Positions 1 through 64,000 of a stretch of 64,000 nt of DNA are shown here, one piece after another. The DNA is from Pelagibacteraceae bacterium AG-390-D18 (GTDB taxonomy: Bacteria; Pseudomonadota; Alphaproteobacteria; Pelagibacterales; Pelagibacteraceae): positions 1 through 64,000 of the forward strand of contig QCGY01000007.1 of NCBI GenBank assembly GCA_003279715.1, written 5' to 3'. The first letter of the stretch is position 1; the number at the start of each line of letters is the position of its first letter. The notes under the pieces are model-generated. The model was not told the origin of the DNA. It did not search any database and saw only the letters and a program-made list of their open reading frames with translations. The translations under genes and the position numbers were made by a program.

Positions 1-2454
1 TGATAGCTCTATAAAACCTGGATCATCACACTGAATTTTTGTTATTGTCAAATCTTGAGCAACATCACATAATCTTCTTGTTAAATAACCTGAACTAGCT
101 GTTTTAAGTGCTGTATCAGCTAGACCTTTTCTGGCCCCGTGAGTTGAATTGAAGTACTCCAGTGCAGTTAAACCTTCTTTAAAGTTTGATATAATTGGGC
201 TTTCAATAATCTCTCCTGAGGGTTTTGCAATTAAACCCCTCATTCCTGCAAGTTGTTTCATTTGAGCCGCAGATCCTCTAGCCCCACTATCAGCCATCAT
301 ATAAACTGAATTTATTTTTAGTCCTTCTGGTGTTTTTTCTGTAGCTGAAATTCCTTTCATCATTTCACCAGCAACTTTATCAGTACATTTAGACCAAGCA
401 TCTACAACTTTGTTGTATTTTTCACCTCTTGTAATTAATCCTTCAGAATATTGAGTTTCGTAATCAGCAATTAAACCTTTTGTATCTTCAATTAATTGAG
501 TTTTACTCTCAGGAATTACAAGGTCATCTTTACCAAAAGAAATTCCTGCTTTAAAAGCATGTTTAAAACCTAAGTCTTTTAATTTATCACAAAATATAAC
601 TGTTGTTTTTTGCCCACAAAACCTAAATACAACATCAATAATTTCAGATACCGTTTTCTTAGGTAATAATCTGTCGATTAAAGAAAATTTAATGTTACTG
701 TTTTTTGGAAGTAAGTTCGCTAATAAAAATCTTCCGGCTGTTGAGGTGTATTTTTCAAATTTTTTGTTTCCATTTTCATCAACAGTTTCAATTCTTGATA
801 TGATAGTGCTATGAACTTTAATTTGATCAGAAGCTAATGCAAATTCTATCGCATCAACATCAACAAAATAACCTGAAGGTTTATCCGTTAAAGGTTCTTG
901 AGAAAGATAATAAATACCTAAAATCATATCCTGACTTGGTACTATGATTGGTTTTCCATTTGATGGGGATAAAATATTGTTTGTAGAAAGCATTAATATT
1001 CTTGCTTCTAGTTGAGCTTCAAGACTTAATGGAACGTGCACAGCCATTTGATCACCATCAAAGTCAGCATTAAAAGCAGCACAAGTTAAAGGATGTAATT
1101 CAATTGCATCTCCTTCTATAAGTTTCGGTTCAAATGCTTGAACACCTAATCTATGAAGTGTTGGTGCTCTATTTAAGATTACAGGATGCTCTCTAACAAT
1201 TAATTCTAATGCATCCCAAACAGCATTTGTCTCTTTTTCAACTAATTTTTTAGCTTGTTTAATTGTAGATGCCAATCCAAGTTTGTTCAATCTTGCGTAC
1301 AAAAATGGCTTGAATAGTTCTAAAGCCATTTTTTTTGGTAAACCACATTCATGAAGTTTTAAATCTGGGCCTACAACAATTACTGATCTTCCAGAGTAAT
1401 CCACCCTTTTTCCAAGTAAGTTTTGTCTGAATCTTCCTTGTTTACCTTTTAACATTTCCGCTAAAGATTTTAGTGGTCTCTTTCCTGTTCCTGTTATAAC
1501 TCTTCCTCTTCTACCATTATCAAATAATGCATCTACAGATTCTTGAAGCATTCTTTTTTCATTTCTAACAATGATGTCTGGAGCTTTAAGGTCCATTAAT
1601 CTTTTTAATCTGTTATTTCTATTGATAACTCTTCTATAAAGATCATTTAAATCTGATGTTGCAAATCTTCCACCATCCAATGGTACTAAAGGTCTTAATT
1701 CAGGTGGGATCACTGGTACTACTGTTAAAATCATCCACTCAGGTTTTTGTCCAGTTTCAATAAATGACTCTACCAATTTTAGTCTTTTGATTGCTCTTTC
1801 TTCATTAACTTTTGATTTTGTTTCTTTAATAAAGCTAACAAGATTTTTTCTCTCTAACTCTAAGTCTAAATTTTTTAACATTTCTAGTACTGCTTCAGCA
1901 CCTATCCCAGCAGTGAATGACTCTTCACCAAATTCATCTTGGTATTTTGCAAGTTCTTCTTCATTTAAAAGTTGGTTTTTTTGTAATCCGGTTAAACCAG
2001 GTTCAATTACGATAAAGTTTTCAAAATATAAAACTCTTTCAATTTCTTTAAGCTTCATATCAACTGCTAAAGCTATTCTGCTAGGTAAAGATTTTAAAAA
2101 CCAAATATGAGCAACAGGCGTTGCTAAATTAATATGACCCATTCTTTCTCTACGAACATTAGATTTTGTAACTTCAACGCCACATTTTTCACAGATAATT
2201 CCTCTAAATTTCATTCGTTTGTATTTTCCACACAAACATTCGTAATCTTTAATTGGTCCAAAAATTCTAGCACAAAAAAGACCATCTTTTTCTGGTCTAA
2301 AAGTTCTGTAATTTATCGTTTCTGGTTTTTTAATTTCACCAAAAGTCCAAGATTTAATTTTTTCAGGGCTTGCTAATGAAATTTTAATGCTATTAAAATT
2401 TTGAGCTTCAGAAATTTCAGTGTTTTTAAATAAATCTGTTAATTCTTTTTTCAT
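1..2454 (-). CDS. rpoC: RNA polymerase beta' subunit, N-terminal 818 residues (partial)
   Basis: Catalytic beta' subunit of RNA polymerase. The gene starts at 2454 and runs off the left edge, so the C-terminal 40 percent or so is missing. Visible are the N-terminal zinc site (Cys73, Cys75, Cys88, Cys91), the conserved stretch after it (residues about 92-125), and the catalytic magnesium loop NADFDGD at residues 462-468 with its three Asp. It follows rpoB with a 3-nt gap and must be co-transcribed with it. The ATG is fixed by the familiar N-terminus and the tight junction. No frame break is seen in the part present. Confidence 0.98.
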
Positions 2455-2457
2455 TTT

Positions 2458-5400
2458 TTAATTAAGCTCCACGTTTAATGCTAATGATTTAATTTCTTTA
2501 ACTAGTACGTTAAATGACTCTGGTATACCTGACTCAAAGTTTTCTTCACCTTTAACTATAGTTTCGTAAACTTTAACCCTACCTGCTACATCGTCAGATT
2601 TAACAGTTAATATTTCTTGAAGTGTATAAGATGCTCCATAAGCTTCTAATGCCCAGACTTCCATTTCACCAAATCTTTGACCACCTAATTGAGCCTTCCC
2701 ACCTAAAGGTTGTTGAGTAACCAAACTATAAGGTCCAGTTGATCTTGCATGTATTTTATCTTCAACTAAATGATGGAGTTTAAGCATATAAATAATACCT
2801 ACTGTTACAGGTCTGTCAAATTTTTCACCTGTTCTTCCATCCCATAAATATGTTTGTCCTGACCCTGGTAATTTTGCAAGTTCAAGCATTTCAGTGACAT
2901 TTTTTTCTTTAGCACCATCAAATACTGGTGTTGAAATAGCTATTCCATCTTTTAATGTTTCAACTAAATCTATGAATTCAGGTTTGTTTAGTTTTTCAAC
3001 CTTATCTTCAAAAATCTCTTTTCCATAAACAGATTTAAGAAATTTTGATATTTTTTCTGTTTTTTCAATTTTTTTATTATTTTCATTTACTAATTTTTTA
3101 ACCTCTTCACCAAATTCTTTACAAGCCCATCCCAGGTGAGTTTCTAAAATTTGCCCAACATTCATACGACTAGGAACACCAAGTGGGTTTAAAACTATAT
3201 CTACTGGTCTTCCATCCTCTCTATAAGGCATATCTTCAACAGGGACAATTTTACTTACAACACCTTTGTTACCATGTCTTCCAGACATTTTATCACCTGG
3301 TCTTAGTCTTCTTTTTATTGCAACAAAAACTTTAACCATTTTCATTACACTTGGTAATAAGTCATCACCACTTCTAATTTTCAAAACCTTATCTTCAAAT
3401 CTCTCGGTAATATCTTGTTTGGCTTTGTTATACTGATCTTTAAGTTGAGCTAAAGTTGCTTCATCATTAACATTACCAACTGTAATTTTGAAAACATCAT
3501 TAATAGATAAGTTATCTATTGCTTCAAAATCTAATTTAGTTCCTTCAGATAAATCTTTTACTTTTTTAGTTAAAGATGATCCAGATAAGAACTGAGATGC
3601 TCTTTGTTTAATACTTCTTTCTAAAATTTCTTCCTCAACAATTTTATCTTGTTGTACTTCTTCAATTTCTGCTCTTTCGATTGTAATAGACCTCTCATCT
3701 TTCTCTATACCGTGTCTATTAAATACTCTTACATCAACAACAGTTCCACTACTACCTCTAGACATTCTTAAAGATGTATCTGTCACATCAATTGCTTTTT
3801 CACCAAAAATTGATCTCAATAATTTTTCTTCAGGTCCTGAAGCAGAATCACCTTTAGGTGTAACTTTTCCAACTAAAATATCGCCCGCATTAACTTCTGC
3901 CCCAATATAAACAACGCCAGACTCATCAAGGTTTTTTAAAGCCTCTTCATTAACATTTGGTATGTCCCTAGTAATATCCTCTTCACCTAATTTAGTATCT
4001 CTTGCCATGATTTCATATTCAACAATATGAACAGAGGTAAATACATCATCAGTTACACATCTTTCAGAAATCAAAATTGAGTCCTCAAAATTATAACCTT
4101 GCCATGGCATAAAAGCTACGGTAACATTTTTACCTAGCGCTAATTCACCTAATTTAGTAGATGGACCATCCGCTATAATGTCTCCAGATCTAACTTTATC
4201 ACCAACTCTTACTAATGGTTTTTGGTTAATACAAGTATTTTGGTTTGATCTTTTAAATTTTTGTAAATTATAAATATCAACACCTGATTTAGAAAAATCA
4301 GTTTCTTCAGTTGCTTTAATTACAATTCTTTTACCATCAATTTTATCAACAGTACCATCTCGTTTTGCAACAATAGTAACACCAGAGTCTAAAGCGACAT
4401 CACTTTCAATACCTGTTCCAACTAATGGAGACTCAGGTTTTAATAATGGAACAGCTTGTCTCATCATGTTTGATCCCATTAACGCTCTGTTAGCGTCGTC
4501 ATTTTCTAAGAATGGTATTAATGATGCTGCAACTGATACTAGCTGTTTAGGTGATACATCTATATAATCAATAGTATCAGGTTTAGCTAAAAGGAAATTT
4601 AAATTTTGTCTGCAAGAAACTAGTTCTTCTGTTATTTTTCCATCTTTATCTAATTTTGTATTTGCTTGTGCAATAGTAAATTTAGTTTCTTCCATTGCAG
4701 ACAAATACTCAACATTGTTTTGAACAACTCCATCTTTAACTTTTTTGTATGGGCTTTCTATAAAACCATATTTGTTAATTTTTGCATAAGTTGATAAACT
4801 ATTTATTAAACCAATATTTGGTCCTTCAGGTGTTTCGATCGGACAAATTCTTCCATAATGAGTTGGGTGAACGTCACGAACTTCGAAACCAGCTCTTTCT
4901 CTTGTTAAACCACCAGGTCCTAATGCTGAAACTCTTCTTTTGTGTGTAATCTCAGATAAAGGATTAGTTTGATCCATAAATTGAGAAAGTTGAGAACTTG
5001 CAAAAAAATCTTTTAAAGAAACGGTTAATGGTTTTGCATTAATCAAATCTTGAGGCATTGCTGATTCAACATCTAAAGTTGTCATTTTCTCTTTAATAGC
5101 TCTTTCCATTCTGTAGACGCCTATACGAGCTTGATTTTCAACTAGTTCACCAACAGATCGAACTCTTCTATTTCCTAAATGATCAATATCATCAACATCA
5201 TCTTTTCCATCTCTTAAATCTAACATTTTATGAACAATAGCTATTATGTCATCATTTCTTAAAATAGTAATTTTATCTGAACATTCTTGCTCTAATCTTG
5301 AATTCATTTTTACTCGACCAACATCAGAAAGGTCGTATCTATCTGAACTAAAGAATAGATTATTAAAAATTTGAGTAGCTATTTCAATTGTTGGTGGTTC

Positions 5401-6543
5401 ACCAGGTCTAAGCATTTTGTAGATTTCTGTAATAGCTTCATCTTTAGAATTATTTTTATCGTTTAAAATAGTGGTTAATAAGTATGAACCCTTATTAATT
5501 GAGTTTGTCACAGAGATTTGTAAAGAATTTATATTTGCATCTAATATTTGTTGGATTACAGTATCATTAAGCTCTGTTCCTATTGAAAAAGTACCCTCTT
5601 CTTCATCATTAACTTTTACATCTCTATGTAAAAATTTACCAAATAATGAGTCTCTTGTTACTAAGATATCTTTTAGACCTTCATTAGCAAGCTTTTTAGC
5701 ATTTAAAAAATTGATCTTATCACCTAATTTAATTACTACTTCACCAGTTTTAGCATCAGTAACTTCTTCTGAAAAATTTTTTGCTTTATAATTTTCTGGA
5801 TTAAATTTTGTTTTCCATTTTTCAGTTTTTGGTTCAAAAGTATATTGTTCGCTTTCATAAAATTCATCAGCAATTTCTGCTTTAGAATACCCCAGTGCTA
5901 ATAATAAAGTTGAAGCAAAAATTTTCTTTTTTCTATCAATTTTAAAATAAAGAAAATCTTTAACATCATATTCAAAATCTAACCAAGAACCTCTGTTTGG
6001 AATTACTCTTGCATTAAATAATAGTTTTCCACTTGCGTGTGTTTTGCCTTTATCATGATCAAAAAATACACCTGGACTTCTGTGCATTTGATTAACCACA
6101 ACTCTTTGAACACCATTAGTAATAAAAGTACCACTATTAGTCATCATAGGTACTTCACCCATATAAACTTCTTGTTCTTTTGCAGAAAGAATGTCTTTAG
6201 TATTATTTTCTTGATCTATTTCATAAACAACCAATCTTAAAGTACATTTAAGAGCAGATGAATAAGTTAAACCTCTAGTGATGCATTCTTCAACATCAAA
6301 TTTTGGTTTGTCTAATCTATAAGAAACATATTCTAATGTTGCTTTATCATTTAAGTCTTCAATAGGAAATATACTTTTAAAAACTCTATCAAAACCTTTG
6401 ATCAACTCTGCTTCAGAATAAAATTCAGTTAACTCTTTATAAGAATTTTTTTGAACCTCGATTAGATTTGGAATAGATAAACTTTCTTTTAGTTTACCAA
6501 AACTTTTTCTTATGTTTTTCTTTTCAGTAAAAGATAGTTGCAT
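2458..6543 (-). CDS. rpoB: RNA polymerase beta subunit
   Basis: Full-length beta subunit, 1361 aa, a normal alphaproteobacterial length. The rifampicin-region motif [16 protein letters not shown] lies near residues 510-530. The [12 protein letters not shown] active-site stretch is near 1085-1100, and the C-terminal [15 protein letters not shown] near 1285-1300. Its leader, between rplL and rpoB, is only 56 nt and holds a perfect 10-bp hairpin. It is followed 3 nt later by rpoC. It belongs to the secE-nusG-rplKAJL-rpoBC run on the minus strand. Open reading frames on the other strand here are antisense shadows. Confidence 0.98.
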
Positions 6544-6554
6544 TTATGTTTAAT

Positions 6555-6580
6555 AATACTGATTAAAAATAATCAGTATT
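6555..6580 (-). promoter_or_regulatory. perfect 10-bp inverted repeat between rplL and rpoB
   Basis: AATACTGATT at 6555-6564 and AATCAGTATT at 6571-6580 are exact inverted repeats around a 6-nt loop. No U-run follows the stem on the minus-strand transcript, so it does not look like a plain intrinsic terminator. In Escherichia coli the rplL-rpoB gap carries an attenuator and an RNase III site; an equivalent processing or attenuation role here is inferred from position only. Confidence 0.6.
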
Positions 6581-6599
6581 CGAATTCTTTCTTATTAAT

Positions 6600-6965
6600 T
6601 TATTTAAGTTCTACTTTAGCGCCTGCAGCTTCTAACTTAGCTTTGATCTCTTCAGCTTCTTTTTTATTTACACCAGATTTCACTTCTTTTGGTGCACCTT
6701 CCACAAGATCTTTAGCTTCTTTTAAACCTAATGAAGTTGCTGCTCTAACTTCCTTAATAACGTTAATTTTTTTCTCACCTGCTGATACAAGCATAATTGT
6801 AAAATCATCTTTATCTTCTGCTGGAGCTGCACCACCTGCTGCTGCTGGAGCCGCTGCTGCCATTGGAGTTACACCCCATTTTTCTTCTAATTGTTTTGAT
6901 AGTTCTGCTGCCTCTGCAACAGTCAAACTTGAAAGGTCTTCAATAATTTTATTTAGGTCAGGCAT
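6600..6965 (-). CDS. rplL: 50S ribosomal protein L7/L12
   Basis: Stalk protein that binds translation factors, 121 aa, normal length. The N-terminal dimerization helices (about 1-35) are followed by the Ala/Gly/Pro-rich hinge (about 36-50) and the globular C-terminal domain with the conserved [11 protein letters not shown] and [11 protein letters not shown] segments. It starts 3 nt after rplJ ends and is separated from rpoB by the hairpin-containing gap, which may lower rpoB expression relative to L12. The reverse-strand 200-codon frame across this gene is a shadow created by the Ala-rich hinge. Confidence 0.98.
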
Positions 6966-6968
6966 AAT

Positions 6969-7490
6969 TTACTCTTTGGGTTGTGTTTCAGAATTTTCTG
7001 CCGACAAACTACTCATTTTTTCTGAGTATGCAAGCAAAATACTCACTAATTTTGATGCTGGAGCATTTAAAATACCAACAATATTCGCTCTTGCTTCGTC
7101 TAATGTTGGTAAACTAGCTACATTTTGGACACCAGCCTGATCTAAGACTTCGTTACCCATTATTCCACCAATCAATTTTAAATTTTCGTTATCTTTTGCA
7201 AATTTTGAGAGAATCCTAGCTGACATTATAGCATCTTCGCCAAATGCAACCGCTGTTGGACCAGTAAATAAATCAGACAAATCTTTACACTTTGTGTTTT
7301 CTAAAGCTAATTTAGTTATTCTATTTTTTGTTATTTTAAAGATTATGCCATGTTCTCTCATCTGAGCTCTTAACTCATCTAATTGTGTCATTGTTAAACC
7401 TTGATAATGAGTGACCATTACAGCCTTACTATTCTCAAACTGTGTAATCATTTCTGCAATATAACTTTTTTTCTGTTCTTTAGTTAACAT
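6969..7490 (-). CDS. rplJ: 50S ribosomal protein L10
   Basis: L10 anchors L7/L12 dimers to the large subunit at the base of the stalk. 173 aa, normal length, with the typical N-terminus (LTKEQKKSYIAEM) and the SKAVMVTHYQGLTM segment. It starts only 2 nt after rplA stops, so the structured L10 leader that controls this operon in many bacteria has no room in the intergenic space; any such control would have to use the end of rplA. Followed by rplL after 3 nt. Confidence 0.97.
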   Translation of the reverse strand: MLTKEQKKSYIAEMITQFENSKAVMVTHYQGLTMTQLDELRAQMREHGIIFKITKNRITKLALENTKCKDLSDLFTGPTAVAFGEDAIMSARILSKFAKDNENLKLIGGIMGNEVLDQAGVQNVASLPTLDEARANIVGILNAPASKLVSILLAYSEKMSSLSAENSETQPKE

Positions 7491-7492
7491 GA

Positions 7493-8182
7493 TTATATCG
7501 ACTTCCCTAATTTAACTTTATACGAAACACCCATTGACGATGTAACAAAAGTGTTTTTAATTAAATCACCTTTTAAAGTATTGTTAGATTTTTCTTTTTC
7601 TAATGCATCTAATATTGCGTGAAAATTTTTTAATAATTGATCGTCATGAAATGATTTTTTTCCAATACTTACACCTAAATTTCCATCTTTATCATTTCTT
7701 ATTTCAACTTGACCAGATTTAGCATTAGTCACTGCTTCTTCTATATTTTCAGAAACAGAACCAAGTTTAGGATTTGGCATTAATCCTTTTGGACCTAACA
7801 CTTTACCTAGTTTAGAAAGTTTGATCATCATACCAGGTGTACAAATTAATTTTTCAAAGTTTAATTCACCACCTTTAATTTTTTCAACAAATTCGTCACC
7901 ACCTACAATATCAGCTCCAGCATCTTTAGCTTCTTGAGCTTTGCTAACTTCACAAACAACTGCAACTTTAACTTTTTTACCAGTTCCACCTGGTAGATTA
8001 ACAACAGTTCTAATATTTACTTCACTTTTCTTTTGTTTATTATTTATTTGAAAACTTAAATCTACCGACTCATCAAATTTAGTCGTACAATTTTTTTTTA
8101 CTTCAGGTAATAGTTTTTCTATAACTTCAGCGTTTAAATCTTTAGTTTTTTCGGGTAATTTTTTATATCTTTTTGATGGCAT
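7493..8182 (-). CDS. rplA: 50S ribosomal protein L1
   Basis: L1 forms the mobile L1 stalk of the large subunit and in many bacteria represses its own operon. 229 aa, full length. Recognised by the central conserved block (CTPGMMIKLSKLGKVLGPKGLMPNP) and the C-terminal SSMGVSYKVKL stretch. Its start overlaps the last base of rplK and its end lies 2 nt before rplJ, so it is translated within the rplKAJL run. Confidence 0.97.
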   Translation of the reverse strand: MPSKRYKKLPEKTKDLNAEVIEKLLPEVKKNCTTKFDESVDLSFQINNKQKKSEVNIRTVVNLPGGTGKKVKVAVVCEVSKAQEAKDAGADIVGGDEFVEKIKGGELNFEKLICTPGMMIKLSKLGKVLGPKGLMPNPKLGSVSENIEEAVTNAKSGQVEIRNDKDGNLGVSIGKKSFHDDQLLKNFHAILDALEKEKSNNTLKGDLIKNTFVTSSMGVSYKVKLGKSI

Positions 8183-8607
8183 TATTCCTTTACCTCTATT
8201 CCCATTGATCTAGCTGATCCTGCTATAATTTTTATTGCTTCTTGTAAATCATGTGCATTTAGATCATTCATTTTTTGATTAGCAATATCCTCTAATTGTT
8301 TTTTTGATATTGATGCAACAATATTTCTTCCAGGTTCTTTAGATCCACCTTTAAGCTTTACCGCTTCTTTAATAAAAAAAGATGCTGGTGGAGATTTAAT
8401 TTTAAAATCAAACTTTTTATCTTTGTAGACTGTAATTTCTACTGGAACAGGTTTTCCTGCCATTGATTTAGTTTTATCATTAAAAGCTTTACAAAACTCC
8501 ATGATGTTCACACCACGTTGACCAAGTGCTGGTCCAACAGGAGGTGCTGGGTTAGCTTGACCGCCTTTAATTTGTAACTTTATAAATCCACTAATTTCTT
8601 TTGCCAT
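8182..8607 (-). CDS. rplK: 50S ribosomal protein L11
   Basis: L11 binds the GTPase-associated region of 23S rRNA. 141 aa, normal length. The N-terminal domain shows [20 protein letters not shown], the most conserved part of the family, and the C-terminal RNA-binding domain ends in the usual [10 protein letters not shown] motif. Single-base overlaps with nusG upstream and rplA downstream show tight translational linkage in the cluster. Confidence 0.98.
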
Positions 8608-9137
8608 TAACTTACTTTCTCAACTTGGTTATATTCTAAATCTACAGGTGTTGGACGTCCAAATATAGAAACTGAGACCTTAAGTCTAGACTTTTCTTCA
8701 TCTATGTCTTCCACCATTCCATTGAATGACGCAAAAGGACCATCAACAACCTGAACTTTTTCACCAACACTGTACTCTATACCAGATTTTGGCTGAGCCA
8801 CACCATCTTTTATTTGTCCTAAAATCTTCTCAATTTCTTTATCAGAAACTGGAACTGGAATTCCCTTAGAGCCTAAAAATCCACTTACTCTCTTTAGATT
8901 TTTAATCATATGATAAATGTCATTATTCATTTCACATTTAACTAGGACATAACCAGGAAAATATTTTTTTTTTCTCTGAATTCTTTTTCCTCTTTTAACT
9001 TCTGTTACATCATGTGTTGGAACAATAATTTCCTCAAACTTATCAGAAATCTTTGCTTTCTCGGCTTCTTCTTTGATTAAACCTGAAACTTTGTTCTCAA
9101 AATTAGAGTGTGATTGAACTATGAACCAATTTTTCAT
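8607..9137 (-). CDS. nusG: transcription termination/antitermination factor NusG
   Basis: Elongation factor that bridges RNA polymerase with Rho or the ribosome. 176 aa. The N-terminal NGN domain (about 1-110) begins with [15 protein letters not shown] and contains the [11 protein letters not shown] segment. The C-terminal KOW domain (about 120-176) shows [16 protein letters not shown]. It overlaps secE by one base and rplK by one base, the standard secE-nusG-rplK order of bacteria. Confidence 0.98.
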
Positions 9138-9328
9138 TAAATGCTTACCTTAAGTAATAATTCTAAGAAAAACTTTAAAACTTGATCTAAAAGAAGAAAA
9201 AATAATGACATTACAACAGCCATTACAAAAACCATCAAAGCACCTTGTAAAGTCTCTTTCCATGTAGGCCATGAAACTTTAAAAGCTTCTTGTTTAACTT
9301 CCTGAATAAATTTCATTGGGTTTTTCAT
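9137..9328 (-). CDS. secE: preprotein translocase subunit SecE
   Basis: Small essential subunit of the SecYEG channel in the inner membrane. 63 aa, the single-span form usual in alphaproteobacteria. The conserved cytoplasmic amphipathic part with EVKKV-like EVKQEAFKVSWPTWKET precedes one hydrophobic segment (about residues 28-60). It lies between tRNA-Trp and nusG, its usual position. The stop overlaps the nusG start by one base. Confidence 0.97.
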   Translation of the reverse strand: MKNPMKFIQEVKQEAFKVSWPTWKETLQGALMVFVMAVVMSLFFLLLDQVLKFFLELLLKVSI

Positions 9329-9345
9329 AATATTTTAGCTCTAAT

Positions 9346-9421
9346 TGGCAGGAGCGGAGGGACTCGAACCCTCAGCCTCCGGTTTTGGAGACCGGCGCTC
9401 TACCAATTGAGCTACACTCCT
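9346..9421 (-). tRNA. trnW: tRNA-Trp (anticodon CCA)
   Basis: A 76-nt cloverleaf reads on the minus strand from 9421 to 9346. The acceptor arm AGGAGTG pairs with CGCTCCT (one G-U), the anticodon loop is CTCCAAA, the T loop is TTCGAGT, and the 3' CCA is encoded. It sits between tuf and secE, a common arrangement, so it is probably cut from the same long transcript. Confidence 0.97.
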
Positions 9422-9431
9422 ATTTATAGAG

Positions 9432-10622
9432 TTACTCTATAATTTTAGTTACTACTCCTGCTCCAACAGTTCTTCCACCTTCTCTAATAGCAAAGTTTAA
9501 TTGCTCTGACATTGCAATCGGTGTAATTAACTTAACGGTAAACTTAGCATCATCGCCAGGCATAACCATTTCTGTACCAGCTGGTAATTCTACTTCTCCT
9601 GTTACATCTGTTGTTCTAAAATAAAACTGTGGTCTGTATTTAGTAAAGAAAGGAGTGTGTCTTCCACCTTCATCTTTTTTCAGTACATACGCTTGAGCTT
9701 CAAATTTAGTGTGTGGAGTAATTGAAGAAGGCTTACAAAGAACTTGGCCTCTTTCGATATCAGATCTTTCTATACCTCTCAACAAAATTCCTACGTTATC
9801 ACCAGCCTCACCTGAGTCTAAAAGTTTTCTAAACATTTCAACTCCAGTGCAAACTGATTTTTTAGTTTCTTTAATACCAACGATTTCAACTTCTTCACCA
9901 GTTTTAATTACACCTGACTCAATTCTTCCAGTTGCAACTGTTCCTCTTCCTGAAATCGAAAATACATCCTCAACAGGCATCAAGAATGGTTTATCAACAT
10001 CTCTAGCTGGTTGTGGAATGTGTTCGTCAACAGCTTTCATTAATTCTAAAATTGAATTTTTTCCAATTTCTTCATCTCTTTTTTCTACTGCTGCTAAAGC
10101 TGAACCTTTGATAATTGGAGTTGTTTCTCCAGGATATTTGTATGAAGTTAAAAGTTCTCTAATTTCTTCTTCTACAAGTTCAATCATGTCTTTATCATCA
10201 ACTTGGTCTACTTTATTTAAGTAAACAACAATTGCTGGAATTCCGACTTGTCTTCCTAAAAGAATATGCTCTCTTGTTTGCGGCATAGGACCATCAGCAG
10301 CGTTTACTACTAAGATAGCTCCATCCATTTGTGCAGCACCAGTGATCATGTTTTTAACATAGTCTGCGTGACCTGGACAATCTACGTGAGCGTAATGTCT
10401 TTTTTCTGTTTCATATTCAACGTGTGCTGTTGAAATTGTAATTCCTCTTTCTTTTTCCTCAGGAGCTTTATCGATTTGATCGTAAGCTACTGCTGATGCT
10501 CCACCTGCTTCTGCTAATGTAATTGTGATAGCTGCAGTAAGAGTTGTTTTACCATGATCGACATGACCAATAGTCCCAATGTTACAATGGGGTTTACTTC
10601 TAACAAACTTTTCTTTTGACAT
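9432..10622 (-). CDS. tuf: elongation factor Tu
   Basis: GTPase that delivers aminoacyl-tRNA to the ribosome. 396 aa, standard length. G1 is GHVDHGKT at residues 19-26, followed by DCPGHADY (G3), NKVD (G4) and a GSAL (G5) motif, then domains 2 and 3 ending with [15 protein letters not shown]-type ribosome-binding site lies about 13 nt before the ATG. It is flanked by tRNA-Gly and tRNA-Trp on the same strand. Codon use is typical of a highly expressed gene in this AT-rich genome. Confidence 0.98.
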
Positions 10623-10667
10623 TACTTTTTTACCTCAGTTTTTGTTTTCATTAATAATTTTTTTTCT

Positions 10668-10741
10668 TGGAGCGGGTAAAGGGAATCGAACCCTTACATC
10701 CAGCTTGGAAGGCTAGCGTTCTACCATTGAACTACACCCGC
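10668..10741 (-). tRNA. trnG: tRNA-Gly (anticodon TCC)
   Basis: A 74-nt tRNA read from 10741 down to 10668. Acceptor GCGGGTG pairs with TACCCGC, the anticodon stem CTAGC/GCTGG encloses CTTCCAA, the T loop is TTCGATT and CCA is encoded. It lies between tRNA-Tyr and tuf, matching the tyr-gly-tuf order known from other proteobacteria. Confidence 0.97.
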
Positions 10742-10785
10742 ACGACCCCAAGAGTAACACTCCATGTTACTTAAAATTTATTGAA

Positions 10786-10871
10786 TGGTGGAGGGGGAAA
10801 GATTCGAACTTTCGAAGACCGAAGTCAACGGGTTTACAGCCCGCCCCATTTGACCGCTCTGGAACCCCTCC
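10786..10871 (-). tRNA. trnY: tRNA-Tyr (anticodon GTA)
   Basis: An 86-nt class II tRNA with a long variable arm, read from 10871 down to 10786. Acceptor GGAGGGG pairs with CCCCTCC (from the 3' side), the anticodon loop is CTGTAAA, and CCA is encoded. It is the first RNA of the tRNA-Tyr, tRNA-Gly, tuf run. A short inverted repeat (AGTAAC/GTTACT, 10753-10758 and 10766-10771) lies between it and tRNA-Gly and may help processing. Confidence 0.97.
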
Positions 10872-10874
10872 TCT

Positions 10875-10888
10875 GGGGAAGTGTCCCC
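10875..10888 (-). other. GC-rich 5'-leader hairpin before tRNA-Tyr
   Basis: GGGGA (10875-10879) and TCCCC (10884-10888) form a perfect 5-bp stem with a 4-nt loop, 3 nt upstream of the mature tRNA-Tyr 5' end. In such an AT-rich gap this is conspicuous. It would sit at the 5' end of the precursor transcript; a role in RNase P recognition or stability is inference. Confidence 0.5.
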
Positions 10889-10917
10889 TGTTCAATAAAG
10901 CTTCAAACAACATGCGT

Positions 10918-10945
10918 TTTATATATTTTATTTATTCAAATGCAA
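10918..10945 (-). promoter_or_regulatory. candidate promoter of the tRNA-Tyr/Gly-tuf-rpoBC cluster
   Basis: On the minus strand TTGCAT (10945-10940) and TATAAA (10923-10918) are 16 bp apart and point into tRNA-Tyr. A start about 7 nt below the -10 box gives a leader of roughly 40 nt. It is the only gap over 100 bp before the cluster. AT-rich background makes chance matches easy. Confidence 0.45.
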
Positions 10946-10999
10946 CACGTGATTTAGTAGGTAAATATACAAAAAAACGTGTAAAACTGATAAAAATTT

Positions 11000-11743
11000 A
11001 TGAATAAATCCTCTTTTTTTATCGCTGGTCAGCATGCTGTTATCGAAGCTCTTAGAAATCCTGATAGAAAGGTTTTAAGAGTATTTTTGACAGAGGATGC
11101 TAAAAAAAATATACACAGAAAAAATCCAAAAAAAAATGTTTTAGAAGATGTTAAAGTTTATTTTAAGTCTAAAAAAGAATTAGACAAATACACATCCAAA
11201 GAACAATTGATGCATGGAGGATACGTTGCAGAAATTGAACATTTAGATCAACCTGATTTAAAAGAATACATTAAAGAAAAAAAAAATTGTACTTTTGTTT
11301 GTCTAGATGAGGTAACTGATCCGAGAAATATTGGTTCATTAATTAGAAGTGCTGCCTCATTTAAAATAGATGGTTTAATTATCAAAGAAAGACAATTTCC
11401 AAAAGATAGTAAGCTTATGTACAAATCAGCAAGTGGCTGTATGGAACATCTAAATATTTTTCAAGTATCTAATATCAATTCAACTCTTAAAAACTTAAGA
11501 GAAAGAAATTTTTGGGTTTATGGTTTTGACGCAAATGGTGAAAAAGATTTTACAGAAGTAAAATGGGAAGGAAAAAATGTTCTTCTCTTTGGATCAGAAG
11601 GTTTTGGTATGAGAGAACATACAGGTAAATATGCAGATTTCTTTGTAAAAATTGATATGAGTAAAGACATAGAAAGTTTAAATATATCTAATAGTGCAGC
11701 AATAGTATTTCACCATCTAAGTTATTTAAAAAAAAAGAGTTGA
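11000..11743 (+). CDS. rlmB: 23S rRNA 2'-O-ribose methyltransferase RlmB-like (SpoU/TrmH family)
   Basis: 247 aa SPOUT-class methyltransferase, probably methylating guanosine 2251 of 23S rRNA. The N-terminal substrate domain (about 1-90) begins with the FIAGQHAVIEAL motif typical of RlmB. The SpoU domain shows motif 1 DPRNIGSLIRSAASF, motif 2 LFGSEGFGM and motif 3 SLNISNSAAIVFHHL, which build the AdoMet knot. It is divergent from the tRNA-Tyr cluster and followed by tRNA-Thr after 33 nt. Another SpoU substrate cannot be excluded from sequence alone. Confidence 0.9.
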   Translation: MNKSSFFIAGQHAVIEALRNPDRKVLRVFLTEDAKKNIHRKNPKKNVLEDVKVYFKSKKELDKYTSKEQLMHGGYVAEIEHLDQPDLKEYIKEKKNCTFVCLDEVTDPRNIGSLIRSAASFKIDGLIIKERQFPKDSKLMYKSASGCMEHLNIFQVSNINSTLKNLRERNFWVYGFDANGEKDFTEVKWEGKNVLLFGSEGFGMREHTGKYADFFVKIDMSKDIESLNISNSAAIVFHHLSYLKKKS

Positions 11744-11776
11744 TTATTTAACAAATAATTAATAGTTATTGCGCAT

Positions 11777-11852
11777 GCCCTTGTAGCTCAGTTGGTAGAG
11801 CAATTGATTTGTAATCAATAGGTCCGCGGTTCGAATCCGTGCGGGGGCACCA
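11777..11852 (+). tRNA. trnT: tRNA-Thr (anticodon TGT)
   Basis: A 76-nt cloverleaf: acceptor GCCCTTG with CGGGGGC (two G-U pairs), anticodon stem ATTGA/TCAAT around TTTGTAA, T loop TTCGAAT, encoded CCA. Its last 47 nt are repeated exactly at 13777-13823, so this gene is the likely integration site of the segment that follows. The complete copy is on the rlmB side, so the tRNA stays functional. Confidence 0.97.
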
Positions 11853-11906
11853 CTTCACTTACTTTTTATCAAAATAATTTATGCAAAAGTTATTCTTACT
11901 ACAATA

Positions 11907-11928
11907 AGTGTGGTCAGAGTGTGGACAG
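11907..11928 (+). repeat. tandem 11-bp repeat, candidate integrase arm sites (left end)
   Basis: AGTGTGGTCAG (11907-11917) is followed immediately by AGTGTGGACAG (11918-11928), one mismatch apart. They begin 55 bp inside the left 47-bp repeat. A third copy with one mismatch, AGTGTGTACAG, lies at 13708-13718, about 58 bp inside the right repeat. Direct short repeats flanking an attachment core are typical arm-type sites of tyrosine integrases. This function is inferred. Confidence 0.55.
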
Positions 11929-11969
11929 ATTTGTAGACCAATCAAGTGGTTACTAAAAGTTTTTTTTAA

Positions 11970-12899
11970 TTAATCAACTGGTTTACTTTGCATTGTAATA
12001 TCAACTTCATCTTTCGATTTACCAACTCTAATTTCATCATAATAAATTATTGAAGTAGGAATTTTGTTTTCCCAATTTAATTTAAAAGGGTATTTAACAA
12101 CTGTCTCACCACCATCAGGGTCGAGAAAGTACTCTAATTTTTGTGGATGGTTCTTGTTATTTGACATTAGCCACTTTCCTACGTTAGGTCTGTAAATACC
12201 ATATCTAAAATCTACTTTTCCTGAATCTTTGTATCCTTTAGAGTTGGACTCTTTTAAAGTTTTCTTGTTTATGAGCGGAAAGCTATGAGAACAAGATTTT
12301 ATATATTTTCCATTAATCCACAGTTCAAATGTTTTATAGTTTTTTTTAGATTTTTTTTCTTTAGCATAGTCTGCTTTTACAATTATATCTATCCATTCCC
12401 CAACTTTAAAATTTCCACAATGCATTTTTGCAGTAATAGTACTTTGGGTTAATCTAATAAAAAATCCTTTTTCAGCTTTTAAAGCTTGGCTACTTATAGC
12501 CATCGACCATACTGGCATTCCAACACCTTTCATTTTAACTTGTCCAGTAAGAGTTTGTGATCCTGCCCAATTAGGATTAAATTCCTTTGGAAAATAAATG
12601 CTCCAAGCGTAATAAAGTGGTTTGCCATATTTTTTTGAGGGTCTGTGATAACCTTTGACTTTACGTTCTACTCTTTGAGCTGACCATTTACAATCTTGTC
12701 CGTTGCACACTCCATGAGGTAAAATAAACTTCTGCGATTTTTTACCAGCTCTAACAAATTCATTGTCAGCCATAAAATAATTTTTAATAGGTTTTGGTGT
12801 TAAATGGTGATTTGATGTTTTTTTAATTGTTATATCTTTAGCAAGCGAGTTTATGCTAAATAGTAAAGCCAGAACCACGATCCCTAAAAGTTTTTTCAT
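11970..12899 (-). CDS. secreted polysaccharide lyase-like protein
   Basis: 309 aa with a clear signal peptide (about 1-20, KKLLGIVVLALLFSINSLA). The body looks like the heparin-lyase-I-type/'Polysacc_lyase' jelly-roll family: paired segments YYAWSIYFPKEFNP, GKYIKSCSHSF and IIYYDEIRVGKS fit the beta-sandwich strands and the late YDEI(R/H) motif of that family. It is probably periplasmic and acts on or binds an acidic polysaccharide. It is cargo of the tRNA-Thr island and overlaps the upstream hydratase gene by 4 nt, so the two are co-translated. The family call is by motif memory; the substrate is unknown. Confidence 0.6.
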   Translation of the reverse strand: MKKLLGIVVLALLFSINSLAKDITIKKTSNHHLTPKPIKNYFMADNEFVRAGKKSQKFILPHGVCNGQDCKWSAQRVERKVKGYHRPSKKYGKPLYYAWSIYFPKEFNPNWAGSQTLTGQVKMKGVGMPVWSMAISSQALKAEKGFFIRLTQSTITAKMHCGNFKVGEWIDIIVKADYAKEKKSKKNYKTFELWINGKYIKSCSHSFPLINKKTLKESNSKGYKDSGKVDFRYGIYRPNVGKWLMSNNKNHPQKLEYFLDPDGGETVVKYPFKLNWENKIPTSIIYYDEIRVGKSKDEVDITMQSKPVD

Positions 12900-13681
12900 T
12901 GTTTAAATTTTGCCTCTACATCTCCAAATTCTGATGAAGAAACTTTAATTAATGTATTGTTATTTATAGGAACTGGAAAACCGTACGCCCCAGTTAAAAT
13001 TAAATCATCTTTTTTTAAAATAACATTTATCTTGGCTTGTTCTTTAACTAACCATTCAACTTCAGACAACATATCAAAGGGCCATTTTTTATCCGTCCAA
13101 GTATCTATTATTTTATTTTCATAAATTAGTTTTAAATCTGTTATTTTTTGATCTTTTGAAAATTCATTTTTTGGTCCTAAAATAACGCCAGCGTGTAATG
13201 CATTATTTGCTAATAGTTCTGCACCATAAGGTTCTTCTCCGTTAAAAACTAAATTATGAATTTCTATTAAAGGATAAATTGAATCGATAGAGTTGAGTAT
13301 ATAATCGAAAGAAACAAGTTTTGGATCTATGTCACGATTTAACTTAACACCGAATTCAGCTTCCATAGCAGGATTAGAATAATCTTTTTTATTTAGCTCT
13401 ACCCCACTTTTGTATAATTCACTTTTCCAAAGTGTTCCCCAAGCAGGCTGAGTGAAACCCATTTTTTTTTGGGTATCTTTAGAAACACAACCAATCTTAT
13501 AACCTATAACTTCTTCACCTCTATCAATTCTTAATTTTGAGATTTTTGACTGGATAAGTAGCGCATCATTATTGCTTAATTTTATTTTTGTTTTAAAAAT
13601 TGAGCTTGGATTGTTGCTATCATAATCATTTAAAATAGTATTTGCGTATTTGTTTAATTCCTTTTGATTTAATTTAATCAT
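12896..13681 (-). CDS. MhpD-like 2-keto-4-pentenoate hydratase / FAH-fold enzyme
   Basis: 261 aa cytoplasmic protein of the hydratase/decarboxylase branch of the fumarylacetoacetate hydrolase superfamily. The segment GYKIGCVSKDTQKKMGF, the metal-binding MEAEFG motif near residue 100 and LTGAYGFPVPI near the C-terminus support this. Such enzymes hydrate or decarboxylate 2-oxo acids in meta-cleavage or sugar-acid breakdown. Here it is paired by a 4-nt overlap with a lyase-like gene, so a role in handling an unsaturated 2-keto sugar acid is possible but inferred. It is the first gene of the island operon; a palindrome (CTGTAC/GTACAG, 13698-13718) lies 17 nt before its ATG. Confidence 0.75.
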   Translation of the reverse strand: MIKLNQKELNKYANTILNDYDSNNPSSIFKTKIKLSNNDALLIQSKISKLRIDRGEEVIGYKIGCVSKDTQKKMGFTQPAWGTLWKSELYKSGVELNKKDYSNPAMEAEFGVKLNRDIDPKLVSFDYILNSIDSIYPLIEIHNLVFNGEEPYGAELLANNALHAGVILGPKNEFSKDQKITDLKLIYENKIIDTWTDKKWPFDMLSEVEWLVKEQAKINVILKKDDLILTGAYGFPVPINNNTLIKVSSSEFGDVEAKFKQ

Positions 13682-13697
13682 CGATAAACTTTTATCA

Positions 13698-13718
13698 CTG
13701 TACCTATAGTGTGTACAG
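13698..13718. promoter_or_regulatory. palindrome / third 11-bp repeat at the island's right end
   Basis: CTGTAC (13698-13703) and GTACAG (13713-13718) are exact inverted repeats with a 9-nt spacer that contains a TATAGG-like box on the minus strand. The site also contains AGTGTGTACAG (13708-13718), 10 of 11 identical to AGTGTGGACAG at the left end. It may be an operator for the hydratase-lyase pair, an integrase arm site, or both. Confidence 0.4.
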
Positions 13719-13776
13719 AATTGAAATAACTTTCAATTAACGTTGATAGTATTTATCTTTTTGAATTTAGACTCTC

Positions 13777-13823
13777 GATTTGTAATCAATAGGTCCGCGG
13801 TTCGAATCCGTGCGGGGGCACCA
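13777..13823 (+). repeat. partial duplicate of tRNA-Thr 3' end (candidate att site)
   Basis: An exact 47-bp copy of positions 11806-11852, covering the anticodon loop, variable region, T arm and acceptor 3' strand with CCA. The D arm and 5' acceptor strand are absent, so it cannot encode a tRNA. The preceding base and the following base both differ from the tRNA-Thr context, which defines the repeat boundaries precisely. Confidence 0.9.
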
Positions 13824-13841
13824 TCATTCAATAATTGATTA

Positions 13842-13979
13842 CTACCAAGCTGTTAACTTCCAGCAAGCATCAACATCTTCGATACGCACATAACAACCAA
13901 AAAAAGACATAACTTTAAATGCTAAAAAGCCAACAAATAAAACAATTAATACTAACACAATTGGATTAATTTGTTTCAT
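13842..13979 (-). CDS. small single-span membrane protein (45 aa)
   Basis: A 45-codon frame beginning MKQINPIVLVLIVLFVGFLA and ending DACWKLTAW. A strong transmembrane segment spans about residues 6-28, followed by a short tail with two Cys and two Trp. It starts 6 nt after the nadK stop on the same strand, so it is probably the last gene of the tRNA-Leu-nadK transcript. It ends just outside the 47-bp repeat of the island, on its outer side. No family is recognised, and no Shine-Dalgarno is visible, as for most genes here. Reality as a gene is inferred from hydrophobic pattern and placement. Confidence 0.55.
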   Translation of the reverse strand: MKQINPIVLVLIVLFVGFLAFKVMSFFGCYVRIEDVDACWKLTAW

Positions 13980-13984
13980 TCAAT

Positions 13985-14755
13985 CTAGCTAGTTTCTTTT
14001 CTTATTTGTTCAATTTTAATCTTTTTTTGTAAGCTTCTGTTTTTATCGTAAAGAAGATTAAATTTAATTTTATTCTTAGTTTGAATAGAAATAGTTTTGG
14101 CATTTCTTACTTCTAGATTATCAGCAACTGCACTGATTGGTCTTTTAATAGGGTTTAAGTTAGTAATTGTTATTTTTAGTTTATCACCAATTATTTTACC
14201 CTTCCATCTTCTTGGTCTAAATGGGCTAATAGGAGCTATTGATAATTTTTTTGAGTTTAAACTTAAAATAGGTCCATGAACTGAAAGATTATATGCAGTA
14301 CTACCAGCAGGTGTTGAAACTAGAACACCATCAGAGACTAAATTTTTAATTATCTGACTTGATCCATGCTTAATCGATAGCGTTGCTGCCTGTCTACTTT
14401 GTCTTAATACCGAAACTTCATTAATGGCTAAAGATTTTCTTTTTTGATTATTTTTATTTTTAACAACCATTTCTAGAGGTGAAATTGAGATCATATTAGC
14501 ATTTAACAAATTCTTAATTATATTTTTTGATGAATACTTATTCATTAGAAAACCATAATTTCCTGAATTAATTCCATAAAATTTCTTTTTTGAATTCTTA
14601 TTTTTTTTTAATGTTTCAAGCATAAAACCATCTCCACCAATAACTATAACAAGATTTTTTTGCTTAAATTGTTCGTTATTAATTTTCTTTATTAGTGAAT
14701 CTTTTATTTTTAGAGATTTTTTGTTTTTATCAAAAATTATCTGGGGCTTACTCAT
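13985..14755 (-). CDS. nadK: NAD kinase
   Basis: Phosphorylates NAD to NADP using ATP or polyphosphate. 256 aa, the short alphaproteobacterial form. The GGDG nucleotide motif is at residues 40-43 (IGGDGFMLETL), and the second signature SDGVLVSTPAGSTAYN with the NAD-contacting core is near 145-160. The ATG at 14755 lies only 4 nt after the encoded CCA of tRNA-Leu, so after tRNA 3' processing the mRNA would have almost no leader. No ribosome-binding site is visible. The small membrane ORF follows 6 nt after the stop. Confidence 0.93.
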   Translation of the reverse strand: MSKPQIIFDKNKKSLKIKDSLIKKINNEQFKQKNLVIVIGGDGFMLETLKKNKNSKKKFYGINSGNYGFLMNKYSSKNIIKNLLNANMISISPLEMVVKNKNNQKRKSLAINEVSVLRQSRQAATLSIKHGSSQIIKNLVSDGVLVSTPAGSTAYNLSVHGPILSLNSKKLSIAPISPFRPRRWKGKIIGDKLKITITNLNPIKRPISAVADNLEVRNAKTISIQTKNKIKFNLLYDKNRSLQKKIKIEQIRKETS

Positions 14756-14759
14756 TTAG

Positions 14760-14845
14760 TGGTGCCCTCGGCCAGACTCGAACTGGCACTCCGCAAGCGG
14801 CAAGGATTTTAAGTCCTTTGTGTCTACCAATTTCACCACGAGGGC
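14760..14845 (-). tRNA. trnL: tRNA-Leu (anticodon TAA)
   Basis: An 86-nt class II tRNA with long variable arm, read from 14845 to 14760. Acceptor GCCCTCG pairs with CGAGGGC, the anticodon stem AAGGA/TCCTT encloses CTTAAAA, and CCA is encoded. UUA is a very frequent codon in this genome, so this is a heavily used tRNA. nadK follows immediately on the same strand. Confidence 0.97.
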
Positions 14846-14941
14846 ATTAATGAATTTCATGAGTATTTATGCTAATATTTATAATTGAACAAGTGGAATA
14901 AGTAAATTTTTTTAATTTTATTTTATTAAGCTGTAAAGCTT

Positions 14942-15742
14942 CTAATGAATCGTTATTCTATGCATTAATCTATTACCTTTAAATGGTGTTGCTTGATGAA
15001 GCATCGATCTATTATCCCAAATAGCTAATTGGTTTTTTTCCCATGGCATTGAATATTGGAATTTTTTTTTAATTTGATGGCTAAATAGGAATTTCTTTAA
15101 TTTAGATTTGTTTTTAAAATTTGGTTTAAAATCAATAAAATGCCCTGGACTACAATAAATTGCATAATTCTCATTAATTTTTTTTAAAACTTTATGAGTA
15201 GATTTTAATTCTTTAATTTTTTTTCCTTTTTCTTTCACTCTTTCTTTGGTGGTAATTGATATTGGGCCCTCTGATGAGTAACTAGCTTTAATTTTTTTTA
15301 ATTTATTTTTAATATTTAATGGTAGTTGCTTATAAGCTAAGTATTGAGAACAAAACTCAGTATTGGCAATACCTTTTTTTGGAACAAGTTTAGATAACAA
15401 CATAGTAAATCTTGGAGGTTTCTTTGTATAAATTGAGTCAGTATGAAATTGTTCACCAAAACTTGGTCCTTTATCAGTTTTCTTTCTTTGAACTACTGTA
15501 ATTTGTGGGTATTTTTTACTCAATCCTTTAAGTCTTGGATAATTTGCTAATTTTCCAAAATTTTTTGCAAATTTTAAATATATGCTAGATGTTAAATTTT
15601 GGTTTTTAAAAAAAATAACACCGTATTTATAAAGTGCAGATTTTAATCTTGTTAAATCTTGTTTTGAAAGTTTTCTTAAATCACAAACAATTTCAGCTCC
15701 AATATTTTTTTTATTTGGAATTACTTTAATCATTTGGTTCAA
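14942..15742 (-). CDS. TauD/TfdA-family Fe(II)/2-oxoglutarate dioxygenase
   Basis: 266 aa. Metal ligands are seen as His100-x-Asp102 (FHTDSIY) and distal His249 (NRSMLHQA), with Arg258/Arg262 in GNRLMHR placed to bind 2-oxoglutarate. The family includes taurine and other sulfonate or amine oxygenases; the substrate cannot be read from sequence. It starts directly where the tartrate/malate dehydrogenase gene stops, with no spacer, so the two probably belong to one pathway. A basic Lys-rich stretch around 145-185 is typical of this genome rather than diagnostic. Confidence 0.85.
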   Translation of the reverse strand: MNQMIKVIPNKKNIGAEIVCDLRKLSKQDLTRLKSALYKYGVIFFKNQNLTSSIYLKFAKNFGKLANYPRLKGLSKKYPQITVVQRKKTDKGPSFGEQFHTDSIYTKKPPRFTMLLSKLVPKKGIANTEFCSQYLAYKQLPLNIKNKLKKIKASYSSEGPISITTKERVKEKGKKIKELKSTHKVLKKINENYAIYCSPGHFIDFKPNFKNKSKLKKFLFSHQIKKKFQYSMPWEKNQLAIWDNRSMLHQATPFKGNRLMHRITIH

Positions 15743-16807
15743 TTATAAATTATCTAATACAGCTTTAGCACATTGAACAGTATTACTAAATCCACCTAAA
15801 TCTTTTGTTCTATTTTTTTGATCAAACAATGTTTTTTCAATTGATTTTACAATTGAATTAGCAGCTTCGTTTTCACCAAGATAATCTAACATAAGAGCTC
15901 CAGACCAAATTTGGCCTATAGGATTTGCTATACCTTCTCCAGCTATATCAGGTGCTGAACCGTGAACTGGTTCAAATAAGGAAGGGAATTTTTTTTCAGG
16001 ATTTATATTTGCAGATGGTGCAATTCCGATAGTACCCGTACAAGCTGGCCCCAAATCAGATAAAATATCTCCAAATAAATTTGAAGCTACAACAACGTCA
16101 AACCATTCTGGATTTAAAACAAATCTTGCAACTAGAATATCAATATGAAATTGATCAGTTTCAATTTCAGTATAATCTTTTTTATTTTCATTAAATCTTT
16201 CGTCCCAATATGGCATAGTGATTGAGATTCCATTTGATTTTGTTGCGCTAGTTAGTTTTTTTCTTTTTCGTGTTTTTGCAAGTTCGAAGGCAAATTTTTG
16301 CACTCTATCAATTCCAAGTCTGGACATAATTGTTTCTTGAAGTACAATTTCTCTTTCAGTTCCTTCATACATCTTGCCACCAACTGATGAATATTCACCT
16401 TCTGTATTTTCTCTAACAATTATCATGTCGATTTCACCTGGCTTTTTATTAGCTAACGGTGGATTTATTCCTGGGAATAATTTTACTGGTCTTAAATTGA
16501 TATATTGATCAAACTCTCTTCTAAATTTCAATAATGATCCCCATAATGTTATATGATCGGGGTATCTATCTGGCATACCAACAGCACCGAAGAAAATAGC
16601 ATCATGTTTTTCAATTTTTTCTTTCCAATTGTCAGGAAGCATCTTTCCATGCTTTTCATAATAATCACATGATGCAAAATCGTACTCATCGATTACCAAT
16701 TTAAACTGGTGTTGTTCAGCAATTTTTTTTAAAATTTTATGAGCTTCAGGAACAACCTCTTTTCCTATTCCATCGCCCTCAATTGATGCAATATTATAAG
16801 TTTTCAT
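15743..16807 (-). CDS. tartrate / D-malate dehydrogenase (isopropylmalate dehydrogenase family)
   Basis: 354 aa NAD-dependent beta-decarboxylating dehydrogenase. The N-terminal GDGIGKEVVPEA, the FFGAVGMPDRYPDHITLWG loop typical of the TtuC/DmlA branch rather than LeuB, the RENTEGEYSSVGG motif and the SNLFGDILSDL metal/NAD stretch are all present. It oxidizes tartrate, D-malate or a similar 2-hydroxy acid to a keto acid. A TauD-type dioxygenase follows without a gap. LeuB is the main alternative, but the PDHITLWG loop argues against it. Confidence 0.87.
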   Translation of the reverse strand: MKTYNIASIEGDGIGKEVVPEAHKILKKIAEQHQFKLVIDEYDFASCDYYEKHGKMLPDNWKEKIEKHDAIFFGAVGMPDRYPDHITLWGSLLKFRREFDQYINLRPVKLFPGINPPLANKKPGEIDMIIVRENTEGEYSSVGGKMYEGTEREIVLQETIMSRLGIDRVQKFAFELAKTRKRKKLTSATKSNGISITMPYWDERFNENKKDYTEIETDQFHIDILVARFVLNPEWFDVVVASNLFGDILSDLGPACTGTIGIAPSANINPEKKFPSLFEPVHGSAPDIAGEGIANPIGQIWSGALMLDYLGENEAANSIVKSIEKTLFDQKNRTKDLGGFSNTVQCAKAVLDNL

Positions 16808-16822
16808 GATCTAATTTAAAAC

Positions 16823-17227
16823 TTAACATTCTAACAATCCTTTTTTAAGGTATCTTTTATCTAAAGCACAGTCGTTATAACCTCTTTTTACAATATTAAG
16901 ATATCTTTCCGTAGGGAATTTAAAAGGAGTCTTTTTAACCATAGTATAGGTCATTACCTTTTTACCGTAATAATAAAAATAATGCTTCTTATATAAAGTT
17001 GGAAAATCCTCATAAACATCTAGTTTTTTTTCATCACTTTTAGAAATTTCAAATAACCCCCCTGGAACAATTGAATTTTTTTTAGGCTCAATATCTGCAG
17101 CTCTATATTTACTTCTAAATGTTAACTTAAAATCTTTTAGATTTATTTTTTTTAAATAAACACTGTCTTTGCATCTTCTCTTCATTTGAAAGTGATGAAG
17201 ATTACTACCATAAGCAAAATAAAGCAT
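16823..17227 (-). CDS. gamma-glutamylcyclotransferase-like protein
   Basis: 134 aa of the GGCT/AIG2 fold. The nucleotide-like loop YGSN is at residues 6-9 and the likely catalytic Glu is Glu73 in VYEDFP. Family members release 5-oxoproline from gamma-glutamyl peptides or act on glutathione; others have unclear substrates. It begins at the base after the CinA-domain gene ends, so the two are probably co-expressed. It is 15 nt upstream of the tartrate/malate dehydrogenase. Confidence 0.8.
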   Translation of the reverse strand: MLYFAYGSNLHHFQMKRRCKDSVYLKKINLKDFKLTFRSKYRAADIEPKKNSIVPGGLFEISKSDEKKLDVYEDFPTLYKKHYFYYYGKKVMTYTMVKKTPFKFPTERYLNIVKRGYNDCALDKRYLKKGLLEC

Positions 17228-17977
17228 TTAACGATCCACTACTTCAATATTTTTTTCATCAACAAATTTTAAAATTTGAGAATTACAATTATCAATTTTA
17301 GATTGATTTTCAGATCTAATTACAATTGATACACCTAATTTTCCTGCTTGAAAGAAAGGATAGCTTCCAATTTCTACATCTTGATTATCTTTTTGGACTT
17401 TTGTTAAAGAGTTGGCAATTTCACTTTCAACCGTTCTGAGGCTGATTGTTAAACTTAAAATAGGTTTTCCACCAACAATGCTATTAGTTAAACCCCCTAA
17501 CATTGATTTTAAAATTGATGGAACGCCAGGTAAACAAAACACGTTTTTAACATTAAAACCTGGTGCACCACTAGTAGGATTTAAAATTAGATTAGCATTT
17601 TTTGGCATCCAAACCATTTTTTGTCTGCCTTCATTAAATTCACCTGGCTTATAGTATGCTTCTAAAATTTTATATGCCTCTTTATGTACTTCATATTTCA
17701 ATCCAAATGCTTTTGAAACGGACTCAGCGGTAATATCATCATGAGTTGGACCAATACCCCCCGTAGTAAAAATATAATCATACGTTTTCTTAAGTAAATT
17801 AAGTGTATCAACTATTGTTTCTTCGACATCAGGAATAACTCTAACCTCTTCTACTTTAACTCCAATGGAATTTAACCAAGTAGCTATTGTTGAAGTATTA
17901 GTATCTTGAGTTCTGCCAGATAAAATTTCATTGCCTATAATTAATATTGCGGCATTAACTTTTGTGTTTTTGGTCAT
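17228..17977 (-). CDS. CinA-type molybdopterin-binding (MoCF) domain protein
   Basis: 249 aa. The N-terminal domain shows ILIIGNEILSGRTQDTNT, the TTGGIGPTHDDIT motif near 70-85, and the LPGVPSILKSM stretch, all typical of the MoCF-binding half of CinA/YfaY. The C-terminal nicotinamide-nucleotide deamidase domain of full-length CinA (about 400 aa) is absent. Related stand-alone forms have been linked to FAD or ADP-ribose pyrophosphatase activity, but that is family knowledge. It is divergent from sfsA with about 20 nt between starts. Confidence 0.88.
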   Translation of the reverse strand: MTKNTKVNAAILIIGNEILSGRTQDTNTSTIATWLNSIGVKVEEVRVIPDVEETIVDTLNLLKKTYDYIFTTGGIGPTHDDITAESVSKAFGLKYEVHKEAYKILEAYYKPGEFNEGRQKMVWMPKNANLILNPTSGAPGFNVKNVFCLPGVPSILKSMLGGLTNSIVGGKPILSLTISLRTVESEIANSLTKVQKDNQDVEIGSYPFFQAGKLGVSIVIRSENQSKIDNCNSQILKFVDEKNIEVVDR

Positions 17978-17997
17978 TTTAAATGTATAATTTAGTA

Positions 17998-18696
17998 ATG
18001 GAATTTACCAAGTCTTTAATAAAAGGCAAATTAATCAGACGTTATAAGAGATTTTTTACTGATGTTAAGTTAGATAAAAAAGTTGTCACAGCTCATTGTC
18101 CCAATACTGGATCAATGAAAGGTTTGCTTGATGAGGGAAACGATGTCTATTTACTTCCAAATAATGATCCTAAAAGAAAACTGAAATATGGGCTTGAAAT
18201 TATTAGGACAAGAAAAAACCTTGTTGGAGTTAATACTCACATGGCAAACAGAATAGCTCAACATGCTTTAGAAAATAATCTGATTAAAGAGCTTAAAAAC
18301 AATGACCTAATTAAACCAGAGGTATTTTTTAATAAAGAGACAAGATTTGATTTTCTAATAGAGAAAAATAAGCAAAAAAGCTTTGTAGAGGTTAAAAATG
18401 TTACTCTTTTTAGAAATAAAGATATAGCCGAGTTTCCAGATGCTGTAACAGCTCGAGGGACAAAACACCTGCTTACACTTATTGATGCCATAAAAAAAGG
18501 TTATAAAAGTTACCTATTATTTTTAGTTCAAATCCAAAACATGGAAAAATTTAAAATAGCTAAAGATATAGATGAGGAATATTATAATAATTATTTAATA
18601 GCTAAAAAAGCTGGAGTTAACTTTTTAGCTTATAGATGTGATATAAGTTCTAAAAAAATTTTTATAGATAAAAAACTAAAAATTATTGATGACTGA
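17998..18696 (+). CDS. sfsA: SfsA family protein (putative DNA-binding nuclease-fold)
   Basis: 232 aa homolog of sugar fermentation stimulation protein A. Diagnostic motifs are LIRRYKRFFTDV and AHCPNTGSMKGLL near the N-terminus, ETRFDFLIE in the nuclease-like core, VEVKNVTL, and EFPDAVTARGTKHL. I chose the ATG at 17998 because MEF followed by a leucine-rich start matches the family; an upstream in-frame ATG at 17983 would add five residues. It overlaps the map gene by 8 nt. The biological role of SfsA is still uncertain. Confidence 0.9.
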   Translation: MEFTKSLIKGKLIRRYKRFFTDVKLDKKVVTAHCPNTGSMKGLLDEGNDVYLLPNNDPKRKLKYGLEIIRTRKNLVGVNTHMANRIAQHALENNLIKELKNNDLIKPEVFFNKETRFDFLIEKNKQKSFVEVKNVTLFRNKDIAEFPDAVTARGTKHLLTLIDAIKKGYKSYLLFLVQIQNMEKFKIAKDIDEEYYNNYLIAKKAGVNFLAYRCDISSKKIFIDKKLKIIDD

Positions 18697-19459
18697 TTAC
18701 AAAGAAAAATTTGAAAAAATGAGAGTTGCTGGAAAGTTAGCGGCCCAAACTTTAGATATGTTAACAGATAATATTAAAGAAGGGGTATCAACTGATCATA
18801 TTGATAAATTAGGTTATGAATTTATTAGAGATAACGGTGGATACTCTGCTCCACTTTATTACAGAGGTTTTACAAAATCTTTATGCACATCATTAAACCA
18901 TGTTGTTTGTCACGGTATTCCATCTGATAGAGTTTTAAGAGATGGTGATGCTATTAATGTTGATGTGACAGCTATTGTTGATGAACATTATGGAGATACT
19001 AGCAGAATGTTTTCTATTGGAAATACTTCTGTTAAATTAAATAATCTGATTGATACAACTCACGAGTCTATGATGCGAGCTATTAAAATTTTAAAACCTG
19101 GAATTAAACTAGGAGATATAGGATATGAAATTCAATCATTTGTTGAGGATAAAGGTTTTTCCGTAGTAAGAGATTTTTGTGGTCATGGTATAAGTACAAT
19201 ATTTCATGAACCACCTAATATTCTACATTATGGAAGTAAAAACTCTGGTATGGATTTAAGACCTGGAATGACTTTTACAATTGAGCCTATGATTAATGCA
19301 GGTAAATATGATGTTAAAATGTTAAATGATGGCTGGACTGCTGTTACAAAAGATAAATCTTTATCAGCACAATTTGAGCATACACTAGGAATTACTGAAA
19401 ATGGTTATGAAATCTTTACAGAATCTGCTAAAGGTTATGCAAAGCCTCCATACTTATAA
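18689..19459 (+). CDS. map: methionine aminopeptidase, type I
   Basis: Removes the initiator Met from nascent proteins; about 256 aa. Metal ligands are visible as the two Asp in NVDVTAIVDEHYGDTSR, the His in FCGHGIS, the Glu in FTIEPM, and the Glu in AQFEHTLG. The conserved ICTSLNHVVCHGIP-like stretch (LCTSLNHVVCHGIP) confirms type I. ATG at 18689 is preferred over an in-frame TTG one codon earlier. The start overlaps the sfsA stop by 8 nt, and purB follows after 3 nt. Confidence 0.95.
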   Translation: MTDYKEKFEKMRVAGKLAAQTLDMLTDNIKEGVSTDHIDKLGYEFIRDNGGYSAPLYYRGFTKSLCTSLNHVVCHGIPSDRVLRDGDAINVDVTAIVDEHYGDTSRMFSIGNTSVKLNNLIDTTHESMMRAIKILKPGIKLGDIGYEIQSFVEDKGFSVVRDFCGHGISTIFHEPPNILHYGSKNSGMDLRPGMTFTIEPMINAGKYDVKMLNDGWTAVTKDKSLSAQFEHTLGITENGYEIFTESAKGYAKPPYL

Positions 19460-19462
19460 TTA

Positions 19463-20755
19463 ATGATTAAAAGATACTCGCGAAAAGAATTAACTGATAT
19501 TTGGTCAGAAGAAAATAAATATAAAATTTGGCTAGATGTCGAAGTTGCAGCTGCTGAAGCAATGGAAAAACTTGGTCAAATTCCTAAAGGAGTAGCATCA
19601 GTTGTAAGAAAAAAAGCTAAAATCAAGGTAAGTAGAATTCATAAAATAGAGTCTGAAGTTAAACATGATGTTATAGCATTTTTAACTTCTGTTACTGAAA
19701 AAGCAGGCATTAAAGCAAGATACTTACACCAAGGAATGACTTCATCAGATGTATTGGATACAACTTTTAACATTCAAATGGTTCAGTCTGGTAAAATAAT
19801 ACTAAAAGACTTAGATCAAATTTTAAAAGTTCTTAAAAAACAAGCTAAAAAATACAAATTCACACCATGCATGGGTAGAAGTCACGGTATTCATGCTGAA
19901 CCAGTAACATTTGGTTTAAAATTGGCTTCTTTTTATGAGGAATTTAAAAGAAATAGAAAAAGATTAGTTGATGCAATTGATGAAGTTTCAACTTGTGCAA
20001 TCTCTGGAGCTGTTGGAACTTTTGCCAATATAAATCCAAATGTTGAAAAACATGTTGCAAAGAAACTAGGTTTAAAAGTTGAGCCAATTTCAACACAAGT
20101 AATTCCAAGAGACCGACATGCTTTTTATTTTTCAGTGCTAGGTATCATTGCTGGTTCTATTGAAAGAGTTGCAGTTGAAATTAGACATTTACAAAGAACT
20201 GAAGTCTACGAATTACAAGAATTTTTTTCAAAAAACCAAAAAGGTTCTTCAGCAATGCCTCATAAAAAAAATCCAATATTAAGTGAAAACTTAACAGGAC
20301 TTGCAAGAATGGTTAGAAGTACTGTAATTCCTGCTTTAGAAAATATTGCCCTTTGGCACGAAAGAGATATTTCTCATTCGAGTGTTGAAAGAAATATTGG
20401 ACCTGATGCAAATATTACAACTGATTTTGCATTAATAAGATTAACTAATATTTTAGATAACATGATCGTTTATCCTAAAAAAATGTTAGAAAATTTAAAT
20501 ATAACTAAAGGATTAATTTTTTCACAAGAAGTTATGTTAGAGCTAACCAAATCTGGATTAAGTAGAGAGCAATCTTACCAAATGGTTCAAAATTATGCTA
20601 AAAAATGTTTTGCTGAAAATTTAGATTTATTTGATGTTATTAACTCAGATAAATTAATTATGAGCAAAATCACTCCTAAAAAACTAAAAACGATATTTAG
20701 TTACGCAAAACACTTTAAAAATGTGAATTTCATCTTTAGAAGAGTTTTTAAATAA
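19463..20755 (+). CDS. purB: adenylosuccinate lyase
   Basis: 430 aa enzyme acting twice in purine synthesis, on SAICAR and on adenylosuccinate. The fumarase/aspartase-family signature [11 protein letters not shown] lies near residues 260-272, with the His-containing TSSDVLDT and [10 protein letters not shown] blocks further upstream. It starts 3 nt after map and its last base overlaps the purC start. This order, purB-purC-purS-purQ-purL, places it at the head of a purine block. Confidence 0.96.
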
Positions 20756-21534
20756 TGAAAAAAGGAAAAAAACTATACGAAGGTAAAGCTAAAATCATTT
20801 ATGCAACAAATGATAAGAATTTAGTAATTCAATATTTTAAAGATGATGCTACTGCATTTAACAATCAAAAAAAATCTACCATTGAAGGAAAAGGTGTTTT
20901 AAATAATAGGATTTCAGAACATATTCTCTCAAACCTTTCTCAAATTGGAATTAAAAATCATTTAGTGACAAGACTAAATATGAGAGAACAAGTTATTAAA
21001 TTGGTTGAAATTATTCCAATTGAATTCATTGTGAGAAATATTGCAACTGGATCTATTACTAAAAGATTAGGAATTGAAGATGGCACAGTTTTAAAAGAAC
21101 CACTTATTGAATATTGTTTAAAAGATGACAAATTAGGTGACCCTTTAATAGCAGAAGAGCACATCTTAGCTTTTGATTGGGCATCAAAAAAAGAAATCGA
21201 AAAAGTTAAAAAAATGATTTTAAGAATTAATGACTTTATGATTGGTATGTTCAGAGGTGTTGGAATTAAGTTGATCGATTTTAAACTAGAGTTTGGAAGA
21301 CTTAAAGTTAATGGTAAAGATGAAGTTATTCTGGCTGATGAAATTAGCCCTGATACTTGCAGACTTTGGGATAGTATTACTGATAAAAAATTGGATAAAG
21401 ATAGATTTAGAAAAAATTTAGGTGATCTTATTCCGGCATATACAGAAGTTGCAAAAAGACTGGGAATACTTCATGAACAATCTAATGTTTCAGCAGTTAA
21501 TGTTACAAAATTATCATCAGTCAAAAGGAAATAA
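20755..21534 (+). CDS. purC: SAICAR synthase (phosphoribosylaminoimidazole-succinocarboxamide synthase)
   Basis: Condenses CAIR with aspartate using ATP. 259 aa, usual length for the short bacterial form. The N-terminal [12 protein letters not shown], the [13 protein letters not shown] loop and the C-terminal DFKLEFG and [12 protein letters not shown] signatures are all clear. It overlaps purB by one base and is followed by purS after 2 nt. The product feeds purB, encoded just upstream. Confidence 0.96.
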
Positions 21535-21536
21535 AA

Positions 21537-21779
21537 ATGAAAATTTCAGTAATTATCACTCTTAAAAAAGATGTTTTAGACCCTCAAGGTAAAGTTATTC
21601 ACCAAACATTAGATGGTATGGGTTTCAATAATATCAATGAAGTAAGACAAGGAAAGTATTTTGAAATAGATATAAAAGAAAGTGATCCAAAAAAAGCCAA
21701 AGATAAAGTTGAAGAAATGTGTAAAAAACTTTTAGCTAATCTTGTTATTGAAAATTATAAAATTATTGATGTACAATAA
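21537..21779 (+). CDS. purS: phosphoribosylformylglycinamidine synthase subunit PurS
   Basis: 80 aa small subunit that bridges PurQ and PurL in the three-part FGAM synthase. Typical features are the KVSVITLKKDVLDPQG-like N-terminus, the GMGFNNINEVRQGKYFEI stretch and the C-terminal LLANLVIENYKI. It lies between purC and purQ with gaps of 2-3 nt. Its presence agrees with the short PurL encoded downstream. Confidence 0.95.
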   Translation: MKISVIITLKKDVLDPQGKVIHQTLDGMGFNNINEVRQGKYFEIDIKESDPKKAKDKVEEMCKKLLANLVIENYKIIDVQ

Positions 21780-21782
21780 TTA

Positions 21783-22466
21783 ATGAAATCATCAGTTATT
21801 ACATTTCCAGGTTCTAATTGTGACAGGGACATGGATGTAGCGTTAAAAAAATTTGGATTTAAAAATAAAATGGTATGGCATGATGATATTGAGCTTCCAA
21901 AAAGTGATTTAGTAGTTTTGCCTGGTGGATTTTCGTACGGTGATTATTTGAGATGTGGAAGTATGGCGTCAAAATCAAAAATAATGAAATCTATCATTAA
22001 CTTTGCAAACTCTGGTGGAATGGTAATGGGAATTTGCAATGGTTTCCAAATTTTAGTTGAAACAGGTTTGGTTCCTGGTGTTTTATTAAGAAATAAATAC
22101 TTAGAATTTATTTGTAAAAATGTCTTTGTTAAAATCAAAAACAAACAAAATACTTATTTTAAAAATATTGATAATGATGTTTTGGAATTTCATATTGCTC
22201 ACAATGAAGGGAACTATTTCTGTACAAAAGATCAATTAAAAGAAATTGAAGATAATGAGCAAGTTGCAATTAATTATTGTAATAAATCTGGTAATACTGA
22301 AGAACAATTTAATCCTAATGGATCCATTAAAAATATCGCTGGTATCTTTAATAAAGAAAAAAATGTTTTAGGAATGATGCCTCACCCTGAAAGAATGATT
22401 GATCCTTCTCTTTCAGGTGAAGATGGATCTATTTTTTTTAATAATTTAATTAATAATCTTAAATGA
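21783..22466 (+). CDS. purQ: phosphoribosylformylglycinamidine synthase subunit PurQ (glutaminase)
   Basis: 227 aa class I glutamine amidotransferase. The nucleophile Cys lies in GICNGFQIL near residue 87, preceded by [14 protein letters not shown]; the His-x-Glu pair appears as MMPHPER near the C-terminus. It supplies ammonia to PurL, which starts 4 bases before purQ ends (ATGA overlap), so the two are translationally coupled. Confidence 0.96.
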
Positions 22467-24655
22467 TTGTAAACGAACAATTAGCAATTGATCATGGTCT
22501 TAAAAAAGATGAGTACGCTAAAATCTGTGAGCTACTTAAAAGAACTCCAAATATTACTGAACTAGGCATCTTTTCGGCTATGTGGAATGAGCATTGTTCT
22601 TATAAATCCTCAAGACTTCATTTAAAAAAACTTCCGATTAAAGGAAAACAAGTTATTCAAGGACCAGGAGAAAATGCTGGTGTTGTAGATATTGGGGATA
22701 ATGATGCAATAGTATTTAAAATAGAAAGTCACAACCACCCATCTTTTATTGAACCTTACCAAGGGGCCGCAACAGGAGTTGGTGGTATTATGAGAGATGT
22801 ATTTACAATGGGAGCACGTCCTATTGCAAATTTAAACTCTATTCATTTTGGATCTCCTCAACACAAAAAAACGAAAAATTTACTGAGAGGTGTTGTTCAT
22901 GGTATTGGCGGTTACGGAAACTGTATGGGTGTTCCAACTATTGCTGGTCAAACAAACTTTGATAGCTCTTATAACGGTAATATTTTAGTTAACGCCATGA
23001 CATTAGGATTGGTTAAAAAAGATAAGATTTTTTATTCAAAAGCGGCTGGTCTTAATAAACCTGTAATTTATGTAGGTTCTAAAACAGGACGAGATGGAAT
23101 TCATGGTGCAAGTATGGCCTCAGCTAGTTTTGATGAAAAAATTGAAGAAAAAAAACCAACTGTACAAGTTGGAGATCCGTTTACCGAAAAATTGTTACTT
23201 GAGGCTTGCTTAGAATTAATGGCAGGAGACTCAATTATAGCTATACAAGACATGGGGGCAGCTGGACTTACATCATCAAGTATTGAAATGGCTTCAAAAG
23301 GAAATCTTGGAATTGAAATTAATCTAAATAAAGTTCCTTGTAGAGAAACAAAAATGAGTCCTTATGAAATTATGCTCTCTGAAAGCCAAGAAAGAATGTT
23401 GATAGTTTTAGAAAACGGTAAGGAAGACCAAGCAAAAAAGATATTTGATAAATGGAATTTAGATTTTGCAGTAATTGGTAAAACAACTAAATCCAAAAAA
23501 ATTGAACTTTATTTTGACGATGAGAAAGTAGCTGATATTCCAGTTAATATATTAGTTGAAAATTCACCAATGTATGATCGTAAATGGAAAAAATCAAAAC
23601 TACCAAAAAAAAATAAAATAAAAAAAGAAGATCTAAAAAATTTAAAAATTATAGATGTTTTAAAAAAAGTTTTATCTAATCCAAATGTTTGTAGTAAAGA
23701 TTGGATTTGGCAACAGTACGATCACACAGTTATGGGTGATACTATTCAAAAACCAGGTGGAGATTCTGGAGTAGTTCGTGTTCATGGAACTGATAAAGCT
23801 GTTGCCGCATCAGTTGATAGTTCTGCGGTTTATTGTTGGGCACATCCGTTAACAGGTGGAAAACAAATAGTTTGTGAAAGTTTTAGAAACTTAATTTCTG
23901 TTGGAGCAAAACCAGTTGCTATTACAAATTGTTTAAACTTTGGAAGCCCTGAAAATGAAGAAAACATGGGTGAGTTTGTTGAATGTGTTCAGGGTATTGG
24001 TGAAGCAGCTGAATATTTAAATTTTCCAGTCGTTTCTGGAAATGTATCTTTTTATAATCAAACTAAAGAAGAAGGAATTAAACCTACTCCAACTATTGGT
24101 GGTGTTGGTTTAATTAAAAAATATAAAAAAATGATTACAATGGATTTTAAAGAAGTTGATAATATTGTTTTAGCTATCGGAAAAACTGAAGGACATATTG
24201 ATCAAAGTTTATTTGCAAGACATATATTGAATGAAAAAAATGGTCCTCCACCAGAGATTAATCTATTCAATGAAAAAAATAACGGTGAAACTTTATTGAA
24301 ATTAATTGATGCCGGTCATATCAAAAGTGCCCACGATGTATCAATTGGTGGAATAATTACTGCTGTTTCAAAAATGTGTATTAAAGGTAACAAGGGTATT
24401 GACCTTAAAAAACCAAAATATTTAATTAATGAAATTGAATATTTTTTTGCTGAAGATCAAGGTAGATACATAATAGAAGTTAGCAAAGATAGTCTAAAAA
24501 AAGTGACTGATGTTTTAAACAAAAATGCTGTACATTTTGATGAACTTGGAACTATTAATGAAGATAAATTGTTTATTAATGATAAGACAAAAGTATCAAT
24601 TGACGAATTAAAGACATCTAATACAAATTGGTTAACAAATTATATGAGCAAATAA
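22463..24655 (+). CDS. purL: phosphoribosylformylglycinamidine synthase subunit PurL
   Basis: 730 aa, the small PurL form that works with separate PurS and PurQ. Motifs include [16 protein letters not shown] near 35-50, [14 protein letters not shown], the [25 protein letters not shown]-binding stretch near 90-110 and the second-half HDVSIGG. Overlaps of 4 nt with purQ and 1 nt with bolA make it part of one translational unit. No fused glutaminase domain is present, consistent with the Gram-positive/alphaproteobacterial type. Confidence 0.96.
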
Positions 24656-24885
24656 TGGCAATGGATTTGAAAGAAATTGAGAGTTTAATTAAAGAAGCGT
24701 TAACTGATGCTACTGTTGAAATTCAAGATTTAGCTGGTGATGGCAATCATTATTCAGCGACTGTAACATCTGGTCAATTTTCAGGTAAAAGTAAAATAGA
24801 ACAACATAAAATGGTGTATAATTCTCTAAAAGGTAAAATGGGGAATGAATTACACGCCCTAGCAATTAAAACAAAGGAGCAATAA
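24655..24885 (+). CDS. bolA: BolA/IbaG-family protein
   Basis: 76 aa BolA-fold protein, partner of CGFS glutaredoxins in [2Fe-2S] cluster binding and iron sensing. The central GNHYSATVTSGQFSGKS and the following EQHKMVYNSLKGKM with the conserved His match the family. I use the ATG at 24655, sharing one base with the purL stop; a longer in-frame start 27 nt earlier lies inside purL. The next gene is the CGFS glutaredoxin, overlapping by one base, which strongly supports the functional pairing. Confidence 0.93.
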   Translation: MAMDLKEIESLIKEALTDATVEIQDLAGDGNHYSATVTSGQFSGKSKIEQHKMVYNSLKGKMGNELHALAIKTKEQ

Positions 24886-25223
24886 TGGACGACAATACAA
24901 AAAATTTAATTCAAAATCATATTGATAGTAATGATGTATGTTTATTTATGAAAGGAACACCTGATGCTCCTCAGTGTGGTTTTTCGATGGCAGTAACAAA
25001 CATGTTGAAACTTCTTGAAGTAAACTTTCAAAGTGTAAATGTTTTAGAAGATCAAAATGTTAGAGAGGGGATTAAAGTTTTTAGTGACTGGCCAACTATC
25101 CCGCAACTATATGTTAAAAAAGAATTTGTTGGTGGATGTGATATTGTAAAAGAAATGTACGAAAGTGGAGAATTATCAAAACTTTTTGAATCTAAAGGTA
25201 TAAGTTTTAAAGCTAAAAATTAA
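24885..25223 (+). CDS. grxD: monothiol glutaredoxin (CGFS type)
   Basis: 112 aa Grx4-like protein that binds and delivers [2Fe-2S] clusters. The single-Cys motif CGFS is at residues 31-34, preceded by FMKGTPDAPQ; TIPQLYVKKEFVGGCDIV supplies the glutathione-binding TVP-like loop and GG motif. It overlaps bolA by one base and ends 6 nt from the convergent rpsD stop. The pairing with BolA is the widespread alphaproteobacterial order. Confidence 0.95.
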   Translation: MDDNTKNLIQNHIDSNDVCLFMKGTPDAPQCGFSMAVTNMLKLLEVNFQSVNVLEDQNVREGIKVFSDWPTIPQLYVKKEFVGGCDIVKEMYESGELSKLFESKGISFKAKN

Positions 25224-25229
25224 TTATTA

Positions 25230-25847
25230 TTATCTAGAATAATATTCGATGACAAGGTTTGGTTCCATCACAATTGGATAAGGAACTTCTTCAAATTTAG
25301 GAATTCTTACAAATTTAACTTTTTTGTTTTTTTCATCCATTTGAATATATTCTGGGGCTTCTCTTTCTTTATTAGCTAAAGCAATATCAATAATAGCAAG
25401 TTGTTTAGACTTGTCTCTGATTTCAATTGTGTCTTCTTCTTTAACTAAATAACTTCCAATATTTACTTTTTTCCCATTCACTCTAACGTGACCATGATTA
25501 ATTAATTGCCTTGCTGAAAATATTGTAGTTGCAAATTTTGCTCTGTAAATTACTGCATCTAATCTTCTCTCAAGTAAACCAATTAAGTTTTCACCAGTAT
25601 CACCTTTAAGCATAACAGCTTTTTTATAAATATTTCTAAATTGTCTTTCGTTTATATTGCCATAATAAGCTTTGAGCTTTTGTTTAGCTTGTAATTGAAT
25701 TCCATAATCTGAAGGTTTACCTTGTCTTGATTGACCATGCTGACCAGGTCCATAAGCTCTAGTGTTAAAAGGACTTTTTGGTCTTCCCCAAAGGTTAACC
25801 TTTAATCTTCTGTCTACTTTATGTTTAGAGTTTAATCTTTTTGTCAT
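25230..25847 (-). CDS. rpsD: 30S ribosomal protein S4
   Basis: Primary 16S rRNA-binding protein needed for small-subunit assembly. 205 aa, full length. The [19 protein letters not shown]-terminal block and the S4 RNA-binding domain (about 95-155, [17 protein letters not shown] and [20 protein letters not shown]) are clear. It stands alone rather than in an alpha-type ribosomal operon. A good promoter lies immediately upstream, so the leader would be only a few nucleotides. Confidence 0.97.
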
Positions 25848-25859
25848 TTGATATGGGGG

Positions 25860-25887
25860 TTTATAAGCTTACAGAACATTTTGTCAA
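25860..25887 (-). promoter_or_regulatory. rpsD promoter
   Basis: On the minus strand TTGACA (25887-25882) and TATAAA (25865-25860) are 16 bp apart, a near-consensus sigma-70 pair, starting right after the trmJ stop codon. A start about 7 nt below the -10 box falls within roughly 5-8 nt of the rpsD ATG, giving a leader too short for a ribosome-binding site. Confidence 0.65.
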
Positions 25888-26601
25888 TCAACGTTTTTTA
25901 CCTAAACTAGCAAATACACTAGATAATATACGAGTTTCTTTATCTGATAACTCCATTCTATAGAAAATATTTCTTAAGTTTTCTAGCATAATAGGCTTCT
26001 TCTCCTTAGGTTTAAAAAAGTTTATTTCATCCAAGTTCTGAATACATAGATTTGTCATTGAATGTATCTCTTTTTTGGAGGCAGATTTAACCTTTTTAGA
26101 TTTTTTAAAATTAGAGATTTTGAATTTGATTATACTTGAAACATATTGAGCAATGATAATTAGGCTGTGAGATAGATTTAGAGATTTAAACTCAGGGTTA
26201 GTTGGAATTTGTAACGTATAATTTGCATAACTAACCTCATTGTTTGATAATCCTGATGCCTCAGACCCAAATAGAAATGCTACCTTTTTTGTAAAATCAA
26301 TTTTTTTTAAATCTTCTAATTGAATATGTTTAATATTCTTATTTCTAAATCTTGCAGATGTTGCAATCACATAATCTATATTTTTTAATGCAGGTTCTAA
26401 ATTGTCGAATATTTTACTTTTATTAATTATGTTCTTAGCACCAACTGAAGTGGCTAGAATTTTATCATTTGGAAAAATAGGTTTTGGATTTATCACTGAT
26501 AGTTTTTGAAAATTAAAATTCTTCATCCCTCTTGCACATGCACCAATATTTTCTGATAACTGGGGCTTGTGTAGAATAAAAGTAATATTATTTGCTGACA
26601 T
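25888..26601 (-). CDS. trmJ: tRNA (cytidine/uridine-2'-O-)-methyltransferase TrmJ-like
   Basis: 237 aa SPOUT-family RNA methyltransferase. The N-terminus FILHKPQLSENIGACARGMKNF carries motif 1; FLFGSEASGLSNNEV is motif 2, and PTNPEFKSLNLSHSLIIIA is motif 3. TrmJ methylates position 32 of several tRNAs. It lies 19 nt after cimA ends divergently... in fact it is downstream of nothing on its own strand except cimA's start region, and its stop abuts the rpsD promoter. The TrmJ assignment is by overall pattern; another 2'-O-methyl target is possible. Confidence 0.87.
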   Translation of the reverse strand: MSANNITFILHKPQLSENIGACARGMKNFNFQKLSVINPKPIFPNDKILATSVGAKNIINKSKIFDNLEPALKNIDYVIATSARFRNKNIKHIQLEDLKKIDFTKKVAFLFGSEASGLSNNEVSYANYTLQIPTNPEFKSLNLSHSLIIIAQYVSSIIKFKISNFKKSKKVKSASKKEIHSMTNLCIQNLDEINFFKPKEKKPIMLENLRNIFYRMELSDKETRILSSVFASLGKKR

Positions 26602-26620
26602 TATTTATGACAAATCAAAC

Positions 26621-28222
26621 TTATAGACTAGCTGGAGCCTTATCTTTAAATAGTTTATAATCCAAACTGTCAACCAATGCTTTAAAAGATGCATCAATTA
26701 TATTTGGAGACACTCCAATAGTAAACCAGTTAACTCCTTTTGAATCTGTGCTTTCAATTGAAACTCTGGTTACTGCTTCAGTACCAGTATTTAGAATTCT
26801 CACTTTATAGTCTACTAGTTTTAAATCTTTTAAATATTCAGAATACTTGGCAAGTTTATTTACATTTTTTCTAATCGCATTATCAAGCGCATTGACAGGA
26901 CCATTCCCTTGACCTTCACATAATATTTTTTGGCCATCGACTTCTAATTGTGCTTTAGCATAGGAAATAATTTCACCCATACTATCTTTTTTAACTGATA
27001 CATCATATTCATTAATTAAAATATATCTTGGAATATCACCCATCAATCTTCTAGCTAATAATTCAAATGAAGCATCTGCCCCATCATAACTATAACCAAT
27101 AAATTCTCTGTCTTTAACCTCGCTTAAAAGTTTTTTAATTTTCGGATCATTTTTTTCAATTTGAATACCTATTGATTTTAATCTAGACATTATATTTGAT
27201 TGTCCAGCTTGATCTGAAACCACAATATTTCTAGAATTTCCTATTTCTTCTGGATCAACATGTTCATATGTTTTTGGATCTTTTTGAACTGCAGACACAT
27301 GCATTCCTCCTTTATGTGAAAATGCTGAAGCTCCCACATAAGGTAAATGTTTATTAGGTTTTCTGTTTAACAATTCATCCAATAATCTTGAACATTGTGT
27401 TAAATTTTTTAAGTTTTCTCTTTTTATATTTAGCTCAAATTTTTCACTAAAATCTATCTTTAAAAATAATGATGGAATTAAAGACATTAAGTTTGCATTA
27501 CCACATCTCTCCCCTAATCCATTTATCGTACCTTGGATCTGTCTAACCCCTGCTTGAACAGCAGCTAAACTATTTGCTACAGCATTTTCAGTATCATTGT
27601 GGGCATGGATACCTAAATTTTCACCTGGTATATGTTTTATAACCTCAGATACAATTTTAGACACTTCATGCGGAAGGGTCCCCCCATTTGTATCACATAA
27701 AACAATCCATCTAGCCCCTTGATCAAATGCTGCTTTTAAACACTTTAGTGCATAATCTTGATTAGATTTGTATCCATCAAAAAAATGTTCAGCATCAAAC
27801 ATAAATTCTTTACCTGAACTAATAATGTGTTTTGCACTTTCACTAATATTTTCTAAATTTTCTTCATTAGTAATGCCAAGTGCTACATCAACTTGAAAAT
27901 CCCATGATTTACCAAATAAACATACTGAAGAACTTTTCGAATTAATCAATGATGCTAACATTGGATCATTTTTTGCACTATGTTCTATTTTTTTAGTCAT
28001 TCCAAAGGCTGTAAGTTTTGCGTTTTTAAAACCATGATCTTTATTGAAAAATTCAGTATCTGTTGGATTAGCCCCAGGCCATCCACCCTCAATATAATCC
28101 ACACCTAGGGTGTCCAGAGAGTTTGATATTTTCTCTTTGTCATCAATTGAAAAATCAACACCCTGTGTTTGAGCACCGTCCCTTAATGTGGTGTCAAAAA
28201 TATATAGCTTTTCCTTACTCAT
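26621..28222 (-). CDS. cimA: (R)-citramalate synthase
   Basis: 533 aa member of the alpha-isopropylmalate/homocitrate synthase family. FDTTLRDGAQTQGVDFS begins the TIM barrel; GIHAHNDTENAVANSL carries metal-binding His residues; NGLGERCGNANL follows. The C-terminal LeuA-type allosteric domain (about 390-520) is present. The GGWPGANPTD stretch and length point to CimA, which joins acetyl-CoA and pyruvate for threonine-independent isoleucine synthesis. It overlaps cysS by 4 nt. LeuA is the main alternative but normally lacks the GGWPG pattern. Confidence 0.9.
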   Translation of the reverse strand: MSKEKLYIFDTTLRDGAQTQGVDFSIDDKEKISNSLDTLGVDYIEGGWPGANPTDTEFFNKDHGFKNAKLTAFGMTKKIEHSAKNDPMLASLINSKSSSVCLFGKSWDFQVDVALGITNEENLENISESAKHIISSGKEFMFDAEHFFDGYKSNQDYALKCLKAAFDQGARWIVLCDTNGGTLPHEVSKIVSEVIKHIPGENLGIHAHNDTENAVANSLAAVQAGVRQIQGTINGLGERCGNANLMSLIPSLFLKIDFSEKFELNIKRENLKNLTQCSRLLDELLNRKPNKHLPYVGASAFSHKGGMHVSAVQKDPKTYEHVDPEEIGNSRNIVVSDQAGQSNIMSRLKSIGIQIEKNDPKIKKLLSEVKDREFIGYSYDGADASFELLARRLMGDIPRYILINEYDVSVKKDSMGEIISYAKAQLEVDGQKILCEGQGNGPVNALDNAIRKNVNKLAKYSEYLKDLKLVDYKVRILNTGTEAVTRVSIESTDSKGVNWFTIGVSPNIIDASFKALVDSLDYKLFKDKAPASL

Positions 28223-29571
28223 TTAAATTTCCAAATTGTTTTACCATCTTTATCTTCTATTAAAACACCTTTATCCAAAAGGTAGTCTCGAATATTGTCA
28301 GCTTCATTGTAGTTTTTATCTTCTCTTGCTTTATTTCTAAGATCTATTTTATTTTCAATTTCTGTCTTTGTAATATCTACTTTTTCTTTTTTATAATTTA
28401 ACCACTTTTCTTTGGTTTCTTGAAGTAAACCTATAAAATTACATGCTGAATTAAATATTTGTTTATCCTCATCATTTCCTTTGTTAGCTTTATCATAAAG
28501 TTTATGTAAATTTGCAATATAACCTGGCGTATTAATATCGTCGTATAAAGGTTGAGTAATTTCATCCTCCAAAATTTTGTTTGAGGGAAAATACACACTG
28601 TACCATTTATCAATTGTGTTTTGACAATCCTCTAATAATTTATCATTCCAATCTAATGGTTGTTTATAGTGAGCACTAATCAAAGCTAATCTTAAAACTT
28701 GTCCACTAACTTTGTTTCTAAAGTCTTTTATCTTTAAAATATTTCCTTGGGATTTTGCCATTTTCTCATTCGACATGGTAATAAAAGCATTGTGTAGCCA
28801 ATAATTAGCAAAGACCTTAGAGTCATTTGCACATCTTGATTGGGCAATTTCATTTTCATGATGTGGGAAAATTAAATCTATGCCTCCACCATGTATATCA
28901 AACTCATTTCCTAAAAATTTCTTGGACATTGCAGAACATTCTAAATGCCAACCAGGTCTGCCTTTTCCCCATGGTGATTCCCAAGAAGGTTCGTTTTCTG
29001 TAGAAGGTTTCCATAATACAAAGTCTTCTGAGTTCTTTTTATTATCGCTAACTTTAATTCTAGACCCTGCTATTAAATCCTCTAACCTTTTGTTAGATAA
29101 TTGACCATAGTCATTAAATTTTTTTACTTCAAAATAAACATGTTTGTTATTTTCATAAGCAAAACCCTTTTTAATTAATTCAGAAACCATCTCAATCATT
29201 AAATCTATATGTTCAGTAGCTTTAGGTTGTTGAGTTGGATTTTCACAATTTAGATAATTACAATCTTCACTGAAACTTTTAATTACACTTTGTGTTAAAT
29301 CTGTAATAGATATTTTTTTTTCATTAGATGACTTAATTATTTTGTCATCAACATCAGTAATATTTCTAACATAAGTGACTGATGAAAATTTACTTTTAAG
29401 TATCTTAAAGAGAATATCAAAAATAACTATTGGTCTGGCATTACCAATATGCGGATCATCATAAACTGTAGGGCCACAAACATACATTCCTACATTTTTT
29501 TCATCTATTGGAACAAATTTTTCTTTTTTGTTACTTAGATTATTTGTTAAAAAAATATCTTTATTCATCAT
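28219..29571 (-). CDS. cysS: cysteinyl-tRNA synthetase
   Basis: Class I synthetase, 450 aa, normal length. The HIGH-type motif appears as PHIGNARP near residues 40-47 after the zinc-ligand Cys in YVCGPTVYD; other zinc ligands lie in HLECSAMS and HHENEIAQS. The KMSKS loop is KMAKSQGN. Its stop overlaps the cimA start by 4 nt, so the two genes are probably on one mRNA. A small antisense frame near 28880-29104 is a shadow. Confidence 0.95.
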   Translation of the reverse strand: MMNKDIFLTNNLSNKKEKFVPIDEKNVGMYVCGPTVYDDPHIGNARPIVIFDILFKILKSKFSSVTYVRNITDVDDKIIKSSNEKKISITDLTQSVIKSFSEDCNYLNCENPTQQPKATEHIDLMIEMVSELIKKGFAYENNKHVYFEVKKFNDYGQLSNKRLEDLIAGSRIKVSDNKKNSEDFVLWKPSTENEPSWESPWGKGRPGWHLECSAMSKKFLGNEFDIHGGGIDLIFPHHENEIAQSRCANDSKVFANYWLHNAFITMSNEKMAKSQGNILKIKDFRNKVSGQVLRLALISAHYKQPLDWNDKLLEDCQNTIDKWYSVYFPSNKILEDEITQPLYDDINTPGYIANLHKLYDKANKGNDEDKQIFNSACNFIGLLQETKEKWLNYKKEKVDITKTEIENKIDLRNKAREDKNYNEADNIRDYLLDKGVLIEDKDGKTIWKFK

Positions 29572-29613
29572 TTTAGAAATATACTTAATTTATAGATTTG
29601 TGAATCTATTTGA

Positions 29614-30351
29614 TTAATTTGGAATTTTGCATACTGGAATTGGCTCCATTTTATGCAAATTTTGTTTTCTTATAGTTTCGTACTTAGCTCTATTCGTTGA
29701 GTTTGGATTGTTCATAGCTTCTTCTAATTCATGATATTTTAAACCAAGCTGGCCTTCATCTGTTCGACCATCATCCCATAAACCATCTGTTGGAGCTGCC
29801 TCAATTATTTCCTTTAAAATTCCAAGTTCTTTTCCTATCTCCCAAACTTCACTTTTATTACAATCAGCTATTGGAGATATATCAACCCCACCATCACCGT
29901 ATTTTGTATAAAACCCAACTCCAAAATCTTCTACTTTGTTACCTGTTCCAACAACTATGCCTTTGTTTGCTGCAGCCACCTGATAAAGAGTAGTCATTCT
30001 TAATCTAGCTCTAGAATTTGCCATTCCATGTTCATTATTAAATTTAGATAAACTAAAAGAAAAAGCTGAGAATAATTCATCTAAATCTATTGTGTGCGGT
30101 TCAACATTATCAAATTTATTAACTAGCCACTCTTGATGTTTTAAACTTAAATCATGTTGTTGAGATTTTTGTTTAATTGGCATTGATAAAACAATTGTTC
30201 TTAATCCAGTCATTGCACTTAATGTGCTTGAAACAGATGAGTCTATCCCACCAGAAATTCCAATAACTAATGATTGAGCCTTACTTGGCATATTATTTGC
30301 ATAATCTTTTATCCAATTAGATATAAAACTTACTTTTTCTGCAACATTCAT
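29614..30351 (-). CDS. nadE: ammonia-dependent NAD synthetase
   Basis: 245 aa, synthetase domain only, without the N-terminal glutaminase domain found in longer NadE proteins, so ammonia should be the nitrogen donor. The PP-loop SGGIDSSV is near residues 33-40; NSRARLRMTTLYQVA, GTGNKVEDFGVGFYTKYGDGG and APTDGLWDDGRTDEGQLG are further signatures. It lies between the DAHP synthase and cysS genes with gaps of about 40 nt. Together with nadK in this window it gives two steps of NAD(P) formation. Confidence 0.94.
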   Translation of the reverse strand: MNVAEKVSFISNWIKDYANNMPSKAQSLVIGISGGIDSSVSSTLSAMTGLRTIVLSMPIKQKSQQHDLSLKHQEWLVNKFDNVEPHTIDLDELFSAFSFSLSKFNNEHGMANSRARLRMTTLYQVAAANKGIVVGTGNKVEDFGVGFYTKYGDGGVDISPIADCNKSEVWEIGKELGILKEIIEAAPTDGLWDDGRTDEGQLGLKYHELEEAMNNPNSTNRAKYETIRKQNLHKMEPIPVCKIPN

Positions 30352-30390
30352 AATTTTAAAATATTATTAGTTGGTATCTTTTACAATGAT

Positions 30391-31776
30391 TTAAGATGCC
30401 GCTCTGTGTGCATTTTTAGAATATGAGCTATTCTTTTTAATCTCATCAGAAATTAAAAAAGCCAATTCTAAGGCTTGATTTGCATTAAGTCTTGGATCAC
30501 AGTGAGTATGATACCTAGACGACAAATCTTTCTCTGATATTTTTTGAGCTCCACCGATACATTCAGTTACATTTTGACCAGTCATTTCTATATGTAATCC
30601 TCCAGCGTAACTTCCTTCACTTTGGTGACAGGCAAATACATTCTTAACTTCTGTCAAAACACTATTAAAAGGTCTTGTTTTGAATCCTGTTGCTGCTTTA
30701 ACTGTGTTACCATGACAAGGGTCACAAGACCAAATTACATTTAGACCTTCCTTTTTGATTGCTCTAATTAGTTTAGGTAAATGTTTTGAAACGTTATCTG
30801 CTCCAAATCTTGAAATTAAAGTAATTTTACCCTTTTCATTTCTTGGATTAATTTTATTACAAAGGTTTATTAAATCTTCTGGTTTTAATGTTGGTCCACA
30901 CTTAATTCCTATTGGATTTTCGATACCTCTACAAAATTCAACGTGGCCTCCATCAATTTGTCTAGTTCTATCTCCAATCCAAACAAAGTGTGCTGAAGTA
31001 TCGTGATTTTCACCAGTTGTAGAATCTGTTCTGGTCATTGTTTCTTCAAAAGGTAACAATAATGCTTCATGAGAAGTCCAAAAATTAACTGTCTTTAATC
31101 TTCTATTAAAATCTGAATTAATTCCACAAGCATCCATAAAAGCTAGGGCATCAGCTATTCTATCTTCAAGTTCTTTAAATCTTTTTAATGCTGGGCTATT
31201 TTTAATAAACCCTAGGTTCCAATTATGAACATTTTGAAGATCAGCAAAACCTCCGTGGCAAAAAGCTCTTATAAGGTTTAATGTTGCAGCTGATTGAGAA
31301 TATGCTTTAAACAATCTTTTGGGATCAGGAACTCTTGATTTTTCATTAAATTCCATACCATTAATATTGTCCCCTAAATAACTTGGAAGTTCTATACCAT
31401 CTTTAGACTCAATTGGTGAACTTCTAGGTTTAGAAAATTGACCAGCAATTCTTCCAACTTTAACAACTGGCAAAGATGCTGAATAAGTTAATACTAATGA
31501 CATTTGCAGCATTAATTTAAATGTATCTCTAATATTATCTGGATTAAATTCTGCAAAACTTTCTGCACAATCTCCTCCTTGAAGCAAAAATGCTTTTCCA
31601 TCCACTACATCAGCAAGTTGATCTTTTAAATGTCTGGTCTCACCTGCAAATACTAAAGGTGGGAACGTTCCTATCTTATCCAAAACTGTATTCAATTCTA
31701 TTTTGTTTGGATATTCAGGTATGTGTTTTACAGGATATTTTCTCCAGCTATTTTTTTTCCAATTTTTCATATTCAA
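30391..31776 (-). CDS. 3-deoxy-7-phosphoheptulonate synthase, class II
   Basis: First enzyme of aromatic amino-acid synthesis, 461 aa, the class II (plant/AroH-like) type rather than the AroFGH type of enterics. Diagnostic are [15 protein letters not shown], the [16 protein letters not shown] stretch, the [13 protein letters not shown] block, and the metal-binding DPCHGN and [15 protein letters not shown] segments. It stands upstream of nadE on the same strand with a 39-nt gap. It starts about 50 nt from the YdcF-like gene stop. Confidence 0.93.
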
Positions 31777-31823
31777 CCCAAGATTGTTTTAGCAAAGATA
31801 AAAAAAAATTCAACTAACTAAAA

Positions 31824-32585
31824 TTAATAGAACATTATAAAGGCTAATATTCCAATTATTTCTCTAAAAAAAATATTAAAAGATTGCCAATTTTCAGCAA
31901 TATTTAATCTTTGATAATAATTTAAAATATTAAAATCATTTATAGATCTAAAATCCACAGCATATGGTTTAATATTTAGATCTAATTCTTTCGCAATCAG
32001 CATCGACCTTTTCATATGAAATGCGGATGTAATTAAGATATTAGATTGATTGAGATTATTAATATTTTTAAAAGCTTTTAAGTTTTCTATTGTATTTCTA
32101 GTATTATCAATAAAAATAATTTTTTTTAAATCAAAATTAATGTTTGAATAAAAAATTTTAGCTACATGAACTTCATTAAATTTACTTTTAACAATTCTAC
32201 CATCACCACCTAAATAATATATTTTTGAATTTGGGTATTCTAAAGCTAATTTTACACTAGTAATAAGTCTTTCCGAAGCATCATTAAGAGTTAATTTTTT
32301 AGTAATTTTGGTTGAAAAAATATTTTCTGAACCAGCTAATACAACTATATTATCAATTTTATAAACATTATCTTGTAATATATAATCTTTTTCTAAATAT
32401 TTTAGACCCAAGTTTCCTAAAGGAAAAAAAGAAATTAGAAGTAATAATATTAAAATTATATTTGAAAAAAATTTAAATCTAAATTTTGTTTTTAAGTTTA
32501 TTAAATAAAAAATTATTAATAAAATAAATAATAAATTTGTTAGATTTAATATTGGAGCTAAAAATTTTGATAAGTAAAAATACAA
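31824..32585 (-). CDS. YdcF/ElyC/SanA-family membrane protein
   Basis: 253 aa with two N-terminal transmembrane segments (about 10-30 and 38-60) and a DUF218-type domain. IVVLAGSENIF, the YYLGGDGR motif, RNTIENL and ILITSAFHMKRSM are the family signatures. ElyC in Escherichia coli affects envelope and peptidoglycan precursor (lipid carrier) metabolism. It directly follows glmS (2-nt gap), which supplies the amino sugar for peptidoglycan and LPS, so an envelope role is likely here too. Confidence 0.82.
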   Translation of the reverse strand: MYFYLSKFLAPILNLTNLLFILLIIFYLINLKTKFRFKFFSNIILILLLLISFFPLGNLGLKYLEKDYILQDNVYKIDNIVVLAGSENIFSTKITKKLTLNDASERLITSVKLALEYPNSKIYYLGGDGRIVKSKFNEVHVAKIFYSNINFDLKKIIFIDNTRNTIENLKAFKNINNLNQSNILITSAFHMKRSMLIAKELDLNIKPYAVDFRSINDFNILNYYQRLNIAENWQSFNIFFREIIGILAFIMFY

Positions 32586-32587
32586 AA

Positions 32588-34408
32588 CTATTCTACAGTT
32601 ACTGATTTAGCTAAATTTCTTGGCTTATCTATATCGTAGCCTTTTTTAAGAGCTGAATAATATGCAAGCTTCTGAAGTGGTATTGTTAAAAGAAATGGAA
32701 GTAAGTCATCATTTGTAGTTTCTACCTCAATTTTTTCCCAAATATTTTCAGATACAATTTCATCTTTGTTTTTATTGGTAATTAATAAAACTTTAGCTCC
32801 CCTTGCTACAACTTCCTGCATATTTGAAATAGTTTTTTTATAATAATTGTCTCTTGGAGCTAAAACTACAACAGGCATACCCTCTTCTATTAAAGCTAAT
32901 GGTCCGTGTTTCATTTCACCTGCAGGATAACCTTCGGCATGAACATAAGATAATTCCTTAAGTTTTAATGCACCCTCTAATGCAATTGGATAAGAGAAAC
33001 CTCTTCCCAAAAACATTGAACCTTTAGCTTCATTGAATGTTGATGCGATAGCCTGAACATCGTTGTCAATTAACAATGTTTCTTCAATTAATTTTGGTAA
33101 ATTTTTTAGATCTTTGATTTTTTCTTGGTAAACTTTATTTTCAATTTCTTGCCTTAAAGATGATAATTTTAAAGATAGAATATATAAAATAAGTATTTGA
33201 CCTAAAAAAGCTTTAGTCGAAGCAACTCCTATTTCAGGACCACAATGAATTGGCAAAACAAAATTTGAATCCCTTGCGATTGAACTTTCAATTACATTAA
33301 CAACAGCACAAGTCTTCATTTTATTTTTATTACATAAGTCTAACGCTGCATAAGTATCAGCAGTTTCACCTGATTGAGAAACAAAGATATATAAAGTCTC
33401 TTTTTTGAACCTATTTTTTCGATATCTAAACTCTGATGCGATATCAATATTAACATCTAAAGTTGTTAATTCCTCAAACCAATATTTAGCCATTAAGCAA
33501 GAGTGATAAGCTGTTCCACAACCAATCAACATAATTGATTTAATTTCATCTGTTTTCCAAGGGAAATTATAGATATTGATGTCATTATTCATGCTATCTA
33601 CATATTCTTTAATACCCGTTTTCAAAGTTTGAGGCTGTTCTTCAATTTCTTTAGCCATAAAATGTTTGAAATCACCTTTATCATAATTTTGCTGGTCAGT
33701 AGAAAGCTCTAAAACTTTTTTGTTAATTTTTATACCGTCTTCATTAAAAAAATTAACTTCATCTTTTTTAATAAAACAAAATTCACCATCCTCTAAATAA
33801 GTTATCTTATTAGTCATTGATTTTAGAGCATAAGAATCTGATCCAAGATAATTTTCATTAGGACCATACCCCACTGCTAAAGGAGAGCCACGTCTTGCAC
33901 CTATTATTAAATCGGACATATCTTTAAAAATTATTCCTAGGGCAAAACTACCATGAAGTTGTTTTAAAGTTTTTGTAATAGCTTCTTGTAATTCAAATGT
34001 TTTAAGATTTTCTGTAATAAGATGAACAATCACTTCAGTATCTGTTTGAGATTTAAACTTATGTCCTTTGTTCAATAAATATTTCTTTAATAATGTTGAA
34101 TTTTCAATAATTCCATTATGAACTACTGATACATTCTCTGATGAATGTGGGTGAGCATTTATACTATTTGGCACTCCATGAGTTGCCCATCTGACATGAC
34201 CAATACCAATATTTCCTGAAAGATTTTTTAAATCAAAATTATTCTCTAAATTTTCAACTCTACCTTCAGATTTAACTTCATTAATAAAACCATCAGATAA
34301 AGTTGCAATACCAGCAGAATCGTAACCTCTATATTCTAATTTTTTAAGAGAATTAATAATGCTGCTTGATACTGACTTATTGCTAGATATTCCTATTATT
34401 CCACACAT
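32588..34408 (-). CDS. glmS: glutamine-fructose-6-phosphate aminotransferase
   Basis: 606 aa, makes glucosamine-6-phosphate, the entry to UDP-GlcNAc. The nucleophile Cys2 opens the glutaminase domain (MCGIIGI); GHVRWATHG and the HNGIIEN segment follow. Two SIS isomerase domains cover about 280-600 (VSQSGETADT, STKAFLGQ), ending in the conserved KSVTVE tail. It sits between the GlmU half-protein and the YdcF-like gene, with gaps of 2-3 nt. No glmS-ribozyme-type structure has room upstream. Confidence 0.96.
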   Translation of the reverse strand: MCGIIGISSNKSVSSSIINSLKKLEYRGYDSAGIATLSDGFINEVKSEGRVENLENNFDLKNLSGNIGIGHVRWATHGVPNSINAHPHSSENVSVVHNGIIENSTLLKKYLLNKGHKFKSQTDTEVIVHLITENLKTFELQEAITKTLKQLHGSFALGIIFKDMSDLIIGARRGSPLAVGYGPNENYLGSDSYALKSMTNKITYLEDGEFCFIKKDEVNFFNEDGIKINKKVLELSTDQQNYDKGDFKHFMAKEIEEQPQTLKTGIKEYVDSMNNDINIYNFPWKTDEIKSIMLIGCGTAYHSCLMAKYWFEELTTLDVNIDIASEFRYRKNRFKKETLYIFVSQSGETADTYAALDLCNKNKMKTCAVVNVIESSIARDSNFVLPIHCGPEIGVASTKAFLGQILILYILSLKLSSLRQEIENKVYQEKIKDLKNLPKLIEETLLIDNDVQAIASTFNEAKGSMFLGRGFSYPIALEGALKLKELSYVHAEGYPAGEMKHGPLALIEEGMPVVVLAPRDNYYKKTISNMQEVVARGAKVLLITNKNKDEIVSENIWEKIEVETTNDDLLPFLLTIPLQKLAYYSALKKGYDIDKPRNLAKSVTVE

Positions 34409-34411
34409 AGA

Positions 34412-35029
34412 TTATTTTCTTTTATAATTCTTTATTTCAGTTTGTAATGTTCTTGTTAATGCTAAAGATTTCTTTTTTACATTTTTAGTAATTACCGAAC
34501 CTGCTCCAATAATACTTTCTCGATCTATAGTTAGTGGAGCAACTAATGATGAATTAGATCCTATAAAAACGTTATCACTAATTTTTGTTTTACTTTTTTT
34601 TACACCATCATAATTACAAGTAATAGTTCCAGCACCTATGTTAACAGATTTTCCAATTTCACTATCCCCAATATAAGATAAATGATTTACTTTTGTTCTT
34701 TTACCAACAGTACTTTTTTTAACTTCAACAAAATTTCCAATTTTAGATCCTTCTTTTAAAATAGTATTTGGTCTTATTCGTGCGTAAGGTCCAACTTCAA
34801 CTTTATTTTCTATTATACAAGACTCTAAATGTGAAAACGATTTTATTATTACATTATTGCCAATTTTTACATTTTTACCAATAACAACATAAGGTTCAAT
34901 AGTTACATTTTTTCCAATTTTTGTATCATTTGAAAAAAAAATTGTTTCTGGTCCAAACATCTTCACACCGACATTCAAAAATTTATTTCGAAGTTTGTTT
35001 TGAGTTATTTGTGAATTTAATTCTTTCAT
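34412..35029 (-). CDS. glmU: stand-alone GlmU acetyltransferase domain (left-handed beta-helix)
   Basis: 205 aa, matching only the second half of GlmU (about residues 229-445 of the usual 456). Conserved catalytic and binding residues are kept: Arg84/Arg86 in PYARIRP, Lys104-Lys105, catalytic-type His116 in VNHLSYIGD, and NYDG at 139-142. The N-terminal uridyltransferase domain (LAAGxGTRM) is absent and not encoded nearby. It precedes glmS by 3 nt. Glucosamine-1-phosphate acetylation is likely; uridylylation must come from another gene. The half-protein could also acetylate another sugar. Confidence 0.8.
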   Translation of the reverse strand: MKELNSQITQNKLRNKFLNVGVKMFGPETIFFSNDTKIGKNVTIEPYVVIGKNVKIGNNVIIKSFSHLESCIIENKVEVGPYARIRPNTILKEGSKIGNFVEVKKSTVGKRTKVNHLSYIGDSEIGKSVNIGAGTITCNYDGVKKSKTKISDNVFIGSNSSLVAPLTIDRESIIGAGSVITKNVKKKSLALTRTLQTEIKNYKRK

Positions 35030-35098
35030 TTTAAAATGCTTTATATTAAGAATATCTCTTAATTAATTCACATAATATTTCTTTAAAAAACTTTTGAA

Positions 35099-35782
35099 AT
35101 GAAGCAAAAATTCACAATTTTATTTGATTTAGATGGTACGCTAGTAGATACCGCTCCTGATTTAATGTTGGCTCATAACCATGTGATGAAGAAATTTGGT
35201 TATCCCACGAAATCAACAGAAGATATAAGAAATTTAGTAGGTAAAGGTGCTGGTGCTTTAATCGGAAGATCTATATGGGGCCAAGCAAAAAAAGAATTTA
35301 GTAAAGTCTTAGATGCAAAAATAAAAGATGAAATGGTTAAAGAATTTGTAAATTTCTACGGCAAAAATATAGTTAATGAAAGTACTCTAGTAACTGGAGT
35401 TAAAGATTTTTTAATTTGGTGCAAAGAACAAAATATTTCAATGGCAGTTTGTACAAATAAACAAGAACATCTTTCCATTGATCTTTTAAAAAAAATTGGA
35501 ATTTATGATTTTTTTGAATACGTGGCAGGATCAGATACGTTTGACTATTGTAAACCGGATCCAAGACATCTGACAAATGTAGTAGAAATTTTAGATGGAG
35601 ATATAAAAAAAACTATAATGATTGGAGATAGTGAAACTGATGCAAATGCTGCTAAAGCTGCAGAGATACCAGTTATTCTGTTAGAAAATGGGTATACTGA
35701 AAAAAATACAACTGAAATATATCACAATCACCTTATAAAAGATTTCACAGGTGTTGAAAAAATAATTAAAAAATATCTTTGA
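35099..35782 (+). CDS. gph: phosphoglycolate phosphatase-like HAD hydrolase, copy 1
   Basis: 227 aa HAD-superfamily phosphatase. Nucleophile and acid Asp10/Asp12 lie in LFDLDGTLVDTAPD, motif II Thr in AVCTNK, motif III Lys in DYCKPDPRHL, and motif IV in MIGDSETDANAA. A Gph-like role (2-phosphoglycolate or a related small phosphate) fits, though HAD substrates are hard to predict. A second, highly similar copy follows 2 nt later, evidence of recent tandem duplication. Confidence 0.87.
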   Translation: MKQKFTILFDLDGTLVDTAPDLMLAHNHVMKKFGYPTKSTEDIRNLVGKGAGALIGRSIWGQAKKEFSKVLDAKIKDEMVKEFVNFYGKNIVNESTLVTGVKDFLIWCKEQNISMAVCTNKQEHLSIDLLKKIGIYDFFEYVAGSDTFDYCKPDPRHLTNVVEILDGDIKKTIMIGDSETDANAAKAAEIPVILLENGYTEKNTTEIYHNHLIKDFTGVEKIIKKYL

Positions 35783-35784
35783 TA

Positions 35785-36450
35785 ATGGAGCAAAAATTAA
35801 CTGTTTTGTTTGATTTAGATGGAACACTTGTTGACACAGCGCCCGATTTAATTCGCGCACATAATCACGTAATGAAAAAATTTGGCTATCCAACAAAATC
35901 TATAAATGAATTAAAAAATGCTGTTGGCAAAGGTGCTAAAGCTATTATGGCAAAAGGTAATGGTAAATGGGAGTGGTTTGATGAGAAAATTAAGAATGAA
36001 ATGACAGATGAATTTTTATCTTTTTATAAAAAAAATATTTTACATGAGAGCACTCTTCTTAATGGTGTTAAAGAATTTTTAAAATGGTGTAAAAATCAAA
36101 ATATATCAATGGCAGTTTGTACTAATAAAACTGAACATTTGGCAATTGATCTTTTAAAAAAAATTGAAATTTATGACTTTTTTGAATATGTTTCGGGACA
36201 TAATACTTTTGAATACTGTAAACCAGATCCTAGACATTTGCTTAGGACTATAGAAATGTTAAATGGTGATAAAGACAAATCAATAATGATAGGTGATAGC
36301 GAAACAGATGCAAATGCAGCTAAAGAAGCTGAAATTCCAATGATTTTACTTAAATATGGATATACTGAAAAAAGATCAGAAGAAATTTATCATAATCACC
36401 TCATAAAAGACTTCATTGGTATTGAAAAAATAATATCTAAATATCTTTAA
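35785..36450 (+). CDS. phosphoglycolate phosphatase-like HAD hydrolase, copy 2
   Basis: 221 aa near-duplicate of the preceding gene. All four HAD motifs are kept (LFDLDGTLVDTAPD, AVCTNK, EYCKPDPRHL, MIGDSETDANAA), so both copies should be active. Differences are concentrated in about residues 50-75, the cap region that usually sets substrate choice. I chose ATG at 35785, which aligns MEQKLT with MKQKFT of copy 1; an in-frame TTG lies two codons earlier. The two copies are separated by 2 nt. Confidence 0.87.
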   Translation: MEQKLTVLFDLDGTLVDTAPDLIRAHNHVMKKFGYPTKSINELKNAVGKGAKAIMAKGNGKWEWFDEKIKNEMTDEFLSFYKKNILHESTLLNGVKEFLKWCKNQNISMAVCTNKTEHLAIDLLKKIEIYDFFEYVSGHNTFEYCKPDPRHLLRTIEMLNGDKDKSIMIGDSETDANAAKEAEIPMILLKYGYTEKRSEEIYHNHLIKDFIGIEKIISKYL

Positions 36451-36492
36451 TATTGATTAATTTTTTTTAACTATTAAAACAAAATCACTATT

Positions 36493-36498
36493 AAGGAG
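36493..36498 (+). promoter_or_regulatory. strong ribosome-binding site deciding a TTG start
   Basis: AAGGAG ends 5 nt before the TTG at 36504. Strong Shine-Dalgarno sequences are uncommon in this window, and this one fixes the non-ATG start of prpD. Confidence 0.75.
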
Positions 36499-36503
36499 TT
36501 ATT

Positions 36504-38006
36504 TTGTTATTACATACAGTTAAAGTTTATCCATCTAAAATCAACCTTCCTAAGAAAAAGCAACTTGCTTGGAAAATAGCTGAGATTGCAAGTGACAATG
36601 CTAAATTAAATAAAGACGCTATTGAAATGGTTATAAATAGAATTATTGACAATGCTTCAGTTGCAATAGCCTCACTAAATAGAAAGCCTGTTATTTCTTC
36701 AAGAGAAATGGCTTTGAAACATTCTAGAAAAAATGGAGCAACTTTATTTGGTGTAAACTCAAAATTTAAATTCGATTGTGAATGGGCGGCTTGGTCAAAT
36801 GGAACTGCTGTTAGAGAGCTCGATTTTCATGATACTTTTTTAGCAGCTGACTACAGTCATCCAGGAGATAATATCCCTCCTCTTTTAGCTGTTGCACAAC
36901 AAAACAAAATAAATGGATTAGATTTATTACGTGGAATTATTACAGCATATGAAGTTCAGGTAAATTTAGTTAAAGGAATTTGTTTACATAAACATAAAGT
37001 TGATCACATAGCTCATTTGGGTCCAAGTGTTGCTGCAGGACTTGGTTCAATGCTTAAACTTAATACCGAAACAATTTACCAAGCAGTTCAACAAGCACTT
37101 CATACAACTGTATCAACAAGACAATCTAGAAAAGGTGAAATTTCAAGCTGGAAAGCTTACGCACCAGCTCATGCAGGTAAGCTTGCAATTGAGGCTGTGG
37201 ATAGAGTTATGCGAGGTGAAGGTGCACCTAGCCCAATTTATGAAGGAGAAGATAGTGTTATAGCTAGAATATTAGATGGTAAAAAAGCTAATTACAAAGT
37301 TCCACTTCCAAAAAAAGGGGAGGCTAAAAAAGCTATTCTTGAAACATACACTAAAGAATATTCTGCAGAATACCAATCACAAGCTTTGATTGATTTAGCT
37401 AAAAAACTTAAAACTAAAATATCCAATTTAAATCAAATTAAAAAAGTTGATATTTTTACAAGTCATCATACTCATTATGTAATTGGAACTGGAGCAAATG
37501 ACCCTCAAAAAATGGATCCAAATGCAAGTAGAGAAACGTTAGATCATTCAATTATGTATATTTTTGCTGTAGCATTAGAAGATGGAGATTGGCATCATGT
37601 GAAATCTTATACAAAAACTAGAGCTAACAGAAAAAGTACTATCAAAATTTGGAAATCAATTACAACCCATGAAGATAAAAAATGGACTAAAAAATATCAC
37701 GACCCAAATCCAATGAAAAAATCTTTTGGTGCTAAGGTAGTTGTAACTTTAAATAATGGTAAGAAAATTAGTGAACAACTTGATAGAGCGGATGCTCATC
37801 CTTATGGATTAAGACCATTTAAAAGACAAAATTATATCAATAAATTTTTAACTTTAACTGATGGCATTCTAAATAAGAAAGAAAGTGATCGTTTTTTAAA
37901 AACAGTTCAAAATTTAAAAAATTTAAAATCAGGTGAATTAAATAAACTGAATATAGAAATTAAAAAAAGTGATTTAAAAAGAAATTTAAAAAAAGGAATA
38001 TTTTAG
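36504..38006 (+). CDS. prpD: 2-methylcitrate dehydratase
   Basis: 500 aa MmgE/PrpD-family enzyme of the methylcitrate cycle that dehydrates 2-methylcitrate on the way to 2-methylisocitrate. Family signatures include [26 protein letters not shown] near 95-125 and the [12 protein letters not shown] and [20 protein letters not shown] blocks. The start is TTG, supported by AAGGAG at the right spacing. It is the first of three genes (prpD, prpB, prpC); its stop overlaps the prpB GTG start by one base. Confidence 0.92.
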
Positions 38007-38902
38007 TGCATTTTGTTGAGAAAGAACCAAGTCAAAAAAGAATAGATTTTGTTGAAAAATTAAGATCTAATAAAATATTAAGGGTACCAGGAGCCTACAA
38101 TCCATTAACTGCAAAACTAATCGAAGAAATTGGATATGATGCTGTTTACATTTCAGGTGGTGTGATGGCTAATGATCTTGGTTTTCCTGATATAGGCTTA
38201 ACAACATTACAAGATGTAAGCACTAGATCATATTTAATATCTAGAGTTACAAATTTACCTACAATTGTAGATATAGATACAGGATTTAAATCTTGCAAAG
38301 AAACTATTGAAACTTTTGAAGAGTTTGGAATTGCAGCAGTTCATTTAGAAGACCAAATCGAAAGAAAGAGATGCGGTCACCTTGATAATAAAGAGTTAAT
38401 TTCAACAGAGGCTATGGTTGATAAAATTAAAGAATGTGTTGCTGCTAAAAAAGACAGTAATTTTAAAATAATTGCAAGATCAGATGCTAAGGGTGTAGAG
38501 GGAATTAATAAAATGATTGATAGATGCAAAGCATACATTGATGCTGGTGCTGAAATTATCTTTCCAGAAGCATTACAAGATGAAAAAGATTTTGAAAAAG
38601 TAAGAAAAGAGCTTTCTTGTTATTTATTAGCCAACATGACTGAATTTGGTAAATCAAAACTTTTCAACTACAAAGAATTAGAGAATTTTGGATATAATAT
38701 AGTAATTTATCCAGTCACTACGCAAAGATTGGCAATGAAAAATGTGGAAGATGGATTAAGAGACATTTATGCGAATGGACATCAGAATAATATTATTGAT
38801 AAAATGCAAACTAGAAAAAGGCTCTATGAGCTAGTTGAGTATGAAAAATACAACTCTCTCGATGAAAAAATTTATAACTTTAGTACGGAAGGACATGAAT
38901 AA
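38006..38902 (+). CDS. prpB: 2-methylisocitrate lyase
   Basis: 298 aa member of the isocitrate lyase/PEP mutase family that splits 2-methylisocitrate to pyruvate and succinate. The catalytic Cys123 lies in ERKRCGH, and the magnesium-binding Asp residues in IVDIDTGF near 88-94. VYISGGVMANDLGFPDIG matches PrpB. It starts with GTG overlapping the prpD stop and ends in a TAATG overlap with prpC, so all three are co-translated. Confidence 0.93.
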   Translation: MHFVEKEPSQKRIDFVEKLRSNKILRVPGAYNPLTAKLIEEIGYDAVYISGGVMANDLGFPDIGLTTLQDVSTRSYLISRVTNLPTIVDIDTGFKSCKETIETFEEFGIAAVHLEDQIERKRCGHLDNKELISTEAMVDKIKECVAAKKDSNFKIIARSDAKGVEGINKMIDRCKAYIDAGAEIIFPEALQDEKDFEKVRKELSCYLLANMTEFGKSKLFNYKELENFGYNIVIYPVTTQRLAMKNVEDGLRDIYANGHQNNIIDKMQTRKRLYELVEYEKYNSLDEKIYNFSTEGHE

Positions 38903-40026
38903 TGAGCGAAGATATTAAAAAAGGGTTACTGGGAATAGTGGTTGATGAAACAGAAGTTTCAAAAGTAATGCCAGAAATAAACTCTCTAACTTATAGAGGA
39001 TATGCTGCTCAAGATTTATGTGAATATTGTAGGTTTGAGGAAGTTGCTTATTTAATTTTAAATAAAGATCTTCCAAACTCAATTCAATTAAAACATTTTG
39101 AAAAAGAAGAAAAAAATAACAGAGAGTTATCAAAAAACTTGTATGAGATAATTAAGCATATGCCAAAAAAATCTCACCCGATGGATGTTGCAAGAACAGC
39201 TGTTAGTGTGATGGGCTTAGAAGATAAAGAGACATCTGACTCTTCATCAGAGGCGAACATGAGAAAAGCTTTGAGAATTTTTGCAAAAACACCTACTGCA
39301 CTAGCTGCTTTTTATAGAATTAGAAGTGGTAAAAAAATTATCAAACCTAAAAAAGAATTAACTTTTGCTGAAAACTTTTTCTACATGTGTTTTGGTAAAG
39401 TTCCTCAAAAAGAAATTGTTAAAGCATTTGATGTATCTTTAATTTTATATGCTGAACATAGTTTCAATGTTTCAACTTTTACAGCAAGAACTATTACTAG
39501 TAGTTTATCTGACATTCATGGAGCTATTACGGGGGCTATAGCAAGTTTAAAAGGTCCACTTCATGGTGGTGCTAACGAAGAAGTAATGCACATGATGAGA
39601 AAAATTAAGAAACCTGAAAATGCATTAAAGTGGATTAATAATGCCCTAAAAAATAAAGAAGTGGTAATGGGGTTTGGTCACAGAGTTTATAAATCTGGAG
39701 ATTCTAGGGTTCCTACCATGCGAGAATATTTTGGAAAAGTTGCTAAAATTAAAAGAGATAAAACTTTTGAAAAGATTTACGACATTGTTGAAAAAGTGAT
39801 GATAAAGAAAAAGAATATTCATCCAAATGTAGATTACCCAACAGGTCCTACTTATCATTTAATGGGATTTGACACCGATTTCTTTACACCAATATTTGTT
39901 ATTTCAAGAATTACCGGTTGGTCCGCGCATATAATGGAGCAACATGCTGCAAATAAACTTATTCGACCACTTGCTAGCTATAAAGGTAGCAAACATCGAA
40001 AAGTAATGCAGTTAAATCAAAGATAA
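38902..40026 (+). CDS. prpC: 2-methylcitrate synthase
   Basis: 374 aa citrate-synthase-family enzyme that condenses propionyl-CoA with oxaloacetate. Catalytic residues sit in the motifs GPLHGGANEEVMHM (His) and GFGHRVYKSGDSR (His), and the Asp in the PTGPTYHLMGFDTDF region. The length and operon position favour PrpC over housekeeping citrate synthase (about 430 aa). It ends 1 nt from the stop of the convergent small lipoprotein gene. Confidence 0.92.
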   Translation: MSEDIKKGLLGIVVDETEVSKVMPEINSLTYRGYAAQDLCEYCRFEEVAYLILNKDLPNSIQLKHFEKEEKNNRELSKNLYEIIKHMPKKSHPMDVARTAVSVMGLEDKETSDSSSEANMRKALRIFAKTPTALAAFYRIRSGKKIIKPKKELTFAENFFYMCFGKVPQKEIVKAFDVSLILYAEHSFNVSTFTARTITSSLSDIHGAITGAIASLKGPLHGGANEEVMHMMRKIKKPENALKWINNALKNKEVVMGFGHRVYKSGDSRVPTMREYFGKVAKIKRDKTFEKIYDIVEKVMIKKKNIHPNVDYPTGPTYHLMGFDTDFFTPIFVISRITGWSAHIMEQHAANKLIRPLASYKGSKHRKVMQLNQR

Positions 40027-40027
40027 T

Positions 40028-40204
40028 TTAATCTAAATCTAAGTCACCACACTGAGTTTTGGTAAATATACATGTTGAATAGTGGTATGTAGTTTTAACA
40101 TCTTTAACTACACCAAGTGCAGTACCTTCTATACTCCCGGTAACAGTATTACATCCTGTTATAGCTAATAAGATAAATATAACTAGTAAACGCTTAAATA
40201 TCAC
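40028..40204 (-). CDS. small predicted lipoprotein (58 aa)
   Basis: A 58-codon frame with a GTG start, a hydrophobic signal (KRLLVIFILLAITG) and a lipobox ending in Cys18 (AITGCN). The mature part is short, with TVTGSIEGTALGVVKDV, two more Cys and a DLDLD end. It begins 6 nt after the nrdB stop on the same strand and may be read through from nrdAB. It resembles the small entericidin/'outer-membrane lipoprotein' class only in shape; I recognise no family. The lipobox and placement are the reasons to believe it. Confidence 0.65.
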   Translation of the reverse strand: MIFKRLLVIFILLAITGCNTVTGSIEGTALGVVKDVKTTYHYSTCIFTKTQCGDLDLD

Positions 40205-40210
40205 TTTTAA

Positions 40211-41227
40211 TTAACTAAAAGCTTCAACCCAAGTACCCTGTGTTGATGCTTTAGAATATTCTGTTGCTCGACCTTCAAAGAAGTTCATATGCTCAACGGC
40301 ATTAAGCATTGTATCTAACCAAGTTAAAGGGTTTTTCTGTACATCATAAATTGGTTCCAAACCTAATTGCGTAAGTCTTCTGTTAGCTATAAATCTGATG
40401 TAATCTTTAACTTCTTGAGCAGTTAAACCTTCCATTGGACCCATTTCAAAAGCTAGATCGATAAAAGCATCTTCATGTTCAATGATAGTTCTACATGCTT
40501 CATAAAGTTCTTTTTTAAGTTTTGGAGTCCATATTTCAGGGTTCTCTTTTATGAATTCTTTAAAAACTCTAATCATAGAATTACAATGAAGAGTTTCATC
40601 TCTAACAGACCAAGTAACAATCTGTCCCATTCCCTTCATTTTATTATGTCTAGGGAAGTTTAAAAGAATTGCAAAACTAGCAAACAATTGAAGGCCTTCT
40701 GTAAACGCACTAAACACTGCAACTGTTTTTGCAATATCTTCTTTAGAATTTACGTTAAAACCTTGCATGTAATCATACTTATCTTTCATCTCTTTATATT
40801 TCATGAAAGCAGAATATTCTGACTCTGGCATTCCAATTGTATCTAACAAATGAGAGTAAGCCGCTACATGGACAGTTTCCATTGAAGCAAAAGCTGTCAT
40901 CATCATTAAAACTTCTGTTGGTTTAAATACTGTTGTGTAATGTCTTAGATAACAATTGCTAACTTCTACATCTGCTTGAGTAAAAAATCTAAATATCTGC
41001 GTTAATAAATTTTTTTCTGATTGAGTTAGATTTTTTTGCCAATCTCTAACATCATCTCCTAATGGCACCTCTTCTGGTAACCAATGAATTCTTTGTTGTG
41101 TTAACCACGCATCGTAACACCATGGATATCTAAAAGGTTTGTAAACTGGGTTTTCAACTAGTAAACCCATTTTTTTTGGTTGGATTATTTCATTGTTTGG
41201 TGTCTTAATTTTTTCTGCTACTGACAT
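40211..41227 (-). CDS. nrdB: ribonucleotide reductase class I, beta subunit
   Basis: 338 aa radical-generating subunit. Iron ligands and the radical site are visible: Asp86, Glu117, His120 and the radical Tyr124 (METVHVAAY), with later Glu in FTEGLQLF and Glu/His in RDETLHCNSM. I chose ATG at 41227 because GAGGAG (41241-41236) lies 8 nt before it; a GTG three codons upstream would overlap that site. The start overlaps the nrdA stop by 10 nt. The C-terminal tail needed to bind NrdA is present. Confidence 0.95.
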   Translation of the reverse strand: MSVAEKIKTPNNEIIQPKKMGLLVENPVYKPFRYPWCYDAWLTQQRIHWLPEEVPLGDDVRDWQKNLTQSEKNLLTQIFRFFTQADVEVSNCYLRHYTTVFKPTEVLMMMTAFASMETVHVAAYSHLLDTIGMPESEYSAFMKYKEMKDKYDYMQGFNVNSKEDIAKTVAVFSAFTEGLQLFASFAILLNFPRHNKMKGMGQIVTWSVRDETLHCNSMIRVFKEFIKENPEIWTPKLKKELYEACRTIIEHEDAFIDLAFEMGPMEGLTAQEVKDYIRFIANRRLTQLGLEPIYDVQKNPLTWLDTMLNAVEHMNFFEGRATEYSKASTQGTWVEAFS

Positions 41228-43155
41228 GATAGGCACTCCTCGTATTCTGGTTCTTCAGAATTAGTTTGTTTGTTTTTGTAAACGTTGGCTAAAACATCTG
41301 TTGATTTTGCATCATTAATATTTTCAGCTCTTTGAATTGATTTTGATCTACAGTAATAAAGGCTCTTCAAGCCTTTCTTCCAAGCATCAAAATGAATTTT
41401 GTGTAACTCTTTTTTATGGACATCAGCTGGTAAAAATAAATTTACTGACTGGGCCTGAGATATAAATGGAGTTCTGTCTCCACTTAATTCAATAATCCAT
41501 TGTTGGTTTAGTTCAAATGCAGTTTTAAAAACATCTTTTTCTAAATCAGTTAAAAAATCTAAATGAGATACCGAACCTTGATTTGTTGTGATTGTAGACC
41601 AAGTTTCATCATCATTTTTTCCATGGCCCTCTAATATTTCTTCTAAATATCTATTTCTAACATTAAATGAACCTGACAAAGTTTTATGGGTATAGCTATT
41701 AGCTGCAATTGGCTCTACTCCGGGTGATGCTCCACCACATATAATTGATATTGAAGCCGTTGGTGCAATTGCTGTTTTATTTGAAAATCTCTCTTGATAA
41801 CCATACTCTGCAGCATCAGGACAAGCTCCTCTTTCTTCAGCTAAATCTTTTGAAGCCTTGTTAACCTGTTCGTCAATTTGTTTAAATATTTTTTTATTCC
41901 AAGATTTAGCCATTACTGACTCAAGTGGAATTCTATTTTTTTGTAGAAAAGAATGGAAACCCATTACACCTAATCCAACACTTCTTTCTCTTTCAGCAGA
42001 GTATGTTGCGTCTTTAAATTGATCTGGAGCTTTGTTGATAAAATCAGATAGGACATTATCTAAAAATCTCATTACATCATTAATCATGTCTGGATCATCT
42101 TTCCATTCATCGTATTTTTCTAAATTAAGTGATGACAAGCAACAAACAGCTGTTCTGTCTCTTCCATCTTTATCAATTCCTGTAGGTAATGTTATTTCAC
42201 TACATAGGTTTGAAGTTTTAACAGTTAAGTTAGCAAGTTTGTGATGTTGTGGAATTAATCTGTTAACTGTATCGATATAAATAATATAAGGTTCACCTGT
42301 TTCTATCCTTGCAGTTAACAATCTTATCCATAAGTTTCTAGCTGATATTGTTTGTTGAACGGTACCATCTGCAGGACTTTTTAGTCCCCACTGCTCATCA
42401 TTTTCTACAGCTCTCATAAATGCATCTGAAAGTAAAACACCATGGTGTAAATTTAAAGCTTTTCTATTTGGATCACCACCTGTAGGTCTTCTCATTTCAA
42501 TAAATTCTTCGATCTCAGGATGATCAACTGGTAAATAGCAAGCAGCAGATCCTCTTCTTAAAGAACCTTGGCTAATTGCCATTGTTAAAGAGTCCATAAC
42601 TTTAATGAAAGGAATTATTCCTGATGTTTTTCCAACTTTACCAATTTTTTCACCAATGGATCTAAGGTTACCCCAATAACTTCCTATACCACCACCTTTT
42701 GCAGCTAGCCAAACGTTTTCACTCCAAAGGTCAAGGATTCCTCCTAAGCTATCTGAAGCTTCGTTTAAAAAACATGAAATAGGTAATCCTCTTTTAGTTC
42801 CGCCATTTGATAAAACGGGTGTTGCTGGCATGAACCAAAGATTGCTTATGTAATTATAAATTCTTTGTGCATGTAAATTGTCATCAGCATATGAACTTGC
42901 AACACGTGCAAACAAATCTTGGTAAGACTCGTTATGACCAAGATATCTATCTTTCAAAGTTGCTTTACCAAAATCAGTTAGGTTTGCATCTTTAGATCTA
43001 TCGATCTTAATTATAATTCCTTTGTCATTTTGAAAAAGTTCAGTTTCAGTGCTTAGAGAAAAAAGATCAGGTCTATTTCCTTTTGATACCTCTTTAACTT
43101 CTGGGCTATATTCGGAGACAGCTTTCTTTAGGGCCTGTGATAGAATTTTATTCAT
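41218..43155 (-). CDS. nrdA: ribonucleotide reductase class I, alpha subunit
   Basis: 645 aa catalytic subunit, reducing ribonucleoside diphosphates. The active-site Asn-x-Cys-x-Glu (NLCSE) lies near residue 315, the substrate loop in AAKGGGIGSYWG and SQGSLRRGSAACYLP, and the redox pair CLSCQ ends the protein. The N-terminus goes almost directly into the ten-helix domain: the about 90-residue ATP-cone that senses dATP in longer NrdA proteins is missing. Two NrdR-like boxes lie upstream. It is co-transcribed with nrdB. Confidence 0.95.
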   Translation of the reverse strand: MNKILSQALKKAVSEYSPEVKEVSKGNRPDLFSLSTETELFQNDKGIIIKIDRSKDANLTDFGKATLKDRYLGHNESYQDLFARVASSYADDNLHAQRIYNYISNLWFMPATPVLSNGGTKRGLPISCFLNEASDSLGGILDLWSENVWLAAKGGGIGSYWGNLRSIGEKIGKVGKTSGIIPFIKVMDSLTMAISQGSLRRGSAACYLPVDHPEIEEFIEMRRPTGGDPNRKALNLHHGVLLSDAFMRAVENDEQWGLKSPADGTVQQTISARNLWIRLLTARIETGEPYIIYIDTVNRLIPQHHKLANLTVKTSNLCSEITLPTGIDKDGRDRTAVCCLSSLNLEKYDEWKDDPDMINDVMRFLDNVLSDFINKAPDQFKDATYSAERERSVGLGVMGFHSFLQKNRIPLESVMAKSWNKKIFKQIDEQVNKASKDLAEERGACPDAAEYGYQERFSNKTAIAPTASISIICGGASPGVEPIAANSYTHKTLSGSFNVRNRYLEEILEGHGKNDDETWSTITTNQGSVSHLDFLTDLEKDVFKTAFELNQQWIIELSGDRTPFISQAQSVNLFLPADVHKKELHKIHFDAWKKGLKSLYYCRSKSIQRAENINDAKSTDVLANVYKNKQTNSEEPEYEECLSCQ

Positions 43156-43187
43156 AATAAGTACTATAATTTGTTATTGTGACGAAA

Positions 43188-43233
43188 ACAACTATATGTT
43201 GTATGCGTTTATTGTTAATATACTATATAAACA
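43188..43233 (-). promoter_or_regulatory. paired NrdR-like boxes upstream of nrdA
   Basis: Box 1 is the palindrome ACAACTATATGTTGT at 43188-43202. Box 2 is the half-conserved ATACTATATAAACA at 43220-43233. The shared CTATAT cores start at 43192 and 43223, 31 bp apart, three helical turns, the spacing known for NrdR repressor sites. Both lie between nrdA and the divergent phosphohexomutase gene. Box 1 fits the NrdR palindrome well; box 2 is weaker. Confidence 0.7.
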
Positions 43234-43312
43234 ACTATTCAATAGAACATTTATAGAACGCGACAAAATATATTTCAATAAAAAAATTTAAAAAAGGTTA
43301 AGTAATTAACAG

Positions 43313-44767
43313 ATGAATCAAAATATAAAAATAGATCCTTATGGTTTTAGAGAATATGACGCTCGCTGGTTGTACGAAAAGGATATCAGTAAACAGGGAA
43401 TCACGAATCTTGGCAAGGGTCTAGGTACACAAATAAAAAAACATACTCAAAAAGAGAATCCAAGAGTAATCGTTGGACACGATTACAGATCTTATAGTGA
43501 AGAAATTAAAAGTGCTCTTAAAAAAGGTTTAATCTCAACAGGCTGTCAAATTGAAGATGTGGGCTTATCATTATCGCCAATGGTTTACTTTGCGCAATTT
43601 AATTTAGATTCTGATGCAGTTGCCATGGTTACTGCAAGTCATAATGAAAATGGATGGACTGGTGTAAAAATGGGTATCAAAAAAGGTTTAACTCATGCGC
43701 CTGAAGAAATGAAAGAATTAAAAGAGATTACATTAAATGAAAATTTCTCAAGCGGTGAAGGGACTGAGAGACAAATAGAAAATTTTCAACAAATTTATAA
43801 AGATGATTTAATAAACGGTAATAAGATTAATAAAAAATTAAAAGCAGTTGTTGCATGTGGAAATGGTACTGCTGGTGTTTTTGCACCTGATATATTAAGA
43901 GGAATTGGATGTGATGTTATTGAACTTGATTGCAATCTTGATTGGAACTTTCCAAAGTACAATCCTAATCCAGAGGATTTAGAAATGCTTCATGCTATAG
44001 CAAAGGCTGTTAGAGATAACAAAGCAGATATAGGTTTTGGCTTTGATGGTGATGGAGATAGAGTTGGCGTCATTGATAATGATGGAAATGAAATATTTTC
44101 AGATAAAATTGGCTTATTAATTGCAAGAAACCTATCAACAAAACATAAAAATTCTAAGTTTGTAGTAGATGTTAAATCAACAGGATTATATTCAAAAGAT
44201 AAGGTTTTGTTGGAAAATAATTGTGAAACTATTTATTGGAAGACAGGACACTCTCATATTAAAAGAAAAGTTAATACCGAAAAAGCACTAGCTGGTTTTG
44301 AAAAAAGTGGTCATTTCTTTTTTAACCAACCTCTAGGTTATGGTTATGATGATGGTATTAATTCTGCTATTCACGTGTGTCATTTATTGGATAATCAAAG
44401 TAAAATGATGAGTGAAATTATTAATGAATTACCAAACACGTATCAAACACCTACTATGGCTCCTTTCTGTAAGGATGAAGAAAAATACCAAGTGGTTGAA
44501 GAACTAGTTAATCAAGTTGAAGAAATAAAAAAAAATCAAATTAAGATTGATCAACAAGTAATCAAAGAAATTTTAACAGTAAATGGTGTAAGATTTACTT
44601 TTGAAGATGGATCATGGGGATTAATAAGAGCATCTTCAAACAAACCTTCACTAGTAATTGTAACAGAAAGCCCAACATCAGACATAAGGAAGAAGAAAAT
44701 CTTTGATTTTATTGATGATTTACTTCAAAAAACTGGAAAAGTTGGTGAATATGATCAAAAAATATAG
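43313..44767 (+). CDS. phosphomannomutase/phosphoglucomutase
   Basis: 484 aa alpha-D-phosphohexomutase. The phosphoserine loop is TASHNENGWTG near residues 108-118, the metal loop FGFDGDGDRVGVID near 240-255, the sugar loop GFEKSGHFFF near 325, and the phosphate loop RASSNKPSLVI near the end. AlgC-type enzymes serve both mannose and glucose phosphates for surface polysaccharide. It is divergent from nrdA across 157 nt and overlaps the next small secreted-protein gene by 17 nt. Confidence 0.92.
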   Translation: MNQNIKIDPYGFREYDARWLYEKDISKQGITNLGKGLGTQIKKHTQKENPRVIVGHDYRSYSEEIKSALKKGLISTGCQIEDVGLSLSPMVYFAQFNLDSDAVAMVTASHNENGWTGVKMGIKKGLTHAPEEMKELKEITLNENFSSGEGTERQIENFQQIYKDDLINGNKINKKLKAVVACGNGTAGVFAPDILRGIGCDVIELDCNLDWNFPKYNPNPEDLEMLHAIAKAVRDNKADIGFGFDGDGDRVGVIDNDGNEIFSDKIGLLIARNLSTKHKNSKFVVDVKSTGLYSKDKVLLENNCETIYWKTGHSHIKRKVNTEKALAGFEKSGHFFFNQPLGYGYDDGINSAIHVCHLLDNQSKMMSEIINELPNTYQTPTMAPFCKDEEKYQVVEELVNQVEEIKKNQIKIDQQVIKEILTVNGVRFTFEDGSWGLIRASSNKPSLVIVTESPTSDIRKKKIFDFIDDLLQKTGKVGEYDQKI

Positions 44768-45038
44768 CCTAATTTTAATATTATTCATATTAATACCCCT
44801 AAAAAGTTATGCTTTTAGCGAGCAAAATGAGCAACAAATGTATATTGGCTGTTATCAAAACTCAAAACAGTACTTAGGTGCAGATAAAGCCAAAACATAT
44901 TGCGAATGTACTGTTAATAAATTAAGCAAAAAATTTTCAGATGAAGAACTAGATAGAGTTTTCAAACAAAAACCAGAAAATATAATTAAAGATACTGAAT
45001 TTGCATCTAAATTCTGTGAAAATAAAATCCTTCAATAA
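44751..45038 (+). CDS. small secreted Cys-containing protein (95 aa)
   Basis: 95 aa starting at ATG 44751 with a good signal peptide (IKKYSLILILFILIPLKSYA). The mature part has four Cys (IGCYQ, YCEC and FCEN) and a helix-forming KKFSDEELDRVF stretch, suggesting two disulfides in a small periplasmic helical protein. It overlaps the phosphohexomutase stop by 17 nt in another frame. Upstream in-frame codons would lie inside that gene and before the signal peptide, so they are unlikely. No family is recognised. Confidence 0.75.
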   Translation: MIKKYSLILILFILIPLKSYAFSEQNEQQMYIGCYQNSKQYLGADKAKTYCECTVNKLSKKFSDEELDRVFKQKPENIIKDTEFASKFCENKILQ

Positions 45039-45111
45039 AGTTATACAATAAATCAAAGATTCAATCAAAACGTGCTTAGTTATTTATCAAGAATCAGATA
45101 GTTATTTAAGT

Positions 45112-45141
45112 GAGGTGATGGAGGGAGACTGAAGTCACCTC
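45112..45141. terminator. GC-richer hairpin between convergent genes
   Basis: GAGGTGA (45112-45118) and TCACCTC (45135-45141) are exact inverted repeats around a purine-rich 16-nt loop, extendable by AAG/CTT after a small bulge. It lies between the secreted-protein stop (45038) and the HIT-protein stop (45145). A U-rich stretch follows on the plus strand (TTCTTATTT), so it may terminate the upper operon. A small structured RNA is the alternative. Confidence 0.45.
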
Positions 45142-45144
45142 TTC

Positions 45145-45546
45145 TTATTTAAAAGCTTTCCTAACCTTTAGCATCATAATAATTAAAGCTGTTTCTGTAT
45201 AATTTTTACCTTTCACAACCCATACAGATAGTGGCCATGAACTATCTTTTTTACTTCTTGCAATAATATGAATGTGTAACTGAGGAACCATATTACCAAT
45301 TTTTTCAATATTCAGCTTTGAAGTTTTAAATAATTTTTTCATAATTTTACTTACGTGAACAATTTCTTTCATAAGTAAAATTTGATCTTTAGAATTTAGA
45401 TCACTTATATCGGTAATCTTATTTCTTTTAGGAATTAAAATAATCCATGGAAATTTAGAATTATCATTAAGCCTAATACTACATAATTTAAGTTCTGTTA
45501 CATGATGTGAAGACTTTAAAAATTTGTTATCAATCTTAAAAGGCAT
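45145..45546 (-). CDS. HIT-domain protein
   Basis: 133 aa histidine-triad-fold protein. The nucleotide loop ends in PQLHIHIIAR, where the first His of the canonical His-x-His-x-His triad is Gln and the other two are kept. FPWIILIPKR is the usual core strand and SSWPLSVW follows. A subgroup of alphaproteobacterial HIT proteins shows this same QLH pattern, so it is probably a nucleotide hydrolase or transferase with unknown substrate. It follows the TauE/SafE transporter by 2 nt. Confidence 0.83.
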   Translation of the reverse strand: MPFKIDNKFLKSSHHVTELKLCSIRLNDNSKFPWIILIPKRNKITDISDLNSKDQILLMKEIVHVSKIMKKLFKTSKLNIEKIGNMVPQLHIHIIARSKKDSSWPLSVWVVKGKNYTETALIIMMLKVRKAFK

Positions 45547-45548
45547 AT

Positions 45549-46334
45549 TTATAATTTTATGTACTCGTAGAAAAACTTAGCTGCAACTAATAATAAAAAA
45601 ATACCAAAAAATTTACTAATTTTATTTTTATCTATTTTATGAACTGTTCGTGCTCCAAGTCTCGCCATAAAAGTCGTAATAGGAATAAAAATAAAAAAAG
45701 CTGGAATATTTAAAAATCCAATACTTAAAGGTAAGTTTGTCTTTAAATAACTTCCTGAAATTAAAAAACCTGTTGCACCGAATAATGCAATTAAAAAACC
45801 AATTGCAGCAGCACTCCCAATTGCTTTATTAATTGAATAACCAAAGAATTTAAGGATTGGCACGTTCATTACAGCACCTCCTATACCCATTATCGAAGAT
45901 ATAAAACCAACAATAAAACCAAGAACAACCTTTAAATGTAATTTCATTTCTGAGATTATATTTTGCTCTCTCTCTTTTATTAAAAGTAAATAAATACCTA
46001 AAAATAAAATCACAATTGAAAAAAAAAGAACTAAAGATTTTGTCTTTAGCGTTGCAGCAAATATTGTTCCAATAATTACCCCTATAACAACAAAAATACC
46101 GTAGTTTTTAACTATATCAAAATCTACAGCATTGAATTTATGATGAGTTAAAACTGAAACAATTGATGTTGGGATAATAATTGCAAAAGAAGTTCCTACT
46201 GCTAAGTGCATTATGTATTGTTGATCTATTCCCAAAGATCCAAAAATATAATAAAGAAATGGAACCGTAATTAATCCACCACCAATACCAAATAACCCAG
46301 CAACAAAGCCAACAGGAACTGCTATGAGTACCAT
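45549..46334 (-). CDS. TauE/SafE-family sulfite/sulfonate exporter
   Basis: 261 aa integral membrane protein with about eight transmembrane segments. The duplicated family motif is seen as VGFVAGLFGIGGGLITVPFL at the start and VGFISSIMGIGGAVMNVPIL in the second half. Members move organosulfur compounds or sulfite. SAR11-type cells depend on reduced organic sulfur, so the role is plausible but not shown. The HIT-protein gene follows by 2 nt. Confidence 0.87.
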   Translation of the reverse strand: MVLIAVPVGFVAGLFGIGGGLITVPFLYYIFGSLGIDQQYIMHLAVGTSFAIIIPTSIVSVLTHHKFNAVDFDIVKNYGIFVVIGVIIGTIFAATLKTKSLVLFFSIVILFLGIYLLLIKEREQNIISEMKLHLKVVLGFIVGFISSIMGIGGAVMNVPILKFFGYSINKAIGSAAAIGFLIALFGATGFLISGSYLKTNLPLSIGFLNIPAFFIFIPITTFMARLGARTVHKIDKNKISKFFGIFLLLVAAKFFYEYIKL

Positions 46335-46374
46335 TAATAAAATTAAATAACTGTATTCGTTAGCTAGAATTGAA

Positions 46375-47367
46375 TTAAGCAGATTGTCCTACACTTGTAT
46401 CTATGTTGTTGTATTTGATCTTATCCATAATGTGATCAATTTTCTTAACATCAGCATCTCTAACACACATATTTTCACTTAAATACCTTTTCCAATAACT
46501 AGCACCTGTTTGACCATGAAATAAACCTATAGTGTGTCTCATTATTTGATTTAATCTTGTGCCCTTCTTTATTTCATCTTTTACATAAGGAATTAATTGT
46601 TCAATTACATCTTGTCTGCTCAAGACTTCTTTGGTTCCAAAAATTTCTTTTTCAATATCTGCTAACATATAAGGTGTGTGATATGCTGCTCTTCCAATCA
46701 TAACACCATCTGTTTTTTGTAGATGTGGCTTTATTTGATCAACAGATGTTATTCCACCATTTATTATTATTTCTTCATTTGGGAAGTCTTCCTTTAATTT
46801 ATAAACATACTCATATTTTAAAGGAGGAATATTTAGATTTTGTTTAGGTGTAAATTTACCTAACATTGCCTTTCTAGCATGAATGATAAATGTCTTAACT
46901 CCCGTTGATTTTAGAGTTGTAATAAAATTATGAAGATTTTCATAATCTTCAACATTATCATATCCAATTCTAGTTTTTATGGTTACTGGTAAACTAGTTA
47001 AGGCTTGCATTTTACTTAAACAGTCTGCAACTAAATTAGGCTCTTTCATCAAACAAGCACCGAATTTACTTTTTTCAACTTTTCTACTTGGACAACCTAA
47101 ATTTAAATTAATTTCATCATACCCAAAGTCTTCTCCTAATTTAGAAGCTTCTGCTAAAAGTTTTGGAGAAGATCCTCCTAATTGAAGGGCTACTGGTTTT
47201 TCATTAATATTAAATCCAAGTAATCTTTTTTTATCTCCTCTATTGATTGCTTCATCAACAACCATCTCTGTATAAAGAAGTGTATTTTTTGAAATCAATC
47301 TTAAAAAGTAACGCTCATGACGATCTGTGCAATCCATCATAGGAGCAACTGATACTTTCCTATTCAT
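46375..47367 (-). CDS. dusA: tRNA-dihydrouridine synthase A
   Basis: 330 aa flavoenzyme that reduces uridines in the tRNA D loop. Motifs are VAPMMDCTDRHER at the N-terminus, the catalytic Cys in LNLGCPSRKVEKSKFGACLM near residue 95-115, IIHARKAML, and INGGITSVDQIK plus GVMIGRAAYHTPY for FMN binding. The CTDRH start points to the DusA subtype. It lies about 20 nt downstream of rpoZ and 40 nt before the TauE/SafE gene. Confidence 0.94.
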   Translation of the reverse strand: MNRKVSVAPMMDCTDRHERYFLRLISKNTLLYTEMVVDEAINRGDKKRLLGFNINEKPVALQLGGSSPKLLAEASKLGEDFGYDEINLNLGCPSRKVEKSKFGACLMKEPNLVADCLSKMQALTSLPVTIKTRIGYDNVEDYENLHNFITTLKSTGVKTFIIHARKAMLGKFTPKQNLNIPPLKYEYVYKLKEDFPNEEIIINGGITSVDQIKPHLQKTDGVMIGRAAYHTPYMLADIEKEIFGTKEVLSRQDVIEQLIPYVKDEIKKGTRLNQIMRHTIGLFHGQTGASYWKRYLSENMCVRDADVKKIDHIMDKIKYNNIDTSVGQSA

Positions 47368-47389
47368 GGTTTAACTTTATATTATTTTA

Positions 47390-47926
47390 TTATGAGTTTG
47401 AAGCGTCTGAATCTTCTGTAATTGCTTCCGCTTCTTGATTTTCTTGTTCTGAAACTTCATCTAAAGAAACTTCACCTTGATCATTCATTGTTTCTTCACC
47501 TGCTGAAACATCGACATCTGGTTTGGCTGTCTCTGATAATTCTGCTAGATCTTCTTGAGAAACTTGTATTTTTTCTGGAGTTTTTCTTGCTCTTTTAGAA
47601 GGTAGAATTGGAGTACCACTTTTTGAAATTTCACCTTTATACATGTTTTCAAAATCATCACCAATTTCTTCATCATCCTCAGCACCATCATCAACTTGCT
47701 CAACATGTTTTCTAAGTTTGTAAACAGCACTTTCTGTTAAATCTGAAACTTTAATTTTTTCTTCTGCAATTTCTCTTAAAGAAATAACTGTATTTTTATC
47801 GTTATCTCTATCTAAAGTCGGTTCTATACCTGAGTTTAATTGAGTAGCTCTTTCTTTAGCAACAAGCACTAATTCGTATGGGCTTTCTACTTTGTCTATA
47901 CAATCTTCCACTGTTACTCTTGCCAT
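47390..47926 (-). CDS. rpoZ: RNA polymerase omega subunit with extended acidic tail
   Basis: 178 aa. The first about 65 residues are a normal omega core (MARVTVEDCIDKVESPYELVLVAKERATQL and the ISLREIAEEKI stretch). The remaining about 110 residues are mostly acidic and low-complexity (runs of Asp/Glu, ending in SDASNS), whereas typical omega proteins are about 80-130 aa. The tail is likely disordered. A candidate promoter lies immediately upstream, giving a very short leader. Confidence 0.9.
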   Translation of the reverse strand: MARVTVEDCIDKVESPYELVLVAKERATQLNSGIEPTLDRDNDKNTVISLREIAEEKIKVSDLTESAVYKLRKHVEQVDDGAEDDEEIGDDFENMYKGEISKSGTPILPSKRARKTPEKIQVSQEDLAELSETAKPDVDVSAGEETMNDQGEVSLDEVSEQENQEAEAITEDSDASNS

Positions 47927-47935
47927 GGGCGATTA

Positions 47936-47962
47936 TTTATACCTCAGACTTTAAAATTGCAA
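47936..47962 (-). promoter_or_regulatory. candidate rpoZ promoter
   Basis: TTGCAA (47962-47957) and TATAAA (47941-47936) on the minus strand are 15 bp apart; the predicted start would fall within a few nucleotides of the rpoZ ATG. Spacing is shorter than ideal. Confidence 0.4.
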
Positions 47963-47969
47963 GGGTTTT

Positions 47970-49175
47970 CTAAATTATTACCGGATTTAGCTTTTTTCTT
48001 ACTAAGAAAAGAAGGATTAAAGAAACAAAAATATAAGTGCCTGATACAACAGCTATATCACCCACGGTAAAACCTAAATCTATCAAATATCCAAACAAAG
48101 CAGTTCCAAAAGCGGTAGCAAACACCATCAAAGCAGTAGTTAGAGCTTTAATGGATCCTAGATATTTAACTCCATATAACTCAGCCCAAGTAGAAGATCC
48201 CAAAATATTAGCAAATCCATTAGATATCCCTACTAAACCTAAAAATACAAAAGCTGTAACTGGTGTATCAAAGAAAAATAGAACAATTACAGATAATAAA
48301 AGTGGAATATTCATATAAATTAGTAATTTTCTACTTGTAAACTTATCAATTAAAAAACCAGATAAAAATAAAGTTAGCACTGACAAAATTGAATAAGACA
48401 TGAATGATTGAGCAATTACATAGGGTCCCCATCCTTTTGAAGTTTGAACAAAAGATTGAAAAACAGCAAAGCCAGTAAATATCCAAGGCATTGCTAACAT
48501 GTTAGAGCTAATAATGTAAAATCTATAATCTTTTATTACCTCTATTCTCTTCCATTGTTTAATTTCAACTTCTTTAATATTTTCATCGTTAGCTTCTCTT
48601 GAGTCTAAATTTAAATTTTTAATTAAAAGAAATGATGCAATAGGTAAAACTATTAAAACAGTTATAGAAAAAATAAGCCAAAGATTTTGCCAATCTATAA
48701 TTGTTAACAAATAAACCATTAATACAGGCATAATGAATTCTGCAGATGATAGACCAAACCAACTGATACTTAAGGCTTTACCTCTGGTTCTGGTAAAGTA
48801 TCTAGAAATAGTAGTTGATGCTGTATGAGACATCATTCCCTGACCTGAAAATCTCATTAAAAAAATTGCTACAAACAATAAAAAAACTGATGTTATTCTT
48901 GAAAAGAAAAAACAAGCAAAAGATAACAAAACAGTTACAAAAAAAGCAAATTTAAAAATATTTACATCATCAATTTTTTTTCCAACCCATATTAATAAAA
49001 GACTACTGCACAAAGTAGCAGAAGCATAAATTGAGCCAAATTGTCCATGGGTAATAGATAACGCTTCTCTAATACTGGAATTAAATAGACCAAGAAAATA
49101 ACTCTGTCCAAAGCTAGAAAAAAATGTAAAAATAAATCCGAAAAGAATTACTTTAAACTTCAAACTATTAAACAT
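47970..49175 (-). CDS. MFS transporter
   Basis: 401 aa with about twelve transmembrane segments, major facilitator superfamily. The loop after helix 2 shows LIWVGKKIDD, and SRYFTRTRGKALSISWFG matches the helix 4-5 signature of the monocarboxylate-like/OFA branch; the second-half counterpart is LSGFLIDKFTSRKLL. Substrate cannot be read from sequence. Its start is only 14 nt from the divergent beta-hydroxyacid dehydrogenase start, so the two promoters must overlap the genes. Confidence 0.85.
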   Translation of the reverse strand: MFNSLKFKVILFGFIFTFFSSFGQSYFLGLFNSSIREALSITHGQFGSIYASATLCSSLLLIWVGKKIDDVNIFKFAFFVTVLLSFACFFFSRITSVFLLFVAIFLMRFSGQGMMSHTASTTISRYFTRTRGKALSISWFGLSSAEFIMPVLMVYLLTIIDWQNLWLIFSITVLIVLPIASFLLIKNLNLDSREANDENIKEVEIKQWKRIEVIKDYRFYIISSNMLAMPWIFTGFAVFQSFVQTSKGWGPYVIAQSFMSYSILSVLTLFLSGFLIDKFTSRKLLIYMNIPLLLSVIVLFFFDTPVTAFVFLGLVGISNGFANILGSSTWAELYGVKYLGSIKALTTALMVFATAFGTALFGYLIDLGFTVGDIAVVSGTYIFVSLILLFLVRKKLNPVII

Positions 49176-49189
49176 AGGAAATAAAAATT

Positions 49190-50065
49190 ATGTCTTGTAA
49201 TGTTGCTTTCATAGGTCTTGGTGTCATGGGTTATCCAATGGCTGGTTATATATCAAAAGCTGGTCACAATGTAACTGTTTATAATAGAACAGCTGCTAAA
49301 GCTGATAAATGGATTACAGAATATAAAGGCTCAAAAGCTGATACACCTGCAAAAGCTGCTGAGGGTGCAGACTTTATTTTTACCTGTGTTGGAAATGATA
49401 ATGATTTAAGAGAAGTTTCTCTTGGAGAAAACGGATTATTTAATACTGCAAAAGAAGGTTGTGTTTACATTGATAACTCTACAGTATCAGCTGAGATTTC
49501 TAGAGAACTATATAAAGCTGCAAAAGATAAAGGTTTTGATTTTTTAGATGCGCCTATCTCAGGTGGTCAAGCAGGAGCTGAAGGTGGAATACTAACTGTA
49601 ATGGTTGGTGGTGATGAAGATGTGTTTAATAAAGCTCAACCAGTTATTGATTGCTATAGTAGAAAAGTAAAATTAATTGGTGCTACTGGAAGTGGACAAT
49701 TGACTAAGATGATGAACCAAATGTGTATAGCTGGAGCTGTTCAAGGTTTGTCAGAAGCTATTAACTTTGGAATTAATGCTGGATTAGATATGGATAAAGT
49801 AATGGAGACCATATCAAAAGGTGCTGCGCAATCTTGGCAAATGGAAAATAGATATCGAACTATGACAGATGATAAGTTCGATTATGGTTTTGCTGTTGAT
49901 TGGATGAGAAAAGATTTAGCAATAGTTATTGAAGAGGCTAAAAAAAATGGCTCTCCAGTTCCTATTACTGAATTAATCGATGGCTACTACGCAAAGGTTC
50001 AGGAAATGGGTGGAAACCGTTGGGATAGTTCAAGCTTAATTGCTCTATTAAAAAAGAAAAAATAA
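49190..50065 (+). CDS. beta-hydroxyacid dehydrogenase (3-hydroxyisobutyrate/tartronate semialdehyde type)
   Basis: 291 aa. The Rossmann start is FIGLGVMGYPMAGYISKAGH; the substrate-binding DAPISGGQAGAEGGILTVMVGG is near 120-140, and the catalytic Lys is in GSGQLTKMMNQM near 170. Close families are 3-hydroxyisobutyrate dehydrogenase and 2-hydroxy-3-oxopropionate reductase, which cannot be separated here with confidence. A PNPOx-like gene follows 5 nt later. Confidence 0.87.
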   Translation: MSCNVAFIGLGVMGYPMAGYISKAGHNVTVYNRTAAKADKWITEYKGSKADTPAKAAEGADFIFTCVGNDNDLREVSLGENGLFNTAKEGCVYIDNSTVSAEISRELYKAAKDKGFDFLDAPISGGQAGAEGGILTVMVGGDEDVFNKAQPVIDCYSRKVKLIGATGSGQLTKMMNQMCIAGAVQGLSEAINFGINAGLDMDKVMETISKGAAQSWQMENRYRTMTDDKFDYGFAVDWMRKDLAIVIEEAKKNGSPVPITELIDGYYAKVQEMGGNRWDSSSLIALLKKKK

Positions 50066-50070
50066 TATTA

Positions 50071-50676
50071 GTGACTGATACCGTTCCTTATTACGAGGAC
50101 TTTACTGAGATCAAAAAGAAAATTTGGTCAATGTTAACTAATGCGGTCAAAGATAGAAGTTCACCATTTAGAATACCAGTTTTTATTTGTGGAAATCAAT
50201 CTGAATTTGATGGTCGGATAGTTGTTCTTAGAAAAGCAGATGAAACAAATAATTTTGTTCAATATCACAGTGATATTAGATCAGATAAAATTTCAAAGTT
50301 AAAAACTAATCAAAATGCTGCGATGTTATTCTATGATAAGGAAGAAAAAATACAGGTAAGACTAAAAGTAGAATGTACTGTTAATCACGAAAATGAAGTT
50401 ACAAAAGAATCTTGGTCTAAAACACAACATATATCTAGAAAATGTTACTTGGTAGATAATGGGCCTGGGACAAGATCTGATATTCCAACTTCGGGATTAA
50501 AACCTGAGCTTGATAACTTTGATTTCACAAAAGAACAAAGCGAAGAAGGTTATAAAAACTTTACTGTTATTCAGTGCAAAATAAAATCTATTGAGTGGCT
50601 TTATTTGGCAGCCAAAGGTCATCGAAGAGCTAGATTTGATTTAATGGACAATAAAAATTACTGGTTGGTTCCATAG
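50071..50676 (+). CDS. pyridoxamine 5'-phosphate oxidase-like flavoprotein
   Basis: 201 aa with a GTG start. The split-barrel fold is indicated by RIVVLRKADETNNFVQYHSDIRSDKISKL, which binds FMN in the family, and by the C-terminal IEWLYLAAKGHRRARFD. Not all PNPOx-fold proteins oxidize pyridoxamine phosphate; the closest look is to the general-stress or Alr4036-like flavin-binding group. It lies 5 nt after the dehydrogenase and directly abuts the next small membrane-protein gene. Confidence 0.78.
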   Translation: MTDTVPYYEDFTEIKKKIWSMLTNAVKDRSSPFRIPVFICGNQSEFDGRIVVLRKADETNNFVQYHSDIRSDKISKLKTNQNAAMLFYDKEEKIQVRLKVECTVNHENEVTKESWSKTQHISRKCYLVDNGPGTRSDIPTSGLKPELDNFDFTKEQSEEGYKNFTVIQCKIKSIEWLYLAAKGHRRARFDLMDNKNYWLVP

Positions 50677-50880
50677 ATGATTACCGGATACATATTTACA
50701 TCATTTTTAATAATTTTAGGATTAGTTGTAATGAAATTTGGTAGTATTCATGTTAAAAAATTTAAAGAAGGAAAAACAAAAATTAAATCAAAATTAAGTG
50801 GGCAAATTTCTTTTTTAATTTTATTCGTAATAATAATTGGATTAATAATTTATTCAGTCAATGGTCTACTATTTAAGTAA
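50677..50880 (+). CDS. small two-span membrane protein (67 aa)
   Basis: 67 aa with two hydrophobic segments (about 1-22, TGYIFTSFLIILGLVVM, and 45-65, ISFLILFVIIIGLIIY) joined by a Lys-rich loop (HVKKFKEGKTKIKSK). It starts at the base after the PNPOx-like gene stop, in the same operon. No family is recognised; the positive-inside pattern places the loop in the cytoplasm. Confidence 0.65.
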   Translation: MITGYIFTSFLIILGLVVMKFGSIHVKKFKEGKTKIKSKLSGQISFLILFVIIIGLIIYSVNGLLFK

Positions 50881-50893
50881 ATAAAATTATAAG

Positions 50894-52072
50894 TTAATTT
50901 CCAACATTGTAAGTACACCACGTCCTCTTTTTTTTAATTTTTTGAAGCTTTTTATGAGAATACCTTTTTCTCCAATCATAATTTTCTTTTGGAGCTTTAC
51001 CACGTCCAACCTCAGCTGCCATTGCACATTTTAATTCCACTGGATTAAAAGGATTATCAGATGTTGGATCTAGAAAAACAGAGTCTTTAAAATCTGGACA
51101 AGTATCGTCACCATGGTCATATAAAACCCCAAGTTTATATGAATCATCACCAACTGGTCCACCAATTATTGTTGAGCTTGAGGTATGTCCATTAGAATTA
51201 CCTTTTGTGCATGGCCACGCAAAACCATTTACATGCAATATTTCATGCAATGTCATCATCATTCTTTTATTTGCGTTTGAAATGTATTTGCTTTGTAAAA
51301 AAATATATCCATGATGGACACTTCCCTGTCCTCCCTCACTGTGTTTAACATCTGCCCAAGCAAAATATAATTTATTAGGATCGTTAAATCCTTTTTGTGT
51401 TAAATAAGCGTCAGGATAGTTCATCCCATAATTACCCTTATATTGTTTATTAAATCTAACAAATGAAATATCTAATTTACCATCTTCTCTCATATCATAT
51501 CTAAATTTTTGTTTACCTTTTGTCATTTTTAAAACTTTTTCATTTGCTGCTAATAACTCTTTTTCCATTTTACCATTAATATCCCACTCATTATCTTTAC
51601 TATCTTTGTTTAATATATATATAAAATGAACTTGTGGTTCATTTGTAGTATCAGGCTGATCTTCAAAATATCTTCCTGACTTTCTATCATTCTCATCAAT
51701 TTCTAAATTCATCTTGGTACTTGCAATTGGTCCATCAATATTTGTCCAAACAATTTTGTTATTAATTGCAAACAAAAAACAATCATTTTGTGTATATTTT
51801 TTTGCTTTCTTCATACACTTTGCGTAAGCTTTTTCATGAGCTTCATCATTAACTTCTTTTACAATTATAAATCCTGGAGCCCATCCTCCACCACTTGTAG
51901 ATCCGTAATAAATTAAATTTTGTTTCTTTTTTTCAGATTTCTTAAGTTGTTTTTTGTAATATTTCTCAAAATCATCCCAGTAATTAATACCACCTGATCC
52001 TGGAACTTTAATTTCTGCAAAAAGATTTGTTGATAAGAATAAAGAAAATAAAATTATTATTAATTTTTTCAT
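50894..52072 (-). CDS. secreted metalloprotease-like protein
   Basis: 392 aa with a signal peptide (KKLIIILFSLFLSTNLFA). The motif HEILHVNGF starts at His276: Glu277 and His280 complete a HExxH zinc site and a Gly sits at the metzincin Gly position, but the third His of HExxHxxGxxH is replaced by Trp. The rest is rich in aromatic residues and has a late run of Cys (GDDTC, LKCAM, WCTYN). An active or degenerate zinc peptidase is possible. It overlaps the DUF1330 gene by 4 nt. Confidence 0.6.
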   Translation of the reverse strand: MKKLIIILFSLFLSTNLFAEIKVPGSGGINYWDDFEKYYKKQLKKSEKKKQNLIYYGSTSGGGWAPGFIIVKEVNDEAHEKAYAKCMKKAKKYTQNDCFLFAINNKIVWTNIDGPIASTKMNLEIDENDRKSGRYFEDQPDTTNEPQVHFIYILNKDSKDNEWDINGKMEKELLAANEKVLKMTKGKQKFRYDMREDGKLDISFVRFNKQYKGNYGMNYPDAYLTQKGFNDPNKLYFAWADVKHSEGGQGSVHHGYIFLQSKYISNANKRMMMTLHEILHVNGFAWPCTKGNSNGHTSSSTIIGGPVGDDSYKLGVLYDHGDDTCPDFKDSVFLDPTSDNPFNPVELKCAMAAEVGRGKAPKENYDWRKRYSHKKLQKIKKKRTWCTYNVGN

Positions 52073-52359
52073 ATCCCTTTAATAATTATATTTGTCCCTT
52101 CAGAATTATCGAGTCTTATTTGTTTTATTGGTTTGTACTCTTCGGAGTTGTACCACTCTAGCGCTTTTTCATAACTTGGGAATTTAACTATAATTATTCT
52201 TGGAAATTGAGTTTCACCATCAAAAATTTTATATTCTCCATTTCTTACAAGAAATTCTCCACCAAATTTTTTAACAATTGGAGTAACTTTTTCTACATAC
52301 TCTTTATAATTTTCTGGATTTGTGACTTTTAATTGTGCAATTACAAAACCCGCAGGCAT
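52069..52359 (-). CDS. DUF1330 family protein
   Basis: 96 aa dimeric ferredoxin-like (alpha-beta barrel) protein. Family patterns: GFVIAQLKVTNPENYKEY, then FPRIIIVKFPSYEKALEWYNSEEYKPIKQIR. Function unknown. A very strong ribosome-binding site (GGGAGGAG at 52370-52363) lies 3 nt before the ATG, unusual in this window, suggesting high expression. It is followed by the secreted metalloprotease-like gene with a 4-nt overlap. Confidence 0.88.
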   Translation of the reverse strand: MPAGFVIAQLKVTNPENYKEYVEKVTPIVKKFGGEFLVRNGEYKIFDGETQFPRIIIVKFPSYEKALEWYNSEEYKPIKQIRLDNSEGTNIIIKGI

Positions 52360-52371
52360 TTACTCCTCCCT

Positions 52372-52884
52372 TCAAAATATTGATTTAGAATATTTTTTCC
52401 AGTTATCTTGATAATGTTTGGTGTTCTCTAAAACTGATTTTTTTTCTTCTTCTGTCACTTCTCTGATTACCTTACCTGGTGAGCCAATTACTAATGAATT
52501 ATCAGGTATCACTTTGTTTTCAGTAATTAATGCTTTTGCTCCAATAATACAATTTTTACCTATTTTAACTTTATTTAGAATTACAGCTCCAATACCAATC
52601 ATACTATTATCTCCAATAGTACATCCATGAAGCATAACAAGATGGCCAACGGTTACATCTTTTCCAACTTTTAAAGGACAGCCTGGATCCGTGTGCAAAA
52701 CACTTCCATCCTGAATATTAGACCCTTCTCCAATGTGAATATTTTCAATATCTCCACGTAAAACTGCGTTAAACCAAATACTAGAGTTTTTTTCTAATGT
52801 AACGTCCCCTATGATGGTTGCATTTGGAGCCACCCAATTTTCGCCAGAGTTTTGAGGTTTTTTATCTTTTAAATCATAGAACAT
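52372..52884 (-). CDS. gamma-carbonic anhydrase-like hexapeptide-repeat protein
   Basis: 170 aa left-handed beta-helix protein. SSIWFNAVLRGDIENIHIGEGSNIQDGSVLHTDPG and VGHLVMLHGCTIGDNSMIGIGAVIL supply the three zinc-ligand His of the gamma-CA fold (VLH, VGH, MLH). YrdA/CaiE-like members may be inactive as anhydrases. The gene starts 20 nt from the divergent thioredoxin-fold gene, and the DUF1330 gene follows after 12 nt with its strong ribosome-binding site. Confidence 0.88.
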   Translation of the reverse strand: MFYDLKDKKPQNSGENWVAPNATIIGDVTLEKNSSIWFNAVLRGDIENIHIGEGSNIQDGSVLHTDPGCPLKVGKDVTVGHLVMLHGCTIGDNSMIGIGAVILNKVKIGKNCIIGAKALITENKVIPDNSLVIGSPGKVIREVTEEEKKSVLENTKHYQDNWKKYSKSIF

Positions 52885-52904
52885 AATTTATATATTATTA
52901 CAGT

Positions 52905-53459
52905 ATGCCAGTTCAAACTCCAATATGCGATTTTGGTCAAAAAGCTTTACCCTTTGAATTAAAATCTACAGAAAATAAAATCATTTCTTTAAATGATATC
53001 AAAGGTGAAAACGGTACCTTGATAATGTTTATTTGTAACCATTGTCCCTATGTGAAAGCTGTAACAAGAGAAATTGTTGAGGATTGTAGTGAATTAAAAA
53101 AAGTTGGAATTAATTCAGTTGCTATATGTTCTAATGACTTCATAAATTATCCAGAGGACTCATTTGAAAATATGATTAAATTTTCAAATGATAATCAGTT
53201 TAATTTTCCGTATCTTCAAGATGATACACAAGAAGTTGCTAAAGCGTATGATGCTGTATGTACTCCAGATTTTTTTGGCTATAATAAAAATTTAGAACTT
53301 CAATACAGAGGTAGATTGAGAGAACTTAAAAATTTTATCCCAGCAAAAGATGGAGAAAGTGATTTACTAAAAGCTATGAGGCAAGTTGCTGAAACTGGCA
53401 GCGGACCAAAAGATCAAACTCCAAGTGCTGGTTGTGGTATCAAGTGGAAGTATGATTAA
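52905..53459 (+). CDS. thioredoxin-fold (AhpC/TSA-like) redox protein
   Basis: 184 aa redoxin. The N-terminal active-site segment is MFICNHCPYVKAV, a CxxC pair at residues about 46-49, and the family CTPDFFGYNKNLELQYRGR follows. These 'CNHCPYV' thioredoxin-family proteins are widespread with no agreed substrate. The last base of its stop overlaps the GT4 start, so the two are coupled. It is divergent from the gamma-carbonic anhydrase gene. Confidence 0.87.
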   Translation: MPVQTPICDFGQKALPFELKSTENKIISLNDIKGENGTLIMFICNHCPYVKAVTREIVEDCSELKKVGINSVAICSNDFINYPEDSFENMIKFSNDNQFNFPYLQDDTQEVAKAYDAVCTPDFFGYNKNLELQYRGRLRELKNFIPAKDGESDLLKAMRQVAETGSGPKDQTPSAGCGIKWKYD

Positions 53460-54541
53460 TGTATCTATTTGTTACTAGATCTTTCCCACCTGAACTTGGA
53501 GGAATGCAAAGCTTAATGTGGGGACTTGCAAGAGAACTTTCAAAAAACTTCATGATTAAAGTATTTGCCGATTATATTGAAGACCATAAATCTTTTGATG
53601 AGCAAGCTTCATTTTCTATTGAAAGAGTTGGTGGACCTAAATTGTTAAGAAAATATAGAAAAGCTTATCTAATTGATGAGTTTGTTAAAGAAAGTAAAGT
53701 TAAAGGGATTATTGCCGACCACTGGAAAAGTTTAGAACATTTAAAAACTAATAAAAATAAATATTGCTTAATCCATGGTAAAGAAATTAATCATGCAAAA
53801 GGATCAGGTATTAATAAACGTTTATTAAAAGTTTTAAATAATGTTGAAAAAGTAATTGCTAATTCAAAATATACTAAAAATTTAGCGATAGAACTTGGGG
53901 TAGATCAAGATAAAATTATTGTCATTAACCCTGGAATTGATCCAATAAAAGATCTTGATAAAAAATCATTAGATAAAGTTGAAAGTTTACTTAAAGTAAA
54001 AACACCAAGATTAATTACAGTTTCAAGATTTGATAAGAGAAAAAATCATGAAAAGGTAATAATGGCTTTAAGAAATCTAAAACAGATTTATCCTGATATT
54101 GTCTATATTTGTGTTGGTTACGGTGATGAGGAAGAAAATATTAAACACTTAGTTAAAGAATTAGATTTAGAAGGTCAGGTAATGTTTTTTAAAGATATAA
54201 GTGATGAATTAAAAAATGCTTTAGTAGCTAAATCAAATATATTTGTCATGCCTTCTGGTATCTATAAATCTTCAGTCGAGGGATTTGGCATAGCTTATAC
54301 TGAGGCCGCTCAATATGGTATTCCTTCTATTGGAGGCAAAGATGGTGGAGCCTCTGATGCTATTGAGCATGAAAAAACAGGTTTAATTTGTGATGGTAAT
54401 AATTTAGACGAAATTTATTCATCAATAAACTCCTTATTAGAAAATAAAAAACATCTAGAGTATGGAAAAAATGCAAAAGACTTCGTTACTAAGTTCTATT
54501 GGTCCAATATAATTGAAAAATATAAAGATATCCTAAACTAA
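53459..54541 (+). CDS. GT4-family glycosyltransferase
   Basis: 360 aa GT-B fold transferase. The N-terminal FPPELGGMQSLMWGLARELSK, the central PRLITVSRFDKRKNHEKVI, and the Glu-x7-Glu motif in VEGFGIAYTEAAQYGIPSIGG are all present. It likely adds a sugar to an envelope glycan or lipid; the acceptor is unknown. It overlaps the thioredoxin-like gene by one base. The next gene (EamA) starts 39 nt downstream. Confidence 0.88.
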   Translation: MYLFVTRSFPPELGGMQSLMWGLARELSKNFMIKVFADYIEDHKSFDEQASFSIERVGGPKLLRKYRKAYLIDEFVKESKVKGIIADHWKSLEHLKTNKNKYCLIHGKEINHAKGSGINKRLLKVLNNVEKVIANSKYTKNLAIELGVDQDKIIVINPGIDPIKDLDKKSLDKVESLLKVKTPRLITVSRFDKRKNHEKVIMALRNLKQIYPDIVYICVGYGDEEENIKHLVKELDLEGQVMFFKDISDELKNALVAKSNIFVMPSGIYKSSVEGFGIAYTEAAQYGIPSIGGKDGGASDAIEHEKTGLICDGNNLDEIYSSINSLLENKKHLEYGKNAKDFVTKFYWSNIIEKYKDILN

Positions 54542-54580
54542 GATTGTTTATACTTCAGTTATACTTATAGTCATTTGTTA

Positions 54581-55468
54581 ATGTCCAATAACAAATTAGC
54601 TATTTTTTTAATAATCACTTCTGTTTTTTTTGGAACTGTAATGCTTTCTTTTTTAAAGATAGCTCAAGAAGATGTTAATGTTTATGTGGCTGGTTTTTTT
54701 AGATTTTTTTTAGGATTAGTAATTATTTTACCTTACATAATTAAAAATAAAGATGCTGTCCTCAAAACAATTCATCTTAAACAACATTTCTTAAGAGCAA
54801 TACTTGGTTTACCTGCAATGCTTTTATATTTTTCAGCTTTAGTATTGCTTCCTATCGAAAAACTTACTGCGATATCTTTTGTAGTTCCTTTAATTGTGAC
54901 AATTCTTGCAGTTTTTTTTCTAGGTGAGAAGATTTATATATATCGAACTTTAGCGTTAATACTTGGTTTTAGTGGAATGTTGGTAATTATTCGACCTGGT
55001 TTTGTTGATATATCTATTGGAGTTTATATGGTTTTATTTTCAGCATTACTTTGGTCAATTAATATAATTATAACTAAAAAAATTTCCAAAGATGATAGCG
55101 CAATTACCATTCTTGCCTATCAATCTATTTTTATGAGCTTACTTAGCTTTTTTATTGTTTTATTTTTTTGGGAAATGCCAAGCTTAAAAACATTCATCTA
55201 TTTAATTTTAGCTGCTATGTGTGGAACAGTTTTACATTTAACTCTCAACCATGCATTTAAACTAGTCGATGTAAGTATGACTCAACCCTACTCATTTTTA
55301 AATTTAGTTTTTGCATCTATTATTGGATATTTTGTATTTGATGAAATTCCAGATCTGTATACTTGGATTGGCGCTCTTATAATATTTACTGGTGTCCTAA
55401 TAATTTCTTATAGAGAAATGAAGCTAGACAAAGAAATAATTAGAAAAAGAGTAGATATAAAGAATTAA
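54581..55468 (+). CDS. EamA-family (DMT) transporter
   Basis: 295 aa with ten predicted transmembrane segments in two EamA repeats (about 5-140 and 145-285). I start at ATG 54581; an in-frame TTG two codons upstream is possible. Family members export or import small metabolites such as amino acids. Its stop TAA and the tctA stop on the opposite strand share the bases TTAA at 55465-55468, so the two transcripts must overlap. Confidence 0.85.
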   Translation: MSNNKLAIFLIITSVFFGTVMLSFLKIAQEDVNVYVAGFFRFFLGLVIILPYIIKNKDAVLKTIHLKQHFLRAILGLPAMLLYFSALVLLPIEKLTAISFVVPLIVTILAVFFLGEKIYIYRTLALILGFSGMLVIIRPGFVDISIGVYMVLFSALLWSINIIITKKISKDDSAITILAYQSIFMSLLSFFIVLFFWEMPSLKTFIYLILAAMCGTVLHLTLNHAFKLVDVSMTQPYSFLNLVFASIIGYFVFDEIPDLYTWIGALIIFTGVLIISYREMKLDKEIIRKRVDIKN

Positions 55469-56964
55469 TTTTTTTTCTTAAATGTTTTATAAATTTGCCA
55501 TCCAACAATAAGGATTGTAGTAGCCAATATACAAGCTGTAAGAGTTCTGTCCCATAAAAAAGTCCATGAGCCATCGCTTAATAATAAAGATCTTCTTAAA
55601 TTTTCCTCCATCAATCCACCAAGCACAAAAGCTAAAATAAGAGGTGGCATTGGAAAATCATATAGGCGCATAAATGTTGCAACTACAGCAATTCCAATCA
55701 TTAAATAAATATCAAAATTGTTAAATGACATTACATAAATTCCTGTAATTGAAAAAAATAAAATAAGTGGAATTAAGTAGTTTTTAGGTACAGCTAGAAT
55801 TCTAGCAATATAAGGAATTAAAGGTAAGTTTAGAATAAGAAGTATTACCATTCCAATATACATCGACATTATAACAGACCAGAAAATTTCTGGATTAGTC
55901 ATATAGAGTCTTGGACCTGGTTGAATACCAAAACCTAATAGAGCACCTAACATTACAGCAGTAGTTCCACTTCCCGGTATACCTAAAGTTAACAATGGAA
56001 CAAATGCACCAGAACACGCTGCATTATTTGCAGTCTCAGGTGCAGCTAATCCATGAACGCTACCTTTCCCAAATTTTTCTTTCTCTTCGTCTTTAACTAA
56101 ATTTCTTTCCATCCCGTAAGCTAGGAATGATGCAATAGTTGCTCCTGCTCCAGGCAAAACTCCAATTATAAAACCAATAATTGATGTTCGAGGAATAGTT
56201 TTTAACATTTTTGCTCTTTCCTCTTTGTTAATTCTAATTGAACCTAATTCAGTTAAGGACACTTGTTTTGCAGCAGCTGTTGGATCATTACGTTTTAAAA
56301 TAATAGTTAAGGCTTCACTCATTGCAAATGTTGCCATTACAACAAGAACAAAACTTATGCCATCTGTTAAATTCATATTATTAAATGTAAATCTTGTAAT
56401 GTCAGACAAGCTATCTTGACCAACTGAAGCTAACATTAATCCAAGAACTACCATCATCATTGCTTTAATAAATTGACCCTTAGATGAAAAAGCAGCAATT
56501 GCTGTTAACCCTAAAATCATTAAAGCAAAATAATCTGGCGATCTAAACGACAAACTTACTTTTGATAAACTAGGTGCTAAAAACAATAAATAAATTGCAG
56601 CAAGTGTTCCACCAGCAAAAGAACTCCAGGCTGCTATAGCTAAAGCTTTACCAGCTTTACCTTGTTGAGCCATTGGATAACCATCAAATGAAGTTGCAAC
56701 AGTGCCAGGAACACCAGGTGCATTCAATAAAATTGAAGAAGTAGATCCACCAAATACAGCACCATAATAAACACCAGCCATTAAAATTAATCCAGTTGCT
56801 GGATCAAAACCATATGTAATTGGTATCATTAACGCAATAGCTGTCATTGGTCCAAGACCTGGAAGCATTCCAATAATTGTTCCAAAGAAACAACCAATCA
56901 TAACCATGAATATATTTTGAAAAGTTAAAGCTGTTGTTAGACCAATTAAAATTCCTTCTATCAT
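55465..56964 (-). CDS. tctA: tripartite tricarboxylate transporter, large permease TctA
   Basis: 499 aa inner-membrane permease with about eleven spans. Family signatures: GCFFGTIIGMLPGLGPMTAIALMIPIT near the start, GGSTSSILLNAPGVPGTVATSFDGYPMAQQGKAGKAL near 70-105, and GVLPGAGATIASFLAYG in the second half. With TctB and TctC it imports tricarboxylates or related acids using an ion gradient. It overlaps tctB by 4 nt. Substrate could be another carboxylate. Confidence 0.94.
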   Translation of the reverse strand: MIEGILIGLTTALTFQNIFMVMIGCFFGTIIGMLPGLGPMTAIALMIPITYGFDPATGLILMAGVYYGAVFGGSTSSILLNAPGVPGTVATSFDGYPMAQQGKAGKALAIAAWSSFAGGTLAAIYLLFLAPSLSKVSLSFRSPDYFALMILGLTAIAAFSSKGQFIKAMMMVVLGLMLASVGQDSLSDITRFTFNNMNLTDGISFVLVVMATFAMSEALTIILKRNDPTAAAKQVSLTELGSIRINKEERAKMLKTIPRTSIIGFIIGVLPGAGATIASFLAYGMERNLVKDEEKEKFGKGSVHGLAAPETANNAACSGAFVPLLTLGIPGSGTTAVMLGALLGFGIQPGPRLYMTNPEIFWSVIMSMYIGMVILLILNLPLIPYIARILAVPKNYLIPLILFFSITGIYVMSFNNFDIYLMIGIAVVATFMRLYDFPMPPLILAFVLGGLMEENLRRSLLLSDGSWTFLWDRTLTACILATTILIVGWQIYKTFKKKN

Positions 56965-57431
56965 CCCATCACTCCAATTAACTTTAAAAATGGATCTCTA
57001 AGATAAATGTCAAGAACACCGTGTAATAAATACATAAATGCTGCAACAAATGGAAAAGATAGCATAAACATTAAGATCCATCTTCTCTCACCTAGAAAAT
57101 AATATGACCCCATCAAAAAGAAAGAGGTTGTTAAAAAATAACCAACTTTTAAGATGGTTGCTCCATATATAATTGCAATTAAGACCAAGATTGCAGTCTT
57201 TTTATATTCTAGAGTTTTATGCTCTACTTTAATTGTATTTGGATCTGGTAAGATTAATTTTAATCCAGAAAAAAATAAACCAGCATAACCTAAGTAAATT
57301 GGAAATGTTCTGGCATTAAAAGGTGCATTTTCATCAAATGCAAAAACTTGAATTTGGTAAGCGGTATATAAATAAAATGCTGAAAAAATAAAAAAGAGCA
57401 GTGATATAATTTTTGTAGTATTTATATTCAC
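56961..57431 (-). CDS. tctB: tripartite tricarboxylate transporter, small permease TctB
   Basis: 156 aa with four hydrophobic segments (about 8-28, 45-60, 80-115, 125-145). Poorly conserved in sequence but typical of TctB in size, topology and position between tctC and tctA. The RTFPIYLGYAGLFFSGLKLI stretch is the usual TctB pattern. It overlaps tctA by 4 nt and starts 28 nt after tctC ends. Confidence 0.88.
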   Translation of the reverse strand: MNINTTKIISLLFFIFSAFYLYTAYQIQVFAFDENAPFNARTFPIYLGYAGLFFSGLKLILPDPNTIKVEHKTLEYKKTAILVLIAIIYGATILKVGYFLTTSFFLMGSYYFLGERRWILMFMLSFPFVAAFMYLLHGVLDIYLRDPFLKLIGVMG

Positions 57432-57459
57432 TGCTCTAATTTTTAAATAACCCTAAGGA

Positions 57460-58440
57460 TTATATAACTCCTAATTTCTTCATAAGAGCTGTCATTTCTT
57501 CTGTTTGTTTTTCTAAGAAAGAAACAAACTTGTCACCTGGATTGTAAATATTAACCCAAGCATTTCTTGCTCTAACAGTTTCCCATTCAGAAGTTTTTTG
57601 TACATCGCCTAGCATTTTAGCAATTGCATTTTTATCTGCACTGCTCATACCTGGAGGGCCAAAAAATCCTCTCCAGTTAACGAATTGCACATCATATCCT
57701 TGTTCTTTTAGAGTTGGTGCATCTGGAGCATCAGAAACTCTTGAAGGAGCAGTAATACCAATAATTGTTACTTGGTCTCTTGCACCCATCAATTCACCTA
57801 AACCTGTAGAGATAATTTGAGTCTCTCCAGATAAAAGTCCAGCTAACGCTTTTCCACCAGCATCATAAGGAATGTAAGCTACATCATTTGGGTTAGCACC
57901 AGCAGCTTGGAAAGCTAAAGCACCAATTAAATGGTCCATACTTCCTCTTACTGATCCACCAGCCATTTTGATTGAGCTTGGATTCTTCTTATATGCATCA
58001 ACTACATCTTTAAAGTTTTTGTAAGGTGAGTTTTTTGCAACAGCAATTGCACCATAATCACCAATTACACCAGCGATCGGCACAACATCTTTATATGATA
58101 AAGTACCACTACCTTTTACATAACCTTTGTGTCTAGTGATTGATCTTAAAACTAATGGTGTAGACTGAACTAAAACTGTATTTGCAGGTTTAGTATTAAT
58201 CATGAAAGCTAACGCTTTACCACCACCACCACCTGACATATTTTCAAATGATGCACTTTTTAACATACCAGCTTTTGTTAAAGCTTCTCCAGTACCTCTA
58301 GCAGTTCCATCCCAACCACCACCAGCACCACCACCAATTACGAAGTGAATTTTATCAATCGCAATTGAACTAGTTGTAGTTGCTGAGAATAACAGGATTG
58401 CTGAAAATAATACTGAAACTATTCTTTTTAAGTTTTTCAT
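57460..58440 (-). CDS. tctC: tripartite tricarboxylate transporter substrate-binding protein TctC
   Basis: 326 aa periplasmic binding protein of the Bug/TctC family, with a signal peptide (about 1-28, ending TTTSSIAID). The Gly-rich IHFVIGGGAGGGWDGTARG near 32-50 is the substrate loop and resembles the tricarboxylate group. AGGKALAGLLSGETQIISTG and the APDAPTLKEQGYDV segment are family hallmarks. First gene of tctCBA, with a GAGAGGGA ribosome-binding site about 6 nt before the ATG. The 215-nt gap upstream holds the promoter region, AT-rich with no clear box I can defend. Confidence 0.93.
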   Translation of the reverse strand: MKNLKRIVSVLFSAILLFSATTTSSIAIDKIHFVIGGGAGGGWDGTARGTGEALTKAGMLKSASFENMSGGGGGKALAFMINTKPANTVLVQSTPLVLRSITRHKGYVKGSGTLSYKDVVPIAGVIGDYGAIAVAKNSPYKNFKDVVDAYKKNPSSIKMAGGSVRGSMDHLIGALAFQAAGANPNDVAYIPYDAGGKALAGLLSGETQIISTGLGELMGARDQVTIIGITAPSRVSDAPDAPTLKEQGYDVQFVNWRGFFGPPGMSSADKNAIAKMLGDVQKTSEWETVRARNAWVNIYNPGDKFVSFLEKQTEEMTALMKKLGVI

Positions 58441-58655
58441 TATTTTTCCCTCTCTAATTTAAAAAACACAGTAAATTACACTATAAATATTAATGCAACT
58501 TATAATATTATCATTCAACTAATGGTTGATTCTAATTATTAAGATAAAAACTCATCATTAACTATTAATAAATTTTATTAAAAAATTTAAATTCACTTTT
58601 TTCGTTAACTTCTTTTCTATTATTTTTTTTCAAAGTGGTGATAGAAGAGCTGATT

Positions 58656-59732
58656 ATGAACGAGTCTAAAGTTACTTTTTATTATTCAAGTTTTAAACAA
58701 CTTTTCTCTAAAAAGTTTATTTCAGTAATATTAATTTCAATTCCTAGTGCGATAGTTGCTGACTATTTCAATGTTCCTTTAGCTTGGATGTTAGGCCCCA
58801 TGATTGTGACATCTATTGCTGCATTAGCTGGATTAAAAATTGTAATGCCTAAAATAGCTTTAAGTTCAATTTTAATTATCCTTGGACTTCATATAGGTAA
58901 CTATATTGATCAAAACCTATTTAATCAGATGATCAATTGGATCTGGACATCGGTAATAATGCTTATCTACATTATTATTTGTATTTTAATTGTTTCAAAG
59001 TATTTGCAAAAATATGCAGCTTATGGGGAAAAGGCCTCAATATTTTCTTCAGCACCAGGTGCTTTAGGTCCGTTAATGATTTTAGCAGAAAATGAAAAAA
59101 CTGATTTATCTCAAGTGGCAACTTCACATCTAATTAGATTAATTATAATCATAACAGTTATTCCATTTATTATTGTTAATAATACTGGTTCAGAAGCATT
59201 GCTATTAGATAACTTTGATTACATGGGTCAAAATCATCTAAATCTAATTTTACTTATCATTGCATCTTTATTTTTTATTTTTGTTTTTGATAAGATTAGA
59301 GTTCCCGCAGCTTTATTATCAGGAACGCTATTTGCTAGTGGATTATTACAAATTACAGATATTGCCTCATATAAATTGCCTGATGCATCAATTAACTTTT
59401 GTCTTTTAATACTTGGTGCTTCTGTTGGATGTAGGTTTGCTGAAAAAACTGTTAAAGAAATTGCCAATAATTCTTTACATAGCATAGTTGCTACAGCTAT
59501 ATTGGTCTTACTAGGTTTGTTTGCTGCATATGTTGCAACTTTCTTTGTTGATACTAATATTTTAACTTTAATATTATCTTTTAGTCCAGGTGGAATTTAT
59601 GAGGTAGCTGTTATAGCAATTGCTTTTGATTTAGATCCAGACTTTGTAGCATTTCATCATATAATAAGATTACTTTTTATACTTTTCACAGTTCCTATAT
59701 TTTTAAGAATATTAGAAAAACTTAAGAAATAA
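58656..59732 (+). CDS. AbrB-family membrane protein
   Basis: 358 aa with about ten transmembrane segments in two repeats, matching the AbrB (ammonia-monooxygenase-like, COG3180) transporter family: FNVPLAWMLGPMIVT, SSAPGALGPLMIL and LSFSPGGIYEVAVIAIAFDLDPDFVAFHH are the typical 'PGG' motifs. I chose ATG 58656; GTG codons 21 nt upstream are in frame. It is divergent from tctCBA and its stop overlaps the GT9 stop by 11 nt. Substrate unknown; it may be a regulator or transporter of a carboxylate. Confidence 0.8.
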   Translation: MNESKVTFYYSSFKQLFSKKFISVILISIPSAIVADYFNVPLAWMLGPMIVTSIAALAGLKIVMPKIALSSILIILGLHIGNYIDQNLFNQMINWIWTSVIMLIYIIICILIVSKYLQKYAAYGEKASIFSSAPGALGPLMILAENEKTDLSQVATSHLIRLIIIITVIPFIIVNNTGSEALLLDNFDYMGQNHLNLILLIIASLFFIFVFDKIRVPAALLSGTLFASGLLQITDIASYKLPDASINFCLLILGASVGCRFAEKTVKEIANNSLHSIVATAILVLLGLFAAYVATFFVDTNILTLILSFSPGGIYEVAVIAIAFDLDPDFVAFHHIIRLLFILFTVPIFLRILEKLKK

Positions 59733-60663
59733 TCTCAGATAATCTTTCAAAAACTTTTTCTGCTGACAGCTTAGATAATTCTGGAGCCTGTATTGCTTTA
59801 AAGTTTTCTCTTTCGATACTAACTTTAAAAGGAGTTGTATGAGAGCCAAATAAAGCAATTCCTTTTGATCCTAAATGAGCTGTCATATGAGCAGGTCCAG
59901 TATCATTAGCAACTACAAACGAACTATCTTTAATTAATGCTGCTAACTGAGAAATATCTAAAGCTTTACCATTATCTAAAACACAAAGTGCATTAATACT
60001 TGATGCTTCTTTAATTTCACCAGGACCAGGGGCTATAACTACTTTAAATTTATTGTCTGATTTTTCATTAATCATAGAAATCAAATCATTGTAATAAGGC
60101 CACTTCTTAGAGGTTAAATGAGGAGAACAAAAAGGAAAAAGAACAATATATTGGTCCAATTGATGATAATTTTTTATTTGAGATATATCTGATGGGCTCC
60201 ATGAAAAATCAGGGCTTAAAGTATGATTGGTATTAATACCAGAACTTTTTAATTGATGATCAAATCTAGATAAAACTGAGTCTTTATCGAAATCTTCTTT
60301 TGTAGTTCCTTCAGGTAATGTGGTTTCGGTAGATGACCATATTTCTTTTGTTGCTTTAGGAAATAATATATTTTTATAAAATGCTGTTCTGCTTGAGTTT
60401 TGTAGATCATAAACTTTAGAAAATTTGTATTTCTTAATATTTTTCATCAATGAATATAAGTAGATGAGGTTTAGTCTTGATAACCGCTTATCTAAAATAA
60501 CATTTGAAATATGGGGGTTTTTTTTAAATAAATCAAAATATGGTTTTGTTGTTAGTAAATGAACTTCGTCATTACTATGATTTTCAGAAATATCTTGAAT
60601 TGCACCACATGCTTGAGCTATATCACCCAAAGACCCATGTTTAATAATTAAAATATTAGACAT
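59722..60663 (-). CDS. GT9-family glycosyltransferase (heptosyltransferase-like)
   Basis: 313 aa. The N-terminal ILIIKHGSLGDIAQACGAI matches the ADP-heptose:LPS heptosyltransferase family, and FVVANDTGPAHMTAHLGSKGIALFGSHTTP near 250-280 is the donor-binding motif. It probably builds the LPS core or another surface glycan. It starts 32 nt from the divergent DUF6165-like gene and its 3' end overlaps that of the AbrB-like gene. Confidence 0.88.
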   Translation of the reverse strand: MSNILIIKHGSLGDIAQACGAIQDISENHSNDEVHLLTTKPYFDLFKKNPHISNVILDKRLSRLNLIYLYSLMKNIKKYKFSKVYDLQNSSRTAFYKNILFPKATKEIWSSTETTLPEGTTKEDFDKDSVLSRFDHQLKSSGINTNHTLSPDFSWSPSDISQIKNYHQLDQYIVLFPFCSPHLTSKKWPYYNDLISMINEKSDNKFKVVIAPGPGEIKEASSINALCVLDNGKALDISQLAALIKDSSFVVANDTGPAHMTAHLGSKGIALFGSHTTPFKVSIERENFKAIQAPELSKLSAEKVFERLSEIIS

Positions 60664-60695
60664 ATTTAAAACAACATAACATAGTATAAAAATTT

Positions 60696-61085
60696 ATGAA
60701 CAAAATACTAGTTGAAGTATCAGTTGGTGAACTTTTTGATAAAATGTCAATTTTAGAAATCAAAAAAGATAGGATTAAAGATTCTGAAAAACTTAAATTT
60801 ATAAATGATGAATATGAAGTTTTAAAAAGTGAACTTGAAAAAAATGTTAAACTAGATGAAAAATTAGAAAAATTTTTTGTTGCATTGAAAAATGTAAATT
60901 CTAAATTATGGATTATTGAAGACGATAAAAGAAAGTGTGAAAAAGACTCAAACTTTGGAGAAAATTTTATAAGATTATCTCGAGATGTGCATTTTCTTAA
61001 TGATACTCGAGCTAAAATTAAGCTCGACATAAATAATCATTCAGGATCAAAAATTAAAGAAATAAAAGAGTATACTAGCTACTAA
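60696..61085 (+). CDS. DUF6165-like protein
   Basis: 129 aa, soluble, largely helical and charged. The N-terminal ILVEVSVGELFDKMSILEIKKDRI and the LWIIEDDKRKCE and FIRLSRDVHFLNDTRAKIK stretches match a small conserved family I know as DUF6165, often found near glycosyltransferases. Function unknown. It is divergent from the GT9 gene and overlaps the PhyH gene stop by 11 nt. A Ser/Phe-rich frame on the opposite strand is a shadow. Confidence 0.75.
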   Translation: MNKILVEVSVGELFDKMSILEIKKDRIKDSEKLKFINDEYEVLKSELEKNVKLDEKLEKFFVALKNVNSKLWIIEDDKRKCEKDSNFGENFIRLSRDVHFLNDTRAKIKLDINNHSGSKIKEIKEYTSY

Positions 61086-61863
61086 AAACTCTGGGAAACC
61101 AATCCTCTCGCATTAAATCACCAGACTTTAAGTTAATTCCATCAAATGGTGGTGAGGATGGCCCTCCTCTATTAATATACTTAACATCATCACCTATAAA
61201 TCTCATTGAAAATGCCCTTCGAGATTTAGAGGTATTATTTCCAGTTGAGCCATGTACAGTTTTAAAATTAAACAATACTGCATCACCTAAACTTAACTCA
61301 GGTATTAAAATATTTTTTTTAAATTCTTCTGACGAAGGTAAATTCATAAATGAAGTATCATCTTTATACCAAGGCTGATCATTAGACCATTTTGTTGGTC
61401 TAATTAACTTTAACCATTTATGAGAGCCTAAAATTAATTGAAGATTATTTTTATTATCAACCTCATCTAGTGGTATCCACAAACTCCCTGTATCATTGCC
61501 ATCAACACAGTAGTAAGGCATATCTTGATGCCAAGGTGTTTTTTTATTAGTGCCTGGCTCCTTAATAAAAATGTGTTCATGAAAAATTTGAGCTGATTTA
61601 GAATTAGTTGCCTCAGCAACAATCTGGCCACCTAGTGAATTAAAAATACAATCTTTAAACTCTTCTATTCTTTCCCAATTACAATAATCTTCAAAAAATC
61701 TACCTTTATCATCATTTACGTTTTCTCTTCCATATTTACTTGGGTTATCTAAAACTTTTTGAAACCCTTTTCTTAATGGTTCAATCCAGTCTTTAAAAAT
61801 ATCTTTAATAATTAGGACACCATCAGTTTGATAATCTTTAATTTGTTTCTCTGATAAGAACAT
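61075..61863 (-). CDS. phytanoyl-CoA dioxygenase (PhyH) family protein
   Basis: 262 aa Fe(II)/2-oxoglutarate oxygenase. The facial triad is His-x-Asp in TPWHQDMPYY and the distal His in TVHGSTGNN, with Arg in SRRAFSMRFIGDD for 2-oxoglutarate. Family members hydroxylate diverse small molecules or lipid head groups. It lies 5 nt after the amino-acid permease gene on the same strand, so it may belong to that operon, acting on an imported compound. Substrate is not readable. Confidence 0.85.
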   Translation of the reverse strand: MFLSEKQIKDYQTDGVLIIKDIFKDWIEPLRKGFQKVLDNPSKYGRENVNDDKGRFFEDYCNWERIEEFKDCIFNSLGGQIVAEATNSKSAQIFHEHIFIKEPGTNKKTPWHQDMPYYCVDGNDTGSLWIPLDEVDNKNNLQLILGSHKWLKLIRPTKWSNDQPWYKDDTSFMNLPSSEEFKKNILIPELSLGDAVLFNFKTVHGSTGNNTSKSRRAFSMRFIGDDVKYINRGGPSSPPFDGINLKSGDLMREDWFPRVFSS

Positions 61864-61868
61864 TTTTA

Positions 61869-62543
61869 TTATTGAAAACTATATTTTTTCTCTAGGTATT
61901 TAATAACGTTATGGATGATAAAAGTCATAAATAAATAAATTCCACCTGCAACAATGAATACTTCTATTGGTTTGAATGTTGTTGAAATAATATACTTTGC
62001 AACACCCGTTAGATCCATTAATGTAACAGTACTTGCTAAAGAAGTTCCCTTCATCATCAATATTATCTCATTCCCATATGCGGGCAATGATTGTCTAATG
62101 GCAATTGGGATTTGTATTTTATAAAATATTATTTTGTTTGATATTCCTAAGCTTTTACCAGCCTCAATAATACCTGGTTTTATTGTTTGAAATGCAGATC
62201 TTAAAATTTCAGAGGTATAAGCACCAGTATTTAAGGTAAAAGCTATAATTGCACACCAGTAAGGTTCTTTAAGAATAACCCACAAAAATGTTGATCTTAA
62301 ATATTCAATTTGTCCTAAACCAAAATAAATGATGAAAATCTGAACCAACAAAGGTGTTCCTCTAAAAACATAAGAATAACCGTAAGCAAATTTGTTAATA
62401 AATATATTTTTGTTTAATCTTAAAATTGCAAACAATAATCCAATAAATAAACCAAAGAATAAAGAAACAGATAAAAGTTTTAAAGTAACGACAGTTGCTC
62501 CTAATAATTTAGGGAAACTAGTAAACATTAAATCAAAATCCAT
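61869..62543 (-). CDS. polar amino-acid ABC transporter permease (HisM-like)
   Basis: 224 aa inner-membrane permease with about five spans. The EAA loop is EAGKSLGISNKIIFYKIQIP IAIR around residue 140-160, and AFTLNTGAYTSEILRSAFQTI is the usual HisM/ArtM pattern. Pairs with the next upstream permease to form the channel; 1-nt overlap between the two. The ATPase partner is not in this window. Substrate is probably a basic or polar amino acid. Confidence 0.9.
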   Translation of the reverse strand: MDFDLMFTSFPKLLGATVVTLKLLSVSLFFGLFIGLLFAILRLNKNIFINKFAYGYSYVFRGTPLLVQIFIIYFGLGQIEYLRSTFLWVILKEPYWCAIIAFTLNTGAYTSEILRSAFQTIKPGIIEAGKSLGISNKIIFYKIQIPIAIRQSLPAYGNEIILMMKGTSLASTVTLMDLTGVAKYIISTTFKPIEVFIVAGGIYLFMTFIIHNVIKYLEKKYSFQ

Positions 62544-63235
62544 TAATATCCCCTGCTATATTTTGCTTCTAATCTATTGATTAGTTTCATGCTTAAATAA
62601 GTTAACAATAAATATAAAACAGCAGCAAATGAGTAAAAGAGTAATGGATCTCTAGTAGAGCCTGCTGCAATATAAGATTGTCTCATAATTTCAACCAAAC
62701 CTGTGACTGAAATAAGAGATGTATCTTTTAAAGTAATTTGCCAAACATTACTAAGATTAGGAATGGCTAGTCTTAACATTTGAGGTAAAATTATTTTATA
62801 AAACTGTGCAAATTTATCTACTCCCAAAACTTTAGCAGCTTCAAACTGACCTTTGTCAATTGATTGTATTGCTCCACGAAATACTTCAGTTGAATAAGCA
62901 CCAGAAATAATTCCAATTGCCATTGAGCCAGTTATAAAAGCATTAATCTCTATATATTCAAAATACCCAAAGATTGATGCCACATACATGATTGCGCTAC
63001 TTCCGCCAAAAAAGAAAAGATATATTACTAAAAGTTCAGGAACACCACGAATAACGGTTGTATAAAAATTTCCAATTAAATTTAAAGATTTATATTTTGA
63101 TATTTTAAGTGGAGTAAAGATTAGGGCAAAAACAAATCCTATCAACATTGCTGTAACTGAGACAGCAATGGTCATCAGGGTTGCGTAAAATAACTCATCC
63201 CCCCAACCTGTTTTACCAAATGCGAGAAGTTCCAT
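62543..63235 (-). CDS. polar amino-acid ABC transporter permease (HisQ-like)
   Basis: 230 aa, five-span permease. YTTVIRGVPELLVIYLFFFGG near 60-80 and EAAKVLGVDKFAQFYKIILPQMLRLAIPNLSN (EAA loop) are the family hallmarks, as is GIISGAYSTEVFRGAIQSI. It follows the binding-protein gene by 44 nt and overlaps the HisM-like gene by one base. Together these form an operon in the order binding protein, HisQ-like, HisM-like, PhyH. Confidence 0.9.
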   Translation of the reverse strand: MELLAFGKTGWGDELFYATLMTIAVSVTAMLIGFVFALIFTPLKISKYKSLNLIGNFYTTVIRGVPELLVIYLFFFGGSSAIMYVASIFGYFEYIEINAFITGSMAIGIISGAYSTEVFRGAIQSIDKGQFEAAKVLGVDKFAQFYKIILPQMLRLAIPNLSNVWQITLKDTSLISVTGLVEIMRQSYIAAGSTRDPLLFYSFAAVLYLLLTYLSMKLINRLEAKYSRGY

Positions 63236-63279
63236 ATAGATCGGCGACTATATATTATAGTCGCCAAATCTGAAATTAA

Positions 63280-64000
63280 TTACATAGAAGCGTCGAAACC
63301 AAAGTGCTTAATAGCAAGTTTGCTAATAATTCCTTTTTTTCTAGCTTGATCTATTGCTGAATTAAAATCGTTAATTAGTTTAGTATCAGATTTTCTGATT
63401 CCTACACCAACTCCATTACCAAATGCGCCTCCAGAAAAAGTAGGTCCAGTCAATACAACAGCTTTACCAGATTTGTTAGCATAATCTGTAAACGCAACTG
63501 CAGCTGCTAATGCAACATCGCATCTTCCAGATGTTAGATCTAGATTTACTTCATCTTGAGTTTTATAAGTTCTGACATCAATTTTACCTACATCACCAGA
63601 TTGTAGAAAATTTTGGTGAATTGTTCCAGTTTGAGTACAAACAGTTTTTCCAGCAAGTGCACCCTTTAATATCTTAAGAGCTTTATCCACGCTTGCCCCT
63701 CCTAAAGAAAGATTAATACCTTCTGGAGTATCTAAATTTTCTAACTTAGATCCCTTCATTACAGCAAGAGATGCAACTTCGTCTGCATAGCCTTGAGAAA
63801 AACTTATTGTTTTCATTCTCTCTTCAGTTATTGACATTCCAGCCATGATAGCATCAAATTTTTTTCCAGTAAGGGCTGGTATCATTCCATCCCAATCTTG
63901 TTCAACAATTGTGCAATCATGATTCATAATCGAACAAAGCTCTTTTGCTAACTCAACCTCAAAACCTATAAGATTACCTGAAGCATCTTTAGAGTTCCAT
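63280..64000 (-). CDS. polar amino-acid ABC transporter substrate-binding protein (5' end cut)
   Basis: At least 239 codons of a SBP_bac_3 (HisJ/ArgT-like) periplasmic protein. The frame stays open to the right edge; the ATG at 63927 is internal, since the residues before it (WNSKDASGNLIGFEVELAKELC) continue the family pattern. Other hallmarks are DWDGMIPALTGKKFDAIMAGMSITEERMKTISFS near the present N-terminus and GVGVGIRKSDTKLINDFNSAI near the end. The signal peptide and first part lie outside the window. Lysine/arginine/ornithine-type ligands are likely but unproven. Confidence 0.9.
   Translation of the reverse strand, partial: WNSKDASGNLIGFEVELAKELCSIMNHDCTIVEQDWDGMIPALTGKKFDAIMAGMSITEERMKTISFSQGYADEVASLAVMKGSKLENLDTPEGINLSLGGASVDKALKILKGALAGKTVCTQTGTIHQNFLQSGDVGKIDVRTYKTQDEVNLDLTSGRCDVALAAAVAFTDYANKSGKAVVLTGPTFSGGAFGNGVGVGIRKSDTKLINDFNSAIDQARKKGIISKLAIKHFGFDASM

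What the first reader, a model, noticed from the sequence alone, without database searches (positions are those of the whole stretch)
35099..36450. Tandem duplication of a Gph-like phosphatase with a diverged cap
Two almost identical genes lie 2 nt apart. Catalytic motifs are the same, but residues about 50-75 differ strongly, pointing to a change of substrate. Retained duplicates are rare in streamlined genomes.
Basis: partly seen in the sequence, partly recalled or inferred. Interest (0 to 1): 0.5.

Follow-up and report, generated by a model that had tools for sequence, protein, structure and literature searches.

The report
Two old phosphatase alleles in tandem
Two neighbouring phosphatase genes in a SAR11 ocean bacterium are not a recent copy of one another: they are two long-separated versions of the same gene, normally found one or the other at this spot in related species, that ended up side by side.

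Summary
Two HAD-IA genes lie 2 nt apart (35099-35782 and 35785-36450), but they are 70% identical, not "almost identical"; the differences concentrate in residues 46-75. The interpretation does not hold as written. In 17 of 17 other genomes read at this slot, between glmU/glmS and prpD, one HAD gene stands, of cap type A or B. The types are clean clades (138 genes) with 21 columns of disjoint residues, 16 in the cap. Gene 1 is an A, gene 2 a B. Type changes repeatedly on an rpoB tree, and same-clade genomes with like flanks can carry either. True A+B tandems: the window, one further genome of 399 sampled, and a single-cell genome; these three group together on rpoB, so this is no assembly artefact. 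In the other two tandems the spacer looks like gene-end plus promoter flank, as unequal recombination would leave. Both copies are under purifying selection. Function is inferred: a Gph/MupP-type sugar phosphatase beside glmU-glmS, with AnmK and AmgK-/MurU-like genes present; MurNAc-6-P and 2-phosphoglycolate are the leading substrates. Whether A and B differ in substrate is untested.

The parts
35099..35782 (+). gene 1 (type A), 227-aa HAD-IA phosphatase with the long cap (GRSIWGQAKKEF-type)
   Evidence: PF13419 E 7.7e-36; nests in clade A of 138 genes
35234..35311 (+). type A cap stretch, residues 46-71 of gene 1, which holds 16 of the 21 columns with disjoint A/B residues
   Evidence: AlphaFold helix 51-66, pLDDT about 50-60 here
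35783..35784 (+). 2-nt spacer; spacers of 76 and 74 nt stand here in G322 and SAG-MED50
35785..36450 (+). gene 2 (type B), 221-aa HAD-IA phosphatase with the short, Trp-rich cap
   Evidence: PF13419 E 3.9e-38; nests in clade B
35920..35979 (+). type B cap stretch, residues 46-65 of gene 2
   Evidence: AlphaFold short helix 51-56, pLDDT about 58-68
35030..35098 (.). divergent intergenic region between glmU-C (minus) and gene 1; a relative of its part next to the gene precedes the type B genes in G322 and SAG-MED50
34412..35029 (-). glmU acetyltransferase half only (205 aa), divergent neighbour
   Evidence: NCBIfam NF010933 matches model 240-434 of 453
32588..34408 (-). glmS (name from sequence, recalled), next to glmU-C
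   Evidence: sequence; conserved in the locus
36504..38006 (+). prpD-like gene downstream
   Evidence: NF042438 824 bits, below its 950 cut-off
38006..38902 (+). prpB
   Evidence: TIGR02317 376 bits, over cut-off
38902..40026 (+). prpC / citrate synthase II
   Evidence: NF010636 598 bits, over cut-off

Best explanation
The locus is an old alphaproteobacterial gph/mupP-type phosphatase gene beside glmU-glmS. In this SAR11 genus it occurs as two ancient alternative cap types, A (probably ancestral) and B (probably derived), which replace one another between species by homologous recombination. In the ancestor of the window genome, G322 and SAG-MED50 a B gene with its own promoter region was joined behind the resident A gene by unequal recombination, and both were kept. 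In the window genome the spacer then shrank to 2 nt, so gene 2 is now probably co-transcribed and perhaps translationally coupled. Shown: the two types, single occupancy in the genomes read, their discord with rpoB, the shared tandem, purifying selection on both. Inferred: direction of transfer, the recombination event, co-transcription. Function, inferred: small-molecule phosphatase whose main substrate is most likely MurNAc-6-phosphate in the AnmK-MupP-AmgK-MurU recycling route and/or 2-phosphoglycolate; the cap types tune the same reaction or its side range.
For: Tree of 138 genes: A (48), Ap (5), B (85) each one side of a supported branch; gene 1 in A, gene 2 in B; the three tandem B genes form a 100/99 clade. 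21 disjoint columns, 16 in A46-71, 6 of these being one deletion in B (P 5e-14, or 7e-9 without the 6). One gene, A (11) or B (6), between glmU and prpD in 17 of 17 other genomes read. Same-clade pair G342 (A)/G022 (B): flanks 83-97% DNA identity per 100 nt, gene down to 60%. rpoB tree of 24 genomes: label A needs 6 changes and B 5, at least 4 each forced by starred branches; tandem genomes together at 87/97. c2 dS between tandem genomes 0.30-0.45, like rpoB 0.31-0.43; dN/dS about 0.11-0.19 for c2 and 0.04-0.10 for c1. Spacer of SAG-MED50: first 22 nt match its downstream flank (Z 5.5, 0 of 500 shuffles), the rest the upstream flanks of five of six genomes at Z 3.0-5.5 and of G012 at 2.5. 20 of 20 further genus members read have an A-like cap, and sister genus G530 an A-length cap. 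Function: full-length glmU beside the HAD in 11 of 11 sister-family loci, glmU within 1.5 kb in 22 of 29 wider loci; AnmK in 10 of 10 genomes; the three other HAD_2 proteins in each of the near-complete single-contig genomes G012 and G432 pass cut-offs of other families.
Against: The outgroup branch is too long (4.2 changes per site) to root A against B reliably. The G322 spacer gives the weaker signal: 3' part against its own upstream flank Z 1.4 (51 of 500 shuffles), against the other five genomes Z 2.6-4.0; 5' part Z 3.1 against its own downstream flank but 1.3-1.4 against G432 and G012; the split at 22 nt was set by eye. c1 dS between the tandem genomes (0.67-1.16) exceeds rpoB dS, so copy 1 may have its own recombination history; glmS (0.44-0.73) and prpD (0.49-0.60) also run above rpoB, and glmU (0.12-0.35) below, so the whole locus is a mosaic. 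Tandem clade support is 87, not starred, and G159 (A only) is its sister. rpoB lies about 29 kb away on this contig, so it is not fully unlinked. Neither Gph nor MupP curated cut-offs are reached.
Confidence: 0.72

Rival explanations
1. Ancestral tandem: the genus ancestor had both A and B side by side, and almost every lineage later lost one or the other at random.
For: A and B are old and both are intact; the rare tandems could be relics. The spacer structure fits any old tandem.
Against: Needs independent loss in nearly all lineages (true tandem in 2 of 299 genomes with a match); the 20 further members read carry an A-like cap and one match each; the three tandem genomes group together.
Confidence: 0.17
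2. One reading: gene 1 duplicated in this lineage and gene 2's cap then diverged quickly under selection for a new substrate.
For: The pair is tandem, and cap dN between c1 and c2 (0.49) is about three times that of the C-terminal rest (0.17).
Against: Gene 2 groups with 84 other B genes from other genomes, not with gene 1; dS is about 1.3.
Confidence: 0.04
3. Assembly artefact: two strain variants of one locus joined in a mixed bin.
For: The window genome is an incomplete draft (82% complete), and A and B are alternatives elsewhere.
Against: The same order occurs in G322 and in a single-cell assembly, with different spacers; estimated contamination is 0.19%.
Confidence: 0.03
4. Functional rival: the enzyme is a plain 2-phosphoglycolate phosphatase (DNA-repair housekeeping) and has nothing to do with cell-wall recycling.
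For: Best NCBIfam models are Gph (175 and 161 bits) and the MupP model scores far lower (70 and 82 bits); 5 of 9 glmU-side relatives scanned pass TIGR01449; best PDB folds are Gph-annotated, 2HSZ Z 30.6 and 29.2.
Against: Both SAR11 proteins miss the Gph cut-offs. AnmK is present in 10 of 10 genomes and AmgK-/MurU-like genes in the window genome (below cut-offs), and no other Gph/MupP-like HAD_2 protein was found in G012 and G432. An Agrobacterium fosfomycin Tn-Seq paper names a MupP, Atu1614 (PMC9790009, passage); its neighbours were not checked.
Confidence: 0.45

Closest known systems
Bacterial phosphoglycolate phosphatase Gph (TIGR01449, NF009695; PDB 2HSZ, 2NYV/2YY6)
   Same: HAD-IA fold with helical cap, same conserved residues, best sequence and fold matches; 5 of 9 glmU-side relatives scanned in other Alphaproteobacteria pass TIGR01449
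   Different: Both SAR11 proteins score under the curated cut-offs (140 and 130.5 against 180); two cap types at one locus
MupP, MurNAc-6-phosphate phosphatase (PMC5371407: sections 7 and 11 and passages read)
   Same: HAD_2 protein, Gph-like; works with AnmK, AmgK and MurU, relatives of which are present here. In Caulobacter the MupP candidate CCNA_02390 has the locus number next to GlmU CCNA_02389 (PMC13046382, table passage)
   Different: Scores 70 and 82.4 bits against a 359-bit cut-off for NF009696; no activity data in SAR11 seen
Divergent tandem duplicated genes and gene-indel polymorphism in SAR11 hypervariable regions (PMC2217521, passages read)
   Same: Divergent tandem copies gained and lost between close SAR11 strains; indels proposed as allele-like polymorphisms
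   Different: Those are ammonium transporters and Type V secretion genes in HVR1; here it is a syntenic locus with two alternative cap types

Membership tests
HAD-IA / HAD_2 (PF13419) | Profile match over the gathering score | tested here: met
   124.3 and 131.8 bits against 23.8
HAD-IA / HAD_2 (PF13419) | Catalytic Asp pair, conserved Lys, acidic last motif (motif names recalled) | tested here: met
   Invariant D10, D12, K152, D177, D181 in 40 sequences
HAD-IA / HAD_2 (PF13419) | Helical C1-type cap between strand 1 and the core | tested here: met
   Helices 19-89 (A) and 19-83 (B) in the models; pLDDT low in the variable stretch
Gph equivalog | TIGR01449 or NF009695 curated cut-off | tested here: not met
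   140 and 130.5 against 180; 175.1 and 161.1 against 225
Gph equivalog | Activity on 2-phosphoglycolate | not testable with these tools
   needs enzyme assay
Alphaproteobacterial glmU-side gph/mupP gene (orthology by place) | Adjacent to glmU | tested here: met
   window; 11 of 11 sister-family loci; 22 of 29 wider loci
MupP | NF009696 curated cut-off | tested here: not met
   70 and 82.4 against 359 bits
MupP | AnmK present to supply MurNAc-6-P | tested here: met
   PF03702 over cut-off in 10 of 10 genomes, window genome included
MupP | AmgK and MurU present to use MurNAc | tested here: inconclusive
   Neighbouring genes in L304 have AmgK and MurU as best models but 120.5 against 550 and 106.8 against 250 bits
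MupP | Activity on MurNAc-6-P | not testable with these tools
   needs enzyme assay

The most novel reading that the evidence does not exclude
SAR11 keeps a two-module, trans-species polymorphism in the cap of a cell-wall-recycling (MupP-type) phosphatase: two discrete caps, each strongly conserved within its type, are swapped between species by recombination and held by balancing or niche-dependent selection, and one small clade has fixed both in tandem, a haploid analogue of a permanent heterozygote, because the two caps serve different phosphosugars.
Probability: 0.15. Interest if true: 0.6.

Novelty: new variant of a known kind. Interest (0 to 1): 0.38.

Why it matters
It turns an apparent young duplication into an old allelic dimorphism at a conserved locus. 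That gives a clean natural experiment: like genome background, same neighbours, two caps, and a clade that has both. It would test whether recombination in SAR11 shuffles functional enzyme variants, and it points to a candidate for the MurNAc-6-P phosphatase step of cell-wall recycling in very abundant ocean bacteria. The listings of searches (open-licence library only) showed no paper whose title or abstract start is about this locus; the papers listed were mostly not opened.

Tried and rejected
Local duplication: rejected on the gene tree. Assembly artefact: rejected. Link to the methylcitrate genes: nine genomes without the HAD also had no prpD match (no positive control in that call), which first looked like co-occurrence. 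Of the seven of these that one search covered, five have no strong glmS match either (G004, G031, G046, G062 none; G003 only a 9e-22 match), and in the other two glmS is whole at the very start of a contig (G063) or partial (G013); and the sister family has the HAD without a prpD match. A missing block or contig end explains it better. Phage carriage: 39 of 50,697 phage records match, all under 60% identity; no relative in viral contigs. Promoter scan: counts no higher than in shuffles. A conserved Arg in the A cap (R57, Lys in B) was considered as a functional difference and dropped, because the wider relatives read do not keep it. Rooting A/B with the sister family: branch too long. Cap position relative to the active site was not measured, since no model coordinates were at hand and the stretch has low pLDDT.

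Rows dropped: 165 of 169 loci (L001-L169) gave a gene; genes whose best match did not begin at residue 1, or with an inner stop, were left out by the script; one 124-aa fragment (L144, G156) of the 139 distinct genes was left out of the tree. For rpoB, 3 of 30 genomes had no match and 3 of 27 matches were too short for the tree (G057, G183, G342). Loci were only the best 80 of 429. The match lists were typed for cap only where loci were read, so no genus-wide A:B ratio is claimed. One search scanned 9 of the 22 glmU-side loci. In a shuffle test the A and B labels on the rpoB tree are hardly more clustered than chance (51 and 88 of 500 shuffles as low). Papers: listings only for searches; passages of PMC13046382, PMC9790009, PMC11980594, PMC2217521; sections 7 and 11 and passages of PMC5371407.

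Full report
WHAT IS THERE. Two open frames on the plus strand, 35099-35782 (227 aa, c1) and 35785-36450 (221 aa, c2), are 2 nt apart. They are HAD_2 proteins, 160/227 identical (70%). Minus-strand glmU (acetyltransferase half only) and glmS lie on one side, prpD-prpB-prpC on the other.

HOW RELATIVES LOOK. Of 121 genomes searched with c2, 93 match (one of these, G017, only by a 38-residue piece); besides the window genome only G093 has a second match, and that is 25% identical. Of 399 genus genomes searched with c1, 299 match, and five have two matches: the window; G322 (a true tandem); G339 (two places with identical scores 8.6 kb apart, probably a duplicated assembly piece); G156 (one gene in two pieces); G298 (second match 38% and elsewhere). 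SAG-MED50, a single-cell assembly found separately, is a third tandem. In the other 17 genomes whose neighbourhood was read at this locus, the same slot between glmU and prpD holds one gene: 227-229 aa in eleven and 221 aa in six.

TWO CAP TYPES. 138 distinct genes split into A (48), Ap (5) and B (85), each one side of a supported branch. 21 columns have no residue in common between A and B, 16 of them in A46-71; six of the 16 are one deletion in B. Mean identity in columns 46-85 is 0.80 within A, 0.95 within B and 0.45 between; elsewhere between-type identity is 0.78-0.80. Ap has an A-like cap in a more B-like body. Twenty further genus members all have an A-like cap, and the sister genus G530 an A-length cap, so B is probably derived; the distant outgroup could not root this.

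ALLELES THAT MOVE. On an rpoB tree of 24 genomes the label A needs six changes and B five; starred branches force at least four for each. G342 (A) and G022 (B) have flanks 83-97% identical per 100 nt, while the gene drops to 60% in the cap; G342 against G260 (both A) stays at 82-97% in the gene. This is what replacement of the gene by recombination leaves.

THE TANDEM. The three tandem genomes group together (87/97), with A-only G159 as sister and A-only G225 next. Gene 2 has dS 0.30-0.45 among them, like rpoB (0.31-0.43), so it was probably inherited from their ancestor. Gene 1 has dS 0.67-1.16, more than rpoB, which suggests later replacement by other A alleles; glmS (0.44-0.73) and prpD (0.49-0.60) are also above rpoB and glmU (0.12-0.35) below, so the region is a recombination mosaic. 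Both copies are under purifying selection (dN/dS 0.04-0.10 and 0.11-0.19). The 74-nt spacer of SAG-MED50 reads as about 20 nt of the usual downstream flank followed by the usual upstream flank (Z 5.5, and 3.0-5.5 for five of six genomes compared, 2.5 for the sixth); the 76-nt spacer of G322 shows the same less strongly. So B probably came in with its own promoter region behind A. In the window genome the spacer is down to 2 nt; co-transcription and coupling are inferred, not shown.

WHAT IT DOES. Models of both (mean pLDDT 85.7 and 87.6) match Gph structures best, 2HSZ Z 30.6 (rmsd 2.2, 223 aligned) and 29.2 (2.3, 216), but the variable cap stretch has pLDDT about 50-68. Neither protein reaches Gph or MupP curated cut-offs. 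The place is old: in 11 of 11 sister-family loci the HAD stands beside full-length glmU, followed by glmS, and in 22 of 29 wider alphaproteobacterial loci glmU is within 1.5 kb; 5 of 9 such relatives scanned pass the Gph model TIGR01449. A prpD match was found only in the window's genus among the five genera, so the HAD does not depend on the prp genes. In Caulobacter a Gph-annotated gene with the locus number next to GlmU is listed as the MupP candidate (PMC13046382, table passage; PMC11980594 also lists a MupP homologue), and an Agrobacterium fosfomycin screen names a MupP (PMC9790009, passage). The window genome has AnmK and an AmgK-like/MurU-like pair. Its only other HAD_2 match is a pyrimidine 5'-nucleotidase, though the draft is 82% complete; in the single-contig genomes G012 and G432 the three other HAD_2 proteins each pass cut-offs for haloacid dehalogenase type II, pyrimidine 5'-nucleotidase or phosphonatase. 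I therefore put MurNAc-6-P and 2-phosphoglycolate nearly level as main substrate; one enzyme may serve both.

VERDICT. The interesting part is the two-cap dimorphism across species; the tandem is its rare double carrier. Substrate difference remains open.

Noticed in passing
window 34412-35029: GlmU is reduced to its acetyltransferase half (about 205 aa) here and in the genus loci read, while the sister family and sister genus G530 (L258) have full-length GlmU at the same place. The missing uridyltransferase may be supplied by the MurU-like 229-aa gene seen in L304.
   Followed up: partly
window 31824-32585: The slot after glmS is variable: a 253-aa protein here, a 120-aa protein in G225, nothing in G159, two other genes (331 and 205 aa) in G432.
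   Followed up: no
L153:9953-10585, L154:151-804, L156:9096-9734: A roughly 210-aa gene follows prpC in several relatives but is absent in the window.
   Followed up: no
L207:685-2049: In G060 a phosphoglucomutase-like HAD domain (residues 2-182) and a nucleotidyltransferase-like domain (221-449) share one frame.
   Followed up: partly
L144, L147 (G156): A HAD gene of this kind lies in two overlapping matches with an in-frame stop: pseudogene or sequencing error.
   Followed up: no
L143, L145 (G339): Two copies of the HAD with identical scores 8.6 kb apart on one contig, probably an assembly duplication.
   Followed up: no
G004 (96% complete), G062 (91% complete): Neither genome gave a match to the HAD, prpD or glmS queries, although both are rated nearly complete.
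   Followed up: partly
G029:C22:9999-11501, G047:C17:4834-6339: A more distant (53-54% identical) PrpD-like gene: a second one in G029, the only one found in G047.
   Followed up: no
L286:1459-3617: In one alphaproteobacterium the Gph-like HAD sits just before a pyrimidine 5'-nucleotidase and a dapD gene, the surroundings that the other HAD has in SAR11 (L003).
   Followed up: partly
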